From an uncultured Tolumonas sp. (GTDB lineage Bacteria; Pseudomonadota; Gammaproteobacteria; Enterobacterales; Aeromonadaceae): 64,000 nucleotides of DNA. The notes under the pieces are model-generated. The model made no database searches. It saw only the letters and a program-made list of their open reading frames with translations, and had not been told where the DNA came from. Position 1 is the first letter of the stretch. Every line of letters starts with the position of its first letter. Below are positions 1 through 64,000 of this stretch, one piece after another. Where the stretch lies: contig NZ_OY781378.1 of the NCBI RefSeq assembly GCF_963676665.1, forward strand, positions 1,456,001-1,520,000, written 5' to 3'. The position numbers were made by a program, and so were the translations under genes.

Positions 1-311
1 CGGGTGTTGCGTATGGGTTTTCACCATGGCAGACATTCCGTTATATCCTGTTTCCACAACTGATGCGTTTTGCGTTGCCTGGTATTGCTAACAATTGGCA
101 GGTGACATTAAAAGCAACAGCATTAGTGTCTATCATCGGATTATCTGATGTGGTCAAAGCGACGCAGAATGCAGGGAAGGGTACTTATCACTTTTTCTAT
201 TTTACGATTGTTGCTGGTGTGGTTTATCTGATTTTTACCACGATATCGAATTTGGTTCTGCTTTGGTTGGAACGACGTTATTCCATGGGTGTCCGGAGTG
301 CTGAATTATGA
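1..311 (+). CDS. hisQ: Histidine/basic amino acid ABC transporter permease HisQ, C-terminal part
   Basis: The gene is cut by the left window edge; the frame is open from base 3 with no start. The first residues carry the EAA loop of ABC permeases (GVAYGFSPW...LFPQLMRFALPG), which docks on the ATPase, followed by a last hydrophobic membrane segment and a short basic tail. Inner-membrane permeases of this type pair with HisM and HisP to import histidine, arginine, lysine or ornithine delivered by a periplasmic binding protein. The stop overlaps the hisM start (ATGA at 308-311), so the two subunits are translationally coupled. The name rests mainly on the hisM and hisP neighbours; ArtQ-like specificity is possible. 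Confidence 0.85.
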   Translation, partial: GVAYGFSPWQTFRYILFPQLMRFALPGIANNWQVTLKATALVSIIGLSDVVKATQNAGKGTYHFFYFTIVAGVVYLIFTTISNLVLLWLERRYSMGVRSAEL

Positions 312-1024
312 TTGAGATCCTGCAACAGTATGGCCAAGCATTTTTATGGAGTGATGGTTATCGTTTCACGGGCGTGGCTGTGACCATGTGGCTGCTGGTG
401 ATTTCACTCGCAGTTGGTTTCATGCTGGCATTACCAATGTCTATCGCCCGCGTATCACAGAAAAAAGCCCTTTGGATGCCAGTTTGGGTTTATACCTATG
501 TTTTTCGTGGCACTCCGTTGTACGTGCAGTTGTTGGTTTTTTATTCTGGTGTTTACACATTAAGTGTAGTGAGAGAAGTTGATTTTCTGAACCTGTTCTT
601 CCGCAGTGGTTTTAACTGCACAGTTCTGGCTTTGGCGCTGAATACTTGTGCTTACACGACAGAGATGTTAGCTGGTGCGATACGAGCTATTCCACACGGT
701 GAAATTGAAGCGGCGCGCGCGTATGGTTTTTCCGGTTTTACGCTCTATCGCAGCATTATTATTCCGTCAGCATTACGTCGGGCTCTGCCTGCATATAGTA
801 ATGAAGTCATTCTGATGCTACATGCCACGTCGTTGGCATTTACTGCCACAGTGCCGGATATTTTAAAAATTGCCCGTGATGTGAATGCTGCAACCTATAA
901 ATCATTCCATGCGTTTGGTTTAGCTGCTGCGATTTATCTGACAATCTCTTTTCTGTTGGTTGCTCTGTTCCGGTTGGCTGAAAAGCGCTGGTTAAAGCAT
1001 TTGAAACCACAATCTGCGCATTAA
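308..1024 (+). CDS. hisM: Histidine/lysine/arginine/ornithine ABC transporter permease HisM
   Basis: This is a 238-residue inner-membrane permease, the same length as enterobacterial HisM. Strongly conserved stretches include FRGTPLYVQLLVFYSG and the EAA loop HGEIEAARAYGFSGFTLYRS, which contacts HisP. Several hydrophobic segments span the protein. It should form the channel with HisQ. The start overlaps the hisQ stop. Unusually for this operon type, a 125-bp repeat element separates hisM from hisP. Confidence 0.93.
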   Translation: MIEILQQYGQAFLWSDGYRFTGVAVTMWLLVISLAVGFMLALPMSIARVSQKKALWMPVWVYTYVFRGTPLYVQLLVFYSGVYTLSVVREVDFLNLFFRSGFNCTVLALALNTCAYTTEMLAGAIRAIPHGEIEAARAYGFSGFTLYRSIIIPSALRRALPAYSNEVILMLHATSLAFTATVPDILKIARDVNAATYKSFHAFGLAAAIYLTISFLLVALFRLAEKRWLKHLKPQSAH

Positions 1025-1149
1025 TACCCAAAGTAATTGGAGTTGCAGCAAGACGACAAGTGAGTGAATCCCCATGAGCATAGAGATGCTATGTGATTGG
1101 GGTGAGTGAACGCCGTCAACGACGCTGCAACTTCAAGTAAGAAGGGTAA
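1024..1149. repeat. ERIC (IRU) intergenic palindromic repeat
   Basis: A roughly 125-bp imperfect palindrome fills the hisM-hisP gap. The ends are inverted copies (TACCCAAAGTAATTGGAGTT at the left, the reverse complement of TACCCTTCTTACTTGAAGTT at the right). The core GTGAATCCCCATGAGCATAG and CTATGTGATTGGGGTGAGTG matches the well-known ERIC primer sites. ERICs are transcribed non-coding elements of gammaproteobacteria that can fold into a long hairpin and alter mRNA processing. Here it sits inside an operon just before the hisP ribosome binding site. Confidence 0.85.
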
Positions 1150-1174
1150 AGATTTAATTTAGAAAGGTTATGAC

Positions 1175-1948
1175 ATGCAAAATTACAAATTGGCTGTAAC
1201 AGATCTGCATAAAAAATATGGCCAGCATGAAGTCATTAAAGGTGTTTCTTTATGTGCAAAAGCCGGTGATGTGATCAGTATTATCGGTTCATCGGGGTCA
1301 GGTAAAAGTACCTTTTTGCGCTGTCTGAACTTTTTGGAAAAACCAAGTGCGGGCTCTATTTTCGTCAATGGTAAAGAAATCCACATGACGCTAGATTCTG
1401 ACGGGCAATTAAATGTAGTCGATCAGAAAGAGTTACAGTTATTACGCACCAAACTGACGATGGTTTTCCAGCACTTCAATTTATGGAGTCACATGACGGT
1501 TTTAGAAAACGTCATGGCCGCGCCAATGAAAGTCTTGGGCATTAGCAAAGATGAAGCACAAGAAAGAGCCATTCGTTATCTGGAAAAAGTAGGTATCGAT
1601 GAACGCGCACGCGCGAAATATCCGGCACATTTATCGGGTGGCCAGCAACAACGTGTTTCTATTGCCCGAGCACTGGCAATGGAGCCAGAAGTATTGTTGT
1701 TTGATGAGCCGACTTCGGCACTTGATCCGGAATTGGTTGGCGAAGTGCTGAAAATCATGCAGAAGTTGGCGGAAGAAGGCAAAACCATGGTGGTAGTGAC
1801 CCACGAAATGGGATTTGCCCGCAACGTTTCAAATCATGTTATTTTTCTTCATCAGGGTAAGATTGAAGAAGAGGGGCATCCTGATGATGTATTGGGAAAT
1901 CCGAAAAGTGAACGTTTACAACAATTCCTGTCTGGTTCACTGAAATAA
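1175..1948 (+). CDS. hisP: Histidine/basic amino acid ABC transporter ATPase HisP
   Basis: This is a 257-residue cytoplasmic ATPase, the same length as E. coli HisP. Walker A is GSSGSGKST (about residues 38-46), the Q-loop lies in MVFQHFNLW, the ABC signature is LSGGQQQR, Walker B is VLLFDEPTS, and the switch histidine is in VVTHEMG. It powers import through HisQM. The start is supported by AGAAAGG 8 bases upstream. It is the last gene of the operon and is followed by a hairpin shared with the convergent fumC. Confidence 0.95.
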
Positions 1949-1963
1949 ATACCTGCTTCAAAA

Positions 1964-1990
1964 AATAGCCGGGGGGTTACCCCGGTTATT
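1964..1990. terminator. Bidirectional hairpin between hisP and fumC
   Basis: The stem AATAGCCGGGG pairs with CCCCGGTTATT across a 5-base loop, with A-rich sequence on the hisP side (a U-tract for fumC transcripts). It lies between convergent genes, and its right arm touches the fumC stop codon. Confidence 0.7.
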
Positions 1991-3396
1991 TACACTCGTT
2001 TATGCGGCTCAGCCATATCTAGTGGTGAGATCCAAAGATCAAACTCTTCCGCGGTGAGAAAGCCGGATGTGATAGCGGCATCACGCAGTCGTAAACCATT
2101 ATGATTGGCAGTTTTAGCGATACTAGCGGCTTTATCATAGCCAATGTGTTTATTGAGTGCGGTAACCAGCATTAAGTTATCTGCCAGATGTTCCTCGATG
2201 CGCGGTAAATTAGGTTCAATACCCACTGCGCAGTGGCAATCAAATGACGCACAGGCATCCGACAATAAATGAATACTTTCTAACACGTTATGAACCATGA
2301 CCGGTTTATAAACGTTAAGTTGGAAATTTCCCTGACTGCCAGCAAACGCCACCGCAGCATCATTACCAAATACTTGTACACATACCATTGTTAACGCTTC
2401 ACACTGGGTAGGGTTAACTTTGCCGGGCATGATCGATGAGCCGGGTTCATTTTCCGGGATCAGTAATTCACCAATCCCGCAGCGAGGGCCACTGGCTAAC
2501 CAACGCACATCGTTGGCAATTTTCATCAGGGCGCCCGCTAAGGTACGTAATGCGGCAGATGTTTGCACTAAAGCATCATGGGCTGATAAAGCAAAAAACT
2601 TATTTTCCGCCGCACGGAAAGGATAACCAGTGATATCTGCCATATGCGCAGCTGCTCGTTCACCAAATTGTGGATGTGCATTTAGCCCTGTTCCGACAGC
2701 CGTACCACCGATGGCTAATTCAAATAAGCCGGGCTTACTGGCATGAATACCTATCAAGGCAAATTCGAGTTGTGCCACCCATGCGCTTATTTCCTGCCCT
2801 AGAGTAATGGGCGTCGCATCTTGCAGATGAGTGCGTCCGGTCTTCACAATATGCGCATAAGCTATCGCTTTATCATTCAACGTTTTTTTAAGATGCTCGA
2901 TCACCGGAATCAACTGCTGTTCCAGCTCTTCAATGACGGCAATATGCATGGCAGTTGGAAAGGTATCATTAGACGACTGTCCGCAGTTGACGTGATCATT
3001 CGGGTGAATAGGATTTTTACTGCCAACCTCACAACCACATATTTCAATAGCCCGATTGGCGATGACCTCATTCGCATTCATATTCGATTGCGTGCCAGAA
3101 CCGGTTTGAAATACCACCAGTGGGAAATGTTCATCCAGTTTCCCATCCATAACCTCGGTTGCCGCTTGTTCAATGGGATCTGTGATCGTTGCTGGTAAAA
3201 TACCCAATTCAGTATTCGCTTTTGCGGCAGCCAGCTTCAATATTCCCAATGCTCTGATCATGGGGCGTTGCCAGCGGAAGCGATCAAGACCTATGGGGAA
3301 ATGTTCAATAGAACGTTGCGTTTGAGCCCCCCAATATTTATCTGCCGGAACAGCAATGCAACCCATAGAGTCTGTTTCATAACGCACTCTGCTCAT
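1990..3396 (-). CDS. fumC: Class II fumarate hydratase FumC
   Basis: This 468-residue soluble enzyme interconverts fumarate and malate in the TCA cycle without an iron-sulfur cluster. The superfamily signature [11 protein letters not shown] lies at about residue 317, and conserved blocks such as [31 protein letters not shown] and [10 protein letters not shown] are intact. The length matches E. coli FumC (467). It is monocistronic, converges on hisP, and diverges from the small DUF2789 gene at 3494. Confidence 0.95.
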
Positions 3397-3493
3397 AATG
3401 AATGTCCTATGTAGTATTCCTGTGTGAACTGCCTACGGAAATGATAATTAAATCTATACTGATATTAGTTCTTATCAGTGAGGACTGCCTACC

Positions 3494-3733
3494 ATGGATA
3501 TTGGATCGCACGATCTTGCCGCGTTATTTGGCCAACTAGGGCTGGAAAATGATGAGCAGAGTATTAATCGATTTGTTGAGTCTCATCAACTCACCGCAGA
3601 GATGACTTTTTTGGATGCGCCGTTCTGGAATTCATCGCAAGTTGAATTGCTGCAACAAGCATTTATGGATGATGCAGAATGGGCTGAAGCCGCAGATACA
3701 TTAGCGACATTATTAGCAGCATCAGCAAAATGA
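3494..3733 (+). CDS. DUF2789 family protein
   Basis: This 79-residue acidic soluble protein has the DUF2789 pattern: an N-terminal helix ending in LFGQLGLEND, then LDAPFWNSSQ and DDAEWAEAADTLATLL. The family function is unknown. It is divergent from fumC, with a GAGGA sequence about 10 bases ahead of the ATG. A strong bidirectional terminator follows, so it is probably transcribed alone. Confidence 0.75.
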   Translation: MDIGSHDLAALFGQLGLENDEQSINRFVESHQLTAEMTFLDAPFWNSSQVELLQQAFMDDAEWAEAADTLATLLAASAK

Positions 3734-3757
3734 AAGATAATTTATGCTGGGAAGAGT

Positions 3758-3786
3758 AGTGACACCGACTTTACATCGGTGTCACT
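3758..3786. terminator. Bidirectional terminator between DUF2789 gene and corA
   Basis: A perfect 11-bp stem AGTGACACCGA/TCGGTGTCACT with a 7-base loop is followed by TTGTTT on the plus strand. It separates two converging genes. Confidence 0.75.
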
Positions 3787-3803
3787 TTGTTTATCGGTGA
3801 GCG

Positions 3804-4751
3804 TTATAGCCAACCTTTCTTACGGAAGAAGAAATAAGTGCCAAATGCTGACGCCAACATCATTCCAATAGAAACCAAATAACCGAATTTCCAATGCAAT
3901 TCCGGCATGAAATCAAAGTTCATCCCATACATGCTGGCGATTAATGTTGGTGGCAGGAACACAACCGCGGCAACCGAGAAGATTTTGATCACCTTATTCT
4001 GTTGCAAGTTAGTAAAGCCCATTGCCACTTCCAGTTGGAAGTTGATCTTATCAAACAAGAATTGAGTGTGCGGTAACAACGATTCGATATCGTGTAACAC
4101 CTCATCGATAGTTTTCTTTTGTTCAGATAACAGCTGCTGACGAACTGTGCGGCGCAGGAAACGCAAAGCACGACGCGTATCGTGCAAAGCCAGACGGATC
4201 TGACTGTTCGTTTCTTCCTGTTCCATCAACTCTTTTAACATTTCATGGATCTGTTCATCACTGAGCACCAGCTCTGATGTTTCTTCCAAAGTGGTATAAC
4301 CATCTTCGATCAGATCAGACAAATACTCGACTTTCAGATCCATTAGCTCCAGCAGGATATCCATCGCATTTTCGATTTCCACACGGTCATGACGCATGTA
4401 ATGACGCAGCAGACGAACGATACCGATATCTTCTTCACGGAAACTGATCAATAAATTATTACGCAGTGTGAACGACATGTTTACACCGCGAGTTTCACCG
4501 CCGATCCGTTGCGGGAACAGAGATAAAATATGCAGGCCATCTGTGTCCCAATAGAAACGTGCAGAGGCTTCAATTTCATCGAGTTCTTCTTCTTCCGGAA
4601 CTTCTTCCAGAAAGAGACTACTCAGCCATTCACGTTCTTCATCGTCAGGCTTATAGGCATCCAGCCAGATGGTGCTAGCCGGTAATACATCTTGAGTTGA
4701 TAGTTGAACAACTTCCAGAAGCTTATTACGCAGCATGTAGGCGGTAATCAT
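3804..4751 (-). CDS. corA: Magnesium/cobalt transport protein CorA
   Basis: This is a 315-residue inner-membrane divalent cation channel, essentially the length of E. coli CorA (316). There is a large N-terminal cytoplasmic domain (DIEASARFYWDTDGLHI, then a long helical stretch with DIESLLPHTQFLFDKINFQ). The diagnostic pore motif YGMNF is followed by MPEL between two C-terminal membrane helices, and the basic tail RKKGWL is typical. It is transcribed in the same direction as mnmC, which ends 146 bases upstream. Confidence 0.94.
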   Translation of the reverse strand: MITAYMLRNKLLEVVQLSTQDVLPASTIWLDAYKPDDEEREWLSSLFLEEVPEEEELDEIEASARFYWDTDGLHILSLFPQRIGGETRGVNMSFTLRNNLLISFREEDIGIVRLLRHYMRHDRVEIENAMDILLELMDLKVEYLSDLIEDGYTTLEETSELVLSDEQIHEMLKELMEQEETNSQIRLALHDTRRALRFLRRTVRQQLLSEQKKTIDEVLHDIESLLPHTQFLFDKINFQLEVAMGFTNLQQNKVIKIFSVAAVVFLPPTLIASMYGMNFDFMPELHWKFGYLVSIGMMLASAFGTYFFFRKKGWL

Positions 4752-4897
4752 GAGATCCCCCTTAAAAGGCTAATTTGGGGTAGGCTTTTCTGCGACGCAC
4801 TATACCTTCCCTTTATTACAAAGTCAGGTCATTTAGCCTTGATTAAGGAAAATCTTCCCGTCTTTTCAGGGAATAACAGCAAGTCGCTGAATGTTTT

Positions 4898-6832
4898 TTA
4901 ATCTCGCCGATTGCCCAGATTTATCTTCCACGCACGCCTTAACTCACGACGGTGTGGATCAATATTTCTTAGCGTTAATAATGAACAGGGCAGCGGCTCG
5001 TTAAGTAATAATGAGGCCATTATTTCTGCAGACCAAGGTGCGCTGCACAACCCGCGCGATCCCATTCCTGCCAAGATGAACAACCCCGACGCCGTTTCTG
5101 GCAACCAGCCTGATTTAGGCATTTCAGCCCCAGCGCGCTTTAAATCTTCAGTGGAACGGAAACCGCCAATCAACGGGAAATGGTCTCGTGTAACACCACG
5201 AATTGAAGCTCGGCCACTGGTTATGGTGTAATCAGAAACATCTTGTGGCGCAGTTTGGGGTAACGTGCGCTGCATTTTGACTCTATTTTCATCGTGTTCT
5301 GATTGGCGAACTTCACGGCTCATGTCATTGCGGATATAGGTTGCGCCAATCACTTGTTGCCCATCAAGAGCAGGAACAATGTAACCATCTCCACAAACTA
5401 CATAAGTGCTTATTGCTTCGTAGTCAGAAGCACGTAATGTTGATATCTGGCCCCGCATAGGGGTGATCGGTAATGACGTTGTTTGTTCAAAATCAAGAAT
5501 ATTCACACCATTTGCCAGAATGACGTGAGATGCCGACCATGTATTTCCCTCTGTATCACTTAATTGCCAAAACAGATCGTTGTTATTAAGGGATTTAATT
5601 TCGCAATTCTTATGCTGAGTTAATAAGCCATTTTGCGCTGACAGTTGAAATAACGCTTTAACTAATTCTGCAGGTACAACCCAGCCGCCATGAGGGAATA
5701 ACACGCCATCGGCATCTTGTTGTATTAACTCGCTAGGAAAATTAGCCTGCAGCAGGTCACTGTTTTTTTGTGATGATTTATCATCAATTGCTTTTAACAA
5801 CACCCCACACCAGTCATGTCTGAATGCAGTTTGGTTATTGATACCTGTCAGCAATTGCTGGCAAAAGTGAAAAGCAGAAACAAAAAATTGTGACAACAGA
5901 TCATCGGGGTGGTGTAGCAGGGGATAAATAGCGCCTTGTGGGTTGCCTGATGCGCCTTCCGCCACATCATTATCAGCACAAAATAGTTCAACCCGAAAAC
6001 CGCGCTGAGTAAGCAAATAGGTCAAACAGGCGGATGCAATACCGCCACCTACTATGGCAATTGATGTGACCGGTAGTGTATTTATCTTCGCTTTTGTTTT
6101 TTGACTACGCCCAATTAATATGCTGCGTTTTTCACCATGTCCGGCGACTTTGCTCATAACAAAACCAGCATTAGCTAACCCGCGACGGACAAAACCGGCC
6201 GCCGTGAATGTGGATAGTGTCGTTAATGGTCGGCTCAATCGATAGACCTGCGAGAATAAACTTTCAGTCCACATATCTGGATTTTTACTCGGCGCAAAGC
6301 CATCTAAAAACCAGACATCGGCTAAACCGTCAGCAGGTTCATAGATTTGCGGGAGTAGTTCATTGGCATCGCCCAGCCAAAGATCCAATACGACGGCTCC
6401 ATCATCGAAACATAATCGCTGGCATCCGGGTACAGCATATGGGTACGCTGAAATAAGTTGTTCGCTTAATGATGATAATTCAGGCCAAACTGCCAACGCT
6501 TGTTTTAGATCGAGCTTGGTCAGCGGAAATTTCTCAAAACTAATAAAATGCAGACGAGTAACTTTACCTTCTGGTTTTGTCTCCCGGTAATGACGAAATG
6601 CTTGCCAGGTAGCCAAAAAATTCAGGCCCGTGCCAAAACCAGTTTCGGCTATGACGAAAAAATTCCGGTCGTGAGTTAGCCATCGCTCAGGCAAATTGTT
6701 CTGTTTGAGGAAGACATATTGGGTCTCATGCAGGCCATTATTGTTAGAAAAATAGATATCTTCAAAAGAGTCCGAAATCGGCATTCCCGCGTCATTCCAG
6801 CTTAATTTGGCGTTTTGTAACGAGGCCAGCAT
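4898..6832 (-). CDS. mnmC: Bifunctional tRNA mnm5s2U34 biosynthesis protein MnmC
   Basis: This 644-residue two-domain enzyme makes the last steps of mnm5(s2)U at tRNA position 34. The N-terminal MnmD methyltransferase half shows ETGFGTGLNFLATW (SAM site, about residues 63-76) and VWFLDGFAPSKNPDMW. The C-terminal FAD oxidoreductase half begins with the dinucleotide motif IAIVGGGIASACL (about 257) and ends with GMGSRGLCSAPWSAE. It is slightly shorter than E. coli MnmC (668). It is divergent from fabB, as in other gammaproteobacteria. Confidence 0.95.
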   Translation of the reverse strand: MLASLQNAKLSWNDAGMPISDSFEDIYFSNNNGLHETQYVFLKQNNLPERWLTHDRNFFVIAETGFGTGLNFLATWQAFRHYRETKPEGKVTRLHFISFEKFPLTKLDLKQALAVWPELSSLSEQLISAYPYAVPGCQRLCFDDGAVVLDLWLGDANELLPQIYEPADGLADVWFLDGFAPSKNPDMWTESLFSQVYRLSRPLTTLSTFTAAGFVRRGLANAGFVMSKVAGHGEKRSILIGRSQKTKAKINTLPVTSIAIVGGGIASACLTYLLTQRGFRVELFCADNDVAEGASGNPQGAIYPLLHHPDDLLSQFFVSAFHFCQQLLTGINNQTAFRHDWCGVLLKAIDDKSSQKNSDLLQANFPSELIQQDADGVLFPHGGWVVPAELVKALFQLSAQNGLLTQHKNCEIKSLNNNDLFWQLSDTEGNTWSASHVILANGVNILDFEQTTSLPITPMRGQISTLRASDYEAISTYVVCGDGYIVPALDGQQVIGATYIRNDMSREVRQSEHDENRVKMQRTLPQTAPQDVSDYTITSGRASIRGVTRDHFPLIGGFRSTEDLKRAGAEMPKSGWLPETASGLFILAGMGSRGLCSAPWSAEIMASLLLNEPLPCSLLTLRNIDPHRRELRRAWKINLGNRRD

Positions 6833-6952
6833 GGAAAAATCTCGACTATTTCACAAAAGTTAGATGGATTTTAAGGGAAAGCAGACCAGTTGTTGAGATA
6901 AAACAGGTAAACTATGCATAGGTCTTAATAAGTCATATTGGAACTTAAGTTA

Positions 6953-8167
6953 ATGAGAAGAGCTGTTATCACCGGTATCGGTATTGTTTCTAGTCTGGGC
7001 AACAACGCGGCAGAAGTGCTGGCATCATTGAAAGCCGGTAAATCAGGTATTACTTATTCTGAGCAATTTGAACAACAGAATCTGCGTAGCCGTGTATGGG
7101 GCAATATCAAGCTAGATGTGGCTGACCTGATTGATCGTAAAGTTTTGCGTTTCATGGGTGATGCTGCTGCGTATGCTTATCTGTCTATGCAACAGGCGAT
7201 TGCCGATGCCAAATTGACTGAAGAAATGGTTTCAAATCCTCGCACTGGTCTGGTTGCTGGCTCAGGTGGCGCGTCTTCTAAAAACCAGATCGAAGCATGT
7301 GACACATTGCGTGAAAAAGGTGTACGTCGAGTTGGCCCATACATGGTGCCACGGACTATGTCTTCTACTACCTCTGCATGTCTGGCTACGCCATTCAAAA
7401 TCAAAGGTATCAACTACTCCATCAGTTCTGCCTGTGCGACGTCATCACATTGTATCGGTCATGCACTTGAGCAGATCCAGTTAGGTAAACAAGACATCGT
7501 TTTCGCCGGTGGTGGTGAAGAGGTGGATTGGACTCTGGCTATGCAGTTTGATGCCATGGGCGCACTGTCTAGCAAATATAACGATACACCGGAAAAAGCA
7601 TCCCGTACTTATGATGCGGGTCGTGATGGTTTTGTTATCTCTGGCGGCGGCGGTATCGTTGTTGTTGAAGAGTTAGAGCACGCACTAGCGCGTGGCGCAC
7701 ATATCTACGCTGAAATCACTGGCTACGGTGCTACTTCAGATGGTTATGACATGGTTGCGCCATCAGGTGAAGGTGCAGTTCGTTGCATGCAGCAAGCTAT
7801 GTCAACTGTAGCTGCACCAATCGATTACCTGAATACTCACGGCACTTCTACACCCGTTGGTGATGTGAAAGAGCTGGAAGCTATTCATAACGTATTCGGC
7901 GACAAAGCACCTAAGATTTCTGCAACTAAAGCGATGAGTGGTCATGCTCTGGGCGCGGCAGGTGTTCATGAAGCGATCTACAGCTTGCTGATGATGGAAA
8001 ATGGCTTTATTGCACCAAGCATCAACATTGAAACTTTAGATCCTAAAGCGGAAGGTTTGCCAATCGTTACTGAATATGAAGAAGCAGAACTGAACACTGT
8101 GATGTCAAACAGTTTCGGTTTCGGCGGCACCAACGCAACTTTGGTGTTCAGTAAATACAAAGGCTAA
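6953..8167 (+). CDS. fabB: 3-oxoacyl-ACP synthase I (KAS I) FabB
   Basis: This 404-residue enzyme condenses acyl-ACP with malonyl-ACP in fatty acid elongation, including the step needed for unsaturated chains. The catalytic Cys lies in [12 protein letters not shown] (about residue 161), and the two active-site His lie in [11 protein letters not shown] and [10 protein letters not shown]. The C-terminal [15 protein letters not shown] is intact. ATG 6953 is preferred over the in-frame TTG at 6938 because it gives the conserved N-terminus [14 protein letters not shown]. It is followed by a clear terminator. Confidence 0.96.
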
Positions 8168-8194
8168 TGATTTCATTAAGCTAAATGGCATAAT

Positions 8195-8220
8195 AAGGGG
8201 CTTATAGCCCCTTTTTCTTT
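8195..8220 (+). terminator. Rho-independent terminator after fabB
   Basis: The stem AAGGGGCT/AGCCCCTT with a 3-base loop is followed by TTTTCTTTTT. Confidence 0.85.
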
Positions 8221-8234
8221 TTCAGGCGACGGAT

Positions 8235-9356
8235 ATGAAGATTGTGGTTGATGAAAATATGCCACTGGCCGAAGCGTTATTTGCTGAGTTCGGGGAAGTA
8301 GTCCGGGTACAGGGAAGAACGCTCTCGGCTGCCCAATTAATTGATGCGGATGTCCTCTTGGTTCGCTCGATTACTAAAGTGAATGCATCGCTGTTATCGC
8401 AAGCTAATAAACTGAAATTCGTTGGTACCGCCACTATCGGCACCGATCATGTTGATAAAACCTATCTGGCAGAAAAGGCGATCCCTTTTTTCAGCGCTCC
8501 CGGCTGTAATAAAGTGTCTGTCGGTGAATATGTCATCAGCGCTTTACTGGTGATGGCGGAAAAATATCAATTTTCGCTGTCTGGATTATCATTAGGTATT
8601 ATTGGCGCCGGAAATACCGGAACTGCGGTCGCTGAACGGGCCGCTGCATTAGGTATCGCAGTGAAACTCTGTGATCCGCCCAAACAGCAAGCCGGTGATC
8701 TGCGGACATTTGTGACCTACGATGAAGCATTAGAATGCGAGTTGGTCAGTTTTCATGTGCCGCTGTCACGGCAAGGAGAACATGCCACTTTTCATTTGTT
8801 AGATGAAAAGTGTATTCAGGCCTTCCGGCCAGAGCAGATCTTAATTAATGCTTGTCGGGGAGAGGTTTGGGATAATCAGGCTATGTTGATGCGTCAGCAA
8901 TCAGCTTCCCCATTACGATTAGTGATGGATGTTTGGGAAAATGAACCCAATGTTTTGCAAACCTTAGTACCTTATACCGAGATTGCAACGCCACATATTG
9001 CTGGTTATAGCTTAGAAGGGAAATATCGTGGCACTTACATGCTATACGAGGCGTTTTGTCAGCATTTCGGCTATGAAATAACAAAACAACTTCAACCCAT
9101 GTTACCAACTGCAGATATTAATACCTTGTCACTCTGTGCTGATGTGAGTGAATGCATTTTGAAGAAGTTAATTCATCTGGTATATGACGTGCGTCGTGAT
9201 GATGCCATCTTCCGGCACAAAATAACTCAGCCCGGCAGTTTTGATGAAATGCGTAAAGAATATCCTGAACGTCGCGAGTGGAGCTCATTAAAGATCTCTA
9301 CAGAGAAAAATAATGATCTACTTGCTCAGTTAGGTTTTTGCGTTTCAGGTAATTAA
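8235..9356 (+). CDS. pdxB: Erythronate-4-phosphate dehydrogenase PdxB
   Basis: This 373-residue NAD-dependent 2-hydroxyacid dehydrogenase acts in pyridoxal phosphate synthesis. Visible motifs are the nucleotide-binding GIIGAGNTG, the catalytic Arg in INACRGEVWDN, the Glu in DVWENEP, and the His in TPHIAGYSLEGK. The PdxB dimerisation domain carries LVYDVRRDDA and ERREWSS. It has the usual place between fabB and usg. The SD is weak (CAGGCGACGG). Confidence 0.93.
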   Translation: MKIVVDENMPLAEALFAEFGEVVRVQGRTLSAAQLIDADVLLVRSITKVNASLLSQANKLKFVGTATIGTDHVDKTYLAEKAIPFFSAPGCNKVSVGEYVISALLVMAEKYQFSLSGLSLGIIGAGNTGTAVAERAAALGIAVKLCDPPKQQAGDLRTFVTYDEALECELVSFHVPLSRQGEHATFHLLDEKCIQAFRPEQILINACRGEVWDNQAMLMRQQSASPLRLVMDVWENEPNVLQTLVPYTEIATPHIAGYSLEGKYRGTYMLYEAFCQHFGYEITKQLQPMLPTADINTLSLCADVSECILKKLIHLVYDVRRDDAIFRHKITQPGSFDEMRKEYPERREWSSLKISTEKNNDLLAQLGFCVSGN

Positions 9357-9379
9357 ACATATTTTAGGAGAAAAGCAAA

Positions 9380-10339
9380 ATGCCAATCAATGTTGCTGTT
9401 GCAGGCAGTGAAGAATTAACCAGTGAAAATTTGCTCGAAGCATTGCAGGAAAAATCATTTTCAGTCTGTCAGCTATATCTCTTAACAGCACTTGATGCTG
9501 AGGAACAGGAAGCGATTCGTTTTAATAATCAGAACATTTATGTGCAAGCGTTGGAAGGTTTTGACTGGTCGCAAGTTGAGTTAGTCTTTTTTACCGGTAA
9601 TGCAGATGAATACGCTGCTGCGTTTTCTGCTGCAGAGCAGGCAAATTGTAAGATTATCGATTTGCGAGCACCTGCATTCAAAGATAACGCTCATGGCCTG
9701 AGTCTGTTTACTGCAAATGAAAATATGGAGTCGCCAATTCATATTTCTCCTGATGATTTAACTGTATTGATCGGCCAGATCATTCAGCCTTTCTTTGAAG
9801 AAACGGCGATCACCGCGCTTAATATTACTGCATTGGAACCTGTGTCTATTCATGGGAAAAAGGGCACTGAGGTTTTAGCGAAAGAAACCGCTCAGCTCAT
9901 GAATGGTCGTCCACTGGAAAATACGTTATTTGCGGCGCAGCAAGCGTTCAATATCCTACCCGTGGCGCAAGACAACCACTTAGCCAATGAGTTACAACAA
10001 CTGTTTCCTAAAGAAAAACTCAATGTGGCCGTAACCTTATTACAAGCACCTGTTTTTTATGGGGCAACTGTGGTCATCGATATCACACTGGAAGATCCAT
10101 TACCGCGTGAAATGATTACTAAAATGCTATCATCTATCAATAATGTTGAGCTTTCTGATGAGCTATTAACACCAGTGACTCACGGCTCTAATCAAAACCA
10201 GATCTTCATGCAACTGACGGCTGCTGAGACTGCGGAAGTACAGGAATTCCGCTTAGTCATGGTAACGGATCTGTTACGGACTGGTCGGGTAAATAATGCA
10301 GTATTACTGGCAGAACAATTAGTTACCCCTGTTCTGTAA
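9380..10339 (+). CDS. usg: Aspartate-semialdehyde dehydrogenase-like protein (Usg)
   Basis: This 319-residue protein resembles E. coli Usg, a relative of aspartate-semialdehyde dehydrogenase found between pdxB and truA. Shared blocks are INVAVAGSEELTSENLLEAL (Rossmann start), KIIDLRAPAF, LNITALEPVSIHGKKG and LLQAPVFYGATVVIDI. I see no catalytic cysteine in the expected place, as in other Usg proteins, so it is unlikely to be an active dehydrogenase. The SD TTAGGAGAAAA is good. Confidence 0.8.
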   Translation: MPINVAVAGSEELTSENLLEALQEKSFSVCQLYLLTALDAEEQEAIRFNNQNIYVQALEGFDWSQVELVFFTGNADEYAAAFSAAEQANCKIIDLRAPAFKDNAHGLSLFTANENMESPIHISPDDLTVLIGQIIQPFFEETAITALNITALEPVSIHGKKGTEVLAKETAQLMNGRPLENTLFAAQQAFNILPVAQDNHLANELQQLFPKEKLNVAVTLLQAPVFYGATVVIDITLEDPLPREMITKMLSSINNVELSDELLTPVTHGSNQNQIFMQLTAAETAEVQEFRLVMVTDLLRTGRVNNAVLLAEQLVTPVL

Positions 10340-10354
10340 TAACAGACTAATGTG

Positions 10355-10384
10355 ATAATGGCAGCAAGAAGTTGCTGCCATTAT
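10355..10384 (+). terminator. Strong hairpin between usg and fimV
   Basis: A perfect 13-bp stem ATAATGGCAGCAA/TTGCTGCCATTAT with a 4-base loop lies 15 bases after the usg stop. The T-run (TTTTTTA) starts only 8 bases after the stem, so it may attenuate rather than fully terminate. Confidence 0.5.
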
Positions 10385-10469
10385 GGTAAAGTTTTTTATG
10401 GCGTGCTATCCAGAATGGTAATTGCTGGACCTGATAGGCCGGATAATAGATATAAAAGGACGTCGAAAT

Positions 10470-12593
10470 ATGGGATTCAAACTATCTCGGTTGGCTCAAG
10501 CAATGATGGCAGCCATCTTCTGTTCAACAGCAAGTTTCGCAGCTGAGAAAGCCGATGATTTTTATATTGAGATAAAAGGGCCTGAAAGCAGTGTCCAGCA
10601 CGTACAACAACCAGTTCAACCTGCGACGCCATCAACAATCAGAAACAGTGTTATTCAGGAACGGGCCCCTCATCCGTATGTGCCAGAAAGTCGTGATAAA
10701 TCGCTGCTTTCTACAAAAAGCACAATTTATGGCCCCGTGAAAAAAACAGATACTGCTTGGTCAATTGCCAATAGCATTAAAAGACTATATCCAGGCCAGG
10801 GCATAACTACTCGTAAAGTAATGCAGGCTTTATATCGCAAAAACCCTCGTGCATTTGTCAGCGGTCAATTAGATACCTTACTGGCGGGTTCTCGTTTAGC
10901 TATACCTTCACTTGATGAAATCAAAGCAGCTAATATTCGACCATTAGTAAAAACGACGACCAATGTAGCTCAGGCCAAAAAACAAAACGTCGCACCAATT
11001 GCAAAACCTCAATCTGTTGAACCAACTGCAACCAATACGGCAGCATCAGCTGCAACCTCAACAGTTGCAGTTGCATCTGTACCAGTTACAGCAACTGCCA
11101 GCTCATCCGTCGTGGCTTCGACTGAACCGTCACTTGTTGATAGTAAGGTTAGCGAATTAGTTGGCAATACAGAGGTTCAATCAACAGCCTCTGCTGCTAC
11201 AACAGCTACTGCGGCAAAGGTTGATAATGAAGCTTTGCTAGTTTATCAGGCTGAAAATAAAGAACTCAAAGATAGAATTCAGCAGCTAAATGAACAGATT
11301 GGTCATTTACAAGCAGACATGCAAAGTCAGGATCAGCTAAAACAAGAATTGGCGACTCTGCAAAACCAGCTTAAAGAACATGAACAAGAAAAAACTAAAG
11401 AACCTGAACAGAAAACAGAACCTGTAGTTAATGAAACAGCAAAAACAACGGGTGGTGGTTTCTGGAGTGATATTCTTGCCACGCCACTGAATCTTTTGTT
11501 GTTAATCTCGCTGCCGGTATTGGCCGTGTTAGTGGTGTTGAGTTTTTGGTTACGTTCCCGAGCAAAACGCCAGATGGCTGCTCGTGAGCAGGAGATGGCT
11601 GAAACCACTACCTTGATGATGGATGAAGCCAATAGTGACTTTGGTGAATTACTGGCGGTCGACTTATCGGATGATGATTTATCCTTCCCTGATTTGAATT
11701 TGCAGGATGAATCGCTGATCCCAACATCGTTGTCACATGACATAGATAAAAAACCAACGGAAGCTGAATTACAAGATATCCCTCTGCCTCCAGAAGTTGT
11801 GCCTACGATTACTGAAGAGTTACCACCTTTAGTTACTCAGCCGCAGATTGATCTGAATGAGGACGATGAGTCAGAAGTTATCTCTCGTGGTGTTGAGGCT
11901 CAGGATTTTGCTACGATTTTATCCGATGCTGATTTAGCTAATGCGCTGGAAGATGATTTTTCATTTTCAGCTACTGAAGATGATGAGAAACAAATTGCAG
12001 ATACTCAGCCCATCCATGTCGATTTATCTACTGAACCAGAAGAAGATGTTGCCGATTTAGCAGCTCGTCTTAACCTTGATAAAGTAATGGCAGATCCTGG
12101 TGTACAGATGTCCGATCAACTGGTATCTGAACCGAGCGGTTGGGAACTGTCTGAAGAGGATGATTCTACGGCCTTTGTTTCCACATCTCAGGCAGGTGTT
12201 AACCTAAAAGAAGTCAATGATGATTCGAATAAGCCTTGGTTAGAACAGTTTGAAAATGATCAATTAGAGTCAGAAAAAGCGGCTGATGTTCCTGATGATT
12301 ACCTCTCTATTGACGAGCTGTTAGCGCAAGCAGATAAACAAGCAATCAATAACCCTGATGAAATGCAAGCTAACCTTGATATTGGTTTAGATGAATATCC
12401 AGATATGCTGCCGGAACAAGGTGGAATTGATATTGATGATGATGGTGGTGTGGGCGCAAAGCTCGATCTTGCCCGGGCTTATCTTGAAATTGATGACAAG
12501 GCCAGCGCAAAGGAATTGCTGCTTGAAGTTCAATCACAAGGAAGTAGCGAACAAATAAAAGAAGCCGAAAAACTACTCTCTCGGATATCTTAA
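10470..12593 (+). CDS. fimV: FimV/HubP family polar hub and pilus-assembly protein
   Basis: This is a 707-residue cell-envelope protein. There is a signal peptide (cleavage near SFA-AEKADD), then a LysM-like peptidoglycan-binding region (about residues 90-150, with DTAWSIANSIKRLYPG and LLAGSRLAIPSLDEI). A Thr/Ala/Ser-rich linker, a coiled coil (ELKDRIQQLNEQIGHL) and a membrane helix (about 340-362) follow. A long acidic cytoplasmic part ends in the FimV C-terminal TPR (GAKLDLARAYLEIDDKASAK). It organises cell-pole functions such as type IV pili and motility. ATG 10470 has AAAAGGA upstream and gives the signal peptide. Confidence 0.88.
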   Translation: MGFKLSRLAQAMMAAIFCSTASFAAEKADDFYIEIKGPESSVQHVQQPVQPATPSTIRNSVIQERAPHPYVPESRDKSLLSTKSTIYGPVKKTDTAWSIANSIKRLYPGQGITTRKVMQALYRKNPRAFVSGQLDTLLAGSRLAIPSLDEIKAANIRPLVKTTTNVAQAKKQNVAPIAKPQSVEPTATNTAASAATSTVAVASVPVTATASSSVVASTEPSLVDSKVSELVGNTEVQSTASAATTATAAKVDNEALLVYQAENKELKDRIQQLNEQIGHLQADMQSQDQLKQELATLQNQLKEHEQEKTKEPEQKTEPVVNETAKTTGGGFWSDILATPLNLLLLISLPVLAVLVVLSFWLRSRAKRQMAAREQEMAETTTLMMDEANSDFGELLAVDLSDDDLSFPDLNLQDESLIPTSLSHDIDKKPTEAELQDIPLPPEVVPTITEELPPLVTQPQIDLNEDDESEVISRGVEAQDFATILSDADLANALEDDFSFSATEDDEKQIADTQPIHVDLSTEPEEDVADLAARLNLDKVMADPGVQMSDQLVSEPSGWELSEEDDSTAFVSTSQAGVNLKEVNDDSNKPWLEQFENDQLESEKAADVPDDYLSIDELLAQADKQAINNPDEMQANLDIGLDEYPDMLPEQGGIDIDDDGGVGAKLDLARAYLEIDDKASAKELLLEVQSQGSSEQIKEAEKLLSRIS

Positions 12594-12604
12594 CTAAGCA
12601 ATAG

Positions 12605-12635
12605 AAAGTGGTGATTCAAGTCACCACTTTTTTTT
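12605..12635 (+). terminator. Rho-independent terminator after fimV
   Basis: The stem AAAGTGGTGA/TCACCACTTT with a 6-base loop is followed by TTTTT. Confidence 0.85.
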
Positions 12636-12681
12636 ATCTCCTGCTAACGTATAATTCGGCGCGATTCGACTGGAGAATAAT

Positions 12682-13467
12682 ATGCGTATTGCGCTGGGGA
12701 TAGAGTATTTTGGAGCTAACTACTTTGGTTGGCAGCGACAGCGAGAAGTTAACAGTATTCAGCAAGAACTGGAAACAGCTTTATCTCGTGTGGCGAATCA
12801 TCCGGTAGAAATCCAATGTGCAGGGCGTACTGATGCTGGCGTGAACGCGACAGGGCAAGTGGTACATTTTGATACGACAGCTGTGCGACAACTATCTGCT
12901 TGGACTCTCGGTGTTAATGCTCAATTGCCAGATGACATCGCGGTGCGTTGGGCGCATGTCGTGGATGACTCATTTCATGCCCGTTTTTCTGCTACAGCAA
13001 GACGATATCGATATATTATTTATAACGAACCATTGCGGCCGGCTATTTTGGGCAAAGGCGTCAGCCATTATTATCATCCATTAGATGCTGAAAAAATGAA
13101 TGAGGCAGGGCAGCTGTTATTGGGGGAAGGTGATTTCACATCATTCAGAGCAATGCAATGCCAGTCAAAAACACCATTTAGAAATGTGATGTCATTGGCT
13201 GTTCATCGAGCTGGCAGCTACATTATTCTTGATGTTAAAGCGAATGCCTTTTTACATCATATGGTGAGAAATATTACTGGTTCCTTATTGTTAGTTGGCA
13301 CCGGTGAAAAACCAAAAGACTGGATTGGTGAAGTATTAGAAGCTAAAGATAGAACGGTGGCAGGGCCAACGGCAAAAGCAGAAGGTTTATATCTGGTGGA
13401 TGTAACATATCCTCAGAATTATCAATTGCCTAAACCACCCTTAGGTCCGTTATGGTTTAATGCATAA
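12682..13467 (+). CDS. truA: tRNA pseudouridine(38-40) synthase TruA
   Basis: This 261-residue enzyme converts uridines 38-40 of the anticodon arm to pseudouridine. The catalytic Asp is in [18 protein letters not shown] (D51). Other conserved blocks are [28 protein letters not shown] and [11 protein letters not shown]. The SD is CTGGAG. It keeps the common order fimV-truA-accD. Confidence 0.95.
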
Positions 13468-13499
13468 ATTATAACGAGTAAGTAAACAAATTGTGTCTT

Positions 13500-13527
13500 T
13501 TGTGCTTTAATGCGCGGTTGATATACT
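13500..13527 (+). promoter_or_regulatory. Putative sigma-70 promoter ahead of accD
   Basis: A -35 TTGTGC, a 16-bp spacer and a -10 TATACT lie in the 123-bp truA-accD gap, about 65 bases before the accD start. Confidence 0.45.
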
Positions 13528-13590
13528 GTCGATCAAAATAAGATTCATCTGTGTATTTTTGATCGGGTTAAGACTTAAGTAAGGAATCCC

Positions 13591-14457
13591 ATGAGCTGGC
13601 TTGAAAAGATTCTTCCCAAGAGCGATAACTCTCGTCGTCACAACATACCTGAAGGTATCTGGACGAAATGTGGTGGATGTGAGCAGGTATTATATAAAGC
13701 CGAGGTTGAACGTAACGTTTCTGTTTGCCCTAAATGTGGTCACCACATGCGAATTGGTGCCAGAGCGCGTTTAGAACGCTTTCTTGACGTTAATAACCGC
13801 AGTGAGTTGGGTGCGGAACTTGAACCGCAAGACATCCTGAAATTTAAAGATTCAAAAAGATATAAAGATCGTTTGCAAGCGGCGCAAAAAGACACCAATG
13901 AGAAAGATGCACTGATTGTGATGAAAGGCACTGTGAAAGGTGTTCCTGTTGTTGCTTGCTCATTTGAGTTCGCATTCATGGGTGGTTCCATGGGGTCTGT
14001 TGTCGGTGCTCGTTTTGTTCGGGCGGTTGATGAATGCATCAAAGAGCGTCGCGGTCTGATCTGTTTCTCGGCATCGGGTGGTGCGCGTATGCAGGAAGCC
14101 CTGTTCTCGTTGATGCAAATGGCGAAAACCAGTGCGGCACTTGAACGATTGAGTGAAGAAGGCTTGCCTTATATCTCTGTATTAACTGACCCAACGATGG
14201 GAGGGGTTTCTGCCAGCTTTGCGATGTTGGGTGACATCAATGTCGGTGAACCTAAAGCGTTGATTGGTTTTGCTGGCCCCCGTGTTATTGAACAAACCGT
14301 ACGCGAAAAATTGCCAGAGGGATTCCAGCGTTCAGAGTTCTTGCTGGAAAAGGGTGCCATTGACATGATTGTCGATCGTCGTGATATGCGCGATAAGATG
14401 GCGTCCTTGATGGGCAAATTCATGAATCTGAGTGTTGTTGAGGATGCTCACGCATGA
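13591..14457 (+). CDS. accD: Acetyl-CoA carboxylase carboxyltransferase subunit beta AccD
   Basis: This 288-residue carboxyltransferase beta subunit pairs with AccA to make malonyl-CoA. The N-terminal zinc ribbon uses Cys27, Cys30, Cys46 and Cys49 ([17 protein letters not shown]). The crotonase-like core has [17 protein letters not shown] and [18 protein letters not shown]. The SD TAAGGAA fits. Its stop overlaps the folC start by ATGA. Confidence 0.96.
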
Positions 14458-15710
14458 CGTTACCTGTCATGACTCAAAGCCAGTCTTTATCCGACTGGCT
14501 TTCTTATTTAGAGCAGATACATCCTCAGCAAATTGAATTGGGTTTGCATAGAGTTCGCTCGGTTGCAGAACGTGCCGATTTAATTCAATTACCTGGTATT
14601 GTAATTACAGTGGGTGGCACAAATGGCAAAGGTTCTACCTGTGCTATGCTGGCCAGTATTTTACAAGAAGCTGGATACACAACGGGCGTTTACGCTTCTC
14701 CGCATTTACTGCGGTATAACGAACGAGTAAAACTAAACGGTGTCGAAGTCAGTGATCAGGATTTATGTTCTGCTTTTACAGAGATAGAGCAAAATCGTGC
14801 TGATGTCAGTCTGACTTTTTTTGAATTCGGTACACTTGCTGCTTTTTCGATCTTTAAAAAACACAAACCCGATGTGATTATTCTAGAGGTCGGTTTAGGT
14901 GGCCGTTTGGATGCGACGAATATTATAGATGCTGATGTTGCAGTAATCACCAGTATCGATTTAGATCACTGTGACTGGCTTGGTGATACTCGAGAAGCTA
15001 TTGCTGTTGAAAAAGCGGGTATCTATAGAGCCGGAAGACCAGCCATCAATGGAGAACCTCAGCCGCCTGCAAGTTTGTATACAACTGCCCAAAAGATCGG
15101 CGCCAATTTGTATTCAGTAGGGGAGCAATTTAGTTATCTGGCAACAGATAATGAATGGTCTTTTCATGGAGGCAGATGGCAGTTCAAACATTTACCGATA
15201 CCTGTTCTGCCGTTACAAAATGCAGCCACAGTATTGGCGACTCTTGAGCAATTATCCCTTTCTATTTCTGAAGAGGCTATTTGTGCCGGTTTGACTAAAG
15301 CGCAGTTGGCTGGGCGTTTTCAAACATTACAAAAAAATCCGACCGTTATAGTTGATGTGGCACATAACCCTCATGCTGCCCGATATTTGGCTCAGAAACT
15401 AAAAGAACAGGCGGCAGAAAAAGTTATTGCCGTTGTTGGTATGTTAAAAGATAAAGATATTGAGCATACCCTACAGCATATAGTCCCACATATTAGTAAT
15501 TGGCATTTAGCTGATTTATCGGGGCCTCGGGCTGCATCAGCACACGACTTATCAACTTTTTTACCGGATTCATGTGATTTTACCTGTCATCAAAATGTTG
15601 AAAATGCATATCATGCTGCGTTGGTTCAAGCATCAGAAAATGATTTGGTCATTGTTTTTGGTTCATTTTTCACTGTTGCAGGTGTGCTCGCTATTATTGA
15701 ACAGTATTAA
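14454..15710 (+). CDS. folC: Bifunctional dihydrofolate/folylpolyglutamate synthase FolC
   Basis: This 418-residue Mur-ligase-type enzyme adds glutamate to dihydropteroate and to folates. The P-loop is [10 protein letters not shown] (about residues 53-62). [12 protein letters not shown] and [12 protein letters not shown] are conserved family blocks. It is coupled to accD by the ATGA overlap; a second Met at residue 6 could also serve as the start. Confidence 0.94.
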
Positions 15711-15740
15711 TCAGCAGAGATAATTCAGAGGTTAACTATC

Positions 15741-16718
15741 TTGGCTACACAATTTCAAAACCGCTTGATCGGCACAGTAATTCTGGTTTCGTTAGGGGTT
15801 ATATTTCTTCCTGATTTACTCATGGGAAAGAAAAATGATATCGCTGCACCAGCTGGAAGCATCCCGCTTAGACCGGAACAGTCTTTAGCTTCACATCAAA
15901 ATGAAACGACAGTCGGATTAACAGCCTCTGCCGCACAAAACAATACGACTACGGTTGTCAGTGGCAGCGCAGCAACTGGCGTTGTTGTGGCTAATAATAC
16001 CGCGGCAACAACCATGGTCAGCGCGGCAACATCGGCTAAACCAGCAGTGAATACAAATGAGCAGTGGAAAGTGGAGGAGGTTGCTGCTCCGGTAACCATC
16101 ACTGAAACAGGTGTTGTTAGCGATAAAGTAGAGTCTGTTGCCACAGAAAAACAGCAGGCGACTGAACTTGCCAAAGCCAAAGCTCGCGAGTTAGAGCAGA
16201 AGAAAAAAGATGCCTTAGCTGTAGCCAAAGCAAAAGAATTGGCCAAAATCCGAGAAACAGCATTCGAAAATAAGAAAGAGATAGAAAGCAAACCTGTTGT
16301 CGAGGAATCTGAAGTTCGGACCACAGAAACTATCGCTGCAGAACCTCAAATGACAGTTAAGCGTGATGAAAGTGGCCTGACTATTAAAACACCGGCTCAG
16401 GTCGAGGCAGAAAGAGCCGCATCAAAATCATCATCAACAAGTTTTACACCAACGCCGAAACCAGCGGCTAGCGTTGCTCACAGTGGCTCCTGGATTATTC
16501 AGGTGGGTGTATTTTCAAATGCTGAAAATGCTCAGGCTTTAGCTGCTAAGTTGCGTAGCGCAGGGTATGGTGCTTCTGCCCAGCGCGCTGGTCAATTGAC
16601 GCGGGTTATGGTCGGCCCCGATGTTTCAAAAGACAAATTACAAGCTATGCTAAGTAACATCAATCGGGTAGGCGGTACATCTGCTCGGGTTGTTGCTTAT
16701 TCAGCTGTTGGTAATTGA
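15741..16718 (+). CDS. dedD: SPOR-domain cell division protein DedD
   Basis: This 325-residue septum protein has a short cytoplasmic N-terminus, one membrane helix (LIGTVILVSLGVIFLPDLLMG), a long low-complexity Ala/Thr/Lys linker and a C-terminal SPOR domain (SWIIQVGVFSNAENAQALAAKLR). SPOR domains bind denuded septal glycan strands. The start is TTG at 15741, backed by CAGAGG, and matches the E. coli N-terminus MASKFQNRLVGT closely. The linker is longer than in E. coli. The usual followers cvpA-purF are absent; a Nif3-family gene follows directly. Confidence 0.88.
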   Translation: MATQFQNRLIGTVILVSLGVIFLPDLLMGKKNDIAAPAGSIPLRPEQSLASHQNETTVGLTASAAQNNTTTVVSGSAATGVVVANNTAATTMVSAATSAKPAVNTNEQWKVEEVAAPVTITETGVVSDKVESVATEKQQATELAKAKARELEQKKKDALAVAKAKELAKIRETAFENKKEIESKPVVEESEVRTTETIAAEPQMTVKRDESGLTIKTPAQVEAERAASKSSSTSFTPTPKPAASVAHSGSWIIQVGVFSNAENAQALAAKLRSAGYGASAQRAGQLTRVMVGPDVSKDKLQAMLSNINRVGGTSARVVAYSAVGN

Positions 16719-16726
16719 GCTACATT

Positions 16727-17485
16727 ATGAAAAATACAGATCTCGAATCATATATCAGCAATTTATTGAAGATCTCTGCTTTCAAAGACTATGCGCCCAA
16801 TGGATTGCAAGTTGAAGGAAAAACAGAAATCAAAACGATAGTTACTGGTGTAACTGCTTCCCAGGCCCTAATCGATGAGACTATCAGGTTGCAAGCAGAT
16901 GCTTTGCTGGTTCACCACGGCTATTTTTGGCCAGGTGAACCGCCTTCATTAAAAGGAATAAAAGGGCAGCGGATTCGTTCTCTGATTAAGAATGATATTA
17001 ATTTATTAGCTTATCACCTTCCTCTGGATGCCCATATTCACCTTGGGAACAATAATCAGCTTGGTAAACAACTAGGTGTGACAGGTATAGCGCCCATTGA
17101 CCCTAATAATCCGGAGTGCCTGATATTCCATGGTTATCTACCGGAACCAATGTTGGCTTCTGAGTTTGCAATGCATATTGCAAAAGCCTTATCTCGGGTA
17201 CCAATGATTAGTCATGAACCAATGCAAAAAATACAGCATGTTGCGTGGTGTACTGGTGGTGCGCAAAGTTATCTTCAACAAGCCATTGATTATGGTATTG
17301 ATGCCTATATCACAGGTGAGGTTTCCGAGCATACCGTACACACTGCCCGCGAGAATAATGTGGTTTTCTATGCGGCAGGCCATCATGCGACTGAGCGCTA
17401 TGGGATTAAAGCGTTAGGTGAATGGTTACAACAACAATTTAATGATCTGGATGTGCAGTTTATCGATATTGATAATCCTGCATAA
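16727..17485 (+). CDS. ybgI: Nif3-like dinuclear metal center protein (YbgI)
   Basis: This 252-residue cytosolic protein belongs to the Nif3/GTP cyclohydrolase I type 2 family. Metal ligands are visible in LLVHHGYFW, LPLDAH and GHHATERYGIKAL. The cellular reaction is unsettled. ATG 16727 is chosen over the TTG at 16715 because it gives the conserved MKNTDLESYI start. It lies only 8 bases after dedD and probably shares its mRNA. Confidence 0.88.
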   Translation: MKNTDLESYISNLLKISAFKDYAPNGLQVEGKTEIKTIVTGVTASQALIDETIRLQADALLVHHGYFWPGEPPSLKGIKGQRIRSLIKNDINLLAYHLPLDAHIHLGNNNQLGKQLGVTGIAPIDPNNPECLIFHGYLPEPMLASEFAMHIAKALSRVPMISHEPMQKIQHVAWCTGGAQSYLQQAIDYGIDAYITGEVSEHTVHTARENNVVFYAAGHHATERYGIKALGEWLQQQFNDLDVQFIDIDNPA

Positions 17486-17502
17486 CCTGCTATTGGGCTA
17501 TT

Positions 17503-18600
17503 ATGTCATACAGCTATATTGATTCAGATATTTTATTAAAGCCATTATTGGCACAAATCAGTCTTACTCCAACTCTTTTATTGGATACCGAATTTATTCG
17601 CGTTTCTACTTATTTCCCTAAACTGGGTTTATTGCAATTACACCTTAATTCTGTCGATTATTTAATTGACCCTTTAGTTTTGAATAACATTCAATCGTTA
17701 TGGGATACGTTGTTTGCAGATAATAAACTTTTCATTTTTCACTCGTGCAAAGAAGATTTAGATGTATTGCAGACTTGTTCGCAACAACTACCAACAAAAA
17801 TTTTTGACACACAGGTAGCGGCTGCCTTTTTGGGTTATGGCCCGTCTTTGGGATATGCAGCCTTAGTTGAAAAAATATGTGCCGAAACTGTTTCAAAAGA
17901 TCAGACTTTAACCGATTGGCTTGCCAGACCATTAACAGAAGCGCAAAAATATTATGCGGCAAAAGATGTTTCATATTTACAACCTTTGTATGAACACCTT
18001 ACTTATCATCTTGATTCCAGAGGAAAAACTGAGTGGTTTGCAGAGGAGATGGCTGCGCTACTCACCGCTAAACAACAGCCGATTGTCTTAGATAGTCTTT
18101 ATAAAGATATAAATGGTGCTTGGCAGTTATATCCGTCAGAACTTGCCGTTTTACGCGAACTTGCTAAATGGCGTTATACCACCGCAATATCAGAAGATCG
18201 TCCGCAGAATTTTATTTTGCGGGAAGAATTTTTAGTCGAATTAAGCAGAAAACGGCCACAAACCGAACGTGAATTGGCGCAAATAGATATTGCCCCGCAG
18301 CAACGAAGTCGTTATGGCAGCGCTATATTACAATCTATTCAGACTGGAATGAGTCAAGCTACTGAAAGCTATCCGGCCAGAATAAAACGCATGATCGATT
18401 TCCCACAATACAAACAAGATTTTAAACAAATAAAGCAAGTTATTGATGTTGCTGCTGAAAACAACACTTTACCCGTTGAGTTGTTGGGATCGCGTAAATT
18501 GATTAATCAATATTTGCTTTGGTGTTATGAAGGCAAAGACATTAATGCAGAAAAGCCAAAGCTTATCTCTGGTTGGCGAAATACAGTATTAAAGTTATAA
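17503..18600 (+). CDS. rnd: Ribonuclease D
   Basis: This 365-residue 3'-5' exoribonuclease trims tRNA and other small RNA 3' ends. DEDD-type exonuclease motifs are visible: LLDTEFIRV (motif I), FHSCKEDLDVL (motif II) and KYYAAKDVSYLQPLYEHL (motif III). A HRDC-type helical region follows (LAVLRELAKWRYTTAISEDRPQNFIL). It is close to E. coli Rnd in length (375). It follows ybgI by 17 bases and ends at a bidirectional terminator. Confidence 0.92.
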   Translation: MSYSYIDSDILLKPLLAQISLTPTLLLDTEFIRVSTYFPKLGLLQLHLNSVDYLIDPLVLNNIQSLWDTLFADNKLFIFHSCKEDLDVLQTCSQQLPTKIFDTQVAAAFLGYGPSLGYAALVEKICAETVSKDQTLTDWLARPLTEAQKYYAAKDVSYLQPLYEHLTYHLDSRGKTEWFAEEMAALLTAKQQPIVLDSLYKDINGAWQLYPSELAVLRELAKWRYTTAISEDRPQNFILREEFLVELSRKRPQTERELAQIDIAPQQRSRYGSAILQSIQTGMSQATESYPARIKRMIDFPQYKQDFKQIKQVIDVAAENNTLPVELLGSRKLINQYLLWCYEGKDINAEKPKLISGWRNTVLKL

Positions 18601-18626
18601 AAAAGGGCGCTTAATTGCGCCCTTTT
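18601..18626. terminator. Bidirectional terminator between rnd and minE
   Basis: A perfect stem AAAAGGGCGC/GCGCCCTTTT with a 6-base loop gives U-tracts on both strands between converging genes. Confidence 0.85.
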
Positions 18627-18627
18627 C

Positions 18628-18924
18628 TTAATCTTTCGGTTCTTCACCATTTTCAGTATTCGGTTTTTTATCATCCGCCAGCATAATATTAAGTTCGAGA
18701 ACTGATAGTTCTTCCCCTTTTTTATCCAGCTGCACAGTAACCTGTTCAGGGTCTATTTGAACATACTTTCTGATAACATCCAGAATGTCTTGTTTCAGCT
18801 GAGGCAGATAATCGGGGCCGCTACGACTGGTACGCTCATGCGCTACGATAATTTGTAATCGCTCTTTAGCCAGTTTTGCGGTACTTTCTTTCCTGCTTTT
18901 CAGGAAAAAATCAAGCAATGACAT
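18628..18924 (-). CDS. minE: Cell division topological specificity factor MinE
   Basis: This 98-residue protein starts with the membrane-targeting and MinD-activating segment ([21 protein letters not shown]), then [16 protein letters not shown] and the dimerisation beta domain. It stimulates MinD ATPase and drives pole-to-pole oscillation. It is about ten residues longer than E. coli MinE because of an acidic tail after ELNIMLADD. It is the last gene of minCDE and lies 6 bases after minD. Confidence 0.95.
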
Positions 18925-18930
18925 CTGCTG

Positions 18931-19743
18931 TTACCCTCCAAACAGGCGATTAAAGAAACCTTTTTTCTCTTCCTGTAAGAAACGGAAATCACGTTTCTCA
19001 CCCAACAAGCGCGCTACCGTATCTAGGTAGGCCTGACCCGCATCCGAATTTTGATCCAGAATTACTGGTTCACCAGAGTTTGATGCCCGCAAAACTGCTT
19101 GCGATTCAGGAATGACGCCTAAAAGTGGAATAGCCAGAATTTCTTGTACATCTTCCACACTCAGCATGTCCCCGCGATTGACTCGACCTGGCGCATAGCG
19201 AGTTAATAATAAATGTTCTTTAACGGGTTCGAGACCCTGTTCTGCCCGACGTGATTTAGATGCAAGGATACCGAGAATGCGGTCTGAATCTCGCACGGAA
19301 GAAACTTCAGGGTTAGTTGTTACAATTGCTTCATCAGCAAAATATAACGCCATTAAAGCCCCAGTCTCGATACCCGCTGGAGAGTCACAGATAATATAGT
19401 CGAAATCCATCTCTTGAAGTTTGTTGATGATTTTTTCGACGCCATCTTTGGTCAATGCATCTTTATCGCGAGTCTGCGATGCAGGCAATATAAACAGATT
19501 TTCTACACGTTTATCTTTGATTAAAGCCTGATTTAATGTCGCTTCACCATTTATGACATTCACAAAATCATAAACCACACGACGTTCGCAACCCATGATT
19601 AAGTCAAGATTTCGAAGTCCAATATCGAAATCAATGACAACGGTTTTTTTCCCTTGCTGCGCCAGACCGGTACTGATAGCAGCACTACTGGTGGTCTTAC
19701 CAACACCACCCTTCCCGGATGTAACGACAATAATTCGTGCCAT
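18931..19743 (-). CDS. minD: Septum site-determining ATPase MinD
   Basis: This 270-residue ParA/MinD-type ATPase has the deviant Walker A KGGVGKTT (residues 11-18), the switch DFDIGLRNLDLIMG and DYIICDSPAG. A C-terminal amphipathic membrane-targeting helix (EEKKGFFNRLFGG) is present. ATP-bound dimers recruit MinC to the membrane and block FtsZ rings away from midcell. Confidence 0.97.
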   Translation of the reverse strand: MARIIVVTSGKGGVGKTTSSAAISTGLAQQGKKTVVIDFDIGLRNLDLIMGCERRVVYDFVNVINGEATLNQALIKDKRVENLFILPASQTRDKDALTKDGVEKIINKLQEMDFDYIICDSPAGIETGALMALYFADEAIVTTNPEVSSVRDSDRILGILASKSRRAEQGLEPVKEHLLLTRYAPGRVNRGDMLSVEDVQEILAIPLLGVIPESQAVLRASNSGEPVILDQNSDAGQAYLDTVARLLGEKRDFRFLQEEKKGFFNRLFGG

Positions 19744-19764
19744 GAATATTACCCTTGTAAACCG

Positions 19765-20526
19765 TTAGCTTATTAATTTGTCGAAAATAATTTTTTCATT
19801 ATCCAGACGTATCTGGACTTCTTGACCAACGAAGGGCTCTGGGAGGCTGTCACTTAACAAATAATGTCCAGCAATTGAAACTAATTCAGCCTCGAGATGT
19901 CCACAAAAAATTCGGGCATCCTGGTTGCCTCTTGCGCCTGCAAGTGCTCTGCCTCTTAAGTTACCATATACATGGATACTATCGTTGGAAATAATTTCAG
20001 CGCCATTACTGACTGAGCCTAAAATAACGACCGGACCAGGAGAATATATCTGCTGACCAGAGCGTACATTTCCTTGAACTACCTTGGTTGAAATTAATGC
20101 ATCAGATGGTGAGGTTTCAGCTTGAGCTGTCTGCGCTTCGACTTCCTCTCTTAATTCTGATGGGGTTTTGTAAATTGACTCTTTAGGTGTATGGAGAGTC
20201 ACAGAATCTGAAGCGACTTCTTTTCCCGCAGTTAATATGGCGAGGCCTGCACTTTTGGCGGCTTCTCGCATTTCATTGCTTCTAACTCCTGCTACACCAA
20301 CCGGAATAAAATTTGCAGCTAAAATGGCTGATTTAATTTTATTAAAATCTGGGGTTTCAGTAAGCATTTCAACGTTAATAACCAACGGTGCAGAATCAAA
20401 GAACTTTGGCGCCTGACCGGCTTTTTTTTCTAGAAGTTGTTGAATCTGCTCAGGTAGCGCATCCTCCAGATGCAATACCGTCATCGTAAAAACACTGCCT
20501 TTCAGCTCGTAGCCGCGCTCGGACAT
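19765..20526 (-). CDS. minC: Septum site-determining protein MinC
   Basis: This 253-residue FtsZ inhibitor has an N-terminal FtsZ-binding domain (about 1-110, [14 protein letters not shown]), a variable linker, and a C-terminal beta-helix that binds MinD ([38 protein letters not shown]). It is first in minCDE and divergent from ycgL across 100 bases, which should hold both promoters. Confidence 0.95.
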
Positions 20527-20626
20527 TAGTCCACTCCATCACAACAATACATGAGTATTAATTGCGTCACATGTTATATTTCCATGCAATTCATAGCAAC
20601 AAACCCTAGGGAAATTAATCAGAATC

Positions 20627-20914
20627 ATGATCTGTGCTGTCTATCGAAGTAGCAAACGGCCCAATACTTATCTTTTCTTGGCCAAAAAAGATGATTTTTC
20701 GCTCATTCCATCTGAACTGTTGCAACTATTTGGGCGTCCAGAACTATTTATGTTGCTCAGTGAAGCAAAACTGAACGGGCTAAAAGCTATTTCTAAAGAA
20801 AAGCTGCTGCAGGAATTAGCGCGTAATCATTACTGGTTATGGATCAAGCAAGAGGAAGAAAATCTGTTAAAACAGCATCATTCCTTTTTGTTGCAGGAAA
20901 ATAGCCATGAATAG
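20627..20914 (+). CDS. ycgL: YcgL family protein
   Basis: This small 95-residue protein has the YcgL/UPF0745 pattern: CAVYRSSKRPNTYLFLAKKDDFSLIP near the start and LQELARNHYWLWI later. Its function is not established. The position next to minC and the overlap with ycgN match other gammaproteobacteria. Confidence 0.85.
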   Translation: MICAVYRSSKRPNTYLFLAKKDDFSLIPSELLQLFGRPELFMLLSEAKLNGLKAISKEKLLQELARNHYWLWIKQEEENLLKQHHSFLLQENSHE

Positions 20915-21359
20915 AGAAGAATTGATCAAAAGTCACTATTGGGAGCATAAAACTCTTGAGGAAATGAGTGATGATGAATGGGAGTTGCTCTGTGATGGTT
21001 GTGGTCATTGTTGTCTGACTAAACTAATTGATGAAGATACCGATGAACTAATCTATACCAATGTAGCTTGTAATCTTCTGGATCTGGAAAGCTGCAGCTG
21101 TTCAAACTATATGAACCGGCATACCTTTGAACCTGATTGCATTAAACTTGATGCACATTTGGCAAGAACATTACCGTGGTTGCCGCCTACATGTGCGTAT
21201 AGACGTGTTGCTGAGCGTAAACCTTTACCATTCTGGCACCCGCTATTAGCTGGCGATAAGCGAAAAATGAACAGATACGCTAAATCGGTAAAAGGCAAAG
21301 TAGTGCATGAAAAAGACCGCGGTGATTGGGAAGACCATATTGTGGTTTGGAAGCTTTAA
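20907..21359 (+). CDS. ycgN: YcgN family (UPF0260) cysteine-cluster protein
   Basis: This 150-residue protein carries the CxxCxxCC-type cluster (CDGCGHCCLTKL), then NVACNLLD..SCSCSNY and LPPTCAYR, as in the UPF0260 zinc/iron-cluster family. It overlaps ycgL by 8 bases and is co-transcribed. Its molecular role is unknown. Confidence 0.87.
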   Translation: MNREELIKSHYWEHKTLEEMSDDEWELLCDGCGHCCLTKLIDEDTDELIYTNVACNLLDLESCSCSNYMNRHTFEPDCIKLDAHLARTLPWLPPTCAYRRVAERKPLPFWHPLLAGDKRKMNRYAKSVKGKVVHEKDRGDWEDHIVVWKL

Positions 21360-21417
21360 GTAACTAGTTCTCTGGTCTAACTAACTTTATAAAACATCGT
21401 ATTTCAGGAAACTAACC

Positions 21418-22110
21418 ATGATTGATAGTATTAATTTCCCTGTGGTGACTGTTGATGGTCCAGGTGGGGCAGGAAAGGGTACGCTTTGCATGCTGTTAGC
21501 CACTCATCTTGGCTGGCATTTACTCGATTCTGGCGCTATCTACCGTGTATTGGCCGTCGCTGCGAAAAAACGCGGTATCGCGTTGGATAACGTAACTGAG
21601 TTATCTGAACTAGCCAGTAATCTTGATGTCAGCTTCCCTATAGAAAAAGAACAGGTACTGATTGTTTTAGATGGTATCAATGTTACCGATGAAATCAGAA
21701 CAGAGGCTACAGGCAATCTGGCTAGCCAAGTAGCGGCTTACCCAGATGTCAGGGCAGCATTATTACATCGCCAACAGAATTTCGCGCAAAAGCCGGGTCT
21801 GATTGCGGACGGACGAGACATGGGGACTGTTGTTTTTCCTGACGCACCAGTAAAAATTTTCCTTGATGCCAGCGCTGAAGAGCGAGCAAAGCGTAGACAA
21901 TTGCAGTTGCAGCAAAAAGGAATAAATGTTAATTTTGATAACCTTTTGCAAGAAATTCAGGAACGTGATTTCCGTGATCGGAACCGTCCTGTTGCGCCAT
22001 TAAAGCCCGCGGATGATGCTATACTTATCGATTCTACAAGTATGTCAATTGACGCAGTTTTTAATCAGGTATTGCAACTTGTAAATCAGAGTTTTATCCG
22101 GGCTGAGTAA
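21418..22110 (+). CDS. cmk: Cytidylate kinase Cmk
   Basis: This 230-residue enzyme phosphorylates CMP and dCMP. The P-loop is [10 protein letters not shown] (residues 13-22). [24 protein letters not shown] and [19 protein letters not shown] are family blocks. It lies upstream of rpsA, the usual order. Confidence 0.95.
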
Positions 22111-22112
22111 TT

Positions 22113-22214
22113 GGCTCGGGTTGGTTATTCTAAGGATGGAATAACTCAATAACCACAACCCCATTTTGGCTGGATTGCCTGATGGACGTTATTAACTTTT
22201 AAGTGTTTTTAAAC
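22113..22214 (+). promoter_or_regulatory. Structured rpsA leader without a canonical Shine-Dalgarno
   Basis: The cmk-rpsA gap can fold: GGTTATTC (22123-22130) pairs with GAATAAC (22139-22145) around a loop containing AAGGATG, and GGC-TGGATT-GCC forms a second small hairpin. GGGTTGGTTAT also complements ATAACCACAACCC further on, a competing fold. No purine-rich SD lies near the ATG (AAGTGTTTTTAAAC). E. coli rpsA likewise has a folded, SD-less leader with GGA-type loops used for autoregulation by S1. Confidence 0.55.
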
Positions 22215-23885
22215 ATGACTGAATCTTTTGCTCAACTTTTTGAAGAGTCTCTGAAATATCTGGAAACCCGTCCTGGTGCCATCGTTAAAGGTACTGTTGT
22301 TGCCATCGAAAACGGCATCGTACTGGTTGACGCTGGTCTGAAATCAGAATCTGCTATTCCTGCTGAACAGTTCAAAAATGCACTGGGCGAGCTGGAAATT
22401 GCATTGGGTGACGTTGTTGACGTAGCTCTGGACTCTGTAGAAGACGGTTTCGGTGAGACTCTGCTGTCTCGTGAAAAAGCTAAACGTCACGAAGCATGGT
22501 TGCAGCTGGAAAAAGCATACGAAGAACAGGCAACTGTTGTTGGTCTGATCAACGGTAAAGTGAAAGGCGGTTTCACCGTAGAACTGAACGGTATCCGTGC
22601 ATTCCTGCCAGGCTCTCTGGTTGACGTTCGTCCAGTTCGTGACACTGCTCACCTGGAAGGCAAAGAACTTGAGTTCAAAGTGATCAAGCTGGATCAGAAA
22701 CGCAACAACGTTGTTGTTTCTCGTCGTGCTGTTATCGAAACTGAAAACTCTTCTGAGCGCGACAGCCTGTTGTCTACTCTGCAAGAAGGCCATGAAGTTA
22801 AAGGTATCGTTAAGAACCTGACTGACTACGGTGCATTCGTAGATCTGGGTGGTGTTGACGGTCTGTTGCACATCACTGACATGGCGTGGAAACGCGTTAA
22901 GCACCCATCTGAAATCGTGAACGTAGGTGATGAAATCACCGTTAAAGTTCTGAAATTCGACCGTGAGCGCACTCGTGTGTCTCTGGGCCTGAAACAGCTG
23001 GGCGAAGATCCATGGGTAGCTATCGCTAAGCGTTACCCAGAAGGCGCTCGTCTGAGCGGCCGCGTGACCAACCTGACTGATTACGGTTGCTTCGTTGAAA
23101 TCGAAGAAGGCGTTGAAGGTCTGGTACACGTTTCTGAAATGGATTGGACTAACAAAAACATTCACCCATCTAAAGTTGTTAACGTGGGTGACAATGTTGA
23201 AGTTATGGTACTGGACATCGACGAAGAACGTCGTCGTATCTCTCTGGGCCTGAAACAATGTAAAGCTAATCCATGGCAGCAATTCGCAGAAACTCATGCG
23301 AAAGGCGATCGTGTAAGCGGTAAGATCAAATCTATCACTGATTTCGGTATCTTCATTGGTCTGGATGGTGGTATTGATGGTCTGGTTCACCTGTCTGACA
23401 TTTCTTGGAACGCAACTGGCGAAGACGCTGTTCGTGAATTCAAGAAAGGCGACGAAATCGATGCAGTTGTTCTGCAGGTAGATCCAGAGCGTGAACGTAT
23501 CTCTCTGGGTGTTAAACAGATCGAAGAAGATCCGTTCAACAAGTACCTGTCAGATAACAAAAAAGGTGCTATCGTTAAAGGTAAGGTAACTGCCGTTGAC
23601 AGCAAAGGCGCTACCATTGAACTGGAAGAAGGTGTTGAAGGCTACATCCGTGCTGCTGATGCATCACGTGATCGCGTAGAAGACGCATCTTTGGTTCTGT
23701 CTGTTGGTGATGAAGTTGAAGCCAAATTCATGGGCGTTGACCGTAAAAACCGTACAGTAAGCCTGTCAGTTCGTGCTAAAGACGAAGCTGAAGAAAAAAC
23801 AGCGATGGATAGCGTAAATCAGCAAGAAGAAGCTGGTTTCGGTAATGCTATGGCTGAAGCTTTCAAAGCAGCTAAAGGCGAATAA
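22215..23885 (+). CDS. rpsA: 30S ribosomal protein S1
   Basis: This 556-residue protein has six S1 (OB-fold) repeats, almost exactly the E. coli length. Repeats are marked by [41 protein letters not shown] and [20 protein letters not shown]. It binds mRNA for initiation on the 30S subunit. The start is ATG 22215 ([13 protein letters not shown]), not the upstream GTG. Codon use is visibly biased toward major codons, as expected of a highly expressed gene. Confidence 0.97.
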
Positions 23886-23895
23886 TCGCTCTTAA

Positions 23896-23923
23896 AAATG
23901 GAGCGGTGAAAGCCGCTCCATTT
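23896..23923 (+). terminator. Rho-independent terminator after rpsA
   Basis: An 11-bp stem AAATGGAGCGG/CCGCTCCATTT with a 6-base loop is followed by ATTTTAT. Confidence 0.8.
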
Positions 23924-23956
23924 ATTTTATATCTGATTATGCTGAGGAGAACATTT

Positions 23957-24238
23957 ATGACGAAATCTGATCTTATTGAGCGTCTTTCTTCTAGTCAGCA
24001 ACATCTTGCCGCTAAGGATGTTGAGGCTGCAGTCCGGGAAATACTGGAATGTATGGCTGCGACTCTTGAAAGTGGTAATCGCATCGAAATTCGCGGTTTT
24101 GGCAGTTTTTCTCTACATTACAGAGCTCCCAGAGTAGGTCGAAATCCTAAAACTGGAGAGAAAGTTGAACTTTTGGCCAAAAGCGTACCTCATTTCAAAC
24201 CCGGCAAAGAGTTAAGAGAACGCGTAAACTCTTTGTAA
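23957..24238 (+). CDS. ihfB: Integration host factor subunit beta
   Basis: This 93-residue DNA-bending protein pairs with IhfA. It shows [10 protein letters not shown] at the start and the HU/IHF signature [20 protein letters not shown], including the beta-arm Pro of [12 protein letters not shown] 23957 is chosen because GAGGAGA precedes it and it gives the conserved N-terminus. IHF is also a common cofactor of phage integrases such as the one in this window. Confidence 0.96.
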
Positions 24239-24260
24239 TTTAACTTTGTTTGGTATTGAC

Positions 24261-24545
24261 ATGAAATTTGTGAAATCCATATTGTATTTCATAGCCATTT
24301 TGTCGTTGGCTATGTTTTTGGTGACTTTGGGTTCGGTAAATGGTCAACAAATCCATGTCAATTTATTGGTCGCACAAGATGATTTCAGTTTGCCCACATT
24401 GCTTGTTGCGGCATTCTTTTCTGGTTTCTTGGTTGCATTGTGTGCCCTAGGGTTTGGATATATTGTTGCTAAATTAAAACTACGTAAACTGCAAAATCAT
24501 ATCTCACGCCTTACATCTCAAGTTAATTCACCTGTTAAGGAATAG
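24261..24545 (+). CDS. lapA: LPS assembly protein LapA
   Basis: This 94-residue inner-membrane protein (DUF1049) has two hydrophobic helices (about 5-25 and 45-68) and a basic cytoplasmic tail (KLKLRKLQNHISRL). It partners LapB in control of LpxC turnover and LPS assembly. ATG 24261 gives the usual MKFVKSILYF start. lapB follows by 8 bases. Confidence 0.85.
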   Translation: MKFVKSILYFIAILSLAMFLVTLGSVNGQQIHVNLLVAQDDFSLPTLLVAAFFSGFLVALCALGFGYIVAKLKLRKLQNHISRLTSQVNSPVKE

Positions 24546-24553
24546 TTGAATCA

Positions 24554-25711
24554 ATGCTGGAGTTACTCTTCCTGCTTTTGCCAGTTGCGGTGGCGTATGG
24601 CTGGTATATGGGAAGAAGAAGCGTTCGTATTGATGAAGAACGTAAAAGTTCTCAGCGTTCCCGAAATTATGCAGCTGGAATTAATTTTCTCCTTTCTGAA
24701 CAGCCAGATAAGGCTGTTGATCTGTTTATCGACCTATTACAGGTAGATACTGACACAATAGATACACATCTTGCTTTGGGCAATTTATTTCGCCAACGGG
24801 GGGAGGTGGATCGTGCTATTCGTATTCATCAAAATTTGGTTGCTCGTTGTCTTGATTCAACGGAGCAGCAAAATTTATCGATGCTAGAATTGGCACGTGA
24901 TTTTGTTGCTGCCGGATTATTGGATCGTGCAGAAAACGTTCTTCATAGTTTATTAAAAGATGATGAATTAGCCGACGATGCTAGGAAGATGTTGTTACAG
25001 ATTTATGAACAACTCAATGAATGGCAAAAAGCGATTGATATTGCAGAAAAAATATCCGGTAAAAATCATCAACGTGTTGTAGCTCATTATTACTGCCAGT
25101 TAGCTGAGTCTGATTTACTTCTACAGGATTTTAAATCAGCATCTTCACGACTAAAACGAGCTCTAAAAACAGATCAGCAATGCGTTCGAGCACTAATACT
25201 GTTCGCGCAAGTATATATAAAACTACAGCAATACGATGCCGCGATTAAACATATAGATCAAATTCCGGAATTATCCTCTGCGTTTGCTAGCGAGGCATGG
25301 AAATTATTACAGCAATGTAAATCCCACATCGATGAACGCAATCTAGCTTCAATTTTAGTCCGTTGGCTGGAACATACGCAAAACACAACTGTTGCGCTGG
25401 CTCTTGCTGATTCTATTCAAGCAGGACAAGGTGTGGCTGAGGCAGAGAATTTTATCCTGCGGCATATTAAAAGAAACCCTACGATGAAAGGGTTCCATAG
25501 GCTCATGACCTATCAATTAGAAGCAATGCACGATGAAAAAGCAGCAGAAAGCATTGCCTTACTGAGATCTTTGGTTGAAAAACAAATAGCAGTAAAACCA
25601 ATTTATCGTTGTGAGCATTGCGGGTTTTCCAGCAAAGTCATATTTTGGCATTGTCCGTCATGTAAACAATGGGGAAGTATTTCGCCTATCCAAGGGTTGG
25701 ATGGTGATTAA
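24554..25711 (+). CDS. lapB: LPS assembly protein LapB
   Basis: This 385-residue protein has an N-terminal membrane anchor ([20 protein letters not shown]), about nine TPR-type helical repeats ([17 protein letters not shown]) and a C-terminal rubredoxin-like metal site with CEHCGF and CPSCKQWGS. It recruits FtsH to degrade LpxC. It is essentially the E. coli length (389). The gene order ihfB-lapA-lapB-pyrF is conserved. Confidence 0.94.
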
Positions 25712-25731
25712 TTAAAATTTTGGCAGGATAT

Positions 25732-26433
25732 ATGAAAGACCCTAAAGTTATCGTTGCACTTGATTTCGCAAAAAAAGAAGATGCTTTATCTTTTGTTGAT
25801 CAAGTAACCCCATCTGATTGTCGGTTAAAAATAGGTAAAGAAATGTTTACCTATTATGGGCCGCAATTTGTTGAACAACTGGTGAAAAAGGGATTCGATG
25901 TATTCTTGGATCTAAAATTTCATGATATTCCAACCACAGTAGCCAAAGCGGTAAAAGCCAGTGCTGAGATGGGGGTTTGGATGGTAAATGTCCATGCATC
26001 TGGTGGCCGTAAAATGATGGAGGCTGCCCGTGAAGTATTAATTCCTTACGGTGATAAAGCACCCTTGTTAATTGCCGTGACAGTATTGACCAGTATGGAA
26101 CAAAGCGATTTAGCTGATATTGGACTTGATATTTCACCATTTGAACAAGTATTAAAATTGGCAACTCTTACTAAACAAGCTGGTTTAGATGGTGTGGTAT
26201 GTTCAGCACAAGAGGCTTCGGCATTGAAGTCAACATTGGGCCATGAGTTTAAACTAATCACACCAGGTATTCGTTTAACGACGAATACTAATAAAACTGA
26301 TGACCAAAGTAGAGTAATGACGCCGATTGATGCGATAAAAGCTGGCTCCGACTATTTAGTTATAGGTCGACCTGTTACACAAGCCGCCGATCCTTTAGCG
26401 GTCTTACAGCAAATAAATAGCTCTTTAGCGTAA
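25732..26433 (+). CDS. pyrF: Orotidine 5'-phosphate decarboxylase
   Basis: This 233-residue TIM-barrel enzyme makes UMP. The catalytic set is in [14 protein letters not shown]-like sequence (here [14 protein letters not shown]), with the first beta strand VIVALDF and the phosphate-binding TPGIRL and [12 protein letters not shown] 25732 is preferred to the TTG at 25720; GGCAGGA lies just upstream. Confidence 0.95.
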
Positions 26434-26463
26434 AGAAAAGCCGCATTAAGCGGCTTTTCTTTT
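26434..26463. terminator. Bidirectional terminator between pyrF and rrtA
   Basis: The stem AGAAAAGCCGC/GCGGCTTTTCT starts directly after the pyrF stop and is followed by TTT. The rrtA stop codon (minus strand) lies in the loop, and its last codons are in the stem. Confidence 0.8.
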
Positions 26464-27048
26464 ATAAATAAATGAAAGCAGAGCACCTAATACGGTTCCA
26501 ATCCAGTGAGATTGCCAATGCACCCTCATTCCTATTATCTGGCTACTTAAGCTATCGGTTAACATGGTATCCATGCCGAGTTTCCCTATTAAAACAAGAA
26601 GAACAATCAGAGGAAACCATCCGTGCTTTTTTCGCCATTCAATTATGGAATACCATACAAACAAACCATGTAATGCTGCAGAAAATCCAAAATAATACTC
26701 TGTGGATGGCAATAATAAATACAATACACAATTGATAATCGTCACAAGGATGAGACTTGTTATGCACCAACTGTGCACGGATATCTGATTATCATATAGA
26801 ACTATTAAACAATATAAGCCTAGAATATTCAGCAATAAATGCGAAAAGTTGGCATGGACTAATCCACCACTGATTAATCGCCATAATTCATGATGGGCGA
26901 TTTCTGTTCGACTAAATGACAAATCGATTATATATGTTTGAATGATCTGGAGAATAACCAATAAAACTATTGCTATAAGAAAAAAATGAGTATTTTCTTT
27001 AGCAAGAGTAAGTCGTATGTAACGAAAACATGAAGTATGCACAATCAT
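26446..27048 (-). CDS. rrtA: Rhombosortase (RrtA) intramembrane serine protease
   Basis: This 200-residue rhomboid-like membrane protease has six or so hydrophobic segments. Key motifs are SGGLVHANFSHLLLNILGLY, the catalytic Ser in YYFGFSAALHGLFVW (S123), and the catalytic His in RVHWQSHWIGTVLGAL (H181), the pattern of the rhombosortase branch. This enzyme matures proteins with a C-terminal GlyGly-CTERM tail on their way to type II secretion and the cell surface. No substrate gene is in this window. Confidence 0.82.
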   Translation of the reverse strand: MIVHTSCFRYIRLTLAKENTHFFLIAIVLLVILQIIQTYIIDLSFSRTEIAHHELWRLISGGLVHANFSHLLLNILGLYCLIVLYDNQISVHSWCITSLILVTIINCVLYLLLPSTEYYFGFSAALHGLFVWYSIIEWRKKHGWFPLIVLLVLIGKLGMDTMLTDSLSSQIIGMRVHWQSHWIGTVLGALLSFIYKRKAA

Positions 27049-27251
27049 TATTTCTATTGGTTAATAATAAATTTATTAGAGCATTTAAACTATTTGATAT
27101 AGTCTCACAATTTGCTACTAGCTGACGATAATGGTTGGTAAAAATATTTCCTTGAACCATCAGCAATGTTCACTGGTATTGCACGGGATGAATTATCAAA
27201 GACACTTAGTACCGGCTGAAACATAAAAAACCTCTAATTTATCGGTGGAAA

Positions 27252-27704
27252 TTACCCGCGGCGCACTGCTAAAAAAACACCAACTGACATCAATATAAGA
27301 CCAATAAACCGTGGCAATGTTATTGCGTGTGTTGGTGCGCCCACTAAGCCGAATTGATCTATTGCTGCCATAGATATGAGCTGACCCAGAAGCACAAAAG
27401 CTACTGCATTGCCGACGCCGAATTTAGGTGCAACCCAAGTGACGCTGAGAACATAAAAGGCTACAAATGCACCAGCTAAATAGAAATAGAAGGGTAGTTT
27501 TGGATTGTTCGGAAATGTTTTCAGGCCGCCTTCGATTACGAAAAGGAAAGCAACAGAGATCAGCAGCGCTACCAGAAACAAGATACAAGCGGCGAATGCC
27601 GGGCTTCCATATGTAGATCCCAACCTTGCACTTAGTGCTGCCATAACAGGGATACCTATGCCGGTAGCTAACATGAGACATGAGAAAAAAAATTGATTTG
27701 CCAT
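27252..27704 (-). CDS. DMT family (DUF606/YdcZ-type) transporter
   Basis: This 150-residue membrane protein has five hydrophobic segments and the DUF606 pattern GIGIPVMAALSARLG near the N-terminus and LGQLISMAAIDQFGLVG in the second half. The substrate is unknown. A cupin-domain gene lies 55 bases upstream on the same strand and may share its promoter. Confidence 0.78.
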   Translation of the reverse strand: MANQFFFSCLMLATGIGIPVMAALSARLGSTYGSPAFAACILFLVALLISVAFLFVIEGGLKTFPNNPKLPFYFYLAGAFVAFYVLSVTWVAPKFGVGNAVAFVLLGQLISMAAIDQFGLVGAPTHAITLPRFIGLILMSVGVFLAVRRG

Positions 27705-27758
27705 GAGTTAAGACCTTCTCGGATTAGGGGAGACTGAACGTTAGTCACCACCTCGAAA

Positions 27759-28103
27759 TTACCCTTGTTTGACTATGTCGACGGAAATCTCCACAGCAGG
27801 AACTATTCCTCTATTCTCAAGCCAGTGTGTTGTATTCCTATCCTCAGGCCAGCCAACTCCCGGTCCATAGTCAGTAGCTACACCATTCCGATGATCAGTA
27901 ATAGTTCCTTGAAGAATAAAGACAGTACCTGGTCTGTCTTTATGATCGTGTAGTGGACCAAAGACACCTCCTGGCTCAATAGTCACCATCCGCATCCGAA
28001 GTTGTCGTCCAGTCATACCTTCAATCTCTGGGCCAAGGTCAACAGAGGTAAGGAGCTGGACTGTAACTCCTTTCGTTTCAGGTGTCGCGTGTAGATTGTT
28101 CAT
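27759..28103 (-). CDS. Cupin domain protein
   Basis: This 114-residue single cupin domain shows metal-ligand motif 1 as HDHKDRPGTVFILQGTITDH and motif 2 around GVGWPEDRNTTHWLENRG. Such small cupins are metal-binding enzymes or sensors; the substrate cannot be read from the sequence. It is co-directional with the DMT transporter gene. Confidence 0.75.
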   Translation of the reverse strand: MNNLHATPETKGVTVQLLTSVDLGPEIEGMTGRQLRMRMVTIEPGGVFGPLHDHKDRPGTVFILQGTITDHRNGVATDYGPGVGWPEDRNTTHWLENRGIVPAVEISVDIVKQG

Positions 28104-28492
28104 ATTCCATCCTCACTTTACCTTCAGGGTCTGACAGTTGTCTTGAAAGGAATTATCCGTAAGCATTCTTAGCAAAAATGAAAAACAGAACTGATAGTAT
28201 AAATTTAGTCTCAAACTTGCTGGGCGTTGATTCTTTTGTGTTGTTTGCTAGTGCGAAATATTGTGTAGAGAAATCTGAACCGAAATTTTTTATTGTTCAG
28301 AATATGAAGTGTAAGGTGGAAATCATAAAAGCTAGGGACATGATTTCAGGATCTGTAACAGTATGTGCTGTCTAAAGCAGTGTCAAACAATACAAAAGTG
28401 GTATCATTTTCAAAGCCTTAAAATCTGAGTTTATTTGTAGAAATTATTTTTCAATTGTTTGTGCAGTAAGTAAGCATACCCACAGAGATCTC
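28104..28492 (+). other. Intergenic region without a confident gene
   Basis: This AT-rich stretch of about 390 bases separates the cupin gene from a lipoprotein gene. The one open frame (28178-28375, 65 codons) lacks a good ribosome binding site and family resemblance, so I do not call it. The region should hold the divergent promoters. Confidence 0.4.
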
Positions 28493-28870
28493 ATGCCCAT
28501 CATTCGCATAATTACTTTATTAGCAGCTCTCTTCTTGGTCTGTGCGTGTGAAACCGTTCGTTATGAATACACGCCACCATCTACTGTTGAGGGGAAGCTG
28601 TGCGTAGTCCAATGTGCGTCAGTCAGAGAAATGTGCCGTGGTAATGAAAATCAACGTGCCGCATATAAAGAACAATCATGTGAACAACGTTCAGATGCTA
28701 ATTATTATGTTTGCATGAACAGCACTAGACATAACAAAGAGTTGCAATCGCAGTGCAGTAAAAAAAGAGAGTATTGTTCCGAATATCCTGATGTTTCGCA
28801 TTGCAACGATGAATACAACCAGTGTTTTTCTGTCTGTGGCGGCTTAGTTCAGCGGATCATAGAGAAATAG
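28493..28870 (+). CDS. Cysteine-rich putative lipoprotein
   Basis: This 125-residue protein has a signal peptide and a plausible lipobox (LFLVCAC, acylated at the second Cys). The mature part holds many Cys, including pairs spaced CVVQCASVREMC, CEQR, CSKKREYC and CFSVC, suggesting disulfides. I do not recognise the family. It is convergent with the GGDEF gene and stands alone. Confidence 0.65.
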   Translation: MPIIRIITLLAALFLVCACETVRYEYTPPSTVEGKLCVVQCASVREMCRGNENQRAAYKEQSCEQRSDANYYVCMNSTRHNKELQSQCSKKREYCSEYPDVSHCNDEYNQCFSVCGGLVQRIIEK

Positions 28871-28962
28871 TTTAAAGCTTCTACATATTTCGGAGCATTC
28901 CAACCACCCATCTCGGGATTATACGATCACCCATTCTGAATCACCTTTCATCAGAATAGATA

Positions 28963-30849
28963 TTAGGCTAATAACACAGCTCGATTACGGCCGGATTTTT
29001 TTGCTTCATAGAGCGCAGAATCGGCTCGTTTTAATAAAGAAGACGGGGTTTCATTCATTTGCGGTATAGTCCCGGCAACACCAGCACTTATCGTAATGAC
29101 ACCAAAAGGCGAAAGAACATGTTGGATTTGTAGTTTTTCTATAGTTTTACACAAAGAATCTGCAAATGATAAAGCATCAGCTAATTCTATTGTTGTAATG
29201 ATAAACACAAATTCTTCACCGCCATAGCGGGCAAGCAAATCACCGGATCTCTTAGAGTATTCTTTTGCCGCTATAGCGACTGCCTTAAGGCATTCATCAC
29301 CACATTGATGCCCGTAGTGGTCATTAAATTTTTTAAACCAGTCAACATCGAACATAATCAGTATGAAGTAACTACCATTCCTGATGGCTCGATTCCACTC
29401 ATTAGCTAACACATCATCAAACTGACGCCTGTTTGCAATGCCAGTTAATCCATCTGTTGTGCTCAGGGCCATCAGTTTTTTATTAGCTTCTTCCAGAGCA
29501 AGGGTGCGCTCTGAAACCATTGATTCAAGTCGATTGTAGGTATTTCTCACCCGAGCAGACATGTGGGAAAAATCACGCGCCAGAACACCAATCTCATCCT
29601 CTGATCGTATTGGTAGCTCATAACGTCCTTTGGGCATGGGTTCGCCCACATGACGTGTTGCACGAATAAGTTGCTGGAGTGGACGAGCAACTTGATTTCG
29701 CAAAATGGAGCGAATTAAAAAAGCTTCAACTAAAAGAGTTATGAGTCCAAGAGCAGCAACAATACTTAAATTTTGTAAAATAGCAGGCTGCATAAGACTT
29801 CTAGGGTAATGAATGCTAAGAATTGCTGGAGTTTCCGGGAGTCGTCCTAAGGCAATAATTTCATCTTGCGTATTTATTAATACAACATGCCCTTGTTTTA
29901 GCAATAAACCAGCATGGAGCAGAGGAAAATCTGATTTGAGATCAAGCGACTTGATTGATGCATTGCCTTCAGTTCTTTTTATTACATCTAGGTATTTAGG
30001 ATGGAACATTAATGTTCCATTTTCGTCAGCCAGAAATAAGGTACTGTAGGCTCCCTGGATTGAAGGATGAGCAAGTCGTTTCATCAGGTCATCAAGCAAC
30101 ACATCAACACAAGCAAGAATTCGGTGTTGACCTGATGTATCTGCCGTATCCTGCGTAGCGACGGTTGTCATCCAGGCAGCGTTGGAATAATCGAAATACA
30201 TCTTAGTTAAAAATGTACCGAGTTTTGCGGATGAAAACCCTCGTTGATAAAATTCGTAGGTTTCAAACTTTAATGCTTCAGCACCGCTATAGGTAAAAGC
30301 CTTAGCAACGTCTTCTGCCTGATAAACCGTCATTCCCTTTTCAGGCACAACACCATAGAAATTAAACAGACGGCCCTTAGCGACAGAACCATATTGTTCT
30401 GAAAGCAGGTAGGATAAAGCGAAGCGAGCTTTCGTATCATCAGAAGGTGGGGTTTCTGGAGCATATGTTGCCGACATGTTCATGAATAGGCGACCATCAG
30501 TCAGCGGCTGGCCTTCAAAAAGCCCAGGTCGTTGCGTATACGATCCATCTGCATGGCGATAAAAAATCAGTTCAAAATCATGAATTAATTTACGATATAG
30601 AGAGTGATCGGTGTATATGGCCTTAAAATCGGAAAGAAAATTTTGCTCTAACTCTCGGATCTCTTTGAAAGGCAAGGATTCACGTTGAATAGTTTGCTCA
30701 GTTGAGAGTATAAGCTGATCACGCAATGCTTCTTCAATATTTGCTCTATTAAGTGAATATGAGACAACACTAGCGCCAATAGCAACCATGCTGATCCTGA
30801 TGATAGCTAAACGAAGCGTTCGACCAGCAAGGGAATGTTTCAAATCCAC
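28963..30849 (-). CDS. Membrane sensor diguanylate cyclase (GGDEF)
   Basis: This 628-residue protein has an N-terminal membrane helix (about 10-30), a large periplasmic sensor region, a second helix (about 355-378), a HAMP-like segment (RSILRNQVARPLQQLIRATR), a coiled coil and a C-terminal GGDEF domain. The active site is RYGGEEF (GGEEF at about 543-547), and the inhibitory I-site RSGD lies five residues ahead of it. It should make cyclic di-GMP under product feedback. The ligand is unknown. Confidence 0.88.
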   Translation of the reverse strand: MDLKHSLAGRTLRLAIIRISMVAIGASVVSYSLNRANIEEALRDQLILSTEQTIQRESLPFKEIRELEQNFLSDFKAIYTDHSLYRKLIHDFELIFYRHADGSYTQRPGLFEGQPLTDGRLFMNMSATYAPETPPSDDTKARFALSYLLSEQYGSVAKGRLFNFYGVVPEKGMTVYQAEDVAKAFTYSGAEALKFETYEFYQRGFSSAKLGTFLTKMYFDYSNAAWMTTVATQDTADTSGQHRILACVDVLLDDLMKRLAHPSIQGAYSTLFLADENGTLMFHPKYLDVIKRTEGNASIKSLDLKSDFPLLHAGLLLKQGHVVLINTQDEIIALGRLPETPAILSIHYPRSLMQPAILQNLSIVAALGLITLLVEAFLIRSILRNQVARPLQQLIRATRHVGEPMPKGRYELPIRSEDEIGVLARDFSHMSARVRNTYNRLESMVSERTLALEEANKKLMALSTTDGLTGIANRRQFDDVLANEWNRAIRNGSYFILIMFDVDWFKKFNDHYGHQCGDECLKAVAIAAKEYSKRSGDLLARYGGEEFVFIITTIELADALSFADSLCKTIEKLQIQHVLSPFGVITISAGVAGTIPQMNETPSSLLKRADSALYEAKKSGRNRAVLLA

Positions 30850-31064
30850 AGGACATCCATATCATTGTTATATTTTTTCATTATGGTAATGGTTGATGCT
30901 GCAAAAATGTTTGTCAAATCAACGTATCTATCTAATTTTTAATTAATTGAGCAATATCCAATAAAAAACTGAACCATTAGCCATTAATAGTAAAACGAGC
31001 TCTACTAGGGATGCCCGCGTCAGTGTAGGAGAAATGCTTTATTGCCGAAGAACGTCGGCTGTAA

Positions 31065-31196
31065 ACAAAATTCAGAATACTGGAAGAAACAGTTGCGGAA
31101 TATCAGAAAAAATTAGAGAACTACAGCGATCGTCGCTGGCGTTACCGCGACATTGTCGAACATTTGCAGTTAGGGGCGTCATTGATAAAAAGATAG
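31065..31196 (+). pseudogene. Possible gene remnant near the prophage edge
   Basis: An open frame without a start codon reads ILEETVAEYQKKLENYSD then RRWRYRDIVEHLQLGASLIK before a TAG at 31194. The residue make-up looks like real coding sequence (helical, charged), but the frame is closed by TAA at 31062 just upstream. It may be the tail of a gene broken by rearrangement at the integration site. The family is unknown. Confidence 0.3.
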
Positions 31197-31254
31197 GAGA
31201 GGGCGCAAAAAATCTGCCGCCATTTTGTCGCCACTTATACTGTTGGCATGCGCT

Positions 31255-31287
31255 AAAAAAACTAAGGCCACTATGAATAGTGGCCTT
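31255..31287 (-). terminator. Rho-independent terminator of the ancestral tRNA-Leu
   Basis: On the minus strand the stem AAGGCCACTA/TAGTGGCCTT has a 4-base loop and is followed by AGTTTTTTT. It lies just downstream of the tRNA 3' half and was probably the terminator of the intact tRNA gene. Confidence 0.75.
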
Positions 31288-31304
31288 AAGTCTTTGCTTT
31301 ATAA

Positions 31305-31360
31305 TGGTGCCGATGGCCGGAGTCGAACCGGCACGCTGTAACCAGCGAGGGATTTTAAAT
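31305..31360 (-). other. attL: displaced 3' half of tRNA-Leu(UAA)
   Basis: On the minus strand the sequence runs from the anticodon loop (TTTAAAATCCC) through an extra arm (TCGCTGGTTACAGCG), a T arm (GCCGGTTCGACTCCGGC) and an acceptor strand CATCGGCACCA with encoded CCA. The 5' half (acceptor strand, D arm, 5' side of the anticodon stem) is missing, and the sequence to the right turns into phage DNA. This is the classical trace of integration into a tRNA gene. The reconstituted tRNA should be at the other prophage end, outside the window. Confidence 0.82.
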
Positions 31361-31478
31361 CTCACGCCAAAATCACATAAATCAAGCACTTACATTACAT
31401 AAAGGGAATAAGACAGCCTTGTAAGTGCCTGAATTATAACACAGTGATTTTAGCTATTCCCCAAAATTAACGGCTGTC

Positions 31479-32492
31479 TCATGGATTTTCCTTCACATCA
31501 TCCACGGCTGGTACGCGCTTGATCGAGCGGTCATAAGTAGACACTTGAGCCTCAGTTTTGTGCCCACTAATTTTTTGTTTATCTTTGCTTGTACCGCCAA
31601 CATCGCTGATCGCCTTGGCTTTGATGTCGTGAAAAGTAAAGTCTAGCGGCCAACTAGATTGCTCTCTGGCCTTCTTCATGAGGTCTTGCCACGCCGAATC
31701 GAAGCCGCTTGCCGTGTAGGGATGACCATCGGTTTTGACGACAATATAGGGCCGCAGAGAATTATTGCTCAGTGTCTCAGCCATTTTTATTGCCTTAACA
31801 AGACGCTTCGACCACAACTTAATTTGCTTAACGCCAGTCTTTCCTTGCTGAATGAAAATTCCGTCATCCTGAACTTGAGACCATTTCATGATCAGCACAT
31901 CACCCTTTCTTGCTGCACATAAATAGCTCAGTTCCATGGCAACCTTGATCGTTTGGGGCGCCAGTCTATAAACCAGCTCGTATTCTGAGTCAGTGATGTA
32001 CTTATCGCGGGCCCGTTCTGTGAATTGCTTGACGCCTTTGCATGGATTTAACTTCACTTTCCCGCGCTCGTAGGCCCAGCGGTAAGACCGAGAGAAAAAC
32101 GCCTTTTCACGGTTAGCTTGCACTCGGGAACTGAGTCCGCGCTTATCCATGTAAGCACGAATATGCTTCGGCTCGACCCGTTCTGCATCCATTTTACCAA
32201 ACACTAAAATGATATTTTTGCTGTTCTTGCGGTAGTCACTTTTTGTTGCCGGAGACAAATCTTTGTAATCAGAAGATCCAAAAAATTCATCAATTAGTTT
32301 CGAGACTGTATAAGACAGGGTGTTTTCGTTAATTAATTTTTCGTATTCGTACCAAACAAATGATTGCGCCTTATCTGCGCTACACAATTTGATAGCCCCG
32401 CCACCGCGAGGCCGAAAGAAATAAGAAGGTCCTTTTAAATAAACTCTTGGCGGCATCCAGTTATCTTCTGGATTCTTTCTTGATCGCTTCAT
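31479..32492 (-). CDS. int: Prophage tyrosine integrase
   Basis: This 337-residue tyrosine recombinase has an N-terminal arm-binding region, a SAM-like core-binding domain (about 60-160) and a catalytic domain. Catalytic residues can be placed as R195 (CAARKGDVL), K218 (GKTGVKQ), H288 with K291 (FHDIKAKAISD), H311 (ISGHKT) and Y320 (STYDRS). The usual HxxR is HxxK here. It lies about 120 bases from the tRNA-Leu remnant, and its start overlaps the stop of the DUF4224 gene. Confidence 0.92.
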   Translation of the reverse strand: MKRSRKNPEDNWMPPRVYLKGPSYFFRPRGGGAIKLCSADKAQSFVWYEYEKLINENTLSYTVSKLIDEFFGSSDYKDLSPATKSDYRKNSKNIILVFGKMDAERVEPKHIRAYMDKRGLSSRVQANREKAFFSRSYRWAYERGKVKLNPCKGVKQFTERARDKYITDSEYELVYRLAPQTIKVAMELSYLCAARKGDVLIMKWSQVQDDGIFIQQGKTGVKQIKLWSKRLVKAIKMAETLSNNSLRPYIVVKTDGHPYTASGFDSAWQDLMKKAREQSSWPLDFTFHDIKAKAISDVGGTSKDKQKISGHKTEAQVSTYDRSIKRVPAVDDVKENP

Positions 32493-32701
32493 CCCAGCGC
32501 CTCCAGATTAAAGCCGATATCTTCCTGAATAGGCTTTGCTTGAACCATAGAAAGCCAAGGCCAGGTAGTGCGAATATGTCCATCTCTTCGAATGCTATAT
32601 CTAATACCCATTCCATCGAGCACCATGCGCTGCTTTGACGGTAACACGTAGCCAGTCAGTTCAACCAACTCGGCTTCAGTTAAAATAAAGTTAGTATCCA
32701 T
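32489..32701 (-). CDS. DUF4224 phage protein (possible excisionase)
   Basis: This 70-residue protein has the DUF4224 pattern ILTEAELVELTGYVLPSKQ and GIRYSIRRDGHIRTTWP, resembling a small winged-helix DNA-binding fold. It precedes int with an ATGA overlap, the usual place of an excisionase or directionality factor. That role is inferred from position. ATG 32701 is chosen because GGAG lies 6 bases ahead; ATG 32713 is an alternative. Confidence 0.75.
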   Translation of the reverse strand: MDTNFILTEAELVELTGYVLPSKQRMVLDGMGIRYSIRRDGHIRTTWPWLSMVQAKPIQEDIGFNLEALG

Positions 32702-32792
32702 GACGAACTCCATAGAGATATCCCGGAAAAACGATCCGATTATTTGCTGTTGACAGATTTAAAGTAGAGAAGTGGCTATTTGGTTGGAGTTT

Positions 32793-33020
32793 TTACTTAA
32801 CCGTTATTCCGGCCTGCTTTAATATGCCTTCAATAAGCTCTTTATATTTAAAAATGATTTCTTCATCACCAAAATCATCGGTGTTTGGTAATTCAACAAC
32901 TACACTTGCTTTCGCCTTATTCCAAAACTCTTCCGCAACATCTTTAATTGATACTGTTTGGCCGAAAACAAATTTACGCTCAGCCCACGCCTTTTCAAAT
33001 TGCTCTTTTGATTTATCCAT
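32793..33020 (-). CDS. Hypothetical phage protein
   Basis: This 75-residue, acidic, mostly helical protein (MDKSKEQFEKAWAERK at the start, IIFKYKELIEGILKQAG near the end) belongs to no family I recognise. It lies in the leftward early operon between small genes and shows no membrane segment. Confidence 0.55.
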   Translation of the reverse strand: MDKSKEQFEKAWAERKFVFGQTVSIKDVAEEFWNKAKASVVVELPNTDDFGDEEIIFKYKELIEGILKQAGITVK

Positions 33021-33079
33021 ATTTATTCACCACCATGCAAGTTATCAAAAACCATCCAGCGCACCATGCGATATATAGC

Positions 33080-33265
33080 TCAACTGCAGTGTTTATCATC
33101 ATTAGCCGCCTTATTGCTTTGATGATTATTGCAAATGACAACCACAGTTCCGTCATCATCCTTTTTCAGTCTCCGCATTTTACTGAAATCGAGATGAGAA
33201 CAATCAGATTGTGCATTTAAACAGGATTGGCACATGCGGCCAGATGGCCTGTATTTTTTCATCAC
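33080..33265 (-). CDS. Small cysteine-motif phage protein
   Basis: This 61-residue protein has the pattern YRPSGRMCQSCLNAQSDCSHLDF, then a strand VVVICNNHQ. Similar short Cys proteins occur in early regions of many phages, with unknown role. Its start overlaps the stop of the upstream gene (33262-33265). Confidence 0.6.
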   Translation of the reverse strand: MMKKYRPSGRMCQSCLNAQSDCSHLDFSKMRRLKKDDDGTVVVICNNHQSNKAANDDKHCS

Positions 33266-33801
33266 TCACCATCCTTTGCTGGAGTTTTCTGATTCATAAT
33301 TTTGCGATACGCAGCACGAGCTACAATCTCAATGCTGTGGGCTGTTATATTTGATTTTGGATGAATATCGTCAATCATTGAATCAACAAACTCTTCTTCC
33401 AGCCGCGCTGCCTTTTCTTCTTGTGTTTCGATGGGTACGTAATACTGCATAAACTCGTCATGACGTAAAACGTCTGGATCAACACCATTATTTGCATCAA
33501 TTACAATGTGCGTTGCTGTTACGGCTATTACTGATTTAACTAATTTGGATTGGCAGTGTCTGCACTCGCCACCAACCTCCGGCAGCATCCCCGCCTTCCA
33601 ATCTGCTCGTGCCCATATTGGCGTGTGCATGATGCGGCGAAGAGCGATTAAATTCCCGTCCACGGACGGAACTTCATTAATATCTGTAAGCCAACAAAAA
33701 TCATTTTCACCATATTGGATGATCGCAACCACAACGTCCGTGGCCTCTTTGAATTTTTGTTCATCACCAATAAGGTATTCGAATTTAACTTCTTCACTCA
33801 C
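33262..33801 (-). CDS. Hypothetical phage protein
   Basis: This 179-residue soluble protein contains a possible metal site (GGECRHCQSKLVKS) in the middle and a Glu-rich helical stretch (TQEEKAARLEEEFVDSMIDD). I do not recognise it. It is coupled to the next gene by ATGA. Confidence 0.6.
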   Translation of the reverse strand: MSEEVKFEYLIGDEQKFKEATDVVVAIIQYGENDFCWLTDINEVPSVDGNLIALRRIMHTPIWARADWKAGMLPEVGGECRHCQSKLVKSVIAVTATHIVIDANNGVDPDVLRHDEFMQYYVPIETQEEKAARLEEEFVDSMIDDIHPKSNITAHSIEIVARAAYRKIMNQKTPAKDGE

Positions 33802-33887
33802 AAAACCGTCCTGTTATTTTAGAAACAACAAATGCTGTTAGCGATAGATCGGCAGCAATGCATAAGATATAAATTTCGGCTATATGT

Positions 33888-34313
33888 TCAGCTTTCATTT
33901 ATCCTTTTCACTTTTACATGCTCTGGAAAACAGGCTGGAGTTTTATTGGTTATTGAGTTGGCTGGTTTGCCGCATATATGGCAAGGACCATATGGATGTG
34001 AATTATTTGCATTCCAGTAAAGCTGGGCTGATTCATACCAATCTTCATCTGGTTCTGGAATTAAGCCGGGGCCGCAAAGGCTGTTGTATATCCACTTAAA
34101 TCCTTCTTCATGCCCGTTATGCTCCGTTTCAATAATGCATGCCTGCATCGAAACAATCTTGTCATTTAGTAATTCGTAAGCTGATTTAATTTCTTTTTTA
34201 TATAATTCTATTAATTCAATTATACATCTTCCATTTGGGGTGTTTATATCTCTAAGCCAGTCAAGCGATTGCTGTGTCGTTGGTTTTGGTAATTCATTTT
34301 GTTCAGATCTCAT
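33888..34313 (-). CDS. Hypothetical phage protein with C-terminal CxxC
   Basis: This 141-residue protein has a helical N-terminal half (LDWLRDINTPNGRCIIELIELYK) and a C-terminal motif GPCHICGKPAN, probably a zinc knuckle. No family is assigned. Its start overlaps the end of the small membrane protein gene. Confidence 0.55.
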   Translation of the reverse strand: MRSEQNELPKPTTQQSLDWLRDINTPNGRCIIELIELYKKEIKSAYELLNDKIVSMQACIIETEHNGHEEGFKWIYNSLCGPGLIPEPDEDWYESAQLYWNANNSHPYGPCHICGKPANSITNKTPACFPEHVKVKRINES

Positions 34314-34485
34314 TTTTTTCCTCTTTATTTGATTTTACTATTGTCACTGATATGTTTTTATTAGCAATTTCAATAATCACCATCGCTGTTGCCATAAAAA
34401 TCACAGCTGGAACAAACCCATCATCAATAAAAAAATTACACAACGCGGAAAAAATAACGCACCAATATGCATTGATGTATTTCAA
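34303..34485 (-). CDS. Small membrane protein
   Basis: This 60-residue protein has two hydrophobic stretches (WCVIFSALCNFFIDD and VPAVIFMATAMVIIEIA) and a basic tail. It is AT-rich compared with its neighbours and overlaps the next gene by 11 bases. Function unknown. Confidence 0.45.
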   Translation of the reverse strand: MKYINAYWCVIFSALCNFFIDDGFVPAVIFMATAMVIIEIANKNISVTIVKSNKEEKNEI

Positions 34486-34497
34486 TTAACATTCTCC

Positions 34498-35415
34498 TTA
34501 TGCTGCTTTCTCCAGTGCTTTTATAATTTGCATGGCTGCTATCGGCGGAACGGCATTGCCTGCCATGTGAACGGTTAATTTGTGGTTGTCGGGTCGTTTC
34601 GTTGATTCAGGAAAGGACATGGCCAGCATGTTTTCGTTGGCTGACAGCATTCGCATATGATCGCCTTTTACGATTGCCCAGCGGTCTTTCGTTGTGATCG
34701 TCCCGATTGGCCGGTTGATGTCGCGGCCAACATGCGTGTTTCCGTAGTAACTCATCACGAACGTATCGCCAAACTGTTCACGGCCATTAGCTACCCGCCG
34801 AAGCGTTGCCGGTGATCGCCCAGGCTTATCAACCAGCGACCATTTTCCTGCATTCAAGTCTATAAATGATGTTGCTGGTTTATGTTCCAGTCTTGGCAAA
34901 TCGAGGAAGAGCTGGTTAACGCTTCTGGTGCAAACGATGAATAAGCGGATCCGGTTTTGCGGAACACCAAGATCTGCACAATCAACAATGTGCGGCGCTA
35001 ATTGATAACCCAGCGAGTTCATTGCTGATTGCCATGCTGGGAACAGCACCCAATCAAGAAACTCTGGCACGTTTTCAATTAACGCTGCCGGCGGTTTATG
35101 AAACTCTAACGCCGAAACCACAGCCCATGCTGTTGATCGGCTGGCATCATGTTGAGGGTTTCCGTTTGATTTTCCTCTCGCCTTACTGTGGCCTTGGCAA
35201 CAAGGGGAGGCCAGCAGTAAATCATGTGCCGGAACCTGAGACCAATCGGCTTGGTGCAAGTCCTGACAGACATGAATCGCCTCCGGATGATTAGCAGAAT
35301 GCCAGTCAACAGCATCCTGCCAGTGGTTAGCGGCCCACAATACTTTGCAGCCCGCCATTGTTGCGCCGGTGCTCCATCCGCCGAGACCGGCGAATAGGTC
35401 TATTGCAGTGGTCAT
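34498..35415 (-). CDS. Phage DNA cytosine-C5 methyltransferase
   Basis: This 305-residue enzyme shows motif I DLFAGLGGWSTG (6-17), motif IV SPCCQGHS with catalytic Cys73, motif VI ENVPEF, motif VIII QNRIRLFIV and motif X GNAVPPIAAMQI. The target-recognition region lies between VIII and IX. No cognate restriction enzyme is beside it, so it is most likely an orphan that protects phage DNA. The start MTTAIDLFAG has AGGA about 9 bases upstream. Confidence 0.87.
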   Translation of the reverse strand: MTTAIDLFAGLGGWSTGATMAGCKVLWAANHWQDAVDWHSANHPEAIHVCQDLHQADWSQVPAHDLLLASPCCQGHSKARGKSNGNPQHDASRSTAWAVVSALEFHKPPAALIENVPEFLDWVLFPAWQSAMNSLGYQLAPHIVDCADLGVPQNRIRLFIVCTRSVNQLFLDLPRLEHKPATSFIDLNAGKWSLVDKPGRSPATLRRVANGREQFGDTFVMSYYGNTHVGRDINRPIGTITTKDRWAIVKGDHMRMLSANENMLAMSFPESTKRPDNHKLTVHMAGNAVPPIAAMQIIKALEKAA

Positions 35416-35425
35416 GTTGATGTTC

Positions 35426-35848
35426 CTATGCCGGAACATCATTCAGGCTAAAAACGATTCCCAGGCAATAATTTTCATCGCCATCAATCAGTTCAAATGT
35501 TTCATGCGGAATTTCTGTTTCAAAACTCCACGTCCAGCCGCTGTCTCCACACCAAATCGCTTTTATTTCTTTTGCACTTGGCTGGCGTGCGAAGAATTCT
35601 TTAAGCTCTTCGTCGTCATCAATTTGATCACGCTCAGGCAGCAAGCCTTTTGAATCTACCCATGCTGACCCGCCGTCGTAAGCGTCAACTTCATCTTCAA
35701 TTGCACCCCGGAATTCCATCAGGTCGTCACTTGCGCCAAACACAACAACCAAGTTGCTCTGCTTTGCCTGTGCGAGTAATTCCTTAGTTAGTAATGGTTT
35801 GTGGCTGGCTGAATTATTTAACTGTGAAGCAAGTTCATTAATGTTCAT
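35426..35848 (-). CDS. Conserved phage hypothetical protein
   Basis: This 140-residue acidic protein contains LVVVFGASDDLMEFRGAI, AIWCGDSGWTWSFETEIP and LGIVFSLND, a pattern I recall from early regions of many siphoviruses, with no established function. ATG 35848 has TCTGGAG upstream and is preferred over 35890. It lies upstream of the cytosine methyltransferase on the same strand. Confidence 0.62.
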   Translation of the reverse strand: MNINELASQLNNSASHKPLLTKELLAQAKQSNLVVVFGASDDLMEFRGAIEDEVDAYDGGSAWVDSKGLLPERDQIDDDEELKEFFARQPSAKEIKAIWCGDSGWTWSFETEIPHETFELIDGDENYCLGIVFSLNDVPA

Positions 35849-35924
35849 TACTTTCTCCAGACAATAGAAATCCATCCGTTGAGTTATCAACAGTTTCGGT
35901 GGATAAGGGTTGATTAAACTGGGG

Positions 35925-36560
35925 TTAAGCGGCGGCTTCCTGCATTTCGGCTTCGGTGCAATCTAATAGGTCGCAATCTGAAACCGATTCAGCAGAAATA
36001 ATCAGGTTACCAATGGCAAGTAATTCGCCTTTCGATACATGCTTGGTGCCGATGTGATATTTGCAGCCTGGTATGAAGATAATCAGGTTTGAGCCCTTTG
36101 GATTCCCCTTCATTTCTTTACCAGTTTCGGCGTTGATAAAGTGAATTCTTCCGGAACAGAACTTACCTTTTTCATTGTAATAACCGACTATGCGCCGTAT
36201 CTCGCTGCAATCATCACCTGGCCACCAGTTCGCTGAGCTATCTTCTGGTATCAACACGACAGAGCCGATACCACATTCTTTTTCTTTTAAGCATTTCTTT
36301 ATCCAAGGACCGATATCGGAGTAGGGCGGGTTGAGCCAAACAAACGGATTACGAACGTCAGCTGGTATGTAGTCACCCCATGACACAGAAAGTGCGTCAA
36401 TGTCAGGTGTCAGGTAGTTATTGTGCAGCGCTGTTTCTGATAGCGCTGCAGCATCGAGGCAGAAATTAAACTCGGCATTGAGTGCTTCATAAAGCCATCG
36501 CGGGGTTTGTGTCATGTCGCGGAACGCAGGGTTGGTTGTTGAGCCTTGGTAGTCAGCCAT
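35925..36560 (-). CDS. Phage adenine-N6 DNA methyltransferase (Dam-like)
   Basis: This 211-residue protein is of the phage N-6-adenine methyltransferase family. It has FNFCLDAAALSETAL (SAM side) and the catalytic motif VWLNPPYSDIGPWIKK (NPPY about 77-80). The N-terminus MTQTPRWLYEALNAEF is typical. The target is probably GATC, but the sequence does not prove it. ATG 36560 is preceded by GGAGGAG and overlaps the upstream gene's end. Confidence 0.82.
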   Translation of the reverse strand: MADYQGSTTNPAFRDMTQTPRWLYEALNAEFNFCLDAAALSETALHNNYLTPDIDALSVSWGDYIPADVRNPFVWLNPPYSDIGPWIKKCLKEKECGIGSVVLIPEDSSANWWPGDDCSEIRRIVGYYNEKGKFCSGRIHFINAETGKEMKGNPKGSNLIIFIPGCKYHIGTKHVSKGELLAIGNLIISAESVSDCDLLDCTEAEMQEAAA

Positions 36561-37221
36561 CAATCTCCTCCGGTTGTTCTTTGGCAACAAGACTTAGCGC
36601 CTTAGCTTCATCGTATGTCTTGACCCCAAAAGCTATGGCGTAGCAGCACCAGATGAAATGAAAGGTATAACGCTTGAAGTTATGCTCAAAAAGATCTTCA
36701 AATTGGAAGGTATCGCCTTTAGTTTTGTGGCTAAATTCATATGCAGCTTGGCATGCAGCATGTTCACCATCGTCAATTCGACTCATGACGCAATCTTCTA
36801 CTTCATCCCAAAGATCTCGTCGTTGCTGTTTGTCTAGCCCATATTCTCGAACCCAGCTAATGCGATATTGATTGATAACCTTGCGGAATGCCTCTTCATC
36901 AAATTCAGTTGCATCAGCACTGTTTTTATTACCGTCTACGGCTCGTAGCTTTTCAGCCCAATATCCCGTATTGATATAAAGACCATCACTGCTGCGTTTA
37001 TCAGTGCGGAAGAACTGGAACATGTCTTCAAGACGAGAAAACACGTAACAGCCCATATCACCGGAATAAACCAAATAGCCGGGGTAGGTTATTAGGTCAA
37101 AGTGGTAAGCAGAGGTGTTAGGAATTTTGAATCTGATATGCCGATAAACGCCGTCTTCATGCAAGATCTGCATTTCATGGTTGGCAACATCCTTCAAAAA
37201 TCTTTCTTCAGTACATGTCAT
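36553..37221 (-). CDS. Conserved phage hypothetical protein
   Basis: This 222-residue protein has an N-terminal region with YHFDLITYPGYLVYSGDMG and a charged helical C-terminal half. This layout recurs in phage early operons, but no function is known to me. The start forms an ATGA with the stop of the 49-residue zinc-motif gene. Confidence 0.65.
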   Translation of the reverse strand: MTCTEERFLKDVANHEMQILHEDGVYRHIRFKIPNTSAYHFDLITYPGYLVYSGDMGCYVFSRLEDMFQFFRTDKRSSDGLYINTGYWAEKLRAVDGNKNSADATEFDEEAFRKVINQYRISWVREYGLDKQQRRDLWDEVEDCVMSRIDDGEHAACQAAYEFSHKTKGDTFQFEDLFEHNFKRYTFHFIWCCYAIAFGVKTYDEAKALSLVAKEQPEEIDG

Positions 37222-37367
37222 GCTGCACCACCTTTAACAGCTTCGAATACTTCGCAACCACAATTAGGGCAGACGTTCTTAGTCATGGAACTATTATTAA
37301 TTGGTTTTCTTACCAAATCAGATTGCTCATGTATTTTTCTGCAACGACGACATTTCAGTTTGCTCAT
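37218..37367 (-). CDS. 49-residue zinc-motif phage microprotein
   Basis: This short gene reads MSKLKCRRCRKIHEQS at the N-terminus, then NVCPNCGCEVFEAVKGGAA at the C-terminus. Two CxxC pairs 27 residues apart suggest a zinc ribbon. ATGA overlaps at both ends (37364-37367 and 37218-37221) place it exactly between two coding genes, which supports translation. The SD is GGTGG inside the previous gene's last codons. Confidence 0.65.
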   Translation of the reverse strand: MSKLKCRRCRKIHEQSDLVRKPINNSSMTKNVCPNCGCEVFEAVKGGAA

Positions 37368-37708
37368 GCCGCACCACCTTCAAGCTGCTTAATCAATTCA
37401 TAGGCTTCGCCAACACACTCGAATTCATCCCATTCAGCGATATCGCCATTCAAGTGATAACCAGATACGCCTTTACTGTCTGCCGTCACATCAAGAAGTG
37501 ATTCAAGAGCTTTGAGTAGTTCAAGGCGTTCTTGTGTCAGTTTTTCTATTTCCAGTTGCATGTGGTATTCAGCCTCACTTTGCTGGCTAGCCTGTTCTTG
37601 CTGTCTTTTTTCAGCCATGCAAACTGAACACGGATATTCCTCATGAATATGCGGATGGACTTCGCAATGGCCGCGAGGAAGTGGATTACCCCAAATGTCG
37701 TAACTCAT
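37364..37708 (-). CDS. Hypothetical phage coiled-coil protein
   Basis: This 114-residue protein has an N-terminal Cys/His segment (GHCEVHPHIHEEYPCSVCMAEK, a possible metal site) and a Gln/Glu-rich coiled coil. It ends in the recurrent tail EGGAA created by the SD-stop-start junction. No family recognised. Confidence 0.6.
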   Translation of the reverse strand: MSYDIWGNPLPRGHCEVHPHIHEEYPCSVCMAEKRQQEQASQQSEAEYHMQLEIEKLTQERLELLKALESLLDVTADSKGVSGYHLNGDIAEWDEFECVGEAYELIKQLEGGAA

Positions 37709-38091
37709 GTTGCACCACCTTTGTTTTTGCGAACCTCTAAAATTAAGATTTGTGCTTTTGATAGCATCCTTCGGTGGCTAATTCGCTCATCCCTTGTTAG
37801 GTCAGGGCTGACGCTGCAGTAACAATCAACAAGACCATCCAGTGCAGCAAGCAAATCATCACGTTCAGCTTTCAGTCTGGAGATTTCATCCGTAGGGTTT
37901 TCCATTCCAGCACAGGCATTCACGCAAGCCACAATGCGGCGGGCATCTTCATCGTTATAGACAGCACCGAAATAAACATCATCTTCCATTGCTGTTGTAA
38001 GGATTGAGGTTCTATCGCTGGAGGCAGGGCATTGGTGTTTAAACCGATCGCCAACTTCAAATAGCATCCACGGCTCAGGTGTATGATTCAT
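37705..38091 (-). CDS. HTPEPW-motif phage protein (paralogue of 55064-55468)
   Basis: This 128-residue protein begins MNHTPEPWMLFEVG and contains EDARRIVACVNACAG and a coiled C-terminal half. The same signature appears in the protein at 55064-55468 on the other early operon. Function unknown; the motif is common in phage early genes. ATG 38091 has GGAGG upstream. Confidence 0.65.
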   Translation of the reverse strand: MNHTPEPWMLFEVGDRFKHQCPASSDRTSILTTAMEDDVYFGAVYNDEDARRIVACVNACAGMENPTDEISRLKAERDDLLAALDGLVDCYCSVSPDLTRDERISHRRMLSKAQILILEVRKNKGGAT

Positions 38092-38474
38092 GCTGCCTCC
38101 GATTGTTTTGGTGCCACCCCTGTTGCTGAACATCTATTGCATGCCTTGTATTTATTGCCATCGATATGATGCCACTCATACCACATGCTTCCAGTTCCGG
38201 CGCACTTGCAGCACTTGCCCGTTTCTTTTTCGTAGTTCAGTTTTTCCTGAATTTCTTCGGCATCAGTAACGCATACCTTGCTTATTTTTGAGTCCCGCCA
38301 AGTCCTAGCGCCTTTTCTTGGGCCTGATTTTAGTGGTCGTGGAATCCCACCTTCTACTATCAGGTCATTTGAATCACCAATTCTCTCCCAGCCGCACAAT
38401 TCCCATTCTTCCGGTTGATTTAGTTTTCTTCTTGCGACCATTTCCACAAAATCAACTCTGCCGTGATCGTTCAT
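38088..38474 (-). CDS. Phage protein with DnaJ-type zinc repeats
   Basis: This 128-residue protein has a C-terminal part with two CxxCxGxG-like motifs (CCKCAGTGS and CNRCSATGV), like a minimal DnaJ zinc finger. The N-terminal part (ELCGWERIGDSNDLIVEGGIPRP) is of no family I know. It is coupled on both sides. Confidence 0.6.
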   Translation of the reverse strand: MNDHGRVDFVEMVARRKLNQPEEWELCGWERIGDSNDLIVEGGIPRPLKSGPRKGARTWRDSKISKVCVTDAEEIQEKLNYEKETGKCCKCAGTGSMWYEWHHIDGNKYKACNRCSATGVAPKQSEAA

Positions 38475-38995
38475 GCGTCCTCCCGCTTTTCCATCATCGA
38501 TTTAGCAGCTTCAAATTCACTTCCGAGAATTTCAACTGTCCCACTACCATCGGATGGTTTCTGATTCGATTGGATATAAATACCCGTTGTAGTGGTAAAC
38601 ATTCTCCCGCCACCTGACATACACATAGCCATATAATCAAGACCAATAGCGGCATAGATTTCATCGGCGCGGACGTCTTCATTTGGCTTTTTAGACCACA
38701 ATTCATGCAACTTGATCGATTCTATTTTTAGCGTTGCGGGGACTTTCTTTCTTGGCCGGCACAGGTTATTAAGTTTTCGATCTGGAACAGTCCATAGACC
38801 TGCATTCAGATAAAACTCTCCATTAGGAAATTTAACGCCGTGAAATGTTGTTCTTGTTCCGCTGTAAACCATTACCGGTTCTGCGTTTAACAGCTTTGAA
38901 AATTCAACAGCACGATTGAATAAGTCTGTTTTTGCTGATTTGATGCGTTCCGCAACATCAATAGCGTGTTTGGTTTCGTTTTTGTAATAACTCAT
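38471..38995 (-). CDS. Hypothetical phage protein
   Basis: This 174-residue soluble protein shows no recognised domain. It contains GLDYMAMCMSGGGRMFTTT and a helical N-terminus. It overlaps both neighbours by 4 bases and lies directly downstream of rdgC. Confidence 0.6.
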   Translation of the reverse strand: MSYYKNETKHAIDVAERIKSAKTDLFNRAVEFSKLLNAEPVMVYSGTRTTFHGVKFPNGEFYLNAGLWTVPDRKLNNLCRPRKKVPATLKIESIKLHELWSKKPNEDVRADEIYAAIGLDYMAMCMSGGGRMFTTTTGIYIQSNQKPSDGSGTVEILGSEFEAAKSMMEKREDA

Positions 38996-39903
38996 GCAAT
39001 ATCCTTTTCCCCGCCAAGAGCGGAGATTAAATCAGGGATAAACTTCGCCAGCTCGCCGGTCATCAGGGCAAAGTCAGCATCCATTCTTGCGGCATGATCT
39101 TCCGATAAGACATCATCATTTTGCTCACGGATCTCGTTGCTGAATTTAACGCGCTTGATCTGCATGTCATCGGATATGACAAAGCTAATTGCGTCAGACC
39201 AGGTGAGTGCCAACTTGGTAACCAGCTTGTCTGCTTGTAGGTGCGCCTTTATTTCATCAGTGACCAGATCCTGATCTTTCGTTCTTACGATGCCGCCATG
39301 CTCCAATGCTGAACGCAATTCGGCTTCATTCCCTAACACGAACCCAGCCAGAGCAGCACCGGTGTTTAGCCATTCAGTCATGGTGATTTCTGGCGGATTA
39401 GTTAGCGCTAGCGGAATAACGGGAAGGCTTCCGGTGCATTTACGCAATAGGGACAATACGTCATCTGCTTTTTTCGCGGATGGCGCATCAACCACCAGAT
39501 AATTTTCAGCGATATTGATCCATATGAATGCCTGGCTGTTGCGAGGGAATGCGCGAGGTATCAGTGTGTGTAAAAGCTCGTCTTTTAGAGCCTCTTTTTC
39601 TTTTTTCTTCAGCGCTCGGCCTTGTTCAGCCTCCATTTCATCAATTTTATCCTGCAGCATGTCCTTAATAACTGCAGTCGGGATTACCTTTTCTTCCTTT
39701 TTAGCACATAACAACAACTGGCCTTGCGCTTCATGTGCCAGTATTTCAGATTGATTGCTTACCGGAGAAATCCAACCAAACTTTGTTAACTCGATAGCAC
39801 TACAAGGCGTGAATACGTGTGATTCCAACATCTTCTGCAGTGATTCTGCTGTGTGCTGAAATTGACGGGTAAATCTGTAAATGTGAAGGTTTTTGAAAAA
39901 CAT
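38992..39903 (-). CDS. rdgC: Recombination-associated protein RdgC
   Basis: This 303-residue protein has the exact length of E. coli RdgC. It begins MFFKNLHIYRFTRQF and has FGWISPVSNQSEIL, HTLIPRAFPRNSQAFIWI and LTWSDAISFVISDDMQIKRVKF. RdgC forms a ring dimer on double-stranded DNA and restrains RecA. A phage copy within a recombination module probably steers host recombination towards the phage RecT/RecE pathway; that is inference. Confidence 0.9.
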   Translation of the reverse strand: MFFKNLHIYRFTRQFQHTAESLQKMLESHVFTPCSAIELTKFGWISPVSNQSEILAHEAQGQLLLCAKKEEKVIPTAVIKDMLQDKIDEMEAEQGRALKKKEKEALKDELLHTLIPRAFPRNSQAFIWINIAENYLVVDAPSAKKADDVLSLLRKCTGSLPVIPLALTNPPEITMTEWLNTGAALAGFVLGNEAELRSALEHGGIVRTKDQDLVTDEIKAHLQADKLVTKLALTWSDAISFVISDDMQIKRVKFSNEIREQNDDVLSEDHAARMDADFALMTGELAKFIPDLISALGGEKDIA

Positions 39904-40001
39904 AATTCCTCCGGCTGCTATAGCAGTCAGTTAGATGTATTTGATTAATTGGTGTTATGACTGTGGCTTGGTGCGTGGGTTTTACTGATAATGGGTTTTA
40001 A

Positions 40002-40322
40002 TTAGGCGGCGCCTTTGCGGTTCCGGTCCTGAAGTGCAAAGATAAGTCTTGCTGAGTCATCAACGGCGACCGAGCTATCAATAAGATATTCAGCAACTAC
40101 ACGCTTAAGCCGTGCAACTTCACCCATTTTTACAATTAGACTTCCCGGTGTTTTTCGGTATTTATTCTCATAATTTTTTAGTGTTACCGGCGGGACGCCA
40201 ACCAGATCGGCGAAAACTGGGCGCGACATCTTCATTGCCTTCCGAATTGCCCGCAGTTTTTCAGATAAAACCACATCACGCTGTTCGATAGGTTTTGATT
40301 TAACCGGTTCATTTGAACTCAT
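40002..40322 (-). CDS. XRE-type helix-turn-helix protein
   Basis: This 106-residue DNA-binding protein has the HTH at about residues 32-55 (MSRPVFADLVGVPPVTLKNY). The rest is helical. It could regulate the operon locally. Its start overlaps the stop of the coiled-coil/HhH gene by ATGA. Confidence 0.65.
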   Translation of the reverse strand: MSSNEPVKSKPIEQRDVVLSEKLRAIRKAMKMSRPVFADLVGVPPVTLKNYENKYRKTPGSLIVKMGEVARLKRVVAEYLIDSSVAVDDSARLIFALQDRNRKGAA

Positions 40323-41428
40323 GCCGCTTGCTCCTGATTTTTGCTGTAGTTTTCGGCGATATACTTTTCAGCCGCACTAAAGATGGTTGTCGCTGTTTTT
40401 TCACCAATACCTTTTGTATCGCGAATAATACCATCCTGGCGTTTCACCATAATGTCATGCAGGGTCATGGTTCCCCCTTCTTCCAAAGCAGAGATTAACT
40501 TATCTGATATTCCGATATCTCTGGCGCTAATACCTTGAGTCCACTCAGCCCGGTCTATTAGTTGTGGATGAGTAGATTCAATTGCCGAAAGACCAAAGCT
40601 AAACAAGGCATGCAACATCTCATAGGGTACTGAATTACTTAACTCACAGGGAGGAAGGATGGGGAATAACCACTCGTTATACATGACAGTAACGCCTTCG
40701 CCGTAGCAATTCATAATGTGGATCTTCCAATCCAAATCACTAATCATCCATTGGGTGGCAGACTTATTTCCGCCGTCACTTAACAGGTAGGCATAGAATG
40801 GGCGTTGCTTTTTCACATCGTCTTCATTGTAGAATCGCTGATCAAGGTATTGCTTATGAAGGCTGCCAATATGATGTGCCAGGTTAAGTTTTTTGATTTC
40901 AGTGTCAGCGAAATCAAGCTGCTTAAGAAGGTTGGTATTTTGAGTTTGTAATTCGACAACTGTGCGCTTCAGTTTAAGTTCGCTTTCTTTCAAATCACTG
41001 ATAACAACACGCTGCTTATCCAGTAATTTAGTTTTCTCCTTATTCTGATTCTGCATTCGCTTTGGATTTAATATATTCAAATCTTTTAATTGCCGTTCTG
41101 CCTCGTTGGCGCGCGCTTTTTCTGCCAGGCGGAATTTTTCGGCAATGGCCAGCTTTCCCTCTGCATCCAGTGCTCGTAACTCGAATTCACCCTGCTTATC
41201 TTTTATGGAATAAAACTGAACCCTTAGTGACTCTGCTTCGGCTTGAAACTCTTCAGCTTGGGTAATTGCGGCGTTATATTCATCAATGCTGCGTGATTCA
41301 AACTGATTGGCTGATTCAACAGCGAATACTTCTTGGTTATTCAGGTTATCCAGCGCATTTTGTAATTGCTGGCGTGTGGAGGCAAACGCGCGGATTATCG
41401 CCGCACCCGGTGTCAGTTGTGGTTCCAT
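40319..41428 (-). CDS. Coiled-coil protein with C-terminal HhH (alpha-CTD-like) domain
   Basis: In this 369-residue protein about residues 15-190 are a long charged coiled coil, a middle globular part follows, and the C-terminus carries a helix-hairpin-helix unit (IGISDKLISALEEGGTMTLH and TKGIGEKTATTIFSAAEKY) resembling the RNA polymerase alpha C-terminal fold. It may bind DNA. Function unknown. It ends EQAA over an ATGA junction. Confidence 0.62.
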   Translation of the reverse strand: MEPQLTPGAAIIRAFASTRQQLQNALDNLNNQEVFAVESANQFESRSIDEYNAAITQAEEFQAEAESLRVQFYSIKDKQGEFELRALDAEGKLAIAEKFRLAEKARANEAERQLKDLNILNPKRMQNQNKEKTKLLDKQRVVISDLKESELKLKRTVVELQTQNTNLLKQLDFADTEIKKLNLAHHIGSLHKQYLDQRFYNEDDVKKQRPFYAYLLSDGGNKSATQWMISDLDWKIHIMNCYGEGVTVMYNEWLFPILPPCELSNSVPYEMLHALFSFGLSAIESTHPQLIDRAEWTQGISARDIGISDKLISALEEGGTMTLHDIMVKRQDGIIRDTKGIGEKTATTIFSAAEKYIAENYSKNQEQAA

Positions 41429-41491
41429 AGTGGCGTCCTGATAGATATATCACCGGAGGTTATAGTTTTCCGCCAGCTTTATAGGTTGATG

Positions 41492-41833
41492 CTAGAAGGT
41501 CGAATGATTGCTTCCAAGGCCATTCATTTTGAAGTAAGCGCGGAACGCTTCGCTATCCAGATTGATGGTTTCATCAACAGACATTTCCATCATTTCAATA
41601 ATTTCAACAAAGTCTTTTTCATGGCTTTGATGTTTTTTAATGCTGACTTCTACTTTACTAAAATCACCATGCGTTGCCCGGTCAAGTGCGGCGTGTAGCT
41701 CATTAATTACCAGTTCTTTGTAGTCACGATTTGCGCTTTCAAGCTCTACTTGGTGGATGGCTAGATTTGCTTTAAGTGCGGAAATTAATTCGTTGCGGTT
41801 AACGTTTACTGACTGAGATCTCATGTTTAGCAT
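41492..41833 (-). CDS. Hypothetical phage protein
   Basis: This 113-residue protein is helical (LKANLAIHQVELESANRDYK). The SD CGGAAG lies 5 bases before ATG 41833. It is downstream of recT in the operon. No family recognised. Confidence 0.55.
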   Translation of the reverse strand: MLNMRSQSVNVNRNELISALKANLAIHQVELESANRDYKELVINELHAALDRATHGDFSKVEVSIKKHQSHEKDFVEIIEMMEMSVDETINLDSEAFRAYFKMNGLGSNHSTF

Positions 41834-41861
41834 AGTTACTTCCGATAAAGCCCCGTAGGGC

Positions 41862-42857
41862 TTAGTTTGACATTAAGCGTTTGATGTTCTCTTTGTAATA
41901 AGCGTTCATTAAATCTTTTTGCTCATCAGACATCCGAGATCCAAGTGCGGCGATATCTTTGATTATGTCGCCAAGCTCTTGCCGTGTTATCGAAATCTCC
42001 ATTCGCTTCTTATAATCCAGCAACAGATCTGCGATTTCATCAGGTTCTTCGAAAGCCGCTTGGTCAGTAACTACTGGCTCTACATCGACAATGTTATTTT
42101 CTTTCCCTGCACTTCGAGTGGCTTGTCGTGCGGCTTCGGCTTTTTCTCTTGCCTTCTGCATGCTGTCTTTTGCATCGTCATCAAGAGGGTTCAGATCTCG
42201 CTCTTCCAGCTCATCAACGGTGTAAACACCCATGATCACGTCAGGTGCATATAGCCGCGACCAGCGCTTAATTCCGAGGTATGCAAGTTGTTGCTGTGGG
42301 TCATCAGCCCACAGTGTTGAGTTGCGAGTTAACGCCTGACTTAGCGTTAACTTTCTCTCTTTGACCTCCCCAGATGGCAGAACGGCTGAAACTGTAACAC
42401 CGCAACCAAATTCATCTGACGGGGTCCAGTCTGGAACGCGGTAATACGATTTTTTGCCATCCTTTTCAGTTGGAATGGCTTTTGTTTTGCCTATTACCTT
42501 TTCCCAAGGGCCAAAGAATTCATAACTGAATCGGCCTTTGATTACCCCTGAGTTTACGATTACCGCATTAACAAGTTGGGCCTCATAACCAAGAGTGCCC
42601 TTAACCAGATGTGTCTTTTGCGCTACTGCAAAAGGGTTCATCCCCCATTGCATTGCTTGCAGGCAGATAGCAAAGCAATCGGCTGGCTTATCGCGTAAAT
42701 GCTCTGGGGTAGATACTCGGCCATTCGAAAGCATGTTTGCTATGCGTTCAATATTTGCCATTGCTGTCTCATTCATCATCAATGAGAGCATAGACACTTG
42801 ACCTTTTTGGTTTGCAACCACTTCATTTTGAGCTGGCAATGTAGCTATGTTGTTCAT
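41862..42857 (-). CDS. recT: RecT-family single-strand annealing protein
   Basis: This 331-residue phage recombinase pairs complementary single strands. RecT blocks include HLVKGTLGYEAQLVNAVI, the region around FGCGVTVSAVLPSGEV, and LAYLGIKRWSRLYAPDVIMG. The C-terminal 90 residues are charged and more variable. It is preceded by AAGGAG and lies immediately downstream of the RecE-like nuclease, as in Rac. Confidence 0.88.
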   Translation of the reverse strand: MNNIATLPAQNEVVANQKGQVSMLSLMMNETAMANIERIANMLSNGRVSTPEHLRDKPADCFAICLQAMQWGMNPFAVAQKTHLVKGTLGYEAQLVNAVIVNSGVIKGRFSYEFFGPWEKVIGKTKAIPTEKDGKKSYYRVPDWTPSDEFGCGVTVSAVLPSGEVKERKLTLSQALTRNSTLWADDPQQQLAYLGIKRWSRLYAPDVIMGVYTVDELEERDLNPLDDDAKDSMQKAREKAEAARQATRSAGKENNIVDVEPVVTDQAAFEEPDEIADLLLDYKKRMEISITRQELGDIIKDIAALGSRMSDEQKDLMNAYYKENIKRLMSN

Positions 42858-42868
42858 GATGGCGCTCC

Positions 42869-44275
42869 TTAAAAGAAGATGCTTTCTGGCAGTTCAACTT
42901 GTTGCTCATCTGGTTCAGGTTTGGATTGATCATCAAACGCCTCACCCTTAAGTAATGCCTCTTCACGAGCCACCTGATATTGAGGAATTGAAGCCTCGTT
43001 TATCCCGTCATACCCAGGGTAATAGCCATCATTCCGCCATTTAACGATCTGGCGAATGACGTAATCGCGTAACTTAAGCCCGCGATCAACGTCTTGCTGT
43101 CGCCAGTAATGAACTGCCACCAGGATTGGTTTAAAAGCCTCTTTACCTAATGGGGCGTCCTTCTCCACACAAATGAACGGCATTGATATGTGCTTTCCGG
43201 TTAACTGATAGTAACCATCGGCATAGTGGGCATGCTGAATGTGATAGTTATGGCCACCACCATCACGCTCGAAAGCTGGACGGCTTACATCCCGTAAAAA
43301 CTTAAGGTCTGGTGCCAGTGCATTCTCTTCATCTAACCAGTCAAAACGGCATTTAAGCAGTTCGCCTGTTTCTTCGTGATTCCAGTAACAAGAGACTTCA
43401 CTTTTACCGGTTGTCAGTAGGATTGCCGCTTCTGGATGAGCAAGAACTGCATCACGAATACGCAACGCATGGGTATATTCATCTTCCGTCAGGATGTCTT
43501 TTCCTTGGCTGAACTGCTCTTCTTTCCATGCGTCCAGCCACTCATCTGCAAACACAACGCCCGGCTTAAAGCTCCGTATCCGCTCTTTCATTTCTTCAAT
43601 CTTGCCGGATAGCGGGAATGGTTCTGGCATTTGACGTACTTTTTCTGCAATTGATGCGGCTTCCGGATCAGTAATTTTTGCAACATTGTCCAGTAGAGCG
43701 CTATAGCTACCGGTCGTCTTTAGTTGCTCAGGAAGGGTTGCGTTGTATTCCTTAATGCGGGCTTTAAAGGCAGCGGCAGTGCGTTTTTCACCTTCTGCTA
43801 TTTTTTGAAATTCAGCAGGCAATTGCAGATAGTTGGCTTCTGTTTCGGATATTGAACTGCCCATTCCGATTGGCTGTTTTAAAGAGGCGTTGAATTCAGC
43901 AATCAACGCGATCAAGTCATCAGCAGATGGTTTTTCTGGAAGTGACAAATTGTATTTTTCAATTTCACTTTTCAGTGATTCGCTACCACCACCAATACAC
44001 TCATCAGGAATTTTTGGAGTTACAGAAAACTCACTCTCGAAATCATCAAACTCAAGGACGATTTTGTGGAGTATTTTCCCTTCACGAAACACTGCGGTTT
44101 CTTTCTGCACGTTTTCATCTATGGAGTAATACTCATACAGTCGAGCAAGTTTAAGCGCCCAATCCATTTGCGACTTTGAAATGCCGGGGCCAGAGTGATA
44201 ATCATGGTTTGTAATGTTTGAATAGATGCCTAGTTGCGGTTTTTCCGGCAGGCTTGTTTCTGCAATAGCATTCAT
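42869..44275 (-). CDS. RecE-like PD-(D/E)xK exonuclease
   Basis: This 468-residue protein has the nuclease core in its C-terminal half. Likely catalytic elements are GKILHKIVLEF early on, and then LLKCRFDWLDEENALAPDLKFL (D...DxK type) with YHIQHAHYADGYY. The N-terminal part reads NITNHDYHSGPGISKSQMDW, typical of the phage exodeoxyribonuclease VIII-like family. It would resect double-strand ends to feed RecT. The middle insert (about 90-230) is not recognised. Confidence 0.8.
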   Translation of the reverse strand: MNAIAETSLPEKPQLGIYSNITNHDYHSGPGISKSQMDWALKLARLYEYYSIDENVQKETAVFREGKILHKIVLEFDDFESEFSVTPKIPDECIGGGSESLKSEIEKYNLSLPEKPSADDLIALIAEFNASLKQPIGMGSSISETEANYLQLPAEFQKIAEGEKRTAAAFKARIKEYNATLPEQLKTTGSYSALLDNVAKITDPEAASIAEKVRQMPEPFPLSGKIEEMKERIRSFKPGVVFADEWLDAWKEEQFSQGKDILTEDEYTHALRIRDAVLAHPEAAILLTTGKSEVSCYWNHEETGELLKCRFDWLDEENALAPDLKFLRDVSRPAFERDGGGHNYHIQHAHYADGYYQLTGKHISMPFICVEKDAPLGKEAFKPILVAVHYWRQQDVDRGLKLRDYVIRQIVKWRNDGYYPGYDGINEASIPQYQVAREEALLKGEAFDDQSKPEPDEQQVELPESIFF

Positions 44276-44280
44276 TGTTT

Positions 44281-44577
44281 TTAATCTCCGTGGTAATTCC
44301 GTGTTCCGTACCCGTAATCAATGTCGGTACTGGTTAAAGATGATGTTCGCGATGGTTGATGTGGGCCGACGAATAGGAATTTTTCAATGACGCGATCTAA
44401 AATAAATTCAGCGCGATCTTCTATGCGTTTGGTGCTGCTAGTTGGTACTGCATTCTTTAGAAAAGAACCGTCTTTAATTGAGGCTATTAGATCGGCTTTT
44501 TGTGGTAATGGCTTTCTCTCTGCGCCAAACACTTGGTTAAAGTCACCACCAAGACGGCGCATGATTTGATTCATCAC
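44281..44577 (-). CDS. Hypothetical phage protein
   Basis: This 98-residue basic protein (MRRLGGDFNQVFGAERKPLP start) belongs to no known family. The start overlaps the stop of the zinc-motif gene upstream and the stop lies 6 bases before the RecE-like gene. Confidence 0.5.
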   Translation of the reverse strand: MMNQIMRRLGGDFNQVFGAERKPLPQKADLIASIKDGSFLKNAVPTSSTKRIEDRAEFILDRVIEKFLFVGPHQPSRTSSLTSTDIDYGYGTRNYHGD

Positions 44578-44846
44578 GCACCTTCCTTGTACGGTTTGCT
44601 GCAGAATGGACAGAATTTAAAAAGCAGATTTGATGTCTGTTTTTTACTCTTGAAGCCACCTTTCTTTAGTGGATGATTTGCTGTCATCTCAATCTGCATG
44701 CAGCCGTTTTCATCAAGTGTGTTGCTACCAAAAATAAATGCATATCCAAGCAGTGACACGCGGTGATCTGTCGCATCAGGCGCAACTTCCTTGAAGTTCT
44801 CAAGGAGCATTTTTTCATATTCAGATCGGCAATTGCACGGCATCAT
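44574..44846 (-). CDS. Phage protein with split zinc motif
   Basis: This 90-residue protein has an N-terminal PCNCRSEYEKMLLENF and a C-terminal KFCPFCSKPY, so two Cys pairs lie at opposite ends. LGYAFIFGSNT in the middle is a pattern seen in other phage early proteins. Function unknown. Confidence 0.6.
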   Translation of the reverse strand: MMPCNCRSEYEKMLLENFKEVAPDATDHRVSLLGYAFIFGSNTLDENGCMQIEMTANHPLKKGGFKSKKQTSNLLFKFCPFCSKPYKEGA

Positions 44847-45052
44847 TCACCGGCCTTAATCGGTAGCACCGAGGCATGATTTCCTGTTTCAATCGCTTGT
44901 TCTGATAAGCAATAAAACTGCTGATCATGTGTTGCTGTGGAGTTTTGCATTTTGCGAAAGATGCGAATTCGACGACGCTTTTCTGCTCTCGCCTTTAAAT
45001 CTGCTGATATGGCGCTTGGTAGGTGAAGTATTGCGTTAAGTGTGTGTTTCAT
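44843..45052 (-). CDS. Small basic hypothetical protein
   Basis: This 69-residue protein has an Arg/Lys-rich segment (LKARAEKRRRIRIFRKM). GAGG lies 6 bases ahead of the ATG. The stop overlaps the next start by ATGA. Function unknown; a nucleic-acid contact is possible from the charge alone. Confidence 0.5.
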   Translation of the reverse strand: MKHTLNAILHLPSAISADLKARAEKRRRIRIFRKMQNSTATHDQQFYCLSEQAIETGNHASVLPIKAGE

Positions 45053-45099
45053 ATAACCTCACAAAAGTTGAATTTGACGTGGCGTCTGATTTGGCTACT

Positions 45100-45127
45100 A
45101 AGCCCGCTGGAGAGAGTGGGCTTTTTT
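45100..45127 (+). terminator. Plus-strand terminator inside the leftward operon
   Basis: The stem AAGCCCGCT/AGTGGGCTT with a 6-base loop is followed by TTTT on the plus strand, against the direction of the surrounding genes. On the minus strand the hairpin lacks a U-tract. Confidence 0.55.
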
Positions 45128-45200
45128 ATTGGGCGTAAATCAGGGGCAGGGCGATTGTTGCGATGAACACTGTGGTGATGAATAGAGCTGCGAATTTCAT
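45126..45200 (-). CDS. 24-residue hydrophobic microprotein
   Basis: The gene encodes one membrane-spanning stretch, MKFAALFITTVFIATIALPL then IYAQ and TAA. Its ATG forms an ATGA with the stop of the upstream gene (45197-45200), the same coupling used by neighbouring genes, which supports translation. Its role is unknown. Confidence 0.45.
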   Translation of the reverse strand: MKFAALFITTVFIATIALPLIYAQ

Positions 45201-45394
45201 AGTGCAAACTCCGCTTCAATGCGCTTGCGCTCAAGATGGTCGTAAATCGCATCCCGGGCTTCTTTGGTGCGCTTATCTGCATTGCTTGGCACCGACTTAA
45301 CTCGCGCCTCATCAATTCTACGAGGTGGCAAAATTGCGATGGTGTGCCACACGTTTCGGTTTTTCAGAACGTCCGTTCTGGTCATTTGCGGCAT
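45197..45394 (-). CDS. Small hypothetical phage protein
   Basis: This 65-residue basic protein (MPQMTRTDVLKNRNVWH start, ARDAIYDHLERKRIEAEFAL end) begins just after the repeat-protein gene. ATG 45394 has AGG 6 bases ahead; a GTG at 45406 would overlap the repeat gene's stop by GTGA. Function unknown. Confidence 0.5.
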   Translation of the reverse strand: MPQMTRTDVLKNRNVWHTIAILPPRRIDEARVKSVPSNADKRTKEARDAIYDHLERKRIEAEFAL

Positions 45395-45402
45395 ATTGAA
45401 CC

Positions 45403-47124
45403 TCACGCAGCTTCTTTGTTTAACTTCAGCGTCAATTCAGCAACGCAATCGCGTCCGGATTGTTTGTATGCTTCCGCTGCCGATCCTGAATATTTTTCAT
45501 CAACAGCCTGTTCAAACTTATCCAAAGTATCGAAGAAGCAACCTGCTGCGATTTTGAAGTTTTCATTTATCCAGACTGCAAATATTGTTCTGCTGGAGTA
45601 GCCGCAGTTTTCGCGGAATGCGACATTGGTGATGCCGGTGCAACCGCGCATGTAGAACGAGCCGTTAACAGTCAGGTTATCCGGGATACTGGTGATGCCG
45701 GTGCAACCGCTGATGTCGAACCAGCCGTTAACAGTCAGGTTATCCGGGATACTGGTGATGCCGGTGCAACCGCGCATGTAGAACGAGCCGTTAACAGTCA
45801 GGTTATCCGGGATACTGGTGATGCCGGTGCAACCGCGCATGTAGAACGAGCCGTTAACAGTCAGGTTATCCGGGATACTGGTGATGCCGGTGCAACCGCT
45901 GATGTCGAACCAGCCGTTAACAGTCAGGTTATCCGGGATACTGGTGATGCCGGTGCAACCGCGCATGTAGAACGAGCCGTTAACAGTCAGGTTATCCGGG
46001 ATACTGGTGATGCCGGTGCAACCGCGCATGTAGAACGAGCCGTTAACAGTCAGGTTATCCGGGATACTGGTGATGCCGGTGCAACCGCTGATGTCGAACC
46101 AGCCGTTAACAGTCAGGTTATCCGGGATACTGGTGATGCCGGTGCAACCGCGCATGTAGAACGAGCCGTTAACAGTCAGGTTATCCGGGATACTGGTGAT
46201 GCCGGTGCAACCGCTGATGTCGAACCAGCCGTTAACAGTCAGGTTATCCGGGATACTGGTGATGCCGGTGCAACCGCGCATGTAGAACGAGCCGTTAACA
46301 GTCAGGTTATCCGGGATACTGGTGATGCCGGTGCAACCGCGCATGTAGAACGAGCCGTTAACAGTCAGGTTATCCGGGATACTGGTGATGCCGGTGCAAC
46401 CGCTGATGTCGAACCAGCCGTTAACAGTCAGGTTATCCGGGATACTGGTGATGCCGGTGCAACCGCGCATGTAGAACGAGCCGTTAACAGTCAGGTTATC
46501 CGGGATACTGGTGATGCCGGTGCAACCGCTGATGTCGAACCAGCCGTTAACAGTCAGGTTATCCGGGATACTGGTGATGCCGGTGCAACCGCGCATGTAG
46601 AACGAGCCGTTAACAGTCAGGTTATCCGGGATACTGGTGATGCCGGTGCAACCGCGCATGTAGAACGAGCCGTTAACAGTCAGGTTATCCGGGATACTGG
46701 TGATGCCGGTGCAACCGCTGATGTCGAACCAGCCGTTAACAGTCAGGTTATCCGGGATACTGGTGATGCCGGTGCAACCGCGCATGTAGAACGAGCCGTT
46801 AACAGTCAGGTTATCCGGGATACTGGTGATGCCGGTGCAACCGCTGATGTCGAACCAGCCGTTAACAGTCAGGTTATCCGGGATACTGGTGATGCCGGTG
46901 CAACCGCTGATGTCGAACCAGCCGTTAACAGTCAGGTTATCCGGGATACTGGTGATGCCGGTGCAACCGCTGATGTCGAACGAGCCGTTAACAGTCAGGT
47001 TATCCGGGATACTGGTGATGCCGGTGCAACCGCTGATGTCGAACGAGCCGTTAACAGTCAGGTTATTGCCATTCAATTCATATTCAACGCATTCGCGCTT
47101 AAGCAATTTAATAAATTCGTTCAT
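45403..47124 (-). CDS. Tandem 21-residue LRR-like repeat protein
   Basis: This 573-residue protein has a 21-residue N-cap (MNEFIKLLKRECVEYELNGN), then 23 copies of a 21-residue unit LTVNGxFxxxGCTGITSIPD, then a C-terminal domain of about 70 residues (NCGYSSRTIFAVWINENFKI). The unit resembles bacterial leucine-rich repeats (LxV...IS.C.GITSIP) and should stack as a solenoid with a Cys ladder. Three unit types differ in the variable face: SFDIS, WFDIS and SFYMR. It starts at ATG 47124 after GGAGAT. It lies early in the pL operon. Function unknown; protein binding is the likely use of such a surface. Confidence 0.75.
   Translation of the reverse strand: MNEFIKLLKRECVEYELNGNNLTVNGSFDISGCTGITSIPDNLTVNGSFDISGCTGITSIPDNLTVNGWFDISGCTGITSIPDNLTVNGWFDISGCTGITSIPDNLTVNGSFYMRGCTGITSIPDNLTVNGWFDISGCTGITSIPDNLTVNGSFYMRGCTGITSIPDNLTVNGSFYMRGCTGITSIPDNLTVNGWFDISGCTGITSIPDNLTVNGSFYMRGCTGITSIPDNLTVNGWFDISGCTGITSIPDNLTVNGSFYMRGCTGITSIPDNLTVNGSFYMRGCTGITSIPDNLTVNGWFDISGCTGITSIPDNLTVNGSFYMRGCTGITSIPDNLTVNGWFDISGCTGITSIPDNLTVNGSFYMRGCTGITSIPDNLTVNGSFYMRGCTGITSIPDNLTVNGWFDISGCTGITSIPDNLTVNGSFYMRGCTGITSIPDNLTVNGSFYMRGCTGITSIPDNLTVNGWFDISGCTGITSIPDNLTVNGSFYMRGCTGITNVAFRENCGYSSRTIFAVWINENFKIAAGCFFDTLDKFEQAVDEKYSGSAAEAYKQSGRDCVAELTLKLNKEAA
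45628..47061 (-). repeat. Array of 23 tandem 63-bp coding repeats
   Basis: Units are nearly identical in DNA outside the codons for the variable positions. Reading from the N-terminus the unit types are S S W W Y W Y Y W Y W Y Y W Y W Y Y W Y Y W Y (with one further W placed so that units 3, 4, 6, 9, 11, 14, 16, 19 and 22 are W). Units 4-8, 9-13 and 14-18 repeat the same five-unit pattern (W Y W Y Y, 315 bp). Confidence 0.9.
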
Positions 47125-47197
47125 CGGGATCTCCAAAAAGAAGCCCGGATGAACCGGGCAAAACACATGGGATAAAACTGGTTGATAGGTACGAGCT

Positions 47198-47275
47198 ATC
47201 TGAGAGCGCACTATCCGTGCTTTTTTGTCGGTTCAAATAAGCTGGATTTGAATGACCGGTAGTGCGCTTTCAGAT
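47198..47275. repeat. 78-bp inverted repeat upstream of the repeat-protein gene
   Basis: ATCTGAGAGCGCACTA (47198-47213) and TAGTGCGCTTTCAGAT (47260-47275) are inverted with one mismatch in 16. A nested TTCAAAT/ATTTGAA pair lies inside. The RNA of the leftward operon could fold here before the repeat-protein gene. The role is unknown. Confidence 0.6.
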
Positions 47276-47596
47276 AAGGCCTGTTGCCAAGCCTTTTCGT
47301 ATAACAATTTTTTCTAACTTCACTAAAGAGCCTTGGCCGCATGTCCCACGTCTGCGGTTGCAGTATTTGAACCCAAATTCATAGCGGATTAGGGTTGATG
47401 TTGTGCTACGAACACAACTGTGAATCGCTTTGAATGATGCTAAAAGGCGTAAGCCTGATGATCGCAAGAGGCATTTATATCCCGCCACAGGATCAACTCT
47501 AAAAAACCAACAAACATGGGCCTGCACAAACAAAGCAATTCCAGTTGCCCACTCATCGAATGGGCTTTGCTCAGCGTTATTGATTAACCTCGCCAC
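47270..47596 (-). CDS. Doubtful hypothetical protein in the pL leader region
   Basis: The 108-codon frame starts with GTG and has no good SD. It contains a basic Cys segment (YCNRRRGTCGQGS). Its place near the head of the pL operon would suit an antitermination or leader function, but nothing in the sequence proves it. The 47125-47647 stretch otherwise shows only the inverted repeat described separately. Confidence 0.3.
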   Translation of the reverse strand: MARLINNAEQSPFDEWATGIALFVQAHVCWFFRVDPVAGYKCLLRSSGLRLLASFKAIHSCVRSTTSTLIRYEFGFKYCNRRRGTCGQGSLVKLEKIVIRKGLATGLI

Positions 47597-47647
47597 GCCG
47601 ATGCTTTTTACAAGCGAGTTTTAGAGACCAAACAAACGTTACACAGT

Positions 47648-47977
47648 TCATATCAACTCTGGCCGATACTCTCCGCATCGGGTTTCGCTGATTCCATGAC
47701 TGCTGATCACTGAGATATCAGTCTCGCTTCCCCAGATTGTCCCGTATCGACGCATTGATACGGAAAGAACAGCGAAATTCAGGTTGAGTTTTCCCGCGTC
47801 AAGAAATCCGAGGATTTGACGGAAGGTTTCAATCTGTCGCGGGGTAAGGGAAAGCTCTCTGATCCAGCTTTGCATTACATCGCGTGTCGCTTGCGTGTCA
47901 CGGTCGCCACCGTTTTGTGCGCCGGATTTATTTAGACACGTCCGGCTCCGTGTTATGCTCCTAGGTTCCACAACCAA
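47648..47977 (-). CDS. Hypothetical protein in the position of an N-type gene
   Basis: The frame of up to 109 codons has plausible coding sequence in its second half (MQSWIRELSLTPRQIETFRQ, ILGFLDAGKLNLNFAVLSVS). The start is uncertain: TTG 47977, GTG 47971 or ATG 47875. It lies near the head of the leftward transcript, where lambda has N, but it lacks a clear Arg-rich motif. I cannot assign a family. Confidence 0.4.
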   Translation of the reverse strand: MVVEPRSITRSRTCLNKSGAQNGGDRDTQATRDVMQSWIRELSLTPRQIETFRQILGFLDAGKLNLNFAVLSVSMRRYGTIWGSETDISVISSHGISETRCGEYRPELI

Positions 47978-47991
47978 CGGAGTAAATCTGT

Positions 47992-48180
47992 ATGTTTAAC
48001 AAACTAACCAATGAGCAACAATTAATCGTCATCGAATCAGCTGTTAGTTACATCGCCACAACTTCAACCATCTACGATCCAGAAGACCTTAAAGACAAAC
48101 TTGCTGTTGTATGTGACGTTATTGCTGAAAAATTTATTGGTAGCCCATCACCAATCAAACAAGAGAAACTTCCAGGCTAA
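47992..48180 (+). CDS. Small hypothetical protein, opposite to the pL operon
   Basis: This 62-residue helical protein (FNKLTNEQQLIVIESAVSYI) has ACGGAG about 10 bases ahead of the ATG. A possible promoter TAGACA, 15 bp, TATGCT lies at 47933-47959. It overlaps the end of the convergent gene at 48177. Function unknown. Confidence 0.5.
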   Translation: MFNKLTNEQQLIVIESAVSYIATTSTIYDPEDLKDKLAVVCDVIAEKFIGSPSPIKQEKLPG

Positions 48181-48395
48181 TCAGTCCTGTAGCGCATCTC
48201 TTCTTGAGTGAATGCTCTTGTAGTGATGAGTGAACCATCGACCGCGACCAGTGATTCAATGGCGCGGTCGTAATCAAGAATCGTTACCAAGTAACCAGCA
48301 TCAGCCATTTTTTTAAATTCGTATCGCATCGCATCTGCTGCTGCAGTAGCTGCTCTCAAGATATCCGCGCCTGACAATGTTCTTTTATCACTCAT
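48177..48395 (-). CDS. First gene of the pL operon, hypothetical
   Basis: This 72-residue protein (SDKRTLSGADILRAATAAAD, then AGYLVTILDYDRAIESLVAV) is the first gene after pL. GGAG lies about 10 bases before ATG 48395. No family recognised. Confidence 0.58.
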   Translation of the reverse strand: MSDKRTLSGADILRAATAAADAMRYEFKKMADAGYLVTILDYDRAIESLVAVDGSLITTRAFTQEEMRYRTD

Positions 48396-48470
48396 CACTC
48401 ATCTCCATCAGTTCACACCTTGACGCGGTGACCTCGAGTTTGTTCTCTCGCTGCACTCTGTGCTGCTGAT

Positions 48471-48517
48471 GTGTTTAATTAAACACGCATCATGATTTTA
48501 TGTCAACATGATGCGTG
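48471..48517. promoter_or_regulatory. Left operator cluster OL
   Basis: A perfect 16-bp palindrome GTGTTTAATTAAACAC (48471-48486) covers the pL -10. Perfect inverted arms CACGCATCATG (48484-48494) and CATGATGCGTG (48507-48517) flank the -35. AAACACGCATCATG recurs at the right operator (51079-51092) with one change. Confidence 0.7.
48478..48506 (-). promoter_or_regulatory. Leftward early promoter pL
   Basis: On the minus strand there is a perfect -35 TTGACA (48501-48506), a 17-bp spacer and a -10 TTTAAT (48478-48483). The spacer holds CATGATGCGTG, one arm of an operator repeat, so repressor binding would block the polymerase. Confidence 0.75.
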
Positions 48518-48556
48518 ATTGTTTTTCGTGTTTTTTCGTGTTTATTTTTCCTGGGC

Positions 48557-48580
48557 AATAAAAAACCCGCATAATGCGGG
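48557..48580 (-). terminator. Terminator of the repressor operon
   Basis: On the minus strand CCCGCATTATGCGGG is followed by TTTTTTATT. It lies downstream of the gene at 48603-49067 and insulates the cI operon from pL. Confidence 0.8.
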
Positions 48581-48602
48581 CTTTGGTCATGCAGCTATGG
48601 AG

Positions 48603-49067
48603 TTACTTATGCGGAATTTGCTTGAAGAGGTTTGTCACTACAGCGGTGATGGTTATGAAATCCGGCTGAATAAGAAAGGTGTCACCGCCAGTGATGGGGT
48701 CGTAGTCCGTATATTTTATGCGTTGTTGATCTTGATATTTAACCTTGGCTTTAATCAGCCTACCTTTGCTAATGCCACAAAAAACAGTCTCGAACGTGGA
48801 GGTGTAATAGCAATCAATCAGCGTAGTGAAGTCATCGTCACTAATGACGAAGCTGGGAATAACGCCGCGCTTTATCATCTCAATGTCAGATCTGAGGTTG
48901 GCCCTGATCTTATCAGCGATAAGATTGTATTCTTTTCGTCTATCAGCAAGTACGGCGATCTTGTTCCCTATATACCAGCCACCGAAGAAACCGACTACAC
49001 CGGTGATAGCACCGTTGGCTTGAATGAAAGAGAGCAGAGGCAGTATTTTGTCAATAAGATCACTCAC
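48603..49067 (-). CDS. Membrane protein in the repressor operon
   Basis: This 154-residue protein has one N-terminal membrane segment (about 17-38, ITGVVGFFGGWYIGNKIAVL) and a soluble remainder (DYDPITGGDTFLIQPDFITI). It starts with GTG. It is last of three genes behind cI and ends before a terminator, the place of rex-like lysogen genes. Function unknown; the long open frame on the opposite strand is a shadow. Confidence 0.62.
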   Translation of the reverse strand: MSDLIDKILPLLSFIQANGAITGVVGFFGGWYIGNKIAVLADRRKEYNLIADKIRANLRSDIEMIKRGVIPSFVISDDDFTTLIDCYYTSTFETVFCGISKGRLIKAKVKYQDQQRIKYTDYDPITGGDTFLIQPDFITITAVVTNLFKQIPHK

Positions 49068-49228
49068 ATCGCTATAACCTTCTTGTTTTTTATGTTACTT
49101 GGGTGGTTCTTTGGTGGCGGCTACAACACCATTGCCAATGAACTCTACGCCATTGATCGTGTGATTTTAAGGAGGATGTTTTGGTAAAAACCCGCTGAAG
49201 CGGGTTGTTTAATAGAGGTGGTAATTTA

Positions 49229-49798
49229 CTAATTAAGATTCGAGGCTACATCTCTTGCAACCTGAACAGCTACATCATCCCATGCAGCCTCTAGCATTCC
49301 GGTCGAGCTACGCCCACCGATGGAGGGGTCTTTCTTTTTGGCGGTATATGTTTTTGTCCATGTTTTATCTTTCATGGAAAATGAAGCAGTAAGTTTAATG
49401 TCACCAACATCCAGAACCGGAGTTACATTGAATATTCCAGCTGAATACTCAAATCCAGATCTTGCTTCAATTACCTTTATTTTTAGAATTGAGCCATCCT
49501 TTTTGATGTCAGCAAATGTTCCGATCGCCTCTTCAATTCTAGATGCCATTGCAACACCGGTTGGTATACGGGTTTGCGAGCCGCCGCCAACAAATCCATC
49601 TGCACCTTGTGTATCAATTCTTGATGGAAAATCGGATGGCTCCCATTCTACATATATTACGGGGCGCTCTTTTAGAGTGATTGAGCTTTGAACTTCTTTA
49701 ACTGATGAGTAAGAAAGCCTGTTGTTAAATGGCAGTGTTACCGCGCACCCTGATAAAAGTGAGACAGCCAGCATTGATACTATTAATGTTTTTTTCAT
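49229..49798 (-). CDS. Putative prophage lipoprotein
   Basis: This 189-residue protein has a clear lipoprotein signal MKKTLIVSMLAVSLLSGCAV (lipobox LSGC). The mature domain alternates strands and ends in a helix (AAWDDVAVQVARDVASNL), a general shape seen in YajG-type outer-membrane lipoproteins. It is expressed with the repressor, so it could alter the lysogen surface. ATG 49798 is chosen because it starts the signal peptide. Confidence 0.68.
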   Translation of the reverse strand: MKKTLIVSMLAVSLLSGCAVTLPFNNRLSYSSVKEVQSSITLKERPVIYVEWEPSDFPSRIDTQGADGFVGGGSQTRIPTGVAMASRIEEAIGTFADIKKDGSILKIKVIEARSGFEYSAGIFNVTPVLDVGDIKLTASFSMKDKTWTKTYTAKKKDPSIGGRSSTGMLEAAWDDVAVQVARDVASNLN

Positions 49799-49871
49799 TG
49801 CCTTACTTTCCATAGTCGAATAATTACACCGTTAACATATCCAACTATCAGAAAGTTTCCATTGACCCCGA

Positions 49872-50303
49872 TCACTGACTAGCACACAATTTTTCCCATA
49901 CTTCCTGAAAAGATGAATCGGTGTCTTCAACTATTGATGTTTTTCCATCAGATATAAATCTCTTGAATCCGACATATCCACCGAATGAGTTTTTAGCATT
50001 AACCAAACCGCATCCGGCATTCTTTTTTGACATGTAAAACCCTTTGAATTTAGCGGAATCAGGATCTTTTAGACTATTCCTTACCGCTCTTTCAGATTTC
50101 ACTTCAAGCTCGATGGACATCGATTTACGAACGTTTTCTTTAACTTCTGCATCAATCTGTTCTTTTGTTCTTGCTGGTGCCACTTCTTCAGTCTGTTTGT
50201 TGTTTGGTGCAGATGACGGATGCTTTGAGCCCCAAACCACGAGTGCAATTACGCTTACAAATATAATCCCGATTATTTTAAAAAAACGTATCAGCTTTTT
50301 CAT
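49872..50303 (-). CDS. Membrane-anchored prophage protein
   Basis: This 143-residue protein has an N-terminal membrane anchor (IIGIIFVSVIALVVWGS), a charged linker, and a C-terminal domain with NSLKDPDSAKFKGF, AGCGLVNAKNSFGGYVGFKR and a final Cys. The domain pattern is frequent in small envelope proteins of unknown role. It is the first gene after cI on the same strand. Confidence 0.65.
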   Translation of the reverse strand: MKKLIRFFKIIGIIFVSVIALVVWGSKHPSSAPNNKQTEEVAPARTKEQIDAEVKENVRKSMSIELEVKSERAVRNSLKDPDSAKFKGFYMSKKNAGCGLVNAKNSFGGYVGFKRFISDGKTSIVEDTDSSFQEVWEKLCASQ

Positions 50304-50336
50304 TACACAATCCCCACGCCCAATTGATTTTTATTA

Positions 50337-51002
50337 TTAGTCTGAAATGACGGTTGTTACTTTATGCGCATATCCAAGCACTTCATAATTTCCAGTTACT
50401 TTGATTACCTCATATCGTTGATTCCATGGCACCAAGTAAGTGTTTGGTCCATCGATCTGGAGTTCCTTTATAATTGGCTCATCAACACCATCGATTTTTA
50501 CATACACAGCTTTTCCGTTTAGGTTTTTGCCATCAATTTCGGTAAGTATCACAACCTCAGAGCCATCAGGAATGTTCTTCTTTGGGTTGTCACTTTCCAT
50601 TGATGAACCAATCATTTTCACTGTTAGCGAAGATGGAGATTTGCGGCTAAACAGCGGGCCACTGTTTTTAAGTTTCGAAGTAAGATCACTATGAATAGCG
50701 TTTATAAAATCCTCTTTGTTCTCATCAGTACCAAACACATCTTGTTGATTGATTAATGAAATCAAATCAACTTCTTTGCCAGGTATAAGTATGTCAGCAA
50801 CATCAACGCCAAGAGCCTTTGCTAGTTCTTTTGCTGATGGGATATCGATAGAGTTACTTCCTCTCTCGTAGTTTCCGACTCTGGATTGTCCCCACCCGCA
50901 CAAATCGGCCAGCGCTGCCTGAGAAAGCCCTTTTGCCTCTCTGATTTTCTTAAGGTTTTTACCAACGATCGCTTTAATTTCAGCTGCGCTTGTCTCTTTC
51001 AT
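50337..51002 (-). CDS. CI-like phage repressor (XRE plus S24 peptidase)
   Basis: In this 221-residue protein the N-terminal HTH reads LSQAALADLCGWGQSRVGNY (about 26-45), and the C-terminal LexA/S24 fold has IGSSMESD with Ser134 and a likely Lys179 in EPIIKEL. It should hold pL and pR off in the lysogen. No Ala-Gly or Cys-Gly pair is visible between the HTH and Ser134, where RecA-stimulated self-cleavage usually occurs. It is divergent from the Cro-like gene across the operators. Confidence 0.87.
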   Translation of the reverse strand: MKETSAAEIKAIVGKNLKKIREAKGLSQAALADLCGWGQSRVGNYERGSNSIDIPSAKELAKALGVDVADILIPGKEVDLISLINQQDVFGTDENKEDFINAIHSDLTSKLKNSGPLFSRKSPSSLTVKMIGSSMESDNPKKNIPDGSEVVILTEIDGKNLNGKAVYVKIDGVDEPIIKELQIDGPNTYLVPWNQRYEVIKVTGNYEVLGYAHKVTTVISD

Positions 51003-51012
51003 ACAACCTCAC

Positions 51013-51092
51013 AATTACTGTCAGTAATTTTATATCACGCAGCGTGATTATTTTTTTGCATGATTCATGTTTACAAATAAACACACATCATG
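51013..51092. promoter_or_regulatory. Right operator cluster OR
   Basis: Three palindromes lie between cI and cro: AATTACTGTCAGTAATT (51013-51029), ATCACGCAGCGTGAT (51034-51048) and TGTTTACAAATAAACA (51068-51083). The first two fit TYAC-N5-GTRA. The third and the adjoining AAACACACATCATG match the left operator. Confidence 0.7.
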
Positions 51093-51098
51093 TTTAAT
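51070..51098 (+). promoter_or_regulatory. Rightward early promoter pR
   Basis: A -35 TTTACA (51070-51075), a 17-bp spacer and a -10 TTTAAT (51093-51098) overlap the TGTTTA palindrome. The cro start follows 30 bases later with GAGG at 51117. Confidence 0.65.
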
Positions 51099-51128
51099 TG
51101 ATGTATAGGTAAACATGAGGCTTGTTTG

Positions 51129-51353
51129 ATGAACCGATTAGCAGAAAAACGAAACACACTGAATATCAGCCAAGACGCACTCGCTAAACATTTAGGGTGG
51201 CGTCAATCAAGAATTGGTAACTACGAAGCTGGTAGAACACCGTCTCTTTGTGACTGCAGAAAAATAGTCTCAGCCCTAAATAGCCTTGGATGTAAATGCA
51301 CCATTGATGACGTGTTCCCACCATCAGAGCAAGAAATCAACAACGCAGCTTAA
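51129..51353 (+). CDS. Cro-like repressor
   Basis: This 74-residue HTH protein has ISQDALAKHLGWRQSRIGNY (about 13-32). The recognition helix GWRQSRIGNYEAG is nearly the same as that of the CI-like protein (GWGQSRVGNYERG), so both should read the same operators. ATG 51129 is used rather than the TTG just before. Confidence 0.82.
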   Translation: MNRLAEKRNTLNISQDALAKHLGWRQSRIGNYEAGRTPSLCDCRKIVSALNSLGCKCTIDDVFPPSEQEINNAA

Positions 51354-51404
51354 TTATAGACGGTTGATTTAATTAAAAGTTACCAAAACTGGAAAGGCAT
51401 TGTT

Positions 51405-51863
51405 ATGGACTCAAAGCGCGAAGCAATCGCACGAATTGTTGAAGATTTCCCCGGCGGTAAAGAAGCGGCTGCTGCTGTGCTTGGAATGAACGTTACCAAA
51501 TTCAATAACCATCAGTACGAATGCAAAGGCACAAGACCACTGGATGAAGGCCAGATCTTCCATCTTGAACAAGTTGCAGGCACCAGTCATTACGCAGATT
51601 ACATTGCGAAGATGTACGGCGGCGTGTTTGTGCAGAAACAGAACGAAGAAGACATCGACCGCGTGGCGATTGAATCAATGCTGATGGATTTATGTGCGGG
51701 ATATGGCCAGCTGCATATCACTGTTTCAGAAGCGACTAATGATGGCGTTATAAGCCAGAAAGAAGAAAACCTAATCAACGCAAGGCGCGACCAGTTTATA
51801 GCGACACTGCACAAATACTTGGACAGTCAAAAAGCGCTGTATCGCCGTGAGCGGAAAAAATAA
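51405..51863 (+). CDS. YmfL/CII-like phage regulator
   Basis: This 152-residue protein has an N-terminal HTH-like region VEDFPGGKEAAAAVLGMNVT and FNNHQYECKGTRPLDEGQIF, the pattern of YmfL-type regulators. LEQVAGTSHYADYIAKMYGG follows. In position it matches CII of lambda, just after cro. The C-terminal half is helical. Confidence 0.7.
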   Translation: MDSKREAIARIVEDFPGGKEAAAAVLGMNVTKFNNHQYECKGTRPLDEGQIFHLEQVAGTSHYADYIAKMYGGVFVQKQNEEDIDRVAIESMLMDLCAGYGQLHITVSEATNDGVISQKEENLINARRDQFIATLHKYLDSQKALYRRERKK

Positions 51864-51929
51864 CGCTCGGCAACTGCTGTAACAGTCCCGAGCACGAATT
51901 CAAATGATAGCCGCATAGGAATTAACAAA

Positions 51930-52103
51930 ATGATAGCGCCAAGTGATGAGCCAGTAAAGAAGCATAAAAGTGAAGTTAAAGGCTGGATGAAGGAAAACGG
52001 ATTCCGGTTGATTGGAAAACAGTGGGTAGGGGAATCGCACTGCGTGTTGGTGACTCCACTTATAAACGACCGAGTTTTAATTCAGGTAGGGGTGCCGGCA
52101 TGA
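51930..52103 (+). CDS. 57-residue hypothetical phage protein
   Basis: The sequence reads MIAPSDEPVKKHKSEVKGWM, then KENGFRLIGKQWVGESHCVL and VTPLINDRVLIQVGVPA. Its TGA overlaps the start of the antirepressor-like gene at 52100 (ATGA). There is a weak GGA ahead of the ATG. Function unknown. Confidence 0.5.
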   Translation: MIAPSDEPVKKHKSEVKGWMKENGFRLIGKQWVGESHCVLVTPLINDRVLIQVGVPA

Positions 52104-52297
52104 ATGCGTTAGTGAATTTTAATCAATCCATATCAATGACCAGCAAAGAGATTGCTGAGTTAGTTGGTTCTCGCCATGACAGCGTAAAGCGAGCAATCGA
52201 ACGCTTAGCAAATGGCGTAATTTCCCAACCACCATTGGTGGACGGGGAAAAATCAGCCAACGGTGTTGTTGAGCAAGTCTATGTATTTTTCAGGTGA
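52100..52297 (+). CDS. Antirepressor-like protein (Rha type), N-terminal fragment before a frameshift
   Basis: The 65-codon frame carries the Rha-type start SISMTSKEIAELVGSRHDSV and RAIERLANGVI. It ends at TGA 52295, a few codons after a T5 run (52286-52290). Removing one T joins it to the frame of 52281-52865 and gives VYVFSGEQGKRDSIIVVAQL, the expected continuous family sequence. The intact protein would be about 255 residues. Confidence 0.65.
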   Translation: MNALVNFNQSISMTSKEIAELVGSRHDSVKRAIERLANGVISQPPLVDGEKSANGVVEQVYVFFR

Positions 52298-52865
52298 GCA
52301 AGGTAAGCGCGATAGCATTATCGTTGTCGCTCAGTTGTGCCCAGAAGTCACAGCTCGATTGGTTGATCGCTGGCAAGAGCTGGAAGCTCAAGTGTCATCT
52401 AAGTCATTACAGTTGCCAAACTTCACCGATCCCTACGAAGCAGCCATTGCATGGGCTACTCAATACAAAGAAAGGCAGGCTTTGGTTTTGATCAATAAAC
52501 AACAAGAAGATGAGATCAGCCAGCTACACACCTTGTTCAATGAAGGTATGACGCCTTCTCAGTTTGTCAAAAAGCTGAATGGCGTTAATTGCCAGAAAAT
52601 AAATGAATTTCTCATGGATAAGAACTGGTTGCGCCATGACAAGCACGACTGGCGAGCGACTTCCTATGCTCGAGATAAATATCTCACCGAGAAAGAAACC
52701 AAGATCACGCCTGACGATAAACCGTCATTCATTAAATACCAGCCAACACTGCTACGTGCGGGTGCAGCTCGCCTGTTTGGTCTCTACACCAAAGGTAAAT
52801 TACCAATGAAAAAGAGCTGGGACGGCTTATTTACTCATGACAAATCTATCGAGGTGGCAGCATGA
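52281..52865 (+). CDS. Antirepressor-like protein (KilA-C type), C-terminal fragment after a frameshift
   Basis: The frame continues the domain begun at 52100: GEQGKRDSIIVVAQLCPEVT and ARLVDRWQELEAQ, then a KilA-C-like DNA-binding part (GMTPSQFVKKLNGVNCQKIN, and KYQPTLLRAGAARLFGLYTK). ATG 52281 could restart translation, but it has no SD. It overlaps the next gene by ATGA at 52862. Confidence 0.65.
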   Translation: MYFSGEQGKRDSIIVVAQLCPEVTARLVDRWQELEAQVSSKSLQLPNFTDPYEAAIAWATQYKERQALVLINKQQEDEISQLHTLFNEGMTPSQFVKKLNGVNCQKINEFLMDKNWLRHDKHDWRATSYARDKYLTEKETKITPDDKPSFIKYQPTLLRAGAARLFGLYTKGKLPMKKSWDGLFTHDKSIEVAA

Positions 52866-53194
52866 GATATGTGTCAAGAGAAGCGCAGATATTGGATTTT
52901 GCGCAAGCATCCGCAAGCGTTCTGCATTTAGAAAATCTCATCAAGGTTGTGAGAGATGAATACAGAAGCGCAGTTAGAACATATCTACGCGACGTAAATG
53001 ATTTATGGAATTTCAGTCGTAAAGACGTAATTGACGCACTTGATGACCCAGAATTTCAACTGGCTACTGGCAAGTTATACAGAGAGCTATTAGCTGTAAA
53101 AAAAGAACTTAAAAACGCAAGAAGACGCTTACATACCAGATACCTAAGCCTTCCGGCAGGATTCAAAACTAGCTGCTTACAGGAGGCTGTATGA
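52862..53194 (+). CDS. Hypothetical phage protein
   Basis: This 110-residue basic helical protein (QASASVLHLENLIKVVRDEY) is coupled at both ends (52862 and 53191). No family recognised. Its place directly ahead of the replication gene suggests a helper role, which is only positional inference. Confidence 0.55.
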   Translation: MRYVSREAQILDFAQASASVLHLENLIKVVRDEYRSAVRTYLRDVNDLWNFSRKDVIDALDDPEFQLATGKLYRELLAVKKELKNARRRLHTRYLSLPAGFKTSCLQEAV

Positions 53195-54279
53195 ATACCG
53201 TAGTTCAGTTATTTCCAACACAACAGGGTGAGCCACCTGTGCGGGAGGTTTTCAGTAATGTTATGAGCAATAAAAAAACGGGATGCTATTTGACGCACAG
53301 ATCGCTCTATAAGAACGACTGGGCCGATGACGTGTACGTGCTTGCCCTGTTTCATAGAATGCTGTCTCAAGCCGCCTCAAAGCCTACATCGGTTAATTTT
53401 CATGACCGACAATGGGATCTTGAGCGTGGTGAGCTGGTTATTATTCCAAGCGAAATGGGTTTGCGCATGAAAGACCGAAACAAGAAGCCAACATCGCGTG
53501 ATGCAGTCGTGCGTATGCTGAAACTTCTGGAGCGGGAAAACGTAATTTCCACTCACGGAACTGACAAAGGCACTGTTGTTAAATTCATCAATTATGATGC
53601 ATATCAGACATTAAATAGCTCCAATCAGGGCGCACAACCATCCGCACAGCTACCCGCACAACTACCCGCACAACGCAAACCCAGTAATGGCGCGGCCTGC
53701 GAGGGTGATACCGCACAACCACCCGCACAACCCGCCGCACAGCTACCCGCACAAGAAGAACAAGTTTCTATTAACAATATAAAACAAGATCAAGATCTAA
53801 AGATTTATGGTCAGAGAACGGCTGACGCCATTCCAGACCCTGAGCAGGCAAAACAAAAAATCCCATCTGATGCGGTTATTCACTCCAAGCAGGGAAAAAC
53901 ACTGCGATGGGGAAACCAAGAAGATCTGACTGCCGCAAACTGGTTTATCGAAACCAGAGCCAAGGCATTCACAGCCAAGGGGCTTGCAGTGCCAAAGCCG
54001 CCCGAATTGATTAAATGGGTTAACGATATTCGCCTGACGCGACAGCACGACAACCGAACCCACCGTGAAATCTGTGAGCTGTTCTCGTGGGTTTGCAAAA
54101 CAGGGCGTGAACTTGAGTTTTGCCAAGCACCTGCAAAAATCCGCGGAAAATGGGACGAGTTGCAACTCAAAAAAGCCAACGCCGAACGTGGGGTGACAGG
54201 AAACCAGCGCCAACAACCAATACGCCAAAATGGATTTACCCACACTGGCGAACCATCTTGCACAGTTGGGAAGATCTAG
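53191..54279 (+). CDS. Phage replication protein O-like
   Basis: In this 362-residue protein the N-terminal half resembles the winged-helix region of phage replication initiators (GCYLTHRSLYKNDWADDVYV, RDAVVRMLKLLERENVIS). A Gln/Pro/Ala linker (SAQLPAQLPAQ, AQPPAQPAAQLPAQ) is encoded by two arrays of 12-bp repeats. The C-terminal part (ANWFIETRAKAFTAKGL) resembles the loader-binding end of O or DnaT-like proteins. The dnaC and dnaB genes follow. Confidence 0.75.
   Translation: MNTVVQLFPTQQGEPPVREVFSNVMSNKKTGCYLTHRSLYKNDWADDVYVLALFHRMLSQAASKPTSVNFHDRQWDLERGELVIIPSEMGLRMKDRNKKPTSRDAVVRMLKLLERENVISTHGTDKGTVVKFINYDAYQTLNSSNQGAQPSAQLPAQLPAQRKPSNGAACEGDTAQPPAQPAAQLPAQEEQVSINNIKQDQDLKIYGQRTADAIPDPEQAKQKIPSDAVIHSKQGKTLRWGNQEDLTAANWFIETRAKAFTAKGLAVPKPPELIKWVNDIRLTRQHDNRTHREICELFSWVCKTGRELEFCQAPAKIRGKWDELQLKKANAERGVTGNQRQQPIRQNGFTHTGEPSCTVGKI
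53631..53753 (+). repeat. Two arrays of four 12-bp iterons, putative phage replication origin
   Basis: CGCACA recurs exactly every 12 bp at 53631, 53643, 53655 and 53667, and again at 53712, 53724, 53736 and 53748. The consensus unit is about ACCCGCACAACT. An AT-rich tract (53764-53815, TTTCTATTAACAATATAAAA and on) follows. Iterons inside the O gene next to an AT-rich region are how lambda lays out its origin. Confidence 0.65.
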
Positions 54280-54281
54280 CC

Positions 54282-55067
54282 ATGACAGACTTACTCAAGC
54301 AACTTGAACAAATCAAAAAAACTGCGGCAGAACGGCACGAGAAACATACCCGTAAAGCGCTCTGTGAAGTTCACCAATCTGAATACATCGAAGACAACCG
54401 TACCGCATCTGGCAACTACGAAGGTGAATGCCCGCTTTGCAAGACTGAGCGTGAGTCGGCAGCTATGGCTGAACTTGCAAACCTACGCCGCATCAAACGC
54501 ATTAAGCAGTCAGGTCTTCCGCCTCGTTTTCATGATCGGACGCTCGAAAGCTATAAGGCCACCAATCCACGGCAACAATCCGCACTGGAAGCAGTGAAAT
54601 CATACGTTGCCGATCTGGACGGGCTACGCAATGGCCGAAGCCTGTTGATGATCGGAAATGTCGGGGTAGGTAAAACACATTTTGCTGCTGGCGTTATCAA
54701 CGAACTGGTTAAGCCGGACAATAAATTCGATGCGGTTTATACCACTGCCCGCGACATGATCCGTGACATCCGCTCAACTTGGAAAAATCCAGACCGTGAC
54801 GAATCAGAAGCCATTGATCACTACGCCAAAACAAGCTTACTGGTTATTGACGAGGTAGGCGTCCAGTACGGTAGTGAATCGGAAGCAATCCTGATGTTTG
54901 ACGTTATCGATAAGCGGTACGGCTCAAGACTGCCAACCGTGTTTATTTCAAATCTGAAAATGGCCGAAGTGAAAGCCATCCTGACAGACCGAATTATTGA
55001 CCGCCTGCGCGAAGACAACGGCCTGACCGTGCAGTTGGAATGGACCAGCCAGCGAGGTGCAGCATGA
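54282..55067 (+). CDS. DnaC-like helicase loader
   Basis: In this 261-residue AAA+ ATPase a Cys site (CEVHQSEY..., GECPLCKTE) lies in the N-terminal part, Walker A is GNVGVGKTH (about 126-134) and Walker B is LLVIDEVG. GLPPRFHDRTLESYK precedes the ATPase core as in DnaC and IstB-type loaders. It would place the phage DnaB on the origin. ATG 54282 follows GGGAAG. Confidence 0.85.
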   Translation: MTDLLKQLEQIKKTAAERHEKHTRKALCEVHQSEYIEDNRTASGNYEGECPLCKTERESAAMAELANLRRIKRIKQSGLPPRFHDRTLESYKATNPRQQSALEAVKSYVADLDGLRNGRSLLMIGNVGVGKTHFAAGVINELVKPDNKFDAVYTTARDMIRDIRSTWKNPDRDESEAIDHYAKTSLLVIDEVGVQYGSESEAILMFDVIDKRYGSRLPTVFISNLKMAEVKAILTDRIIDRLREDNGLTVQLEWTSQRGAA

Positions 55068-55468
55068 AACATACGCCTGAACCTTGGTTCTATGACGAAA
55101 ACAGACCTGCAAATTTCTATTCTGATGATGATACCGGTTCGATTATCGGCGAGTGCGGACGATATGCGTTTGTTAAGCGTTCAGATGATGAGCGCCGAGC
55201 CAACGCTCGCCGCATAGTCGCCTGTGTTAACGCCTGCGAAGGATCAACAACAGAAGACTTGGAGCGCCTAGGTAAAGATTTTGTCGCGCCATTGATTAAT
55301 CTTATTGACCAGCGTGATGAGCTACTAACTGCTATCACCGAGGCTGAAAATATAGCTGTTGATTCAATAAGACGCATGCGGGCTGCACATGTTCCATGTG
55401 CTGACCTTATCAAACGTACTGAATCGTTAGTTCAGGTCATTAGAGCTGCTAAAGGCGGTGCAGCATGA
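55064..55468 (+). CDS. HTPEPW-motif phage protein (paralogue of 37705-38091)
   Basis: This 134-residue protein starts MKHTPEPWFYDENRP, contains RANARRIVACVNACEGS and a helical C-terminal half ending KGGAA. It sits between the loader and the helicase with ATGA overlaps on both sides. Function unknown. Confidence 0.65.
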   Translation: MKHTPEPWFYDENRPANFYSDDDTGSIIGECGRYAFVKRSDDERRANARRIVACVNACEGSTTEDLERLGKDFVAPLINLIDQRDELLTAITEAENIAVDSIRRMRAAHVPCADLIKRTESLVQVIRAAKGGAA

Positions 55469-56835
55469 ATGCTCCTGCACTTTTGCATGATATGAAGCAA
55501 GCTCCGTATAGCTTCGAGGCAGAGCAATCTGTGCTTGGCGGCCTGCTTTTGGAAGCAAACGCATGGGACGATATCTCGGTTATCGTTGCAACCGATGATT
55601 TCTACAGCAAACCACACCGGATCATTTTTGATGCCATTAAGGGGCTGGTTACTGCGGGTCTTCACATTGATCTGGTTATGCTGAACGACTCACTGGATGA
55701 GTCTGGAAAGCTGGAAGCTGTCGGTGGCTTTGCTTACCTGGTGGAGATCGTCCGCATAACGCCGAGTGCAGCTAATATCACGGCATACGCCAGAATTGTG
55801 AAAGAGCGAGCGGTTACGCGCGCACTCATCTCCATTGGCAATGAGATTGTAGAATCCGGCTATAGCATGCAGGGGGCTACCGCTGCAGAGCTGACAATAA
55901 AATTCACTGACAAGCTCGATACGCTGCTGGATTCTGGTTCTTCAGATAAAAAATACGACAGCATGCACGAGATGCTGGAACGGGCAGTTACGCGCATTGA
56001 AGAGAATTTTAACCGAGGGTCGCACATTACCGGCCTTTCGTCTGGTTTTGATGATCTGGACAAGATGACAGCTGGATTTCAACCATCGGATTTAATTATC
56101 GTTGCGGCTCGTCCATCGATGGGGAAAACCACATTTGCCATGAATCTTGCTGACCATGCGGCACAATCATCCGGTAAGCCAGCGCTTGTTTTTTCAATGG
56201 AAATGCCACAAGTCCAAATCATTAACCGACTGCTTTCCGCTAACGCTAGGGTGGAGCACGACAAAATCAAGAGCGGAAATCTTGATGACGATGACTGGGC
56301 AAGGCTAAGTAACGGCATGGGATTAATGATCTCAAAAACAAAAATGATCATTGATGACGATAGCGGGCTGACACCGGCAGATGTCCGTTACCGGGCAAGA
56401 CGCGTTCACAAGGAGTGCGGCGGTCTCAGTATGATCATGATTGATTATTTGCAGTTAATGCGAGTACCTGAATTGTCGGGTAATAGAACACTGGAAATCG
56501 CTGAGATATCACGCTCATTGAAATCATTGGCCAAGGAGCTGGATATACCAATCATAGCGTTGTCGCAGTTAAACCGAAGCCTTGAGCAGCGAGCAGACAA
56601 GCGCCCAATCAACTCGGATCTACGTGAGTCAGGATCTATTGAGCAAGACGCTGACGTGATCATGTTTATCTACCGTGACGAGGTTTATCACGATGATAGT
56701 CCGGATAAAGGGATTGCCGAAATAATTATCGGGAAACAACGTAACGGGCCCATCGGTAAAGTGCGGTTAACATTTCAAGGTCAATACTCTCGTTTTGACA
56801 GTTATGCCGGCCCTAGCATGAGAGATGATTACTAG
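55465..56835 (+). CDS. dnaB: Phage replicative DNA helicase DnaB
   Basis: This 456-residue hexameric helicase has an N-terminal primase-interacting domain (EAEQSVLGGLLLEANAWDDI) and a RecA-like motor with Walker A ARPSMGKTTFAMNLA (about 215-229), Walker B MIMIDYLQLMR and LSQLNRSLEQR. The C-terminal KQRNGPIGKVRLTFQGQYSR is typical. It is complete and close to bacterial DnaB in length. Confidence 0.94.
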   Translation: MNAPALLHDMKQAPYSFEAEQSVLGGLLLEANAWDDISVIVATDDFYSKPHRIIFDAIKGLVTAGLHIDLVMLNDSLDESGKLEAVGGFAYLVEIVRITPSAANITAYARIVKERAVTRALISIGNEIVESGYSMQGATAAELTIKFTDKLDTLLDSGSSDKKYDSMHEMLERAVTRIEENFNRGSHITGLSSGFDDLDKMTAGFQPSDLIIVAARPSMGKTTFAMNLADHAAQSSGKPALVFSMEMPQVQIINRLLSANARVEHDKIKSGNLDDDDWARLSNGMGLMISKTKMIIDDDSGLTPADVRYRARRVHKECGGLSMIMIDYLQLMRVPELSGNRTLEIAEISRSLKSLAKELDIPIIALSQLNRSLEQRADKRPINSDLRESGSIEQDADVIMFIYRDEVYHDDSPDKGIAEIIIGKQRNGPIGKVRLTFQGQYSRFDSYAGPSMRDDY

Positions 56836-56884
56836 GAGTTTTTTGGCGTAGAGCATGAATTGAAAGTAAGTTGGAGAGCAAGCG

Positions 56885-57646
56885 GTGAAGATCAGTAAAA
56901 AAATAATATCCCTGATTGGTGTGATCACATTTTCATTCAGTTCGGTAGCGGCTGATTTATCGTGTGGCGATCACTTTGTTGGAAAGGCGCCGCCCAATGT
57001 CAGCGCTGTCGTGAACCATGAACGAAACCTATGTTTTGCAGAGTTTGCAATCGGCTATTCGATGTTATCTCGATCCCCGCTGTATTCGGCAGAGCACCTA
57101 ACGGCATTAGAGGTTAGACAGGCAAAGCTTATCGACAGGAATGATCAGTTTCACGAGGAGAGTTCGCTGCCAGATAACGCGAGAGCTGAACTTCGTGACT
57201 ATCGAGGAAGTGGATTTGACCGCGGCCATCTTGCTCCAAGTGCAGATATGCCTACGGAATCTTCTCAATTTGAGTCTTTCTCGTTGGCTAACATGGTCCC
57301 GCAGCTTCACGCGAACAATGCTGGGATCTGGAGTCGAATAGAATCAAGTGTCAGGGCTGTCGCCGTGCGATATGGTGACGTTTATCTGGTTACTGGCGGT
57401 ATCTATGAATCATCACACCAGAAAATAAATGGCCGGATCCAAGTACCTAATGCGATGTTTAAGTCGTTATACGTCCCATCCTTGGGGGCGGCCGCTGTAT
57501 TTGTGGTTGATAACGATACGTCGGGGATCTACCGGATCATTTCTGTTGATGAGTTGAATTTGCTAACCGGGATAGATGTATACCCATCATTGCCACAAGA
57601 AATTAAATCGACTGTGACTGTATTCCCTGTTTTTGGTAATAAATAG
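56885..57646 (+). CDS. Secreted DNA/RNA non-specific endonuclease
   Basis: This 253-residue protein has a signal peptide (KKIISLIGVITFSFSSVAAD). The catalytic motif FDRGHLAPSADM (His as general base) and a metal-binding Asn in LANMVPQLHANN mark the Serratia-type nuclease family. It starts with GTG after TTGGAG. In the operon it follows dnaB directly. Export would put it in the periplasm or outside. Confidence 0.87.
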   Translation: MKISKKIISLIGVITFSFSSVAADLSCGDHFVGKAPPNVSAVVNHERNLCFAEFAIGYSMLSRSPLYSAEHLTALEVRQAKLIDRNDQFHEESSLPDNARAELRDYRGSGFDRGHLAPSADMPTESSQFESFSLANMVPQLHANNAGIWSRIESSVRAVAVRYGDVYLVTGGIYESSHQKINGRIQVPNAMFKSLYVPSLGAAAVFVVDNDTSGIYRIISVDELNLLTGIDVYPSLPQEIKSTVTVFPVFGNK

Positions 57647-57886
57647 ATCCATTATTACCCTAAAATAACCAATGAAATCAATGAGTAGCAACCACCACCT
57701 GAGCGTGATATTATAATTGCGTCGGGTGGTTCCGACTCTCGTTACACCTGTGCCCGCGCGAGATGCGTCGGTACGGATTAGATAAATAATCTGCACAATC
57801 ACGATGTATCGGAGTTCTCATTCCGATATTTGTCGTACACAAGCATCCCGCCGCTGCCTTGATAATAATCACGGAGGCACGGAACG
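57647..57886 (+). other. Non-coding gap with inverted repeats
   Basis: These 240 bases lack a supported gene. GGTAATAA/TTATTACC (57635-57659) spans the nuclease stop, and ATCGGA/TCCGAT lies near 57809-57827. The gap could hold a promoter for the nin-like genes; I see no convincing -35/-10 pair. Confidence 0.35.
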
Positions 57887-58123
57887 ATGAGCAATAAGCA
57901 TGCACCTGAACATAATCGCCCGCTATCGGATGAGCGTATTGCCGCTATCGTCCGCTCAAAACCAGATTCTGAAATAGCTGAAATAGTCCGCTACGCAATT
58001 CTATCCAAGATGGCGCAGAGCGCGGGCGTTATGCCTGTCGTTAACCCCGGCGGAATGGATGTGGTTATGGGAGAGCGAGATATCCGCGCCGCCATGCCAT
58101 TCACCTCAGAGAACGTTCACTAA
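57887..58123 (+). CDS. Hypothetical phage protein
   Basis: This 78-residue protein (MSNKHAPEHNRPLSDERIAA, then YAILSKMAQSAGVMPVVNPG) opens the nin-like group. GGAGG lies 10 bases ahead of the ATG. Its TAA overlaps the next ATG. Function unknown. Confidence 0.55.
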   Translation: MSNKHAPEHNRPLSDERIAAIVRSKPDSEIAEIVRYAILSKMAQSAGVMPVVNPGGMDVVMGERDIRAAMPFTSENVH

Positions 58124-58719
58124 TGGCTCAGCTTTGCTTGATCAAGCAGGCGGGGTCGATCTTGGTCCCTGCAACCCCTTCAGATCTTGAATTGGTGCAA
58201 GCCATGCCGATCGGCACATTCCTTGAGTTGCATGCGACTGCAAAGCGAAATCCAAAATTCCACCGCAGATTCTTCGCTTTACTCAACCTTGGCTTTGACT
58301 ACTGGCAACCTACTGGCGGAAGTCTATCGCCGCAGGAGCGGTACGCCGTAACCAAGTACAACGAATTCCTTGTTGCGAATGGCGGCAATCGTGAGGTGAT
58401 GCTATCTGCCGCAGAGGTATTTCTCAATGCCTGGGCTGGCAATAGAGCTAGTCGCATTGTTGATATCGTCAAGTCGTTCGAGGCATATCGCCGGTGGGCG
58501 ATTGTTGAGGCTGGTTTCTTCACTGAAATGACCATGCCAAATGGCCGCACCCATCGCGAGCCCATGTCTATCAAGTTCTCAAAGATGGATGAACTCACAT
58601 TTCAAGAGCTCTACAAGTCGGTATTCAATGTGCTTTGGCGCGACATCCTCAGTCGTACATTTCACTCAGAAGCTGAAGTAGAGAATACGGTCAATCAGTT
58701 GATGGAGCTGGCCGCGTGA
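58123..58719 (+). CDS. DUF1367 family phage protein
   Basis: This 198-residue protein has the DUF1367 pattern: AMPIGTFLELHATAKRNPKF, HRRFFALLNLGFDYWQPTGG and SIKFSKMDELTFQELYKSVF. It is common in the nin region of lambdoid phages, and no function is established. It is coupled to neighbours at both ends. Confidence 0.82.
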   Translation: MAQLCLIKQAGSILVPATPSDLELVQAMPIGTFLELHATAKRNPKFHRRFFALLNLGFDYWQPTGGSLSPQERYAVTKYNEFLVANGGNREVMLSAAEVFLNAWAGNRASRIVDIVKSFEAYRRWAIVEAGFFTEMTMPNGRTHREPMSIKFSKMDELTFQELYKSVFNVLWRDILSRTFHSEAEVENTVNQLMELAA

Positions 58720-58928
58720 CTTCATTCAATCTCGCCAAAAAAACAGCCAGGGACAGACTTGAAGTTGAGCTAGACAAGGCAGCATCACTAGCCATCTACA
58801 AGTTGCGACACGCCAAAACCATTACACAGAAAGACATTGGTCAGCAGATCGCGGCGTTACCAGCAGATCAGCAGAGCTATTTCTGTCAGCGATTAAATCA
58901 CCACGAACTTCCGGGGTACAAAACATGA
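58716..58928 (+). CDS. Small hypothetical phage protein
   Basis: This 70-residue charged helical protein starts with a GTG that overlaps the previous stop (GTGA). DIGQQIAALPADQQSYFCQR is the best-defined part. No family recognised. Confidence 0.55.
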   Translation: MTSFNLAKKTARDRLEVELDKAASLAIYKLRHAKTITQKDIGQQIAALPADQQSYFCQRLNHHELPGYKT

Positions 58929-59104
58929 GCGCGCTTAAATTCTTCATCAATGCTTTGGCAGCCTTTGGCAGCCATTTTTGGCCTGCACCGACGTTTCGCT
59001 TTGTCGGCTATCACGGGTTCGTGCCGCCAGCGCAGCGCAGTCGATTCTCTGGTGTGCCACGAGCTAAACGCGCCGCACGCAAAGCTCGGAGAAGTCGCAA
59101 ATGA
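58925..59104 (+). CDS. 59-residue basic phage protein
   Basis: The sequence begins MSALKFFINALAAFGSHFWP and ends in a strongly basic tail (PRAKRAARKARRSRK). The start forms ATGA with the previous gene (58925-58928), and the stop overlaps the next start (59101). The frame that begins at 58950 in another phase is less likely. Nucleic-acid binding is possible from the tail. Confidence 0.5.
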   Translation: MSALKFFINALAAFGSHFWPAPTFRFVGYHGFVPPAQRSRFSGVPRAKRAARKARRSRK

Positions 59105-59259
59105 AAAACACTTACAAAGAGCACTTGAGAGTTGAGCGGTTACATGCGGGCGATCTTGATGTGTTGGTGACGCTGCCGACTAAAGAGGTGGGCGCTGAGC
59201 CGGACGATAGCAACAAAATTCCGGCGCAGACCAATGAAGTCGGCGGCTCGCATGGCTAA
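59101..59259 (+). CDS. 52-residue hypothetical phage protein
   Basis: This short frame begins MKNTYKEHLRVERLHAGDLD and ends NEVGGSHG. It is coupled by ATGA to the basic protein upstream and overlaps the Ref-like gene by 8 bases. The close packing supports translation. Function unknown. Confidence 0.48.
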   Translation: MKNTYKEHLRVERLHAGDLDVLVTLPTKEVGAEPDDSNKIPAQTNEVGGSHG

Positions 59260-59575
59260 GACAAAAACCAAGGAAGAGCGCGCATGGATGAATGACGTTG
59301 CCAGCCTTGGCTGTGTGTGCTGCAGAAACATGGGGTATGGCGCTTCACCGGCGGAGCTTCATCACGTGCGGCATGAAAAGGGGATGGCACAAAGAGCCAA
59401 TCACAAGGATGTATTGCCGCTATGCCCACGCCATCACCGGGCAAGTTATGAGACGGGGTTTCACGCCAGCAAGCGCCTGTGGCAGATACAGCATGGATCA
59501 GAATCAAAACTGCTGACCCAAGTTAAACAGGAAGTGGTTTCTCTGCGACTTAATACGATAGGCGGCGCGGCATGA
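59252..59575 (+). CDS. Ref-like RecA-dependent HNH nuclease
   Basis: This 107-residue protein has the Ref/HNH pattern: GCVCCRNMGYGASPAELHHV, VLPLCPRHHRASYETGFHA and KRLWQIQHGSE. In phage P1, Ref cuts DNA in RecA-made joint molecules. ATG 59252 is preferred; ATG 59234 is also in frame. It ends GGAA over an ATGA that starts rusA. Confidence 0.75.
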   Translation: MAKTKTKEERAWMNDVASLGCVCCRNMGYGASPAELHHVRHEKGMAQRANHKDVLPLCPRHHRASYETGFHASKRLWQIQHGSESKLLTQVKQEVVSLRLNTIGGAA

Positions 59576-59967
59576 AGCAATACGACATTACGCCAACACC
59601 AAAGCCAAGAATGACACAGCAAGACCGATGGAAGAAAAGGCCGCCAGTGCTTCGGTATCACGCGTTTTGCGACCACGTTCGCTTGCTGGGGGTGACATTA
59701 CCGTTCTGTGACTACCACGTGATCTTCGTTCTACCCATGCCAAATAGTTGGAGTAAGAAAAAGCGCGCAGAAATGAATGGCAAACCGCACCAGGTAAGGC
59801 CGGATAAAGACAATCTGGAGAAGGCGCTACTCGATGCCATCTTTGATGAAGACTGCAAAGTATGGGACGGGCGAGCAACCAAGGTGTGGGGGGAGAGTGG
59901 GAAAATCATCATCACAACTATAGGCGCGCAATATGTTTATTCCGATATCGCCAGCGCTACTGCGTAG
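59572..59967 (+). CDS. rusA: RusA family Holliday junction resolvase
   Basis: This 131-residue protein has TPKPRMTQQDRWKKRP at the start, then VIFVLPMPNSWSKKKRAEMN, HQVRPDKDNLEKALLDAIFD and a conserved Asp pair in EDCKVWDGRATKVWGE. RusA dimers cut four-way junctions. It follows the Ref-like gene with an ATGA overlap. Confidence 0.87.
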   Translation: MKQYDITPTPKPRMTQQDRWKKRPPVLRYHAFCDHVRLLGVTLPFCDYHVIFVLPMPNSWSKKKRAEMNGKPHQVRPDKDNLEKALLDAIFDEDCKVWDGRATKVWGESGKIIITTIGAQYVYSDIASATA

Positions 59968-60148
59968 CCAAGATTATGACGCTTGTCTCCGAGTTGCCTG
60001 CGATGAGCTTTCCAGCAAGGGGATAAGCAACTACATCCACTATGCGCAGCCAGTAACGGTTGAATTTTTGAATCCAAAAAGACTGATGAGCCCAGCCATC
60101 AATTACTTGAAATACGGCATTGAATTACGTGAAAGAACGTCTGAATAG
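59933..60148 (+). CDS. Hypothetical phage protein
   Basis: This 71-residue protein (CLRVACDELSSKGISNYIHY, then SPAINYLKYGIELRE) overlaps the end of rusA by 35 bases. It is a plausible gene by residue make-up, but the start is not fixed by an SD. Confidence 0.45.
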   Translation: MFIPISPALLRSQDYDACLRVACDELSSKGISNYIHYAQPVTVEFLNPKRLMSPAINYLKYGIELRERTSE

Positions 60149-60335
60149 TGACAGCCGGGGTACGCCAAGAACACGAGGTTACTGGCTTAGGCGATTTCGG
60201 CATGCAAAGAGGCAAACAACGCTAGAGCTGATGTGGGAAGCAGCAAAGCGTGACAACAAAGATGATGTGGACGTCATCAATGAAGCGGCGTTAAGGCGTG
60301 AAACGGAGATCCGCACAGGGAAACTAACTAATTAA
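60120..60335 (+). CDS. Hypothetical phage protein
   Basis: This 71-codon frame begins at TTG 60120; GTG 60129 is an alternative. GYWLRRFRHAKRQTTLELMW and AALRRETEIRTGK are helical and basic, like small proteins found near RusA in other phages. Function unknown. Confidence 0.5.
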   Translation: MNYVKERLNSDSRGTPRTRGYWLRRFRHAKRQTTLELMWEAAKRDNKDDVDVINEAALRRETEIRTGKLTN

Positions 60336-60381
60336 CGGCACATGCAACACGCAATCATTACAGAGCACAGGAGTTGTCACC

Positions 60382-61032
60382 ATGGATCAGCAGATCAGCA
60401 AAAAAGGCGCAAGAGTATCGATGAGTGGAGTGCCAAGCCGACTAGAGCAGGCTGACCTTGCAAGAGCGGTTGGCGCCAGACTGAGAGAGGCCCGCGACAT
60501 GGTCGGGTTAAGCCAAATCACCGCAGCCAAACAGCTTGGATACGCAAATTCAACCAAACTGGCAAAGATTGAAAGCGGCAAACACTCAAGCCAAATTCCT
60601 ATTTGGGTGATAAAGCGCGCTGCAGAGCTGTATGACGTATCTGTTGATTACCTGCTTGGCATTACTGAATCAATGGAGAGAGAGGATGCCCGGCATTCTG
60701 TGATGCGTGAAATGATGATCCACATGCGTGAGCGATGGGAAAAGCTGCGTGAGCGCGATGTTATTGTGCAGATGGGGATCATTGAGCGCGTTGTGAGTGT
60801 CGAGAACTGCATTGCGTCTATCGAAAAAGAGGCTACTGATGCCCTGACAGCCCTAAATCGCGTCATTGAGCTTAATCCTGAGTGGGAGGATATCAAGGGC
60901 GGGTCAAAGTTACTGTCCAGCATAGAGCGCACAACTGCATCGTCACGTAATGCCAAGTCAAAAATAAGACGATTCCGGACAGAGAACGCAGCATCTGGCG
61001 GCTTACCTCAAATTGACCTGGTGTTTGTGTAA
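60382..61032 (+). CDS. XRE-type regulator with C-terminal coiled coil
   Basis: In this 216-residue protein the HTH lies at about 30-90 (REARDMVGLSQITAAKQLGY, SVDYLLGITES), and a long helical part follows (MREMMIHMRERWEKLRERDV). It stands just before the terminase genes, where lambda has Q, so it may control late genes. That role is inference. It ends directly at terS. Confidence 0.68.
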   Translation: MDQQISKKGARVSMSGVPSRLEQADLARAVGARLREARDMVGLSQITAAKQLGYANSTKLAKIESGKHSSQIPIWVIKRAAELYDVSVDYLLGITESMEREDARHSVMREMMIHMRERWEKLRERDVIVQMGIIERVVSVENCIASIEKEATDALTALNRVIELNPEWEDIKGGSKLLSSIERTTASSRNAKSKIRRFRTENAASGGLPQIDLVFV

Positions 61033-62046
61033 ATGGCCGTTCCTAAATTAACTGCAAAGCAGTGGAACGATGTTCGTTCCGTATGGGAAAGCGATGATCG
61101 CGATGGGTTTACATGGCTGGTTCGTGAACTTGATTTGCCGGTATCCGTGCCGGGGGTGCGAAAGGCGGCAGATAGGGATGGATGGCAAAAGCAGGGTCAA
61201 GAGTCGAATACCAATAATTCTAAAGTAACCAAGCCAGCAAAGTCGGCAAAACCAAGCCAGAGAAACCAGAAACTAGAGAAACCAGAAACCAGAAACCAGC
61301 CAGAGAAACCAGAAACCAGACCACCCCAAAAAAGCGACGATTCTCATTTGGGGTTTGGCGAAGAAGATGACTTGAGTGGTGATGCCAATGATGATGACTC
61401 ATCGAGCAGACAGGAGCCATCTGATAAACCCAATTGGCATACGCGCACGCGCAATAGCATGTCGGATTGTGCGATGGATGATTTTAAGTACGGCGGTCTA
61501 TCCGCGTTAATGGGGATAGAACATGGCGCGACAACGCTATATCGACAAGAGTATGCGCTTATTGCCCTGCGATTCATGATGCTTGGCGCAACGATTGAGG
61601 ATTTGGCTGAGCTGATCGGCGTAAGCAGGGCCACCATTTACAACTGGCAGGAAGATAACAAGGAACTTGCCACGGCAATCTCTGGCGGGAGGAATTACGC
61701 CGATGCCAATGTGGCTAGTCGGTTGTATCAGCGCGCGATGGGATATACCCACGAGGCTGAAGAGATCAAGGTGGCTGATGGCGTGATACATCGCGTTCCG
61801 GTAACGAAGCATTATCCACCCGACCCGCAAAGCGCCATGTTTTGGCTGAAGAACCGCCAGCCAGAGTTGTGGAAAGATAAGGTTGAGGTCATTGAAAGAC
61901 CAACTATTGCGATAGTTGATAAAGAAGCAATGAACAACATGTATGAGCGCGTTCTTGCTGAGGCTGAAATTAAACGGAAAGAGCTGTCTGGGCGGGCAGA
62001 GCGGCTGGGTATGGTTATTGATTCTGAGCTGGATGACGGTTCGTAA
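61033..62046 (+). CDS. Terminase small subunit
   Basis: In this 337-residue protein the C-terminal half has the small-terminase DNA-binding layout: LRFMMLGATIEDLAELIGVS, RATIYNWQEDNKELATAI, SRLYQRAMGYTHEAEEI and PDPQSAMFWLKNRQP. The N-terminal half is a low-complexity Lys/Pro/Glu linker encoded by short repeats (61258-61320). It recognises pac or cos. It overlaps terL by one base. Confidence 0.82.
   Translation: MAVPKLTAKQWNDVRSVWESDDRDGFTWLVRELDLPVSVPGVRKAADRDGWQKQGQESNTNNSKVTKPAKSAKPSQRNQKLEKPETRNQPEKPETRPPQKSDDSHLGFGEEDDLSGDANDDDSSSRQEPSDKPNWHTRTRNSMSDCAMDDFKYGGLSALMGIEHGATTLYRQEYALIALRFMMLGATIEDLAELIGVSRATIYNWQEDNKELATAISGGRNYADANVASRLYQRAMGYTHEAEEIKVADGVIHRVPVTKHYPPDPQSAMFWLKNRQPELWKDKVEVIERPTIAIVDKEAMNNMYERVLAEAEIKRKELSGRAERLGMVIDSELDDGS
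61258..61320 (+). repeat. Short tandem repeats in the terminase small subunit gene
   Basis: AGAAACCAG-type units recur about seven times, encoding QKLEKPETRNQPEKPETR. They lie in the linker between the N-terminal segment and the DNA-binding domain. Confidence 0.6.
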
Positions 62047-63566
62047 TGGCAAAAAAAAGAGTCTTACTGCATGAAGACCCACGGTGGTTGCCATTTTGCG
62101 AAGAATATTCCGGGGACGCTGGAAGATTTGCTGTTGAAGTGCAGGGCGTAGATCCAAGCCCCCAGCAGCTTGACTTGTATTGCAATGTATCGGTGTCGCG
62201 CTCTCGCACCTCCGTGTCATCTGGTCACGGCACGGGCAAGACCACAGGGATAGCTAACATTGTATTGTGGCATATGCTCTGTTACCCGCAATCAATCACA
62301 TTGCTTACTGCCAATGACATGGATCAGCTAAAGGCAACGCTCTGGAAAGAGATCGGGCTGGCTGTCGAGCGAATTCGCCGGGGCGATCATGGCTGGATTG
62401 CTGAGCACATCGATCTACTTGCCAGCGCCACCATGCGTATTGTTGGTTTTGAGGACACCTGGTTTGTTGAGTCAAAAACAGCTAACGACAAAACGGCCAA
62501 TAAAATGGCCGGTCGCCATGGTGAGTGGCTGCTTATCATTGGTGATGAAGCGTCAACATTGTCAGATACAGTGCTTACCACCCTGCGTGGCGCGCTGACT
62601 GAACAACATAACCGCATGCTATTAACCAGCCAGCCAACAAGAAATGCCGGGTTCTTTTATCGCACCCATCATGATTTATCAAAAGCCAATGGCGGGGAAT
62701 GGGTAAACCTGACCTTCAGCTCCCTTGAATCACCGTTTGTATCTGACGACTCTTTGCGTGAGTTGTGGGATAGCTACGATGAAGACGAGCGCCGTATTCG
62801 CATACTTGGGCTGTTCCCACAGGACAGTTCAAAACACATGATGAGCCTAAAGGTTGCGGAGTCAATGTATCGGCGCGGGCGGATCATTAACAACGATGAA
62901 CCCTTTGGCTGGCTGGCGCTGGGTGACGTCGCGAGCGGCGAGGGGTTGCGGGATAAGTCGGCAATCGTTCTTGCGCGCGTGATTGGTTATGGTGATCGCG
63001 GTCATGATGCAAGGCGTGTCGAAGTTGTTGAAATTCCGATCCACACCAACGGCATACGTTCTAATCGCATTGCCGCTGCCGCTGTTGAGGTTGGAGAGCA
63101 GAAGGATGGTATAACGTATGTCGTCGACTCTGGTGGCCTTGGTATTACTGTGTGTCAGGACATGGAAGACTTAAACCAGGTAACGCATCGAGTTAACTGG
63201 GGTAATCCGTGCTTTCAGAACAAAAATAAAGACCGGTACCTAAATTTGCGTGCGCAAGCCATGCACCAAGCGGCGAGAGCAGCCAAAGAAGGGCGGTTAA
63301 GCATTCTTACCGCTGAGCATCGCAATACAGTTCTTGGCCAATCCAGTCGGATACCGAAAACATTCACCGATAAGGGCCGTATCCGTGTTCCGCCAAAGCA
63401 TAGTGTGGAGTGGGAAGGAATGGGATCGCCTGACTTGTGGGATGCAATATGTTTCGCCTTTCTCGAAAACGTAGTCTACATACCGTCTGGAGACGGCGGA
63501 ACGTGCCAGCGCAACATGGCGGACGTAGTAGCAAGTGAGGCTGAGGATTTATTTGCTGACGTTTAG
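62046..63566 (+). CDS. Terminase large subunit
   Basis: In this 506-residue packaging motor the N-terminal ATPase has Walker A SGHGTGKTT (about 59-67), Walker B LLIIGDEAS and the coupling motif LLTSQPTRN. The C-terminal RNase H-like nuclease has GDVASGEGLRDKSAIV and VVDSGGLG, with SPDLWDAICFAF near the end. It appears complete. The expected portal gene does not follow at once. Confidence 0.92.
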   Translation: MAKKRVLLHEDPRWLPFCEEYSGDAGRFAVEVQGVDPSPQQLDLYCNVSVSRSRTSVSSGHGTGKTTGIANIVLWHMLCYPQSITLLTANDMDQLKATLWKEIGLAVERIRRGDHGWIAEHIDLLASATMRIVGFEDTWFVESKTANDKTANKMAGRHGEWLLIIGDEASTLSDTVLTTLRGALTEQHNRMLLTSQPTRNAGFFYRTHHDLSKANGGEWVNLTFSSLESPFVSDDSLRELWDSYDEDERRIRILGLFPQDSSKHMMSLKVAESMYRRGRIINNDEPFGWLALGDVASGEGLRDKSAIVLARVIGYGDRGHDARRVEVVEIPIHTNGIRSNRIAAAAVEVGEQKDGITYVVDSGGLGITVCQDMEDLNQVTHRVNWGNPCFQNKNKDRYLNLRAQAMHQAARAAKEGRLSILTAEHRNTVLGQSSRIPKTFTDKGRIRVPPKHSVEWEGMGSPDLWDAICFAFLENVVYIPSGDGGTCQRNMADVVASEAEDLFADV

Positions 63567-63743
63567 GTGAGTCTTATTCCGAATAGCCGTTTTAACGCTC
63601 ACCAAAACGGGGGAACGTTCAAATGTTATACAGAAGGACTACGTAATCTCATCAGCATGACGAGAGTTGTCGATGATTGAGCGTAACGAGCAAGGAAAGC
63701 TGGCTCGGCTGTATTTCTGGTTTGTATTCGGTGGTGAGTGGTC

Positions 63744-64000
63744 TCAGCGGTACTCATCATCGGGTTCTATTTCATCATCATCTACCGGAAATTTAGCATA
63801 ATATTCTTCGGCTATTTCTGCTTGAGCATCTTCTTCCAGTCTTTTTTGTTGCTCGATTTCATCTCGGTGCAACTCAAGATATTCCATTATTTCAACGAGT
63901 ATATTTGCAGCACCGGCTTGGCTTTCTGCTCGAAGCTTTCCTTCTATGATGCGAATAGGTTTTTCATCTGCCGGAAGTCCCGCGTCAAAACTTTGCTGTA
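63744..64000 (-). CDS. Acidic hypothetical protein, 3' part, leftward
   Basis: The gene runs off the right edge; 84 residues are visible. They read GAANILVEIMEYLELHRDEI, then EQQKRLEEDAQAEIAEEYYA and the very acidic end FPVDDDEIEPDDEYR before TGA. It is helical, AT-rich and opposite to the terminase genes. Function unknown; the acidic helical shape is seen in antitoxins and in phage inhibitors, but that is not evidence of either. Confidence 0.6.
   Translation of the reverse strand, partial: QQSFDAGLPADEKPIRIIEGKLRAESQAGAANILVEIMEYLELHRDEIEQQKRLEEDAQAEIAEEYYAKFPVDDDEIEPDDEYR

What the first reader, a model, noticed from the sequence alone, without database searches (positions are those of the whole stretch)
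45403..47124. LRR-like phage protein with a higher-order repeat of five units
The gene holds 23 tandem 63-bp units that are almost identical in DNA. Units differ mainly at two surface spots (WFDIS, SFYMR, SFDIS). From unit 4 on they repeat as W Y W Y Y three times, followed by W Y Y and W Y. This two-level order means the array grew recently by unequal crossing-over or slippage of 315-bp blocks, and copy number probably differs among relatives. The S units sit only at the N-terminal end, as if they were the older edge. In an early phage gene this looks like a tunable binding surface, for example against a variable host target.
Basis: partly seen in the sequence, partly recalled or inferred. 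Interest (0 to 1): 0.8.

Follow-up and report, generated by a model that had tools for sequence, protein, structure and literature searches.

The report
Phage protein with shuffled recognition repeats
A bacterial virus gene carries 23 near-identical repeats predicted to fold into a curved surface, and relatives differ in how many repeats they have and in a few residues per repeat, which looks like a recognition protein that evolves by reshuffling its repeats.

Summary
Window 45403-47124 (minus) encodes 573 aa: a short N-cap, 23 leucine-rich-repeat (LRR) units of 63 bp and a conserved ~77-aa C-terminal domain. Units 1-22 differ at four nucleotides, all residue-changing. From unit 4 a five-unit block recurs exactly (17 units, permutation p = 0.0026).

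The gene belongs to an uncharacterised family in prophages of Tolumonas, Edwardsiella, E. coli and unnamed viral contigs, often between a CI-like repressor and recombination genes (17 of 26 loci with room to tell), with about 1 to 23 units. Two viral contigs with 100% identical adjoining DNA carry 6 and 4 units of largely different types. Closed E. coli chromosomes carry 1, 6, 9 and 15 units. In 24 arrays residue variation concentrates at three alternating strand residues (57 of 72 site-by-array cells, against 37 of 409 elsewhere) with little synonymous change there. AlphaFold2 predicts an LRR solenoid (pLDDT 88.7).

Best reading: an early phage binding protein whose face is rewired by array recombination; target unknown. 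Against fast instability, two E. coli prophages from different countries are identical over 10,237 bp, array included. The published idea that an Edwardsiella homologue is an IpaH-like ligase is not supported.

The parts
45403..47124 (-). LRR-array gene, 573 aa
   Evidence: ORF and start codon with GGAGA upstream
47065..47124 (-). N-terminal cap (MNEFIKLLKRECVEYELNGN): helix 2-10 then strand
   Evidence: comparable N-caps in relatives; AlphaFold2
45616..47064 (-). 23 tandem 63-bp units; three unit types differing at strand residues S/W, D/Y, S/R (plus I/M)
45931..46875 (-). three identical consecutive 315-bp blocks (WYWYY), units 4-18
45403..45633 (-). conserved C-terminal domain (three or four strands, then two helices), no curated family
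47143..47159 (-). terminator-like hairpin with T-run directly ahead of the ribosome site
   Evidence: pattern scan; number of such sites in the region not above shuffles (6 vs mean 8.1)
50337..51002 (-). CI-like repressor, upstream on the same strand
   Evidence: phrog_4, E 3.7e-29
51126..51353 (+). Cro-like repressor, divergent
   Evidence: phrog_3, E 3.1e-9
51405..51863 (+). CII-like activator
   Evidence: phrog_101, E 1.5e-26
42869..44275 (-). exonuclease VIII (RecE-like), downstream
   Evidence: phrog_412, E 4.2e-61
41862..42857 (-). RecT-like annealing protein
   Evidence: phrog_561, E 3.9e-88

Best explanation
The gene makes a cytoplasmic early-phage recognition protein. Twenty-three leucine-rich repeats stack into a curved solenoid; in each, three alternating residues of the strand point to the concave face and take values from a small alphabet (family-wide mostly S/W/Y/G, D/Y/H, R/E/S). 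Recombination between units, sometimes in blocks of several, changes repeat number and the order of surface residues while backbone, N-cap and C-terminal domain stay fixed, so the phage lineage samples new binding faces without new point mutations. Most likely the face binds a host (or rival-element) protein that varies between hosts, acting from a slot that in lambda-like phages holds host- and exclusion-directed genes (recalled: ral, sieB), and the C-terminal domain carries out or anchors the action. Shown: array, predicted fold, family, copy-number and unit-type turnover, concentration of replacements on the strand. Inferred: concave exposure, cytoplasmic place, binding, a varying target, use in early infection.
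For: 24 arrays with at least 3 comparable units (of 36 that the script could parse out of 65 loci given): residue variation at the three strand positions in 57 of 72 cells, elsewhere in 37 of 409; synonymous variation 4 and 49 (Fisher 7e-11; one array for each of 10 groups: 25/30 vs 32/171, p = 1.7e-4). Three E. coli arrays vary at 3 of 3 strand positions each, and at 3, 0 and 0 others. Pair L024/L026: 100% over 300 bp upstream plus 75 bp of N-cap and over the last 231 bp plus 150 bp, arrays 6 vs 4 units sharing one type; L020/L026 99.7% and 97.1%, 17 vs 4. Same-species allele has 131 aa. AlphaFold2 strands fall on FYMR of the units; top Foldseek hits are LRR domains of RPP1, TLR8, LGR5. GF-2's gene lies between annotated N and CIII; 17 of 26 loci with over 2.5 kb on both sides have a CI-like gene upstream and recombination genes downstream.
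Against: No target, partner gene or phenotype found. The C-terminal domain has no significant solved match and no curated family. Two E. coli prophages identical over 10,237 bp share the array too, so turnover there is not faster than flank divergence can show. Arrays share ancestry, so p-values are optimistic. Foldseek TM-scores are low (0.36 for the best, query-normalised). Exposure of residues was not measured. Members with one or two units have little concave face. Tandem-block order is significant in only 2 of 15 arrays tested. In 9 of 26 loci the two-sided context was not seen.
Confidence: 0.57

Rival explanations
1. Neutral minisatellite: the array merely expands and contracts by recombination, and the variable residues are exposed positions under weak constraint; any function rests in the C-terminal domain.
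For: 1 to 23 units by one regular expression; one-unit members persist; the C-terminal domain is well conserved.
Against: Replacement to synonymous variation at the three positions is 57:4, elsewhere 37:49; residues come from a small recurring alphabet with favoured codons (TCG/TGG/TAC/GGG, GAC/TAC/CAC, CGC/GAA/AGC), where CGC to GAA needs three changes; 29 of 30 parsed arrays not cut by a contig end keep an in-frame N-cap (exception L036).
Confidence: 0.2
2. Lysogenic-conversion effector: an LRR ubiquitin ligase of the IpaH/SspH kind acting on an animal host, as proposed for Edno5 gene 47 in PMC6372524 (passages read).
For: The LRR part resembles SlrP, SspH1 and IpaH7.8 in sequence and SspH1 in fold; some hosts are animal-associated.
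Against: No NEL domain in Pfam scans at E up to 1 of the window protein and three relatives; effector models in NCBIfam match through the LRR and far below cut-off; early-region position; a relative in a Tolumonas MAG; the C-terminal domain has no significant solved match.
Confidence: 0.05
3. Structural or regulatory phage protein: the array is a length ruler or scaffold, not a variable recogniser.
For: Length varies widely while the ends are fixed.
Against: It lies in the early region; strand-specific replacements are not explained by a ruler.
Confidence: 0.1
4. Assembly artefact in the window: the true unit number differs.
For: Three exact 315-bp copies cannot be ordered by short reads; no read data were available.
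Against: The array lies inside a 1.6-Mb contig of a 23-contig genome; closed E. coli chromosomes show the same kind of array.
Confidence: 0.08

Closest known systems
Edwardsiella phage Edno5 gene 47 and GF-2 ORF-54 (PMC6372524, passages read)
   Same: Homologues: N-cap, LRR units, C-terminal domain 74% and 66% identical to the window's, early region
   Different: Few units (247 and 130 aa); the paper reads gene 47 as an IpaH-like ligase; array variation is not mentioned in the passages read
HyvI/HyvII (LasAI/LasAII) of Candidatus Liberibacter asiaticus prophages (PMC3708911, passages read)
   Same: Prophage genes with up to 12 nearly identical intragenic repeats, called LRRs there, with insertions and deletions of repeats among samples
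   Different: A 44-aa repeat of other sequence in autotransporters; no strand-residue alphabet in the passages read; homology not tested here
Lamprey variable lymphocyte receptors; plant NLR LRRs (recalled; RPP1 is the top Foldseek hit)
   Same: Diversity on strand residues of LRRs
   Different: No cassette assembly and no immune role shown; only general LRR likeness
TAL effectors (recalled)
   Same: Near-identical repeats differing at a few residues; number and order vary
   Different: Different fold and DNA target; no readout known here
LRR protein of PDB 8z5u/8z5w/8z60 (8z5u: polar flagellar motor)
   Same: Closest solved sequence to the family profile, E 1e-23
   Different: Match is confined to the LRR part; units diverged; no functional link shown

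Membership tests
Leucine-rich repeat proteins | 20-29 residue units with an LxLxx(N/T)xL-type strand and a solenoid fold | tested here: met
   21-aa units; Pfam LRR_5 48 bits against a cut-off of 27.7 (that scan also gave QueF, DUF7786 and PDR_CDR above cut-off, which I take as repeat-driven chance); AlphaFold2 and Foldseek
Edno5 gp47-like phage LRR family (defined here) | conserved C-terminal domain, RENCGxSSRTIFA..AAGCFF..VD.KY | tested here: met
   66-87% to GF-2, Edno5 and the Tolumonas MAG
Edno5 gp47-like phage LRR family (defined here) | N-cap plus array, between repressor and recombination genes | tested here: met
   for the window; family-wide 17 of 26 loci
IpaH/SspH (NEL) ubiquitin ligases | C-terminal NEL catalytic domain | tested here: not met
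   no NEL hit in Pfam at E up to 1; NCBIfam effector models far below cut-off
Diversity-generating retroelement target | adenine-directed variation | tested here: not met
   variation is TCG/TGG, GAC/TAC, CGC/GAA/AGC
Diversity-generating retroelement target | reverse transcriptase and template repeat nearby | not tested
   no search made
Known anti-phage defence proteins | match to a PADLOC model | tested here: not met
   none for the C-terminal domain or one full-length relative, L014
Anti-defence or host-binding protein | shown binding to a host protein | not testable with these tools
   no partner data

The most novel reading that the evidence does not exclude
A phage counterpart of the variable lymphocyte receptor: each repeat carries a three-residue recognition word from a fixed alphabet, arrays are rewritten by block recombination (perhaps helped by the phage's own RecET or Sak4 genes next door), and the gene is a general, swappable reader aimed at a fast-changing host defence or rival-phage protein.
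Probability: 0.27. Interest if true: 0.88.

Novelty: new variant of a known kind. Interest (0 to 1): 0.64.

Why it matters
If the surface binds, this is a naturally diversified LRR binder in a phage gene, with copy number, order and residue alphabet readable straight from DNA. It makes a testable link between repeat shuffling and phage-host conflict, and natural alleles in closed E. coli chromosomes (1, 6, 9 and 15 units) give ready material for finding the target.

Tried and rejected
The full-length query in viral contigs confirmed nothing (2 stretches matched a pattern, neither a relative); the C-terminal domain worked. Pfam, NCBIfam and PADLOC gave no family for the C-terminal domain; PHROGs gave only weak matches of unknown function (best phrog_20532, E 2.7e-4). 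phrog_7964 was sought in 21 genomes: its hits fall at its positions 63-224 of 269 and it rang in 7 of 14 control genomes, so it was not used. No significant solved match of the C-terminal domain by sequence (best E 0.66) or of the short model by Foldseek (best E 1.1); in BFVD one unnamed 179-aa viral protein matches (E 8e-12). The ten paper searches listed nothing that I recognised as reporting this array variation; only PMC6372524 and PMC3708911 were opened, passages only. A 39-base pattern for the window's unit had no exact match in viral contigs. Of 11 positive genomes in the 394-genome order sample, 9 belong to one genus of 2.3-2.8 Mb genomes; their units are diverged and some N-termini look leader-like; they are not in the counts.

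Rows left out: the parsing script was given 65 loci (window, L003, L004, L007-L045, L048-L070; L001, L002, L005, L006, L046, L047 were set aside as duplicates). It parsed 36. Not parsed: L004, L007, L027, L035, L038, L044 and the 23 loci L048-L070. Of the 36, 12 had fewer than 3 comparable units. Six arrays are cut by a contig end and are lower bounds (L016, L032, L034, L040, L041, L045). The regular expression misses a first unit that adjoins the N-cap (in the window it counts 22; the first was added by hand). L038 has GF-2's length and is probably the same phage as L004; L008 and L006 come from contigs of the same length and overlap. The structure alignments held 24 and 15 chosen members.

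Full report
OBSERVATION. The minus-strand gene 45403-47124 encodes 573 residues and holds 23 units of 63 bp at 45616-47064. Among units 1-22 four nucleotide positions vary (20, 25, 30, 31 of the unit) and all four change the residue: S/W, D/Y, I/M, S/R. There is no synonymous difference. The exact period-5 stretch starts at unit 4 and spans 17 units; shuffles of unit order reach this with p = 0.0026 (5000 shuffles), and three consecutive 315-bp blocks are identical. Other tests of order gave p of 0.01-0.05.

WHERE IT LIES. The window is part of a 1.6-Mb contig of a 4.2-Mb, 23-contig genome. A genome that the tool calls the same species holds a relative on a contig with the length and overlapping range of a record titled Tolumonas sp.. 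The gene sits downstream of a CI-like repressor, with Cro- and CII-like genes divergent, and upstream of RecE-like and RecT-like genes. In Edwardsiella phage GF-2 the homologue lies between the annotated N and CIII genes; in Edno5 between CI and exonuclease VIII/RecT. In four of five E. coli chromosomes it lies between the repressor and exonuclease, Sak4-like ATPase and further replication or recombination genes; in the fifth, A34, it lies next to excisionase and integrase (PHROG names from one of them). Over 41 loci, 26 have more than 2.5 kb on both sides; 17 of these have a CI-like gene upstream and a recombination gene cluster downstream by my clustering, 9 do not. This is the leftward early region of lambda-like phages. 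A terminator-like hairpin stands just ahead of the ribosome site, but the scan found no more such sites than shuffles do.

THE FAMILY. The 77-residue C-terminal domain finds homologues: 2 of 75 genomes of the host family, own included; 6 loci in one scan of the species-genome collection by conserved peptides; 32 distinct loci in two scans of viral contigs; 11 of 394 genomes of the order, own included; 5 of 5426 E. coli genomes. Among 50,697 phage records four match, for two phages; three Sodalis plasmid records match weakly. Nine of the 11 positive genomes in the order sample belong to one genus of small genomes, where units are diverged, several such genes occur in some genomes, and some proteins have leader-like N-termini. 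The phage-type members that are not cut off share the layout N-cap, LRR units, C-terminal domain, L036 and L027 excepted.

ARRAY TURNOVER. By one regular expression, 40 arrays have 1 to 23 units (six are cut by contig ends). The same-species allele, with nearly the same leader sequence upstream, is only 131 residues long and its units differ from the window's, so it is not a collapsed copy of the same array. L024 and L026 are 100% identical over 300 bp upstream plus 75 bp of N-cap and over the last 231 bp of the gene plus 150 bp beyond, yet have 6 and 4 units (WDE WDE SYR SYR SDE SYR; WDR WDR WDR SYR). Farther out the two contigs differ (93-98% in some aligned pieces). L020 against L026: 99.7% and 97.1%, 17 against 4 units. 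Closed E. coli chromosomes carry 1 (A34), 6 (LHM10-1 and CP52E), 9 (ET791) and 15 (ET846) units; the ET846 array contains a six-unit, 360-bp block twice in tandem with one mismatch at its first base (p = 0.0004). Against rapid change, LHM10-1 (pig, China) and CP52E (human, Thailand) are identical over 10,237 bp, array included. Tandem-block order was significant (p < 0.05) in 2 of 15 arrays tested.

WHERE THE VARIATION FALLS. In 24 arrays with at least three comparable units, residue variation lies mainly at three positions, the x of xLxLx: 57 of 72 site-by-array cells against 37 of 409 for all other positions; synonymous variation is 4 against 49. Leaving out three diverged arrays (L013, L042, L043) gives 48 of 63 against 11 of 358. 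One array from each of ten groups gives 25 of 30 against 32 of 171 (replacement versus synonymous, p = 1.7e-4). Arrays share ancestry, and I chose the positions after seeing the sequences, so these p-values are guides. The alphabet is small with favoured codons: TCG/TGG/TAC/GGG, GAC/TAC/CAC, CGC/GAA/AGC. The window uses TCG/TGG, GAC/TAC and AGC/CGC although its unit is 21, not 20, residues long. CGC to GAA takes three changes, and codons between them are few, which suggests spread of ready-made units by recombination (inference).

STRUCTURE. AlphaFold2 on 24 aligned family members gives pLDDT 88.7 and pTM 0.74 for the window protein: N-terminal helix, a regular solenoid with strands on the FDI/FYMR part of the units, then strands and two helices. 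Strands 154-157, 175-178 and 259-262 are FYMR of units 7, 8 and 12 by my count. In LRR geometry (recalled) the x residues of xLxLx face the concave side; I could not measure exposure. Foldseek against the PDB ranks the LRR domain of plant receptor RPP1 first (E 2.8e-8, TM 0.36), then TLR8, LGR5 and flagellar-motor LRR 8z5u; TM-scores are low. The short model with the C-terminal domain has no PDB match below E 1.

FUNCTION. The pattern (backbone fixed, three strand residues switching within a small aromatic-and-charged alphabet, number and order changing) is what one expects of a modular binding face under diversifying use. The early slot in lambda-like phages holds host- and exclusion-directed genes (recalled: ral, sieB), so a host or rival-element target is the best guess. 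In my clustering the commonest same-strand neighbours are an exonuclease cluster downstream (11 of 41 loci) and a DUF1482-like small protein upstream (9 of 41); no neighbour is shared by most loci, and no target is known. The published reading of the Edno5 homologue as an IpaH-like ubiquitin ligase (PMC6372524, passages) fails the catalytic-domain test.

NOVELTY. Prophage genes with variable near-identical repeats are known (Liberibacter HyvI/II, PMC3708911, passages). LRR diversity on the concave face is known from vertebrate and plant immunity (recalled). The combination, in an early phage gene family with a shared three-residue alphabet and block turnover, did not turn up in the listings of the ten paper searches made. 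I rate it a new variant of a known kind.

Noticed in passing
L004:4798-5844 (phage GF-2 ORF-55): A gene annotated as collagen-like protein lies directly upstream of the GF-2 LRR gene, another repeat-type protein in the same early slot.
   Followed up: no
L007:3179-3540 (Sodalis plasmid pSG3): A short relative (N-cap, one unit, C-terminal domain) on a plasmid has an in-frame stop in the N-cap and looks like a remnant.
   Followed up: partly
   Followed up: partly
L063 versus L064 and L065: One genome holds an interrupted version of a relative whose frame is open in two others.
   Followed up: no
window 53631-53754, in ORF 53191-54279 (+): Two 12-bp repeat tracts encode QLPAQ/AQPPAQ-like repeats inside one 362-aa ORF.
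   Followed up: partly
window 47143-47159 (-): Terminator-like hairpin with T-run directly ahead of the ribosome site of the LRR gene, as if read-through or antitermination were needed for its expression.
   Followed up: partly
NZ_CP100895.1 (E. coli ET846): A second place matches the C-terminal domain in the same chromosome; it was not fetched.
   Followed up: no
PDB 8z5u/8z5w/8z60: The nearest solved sequence to these LRR units is a protein in a polar flagellar motor structure.
   Followed up: partly
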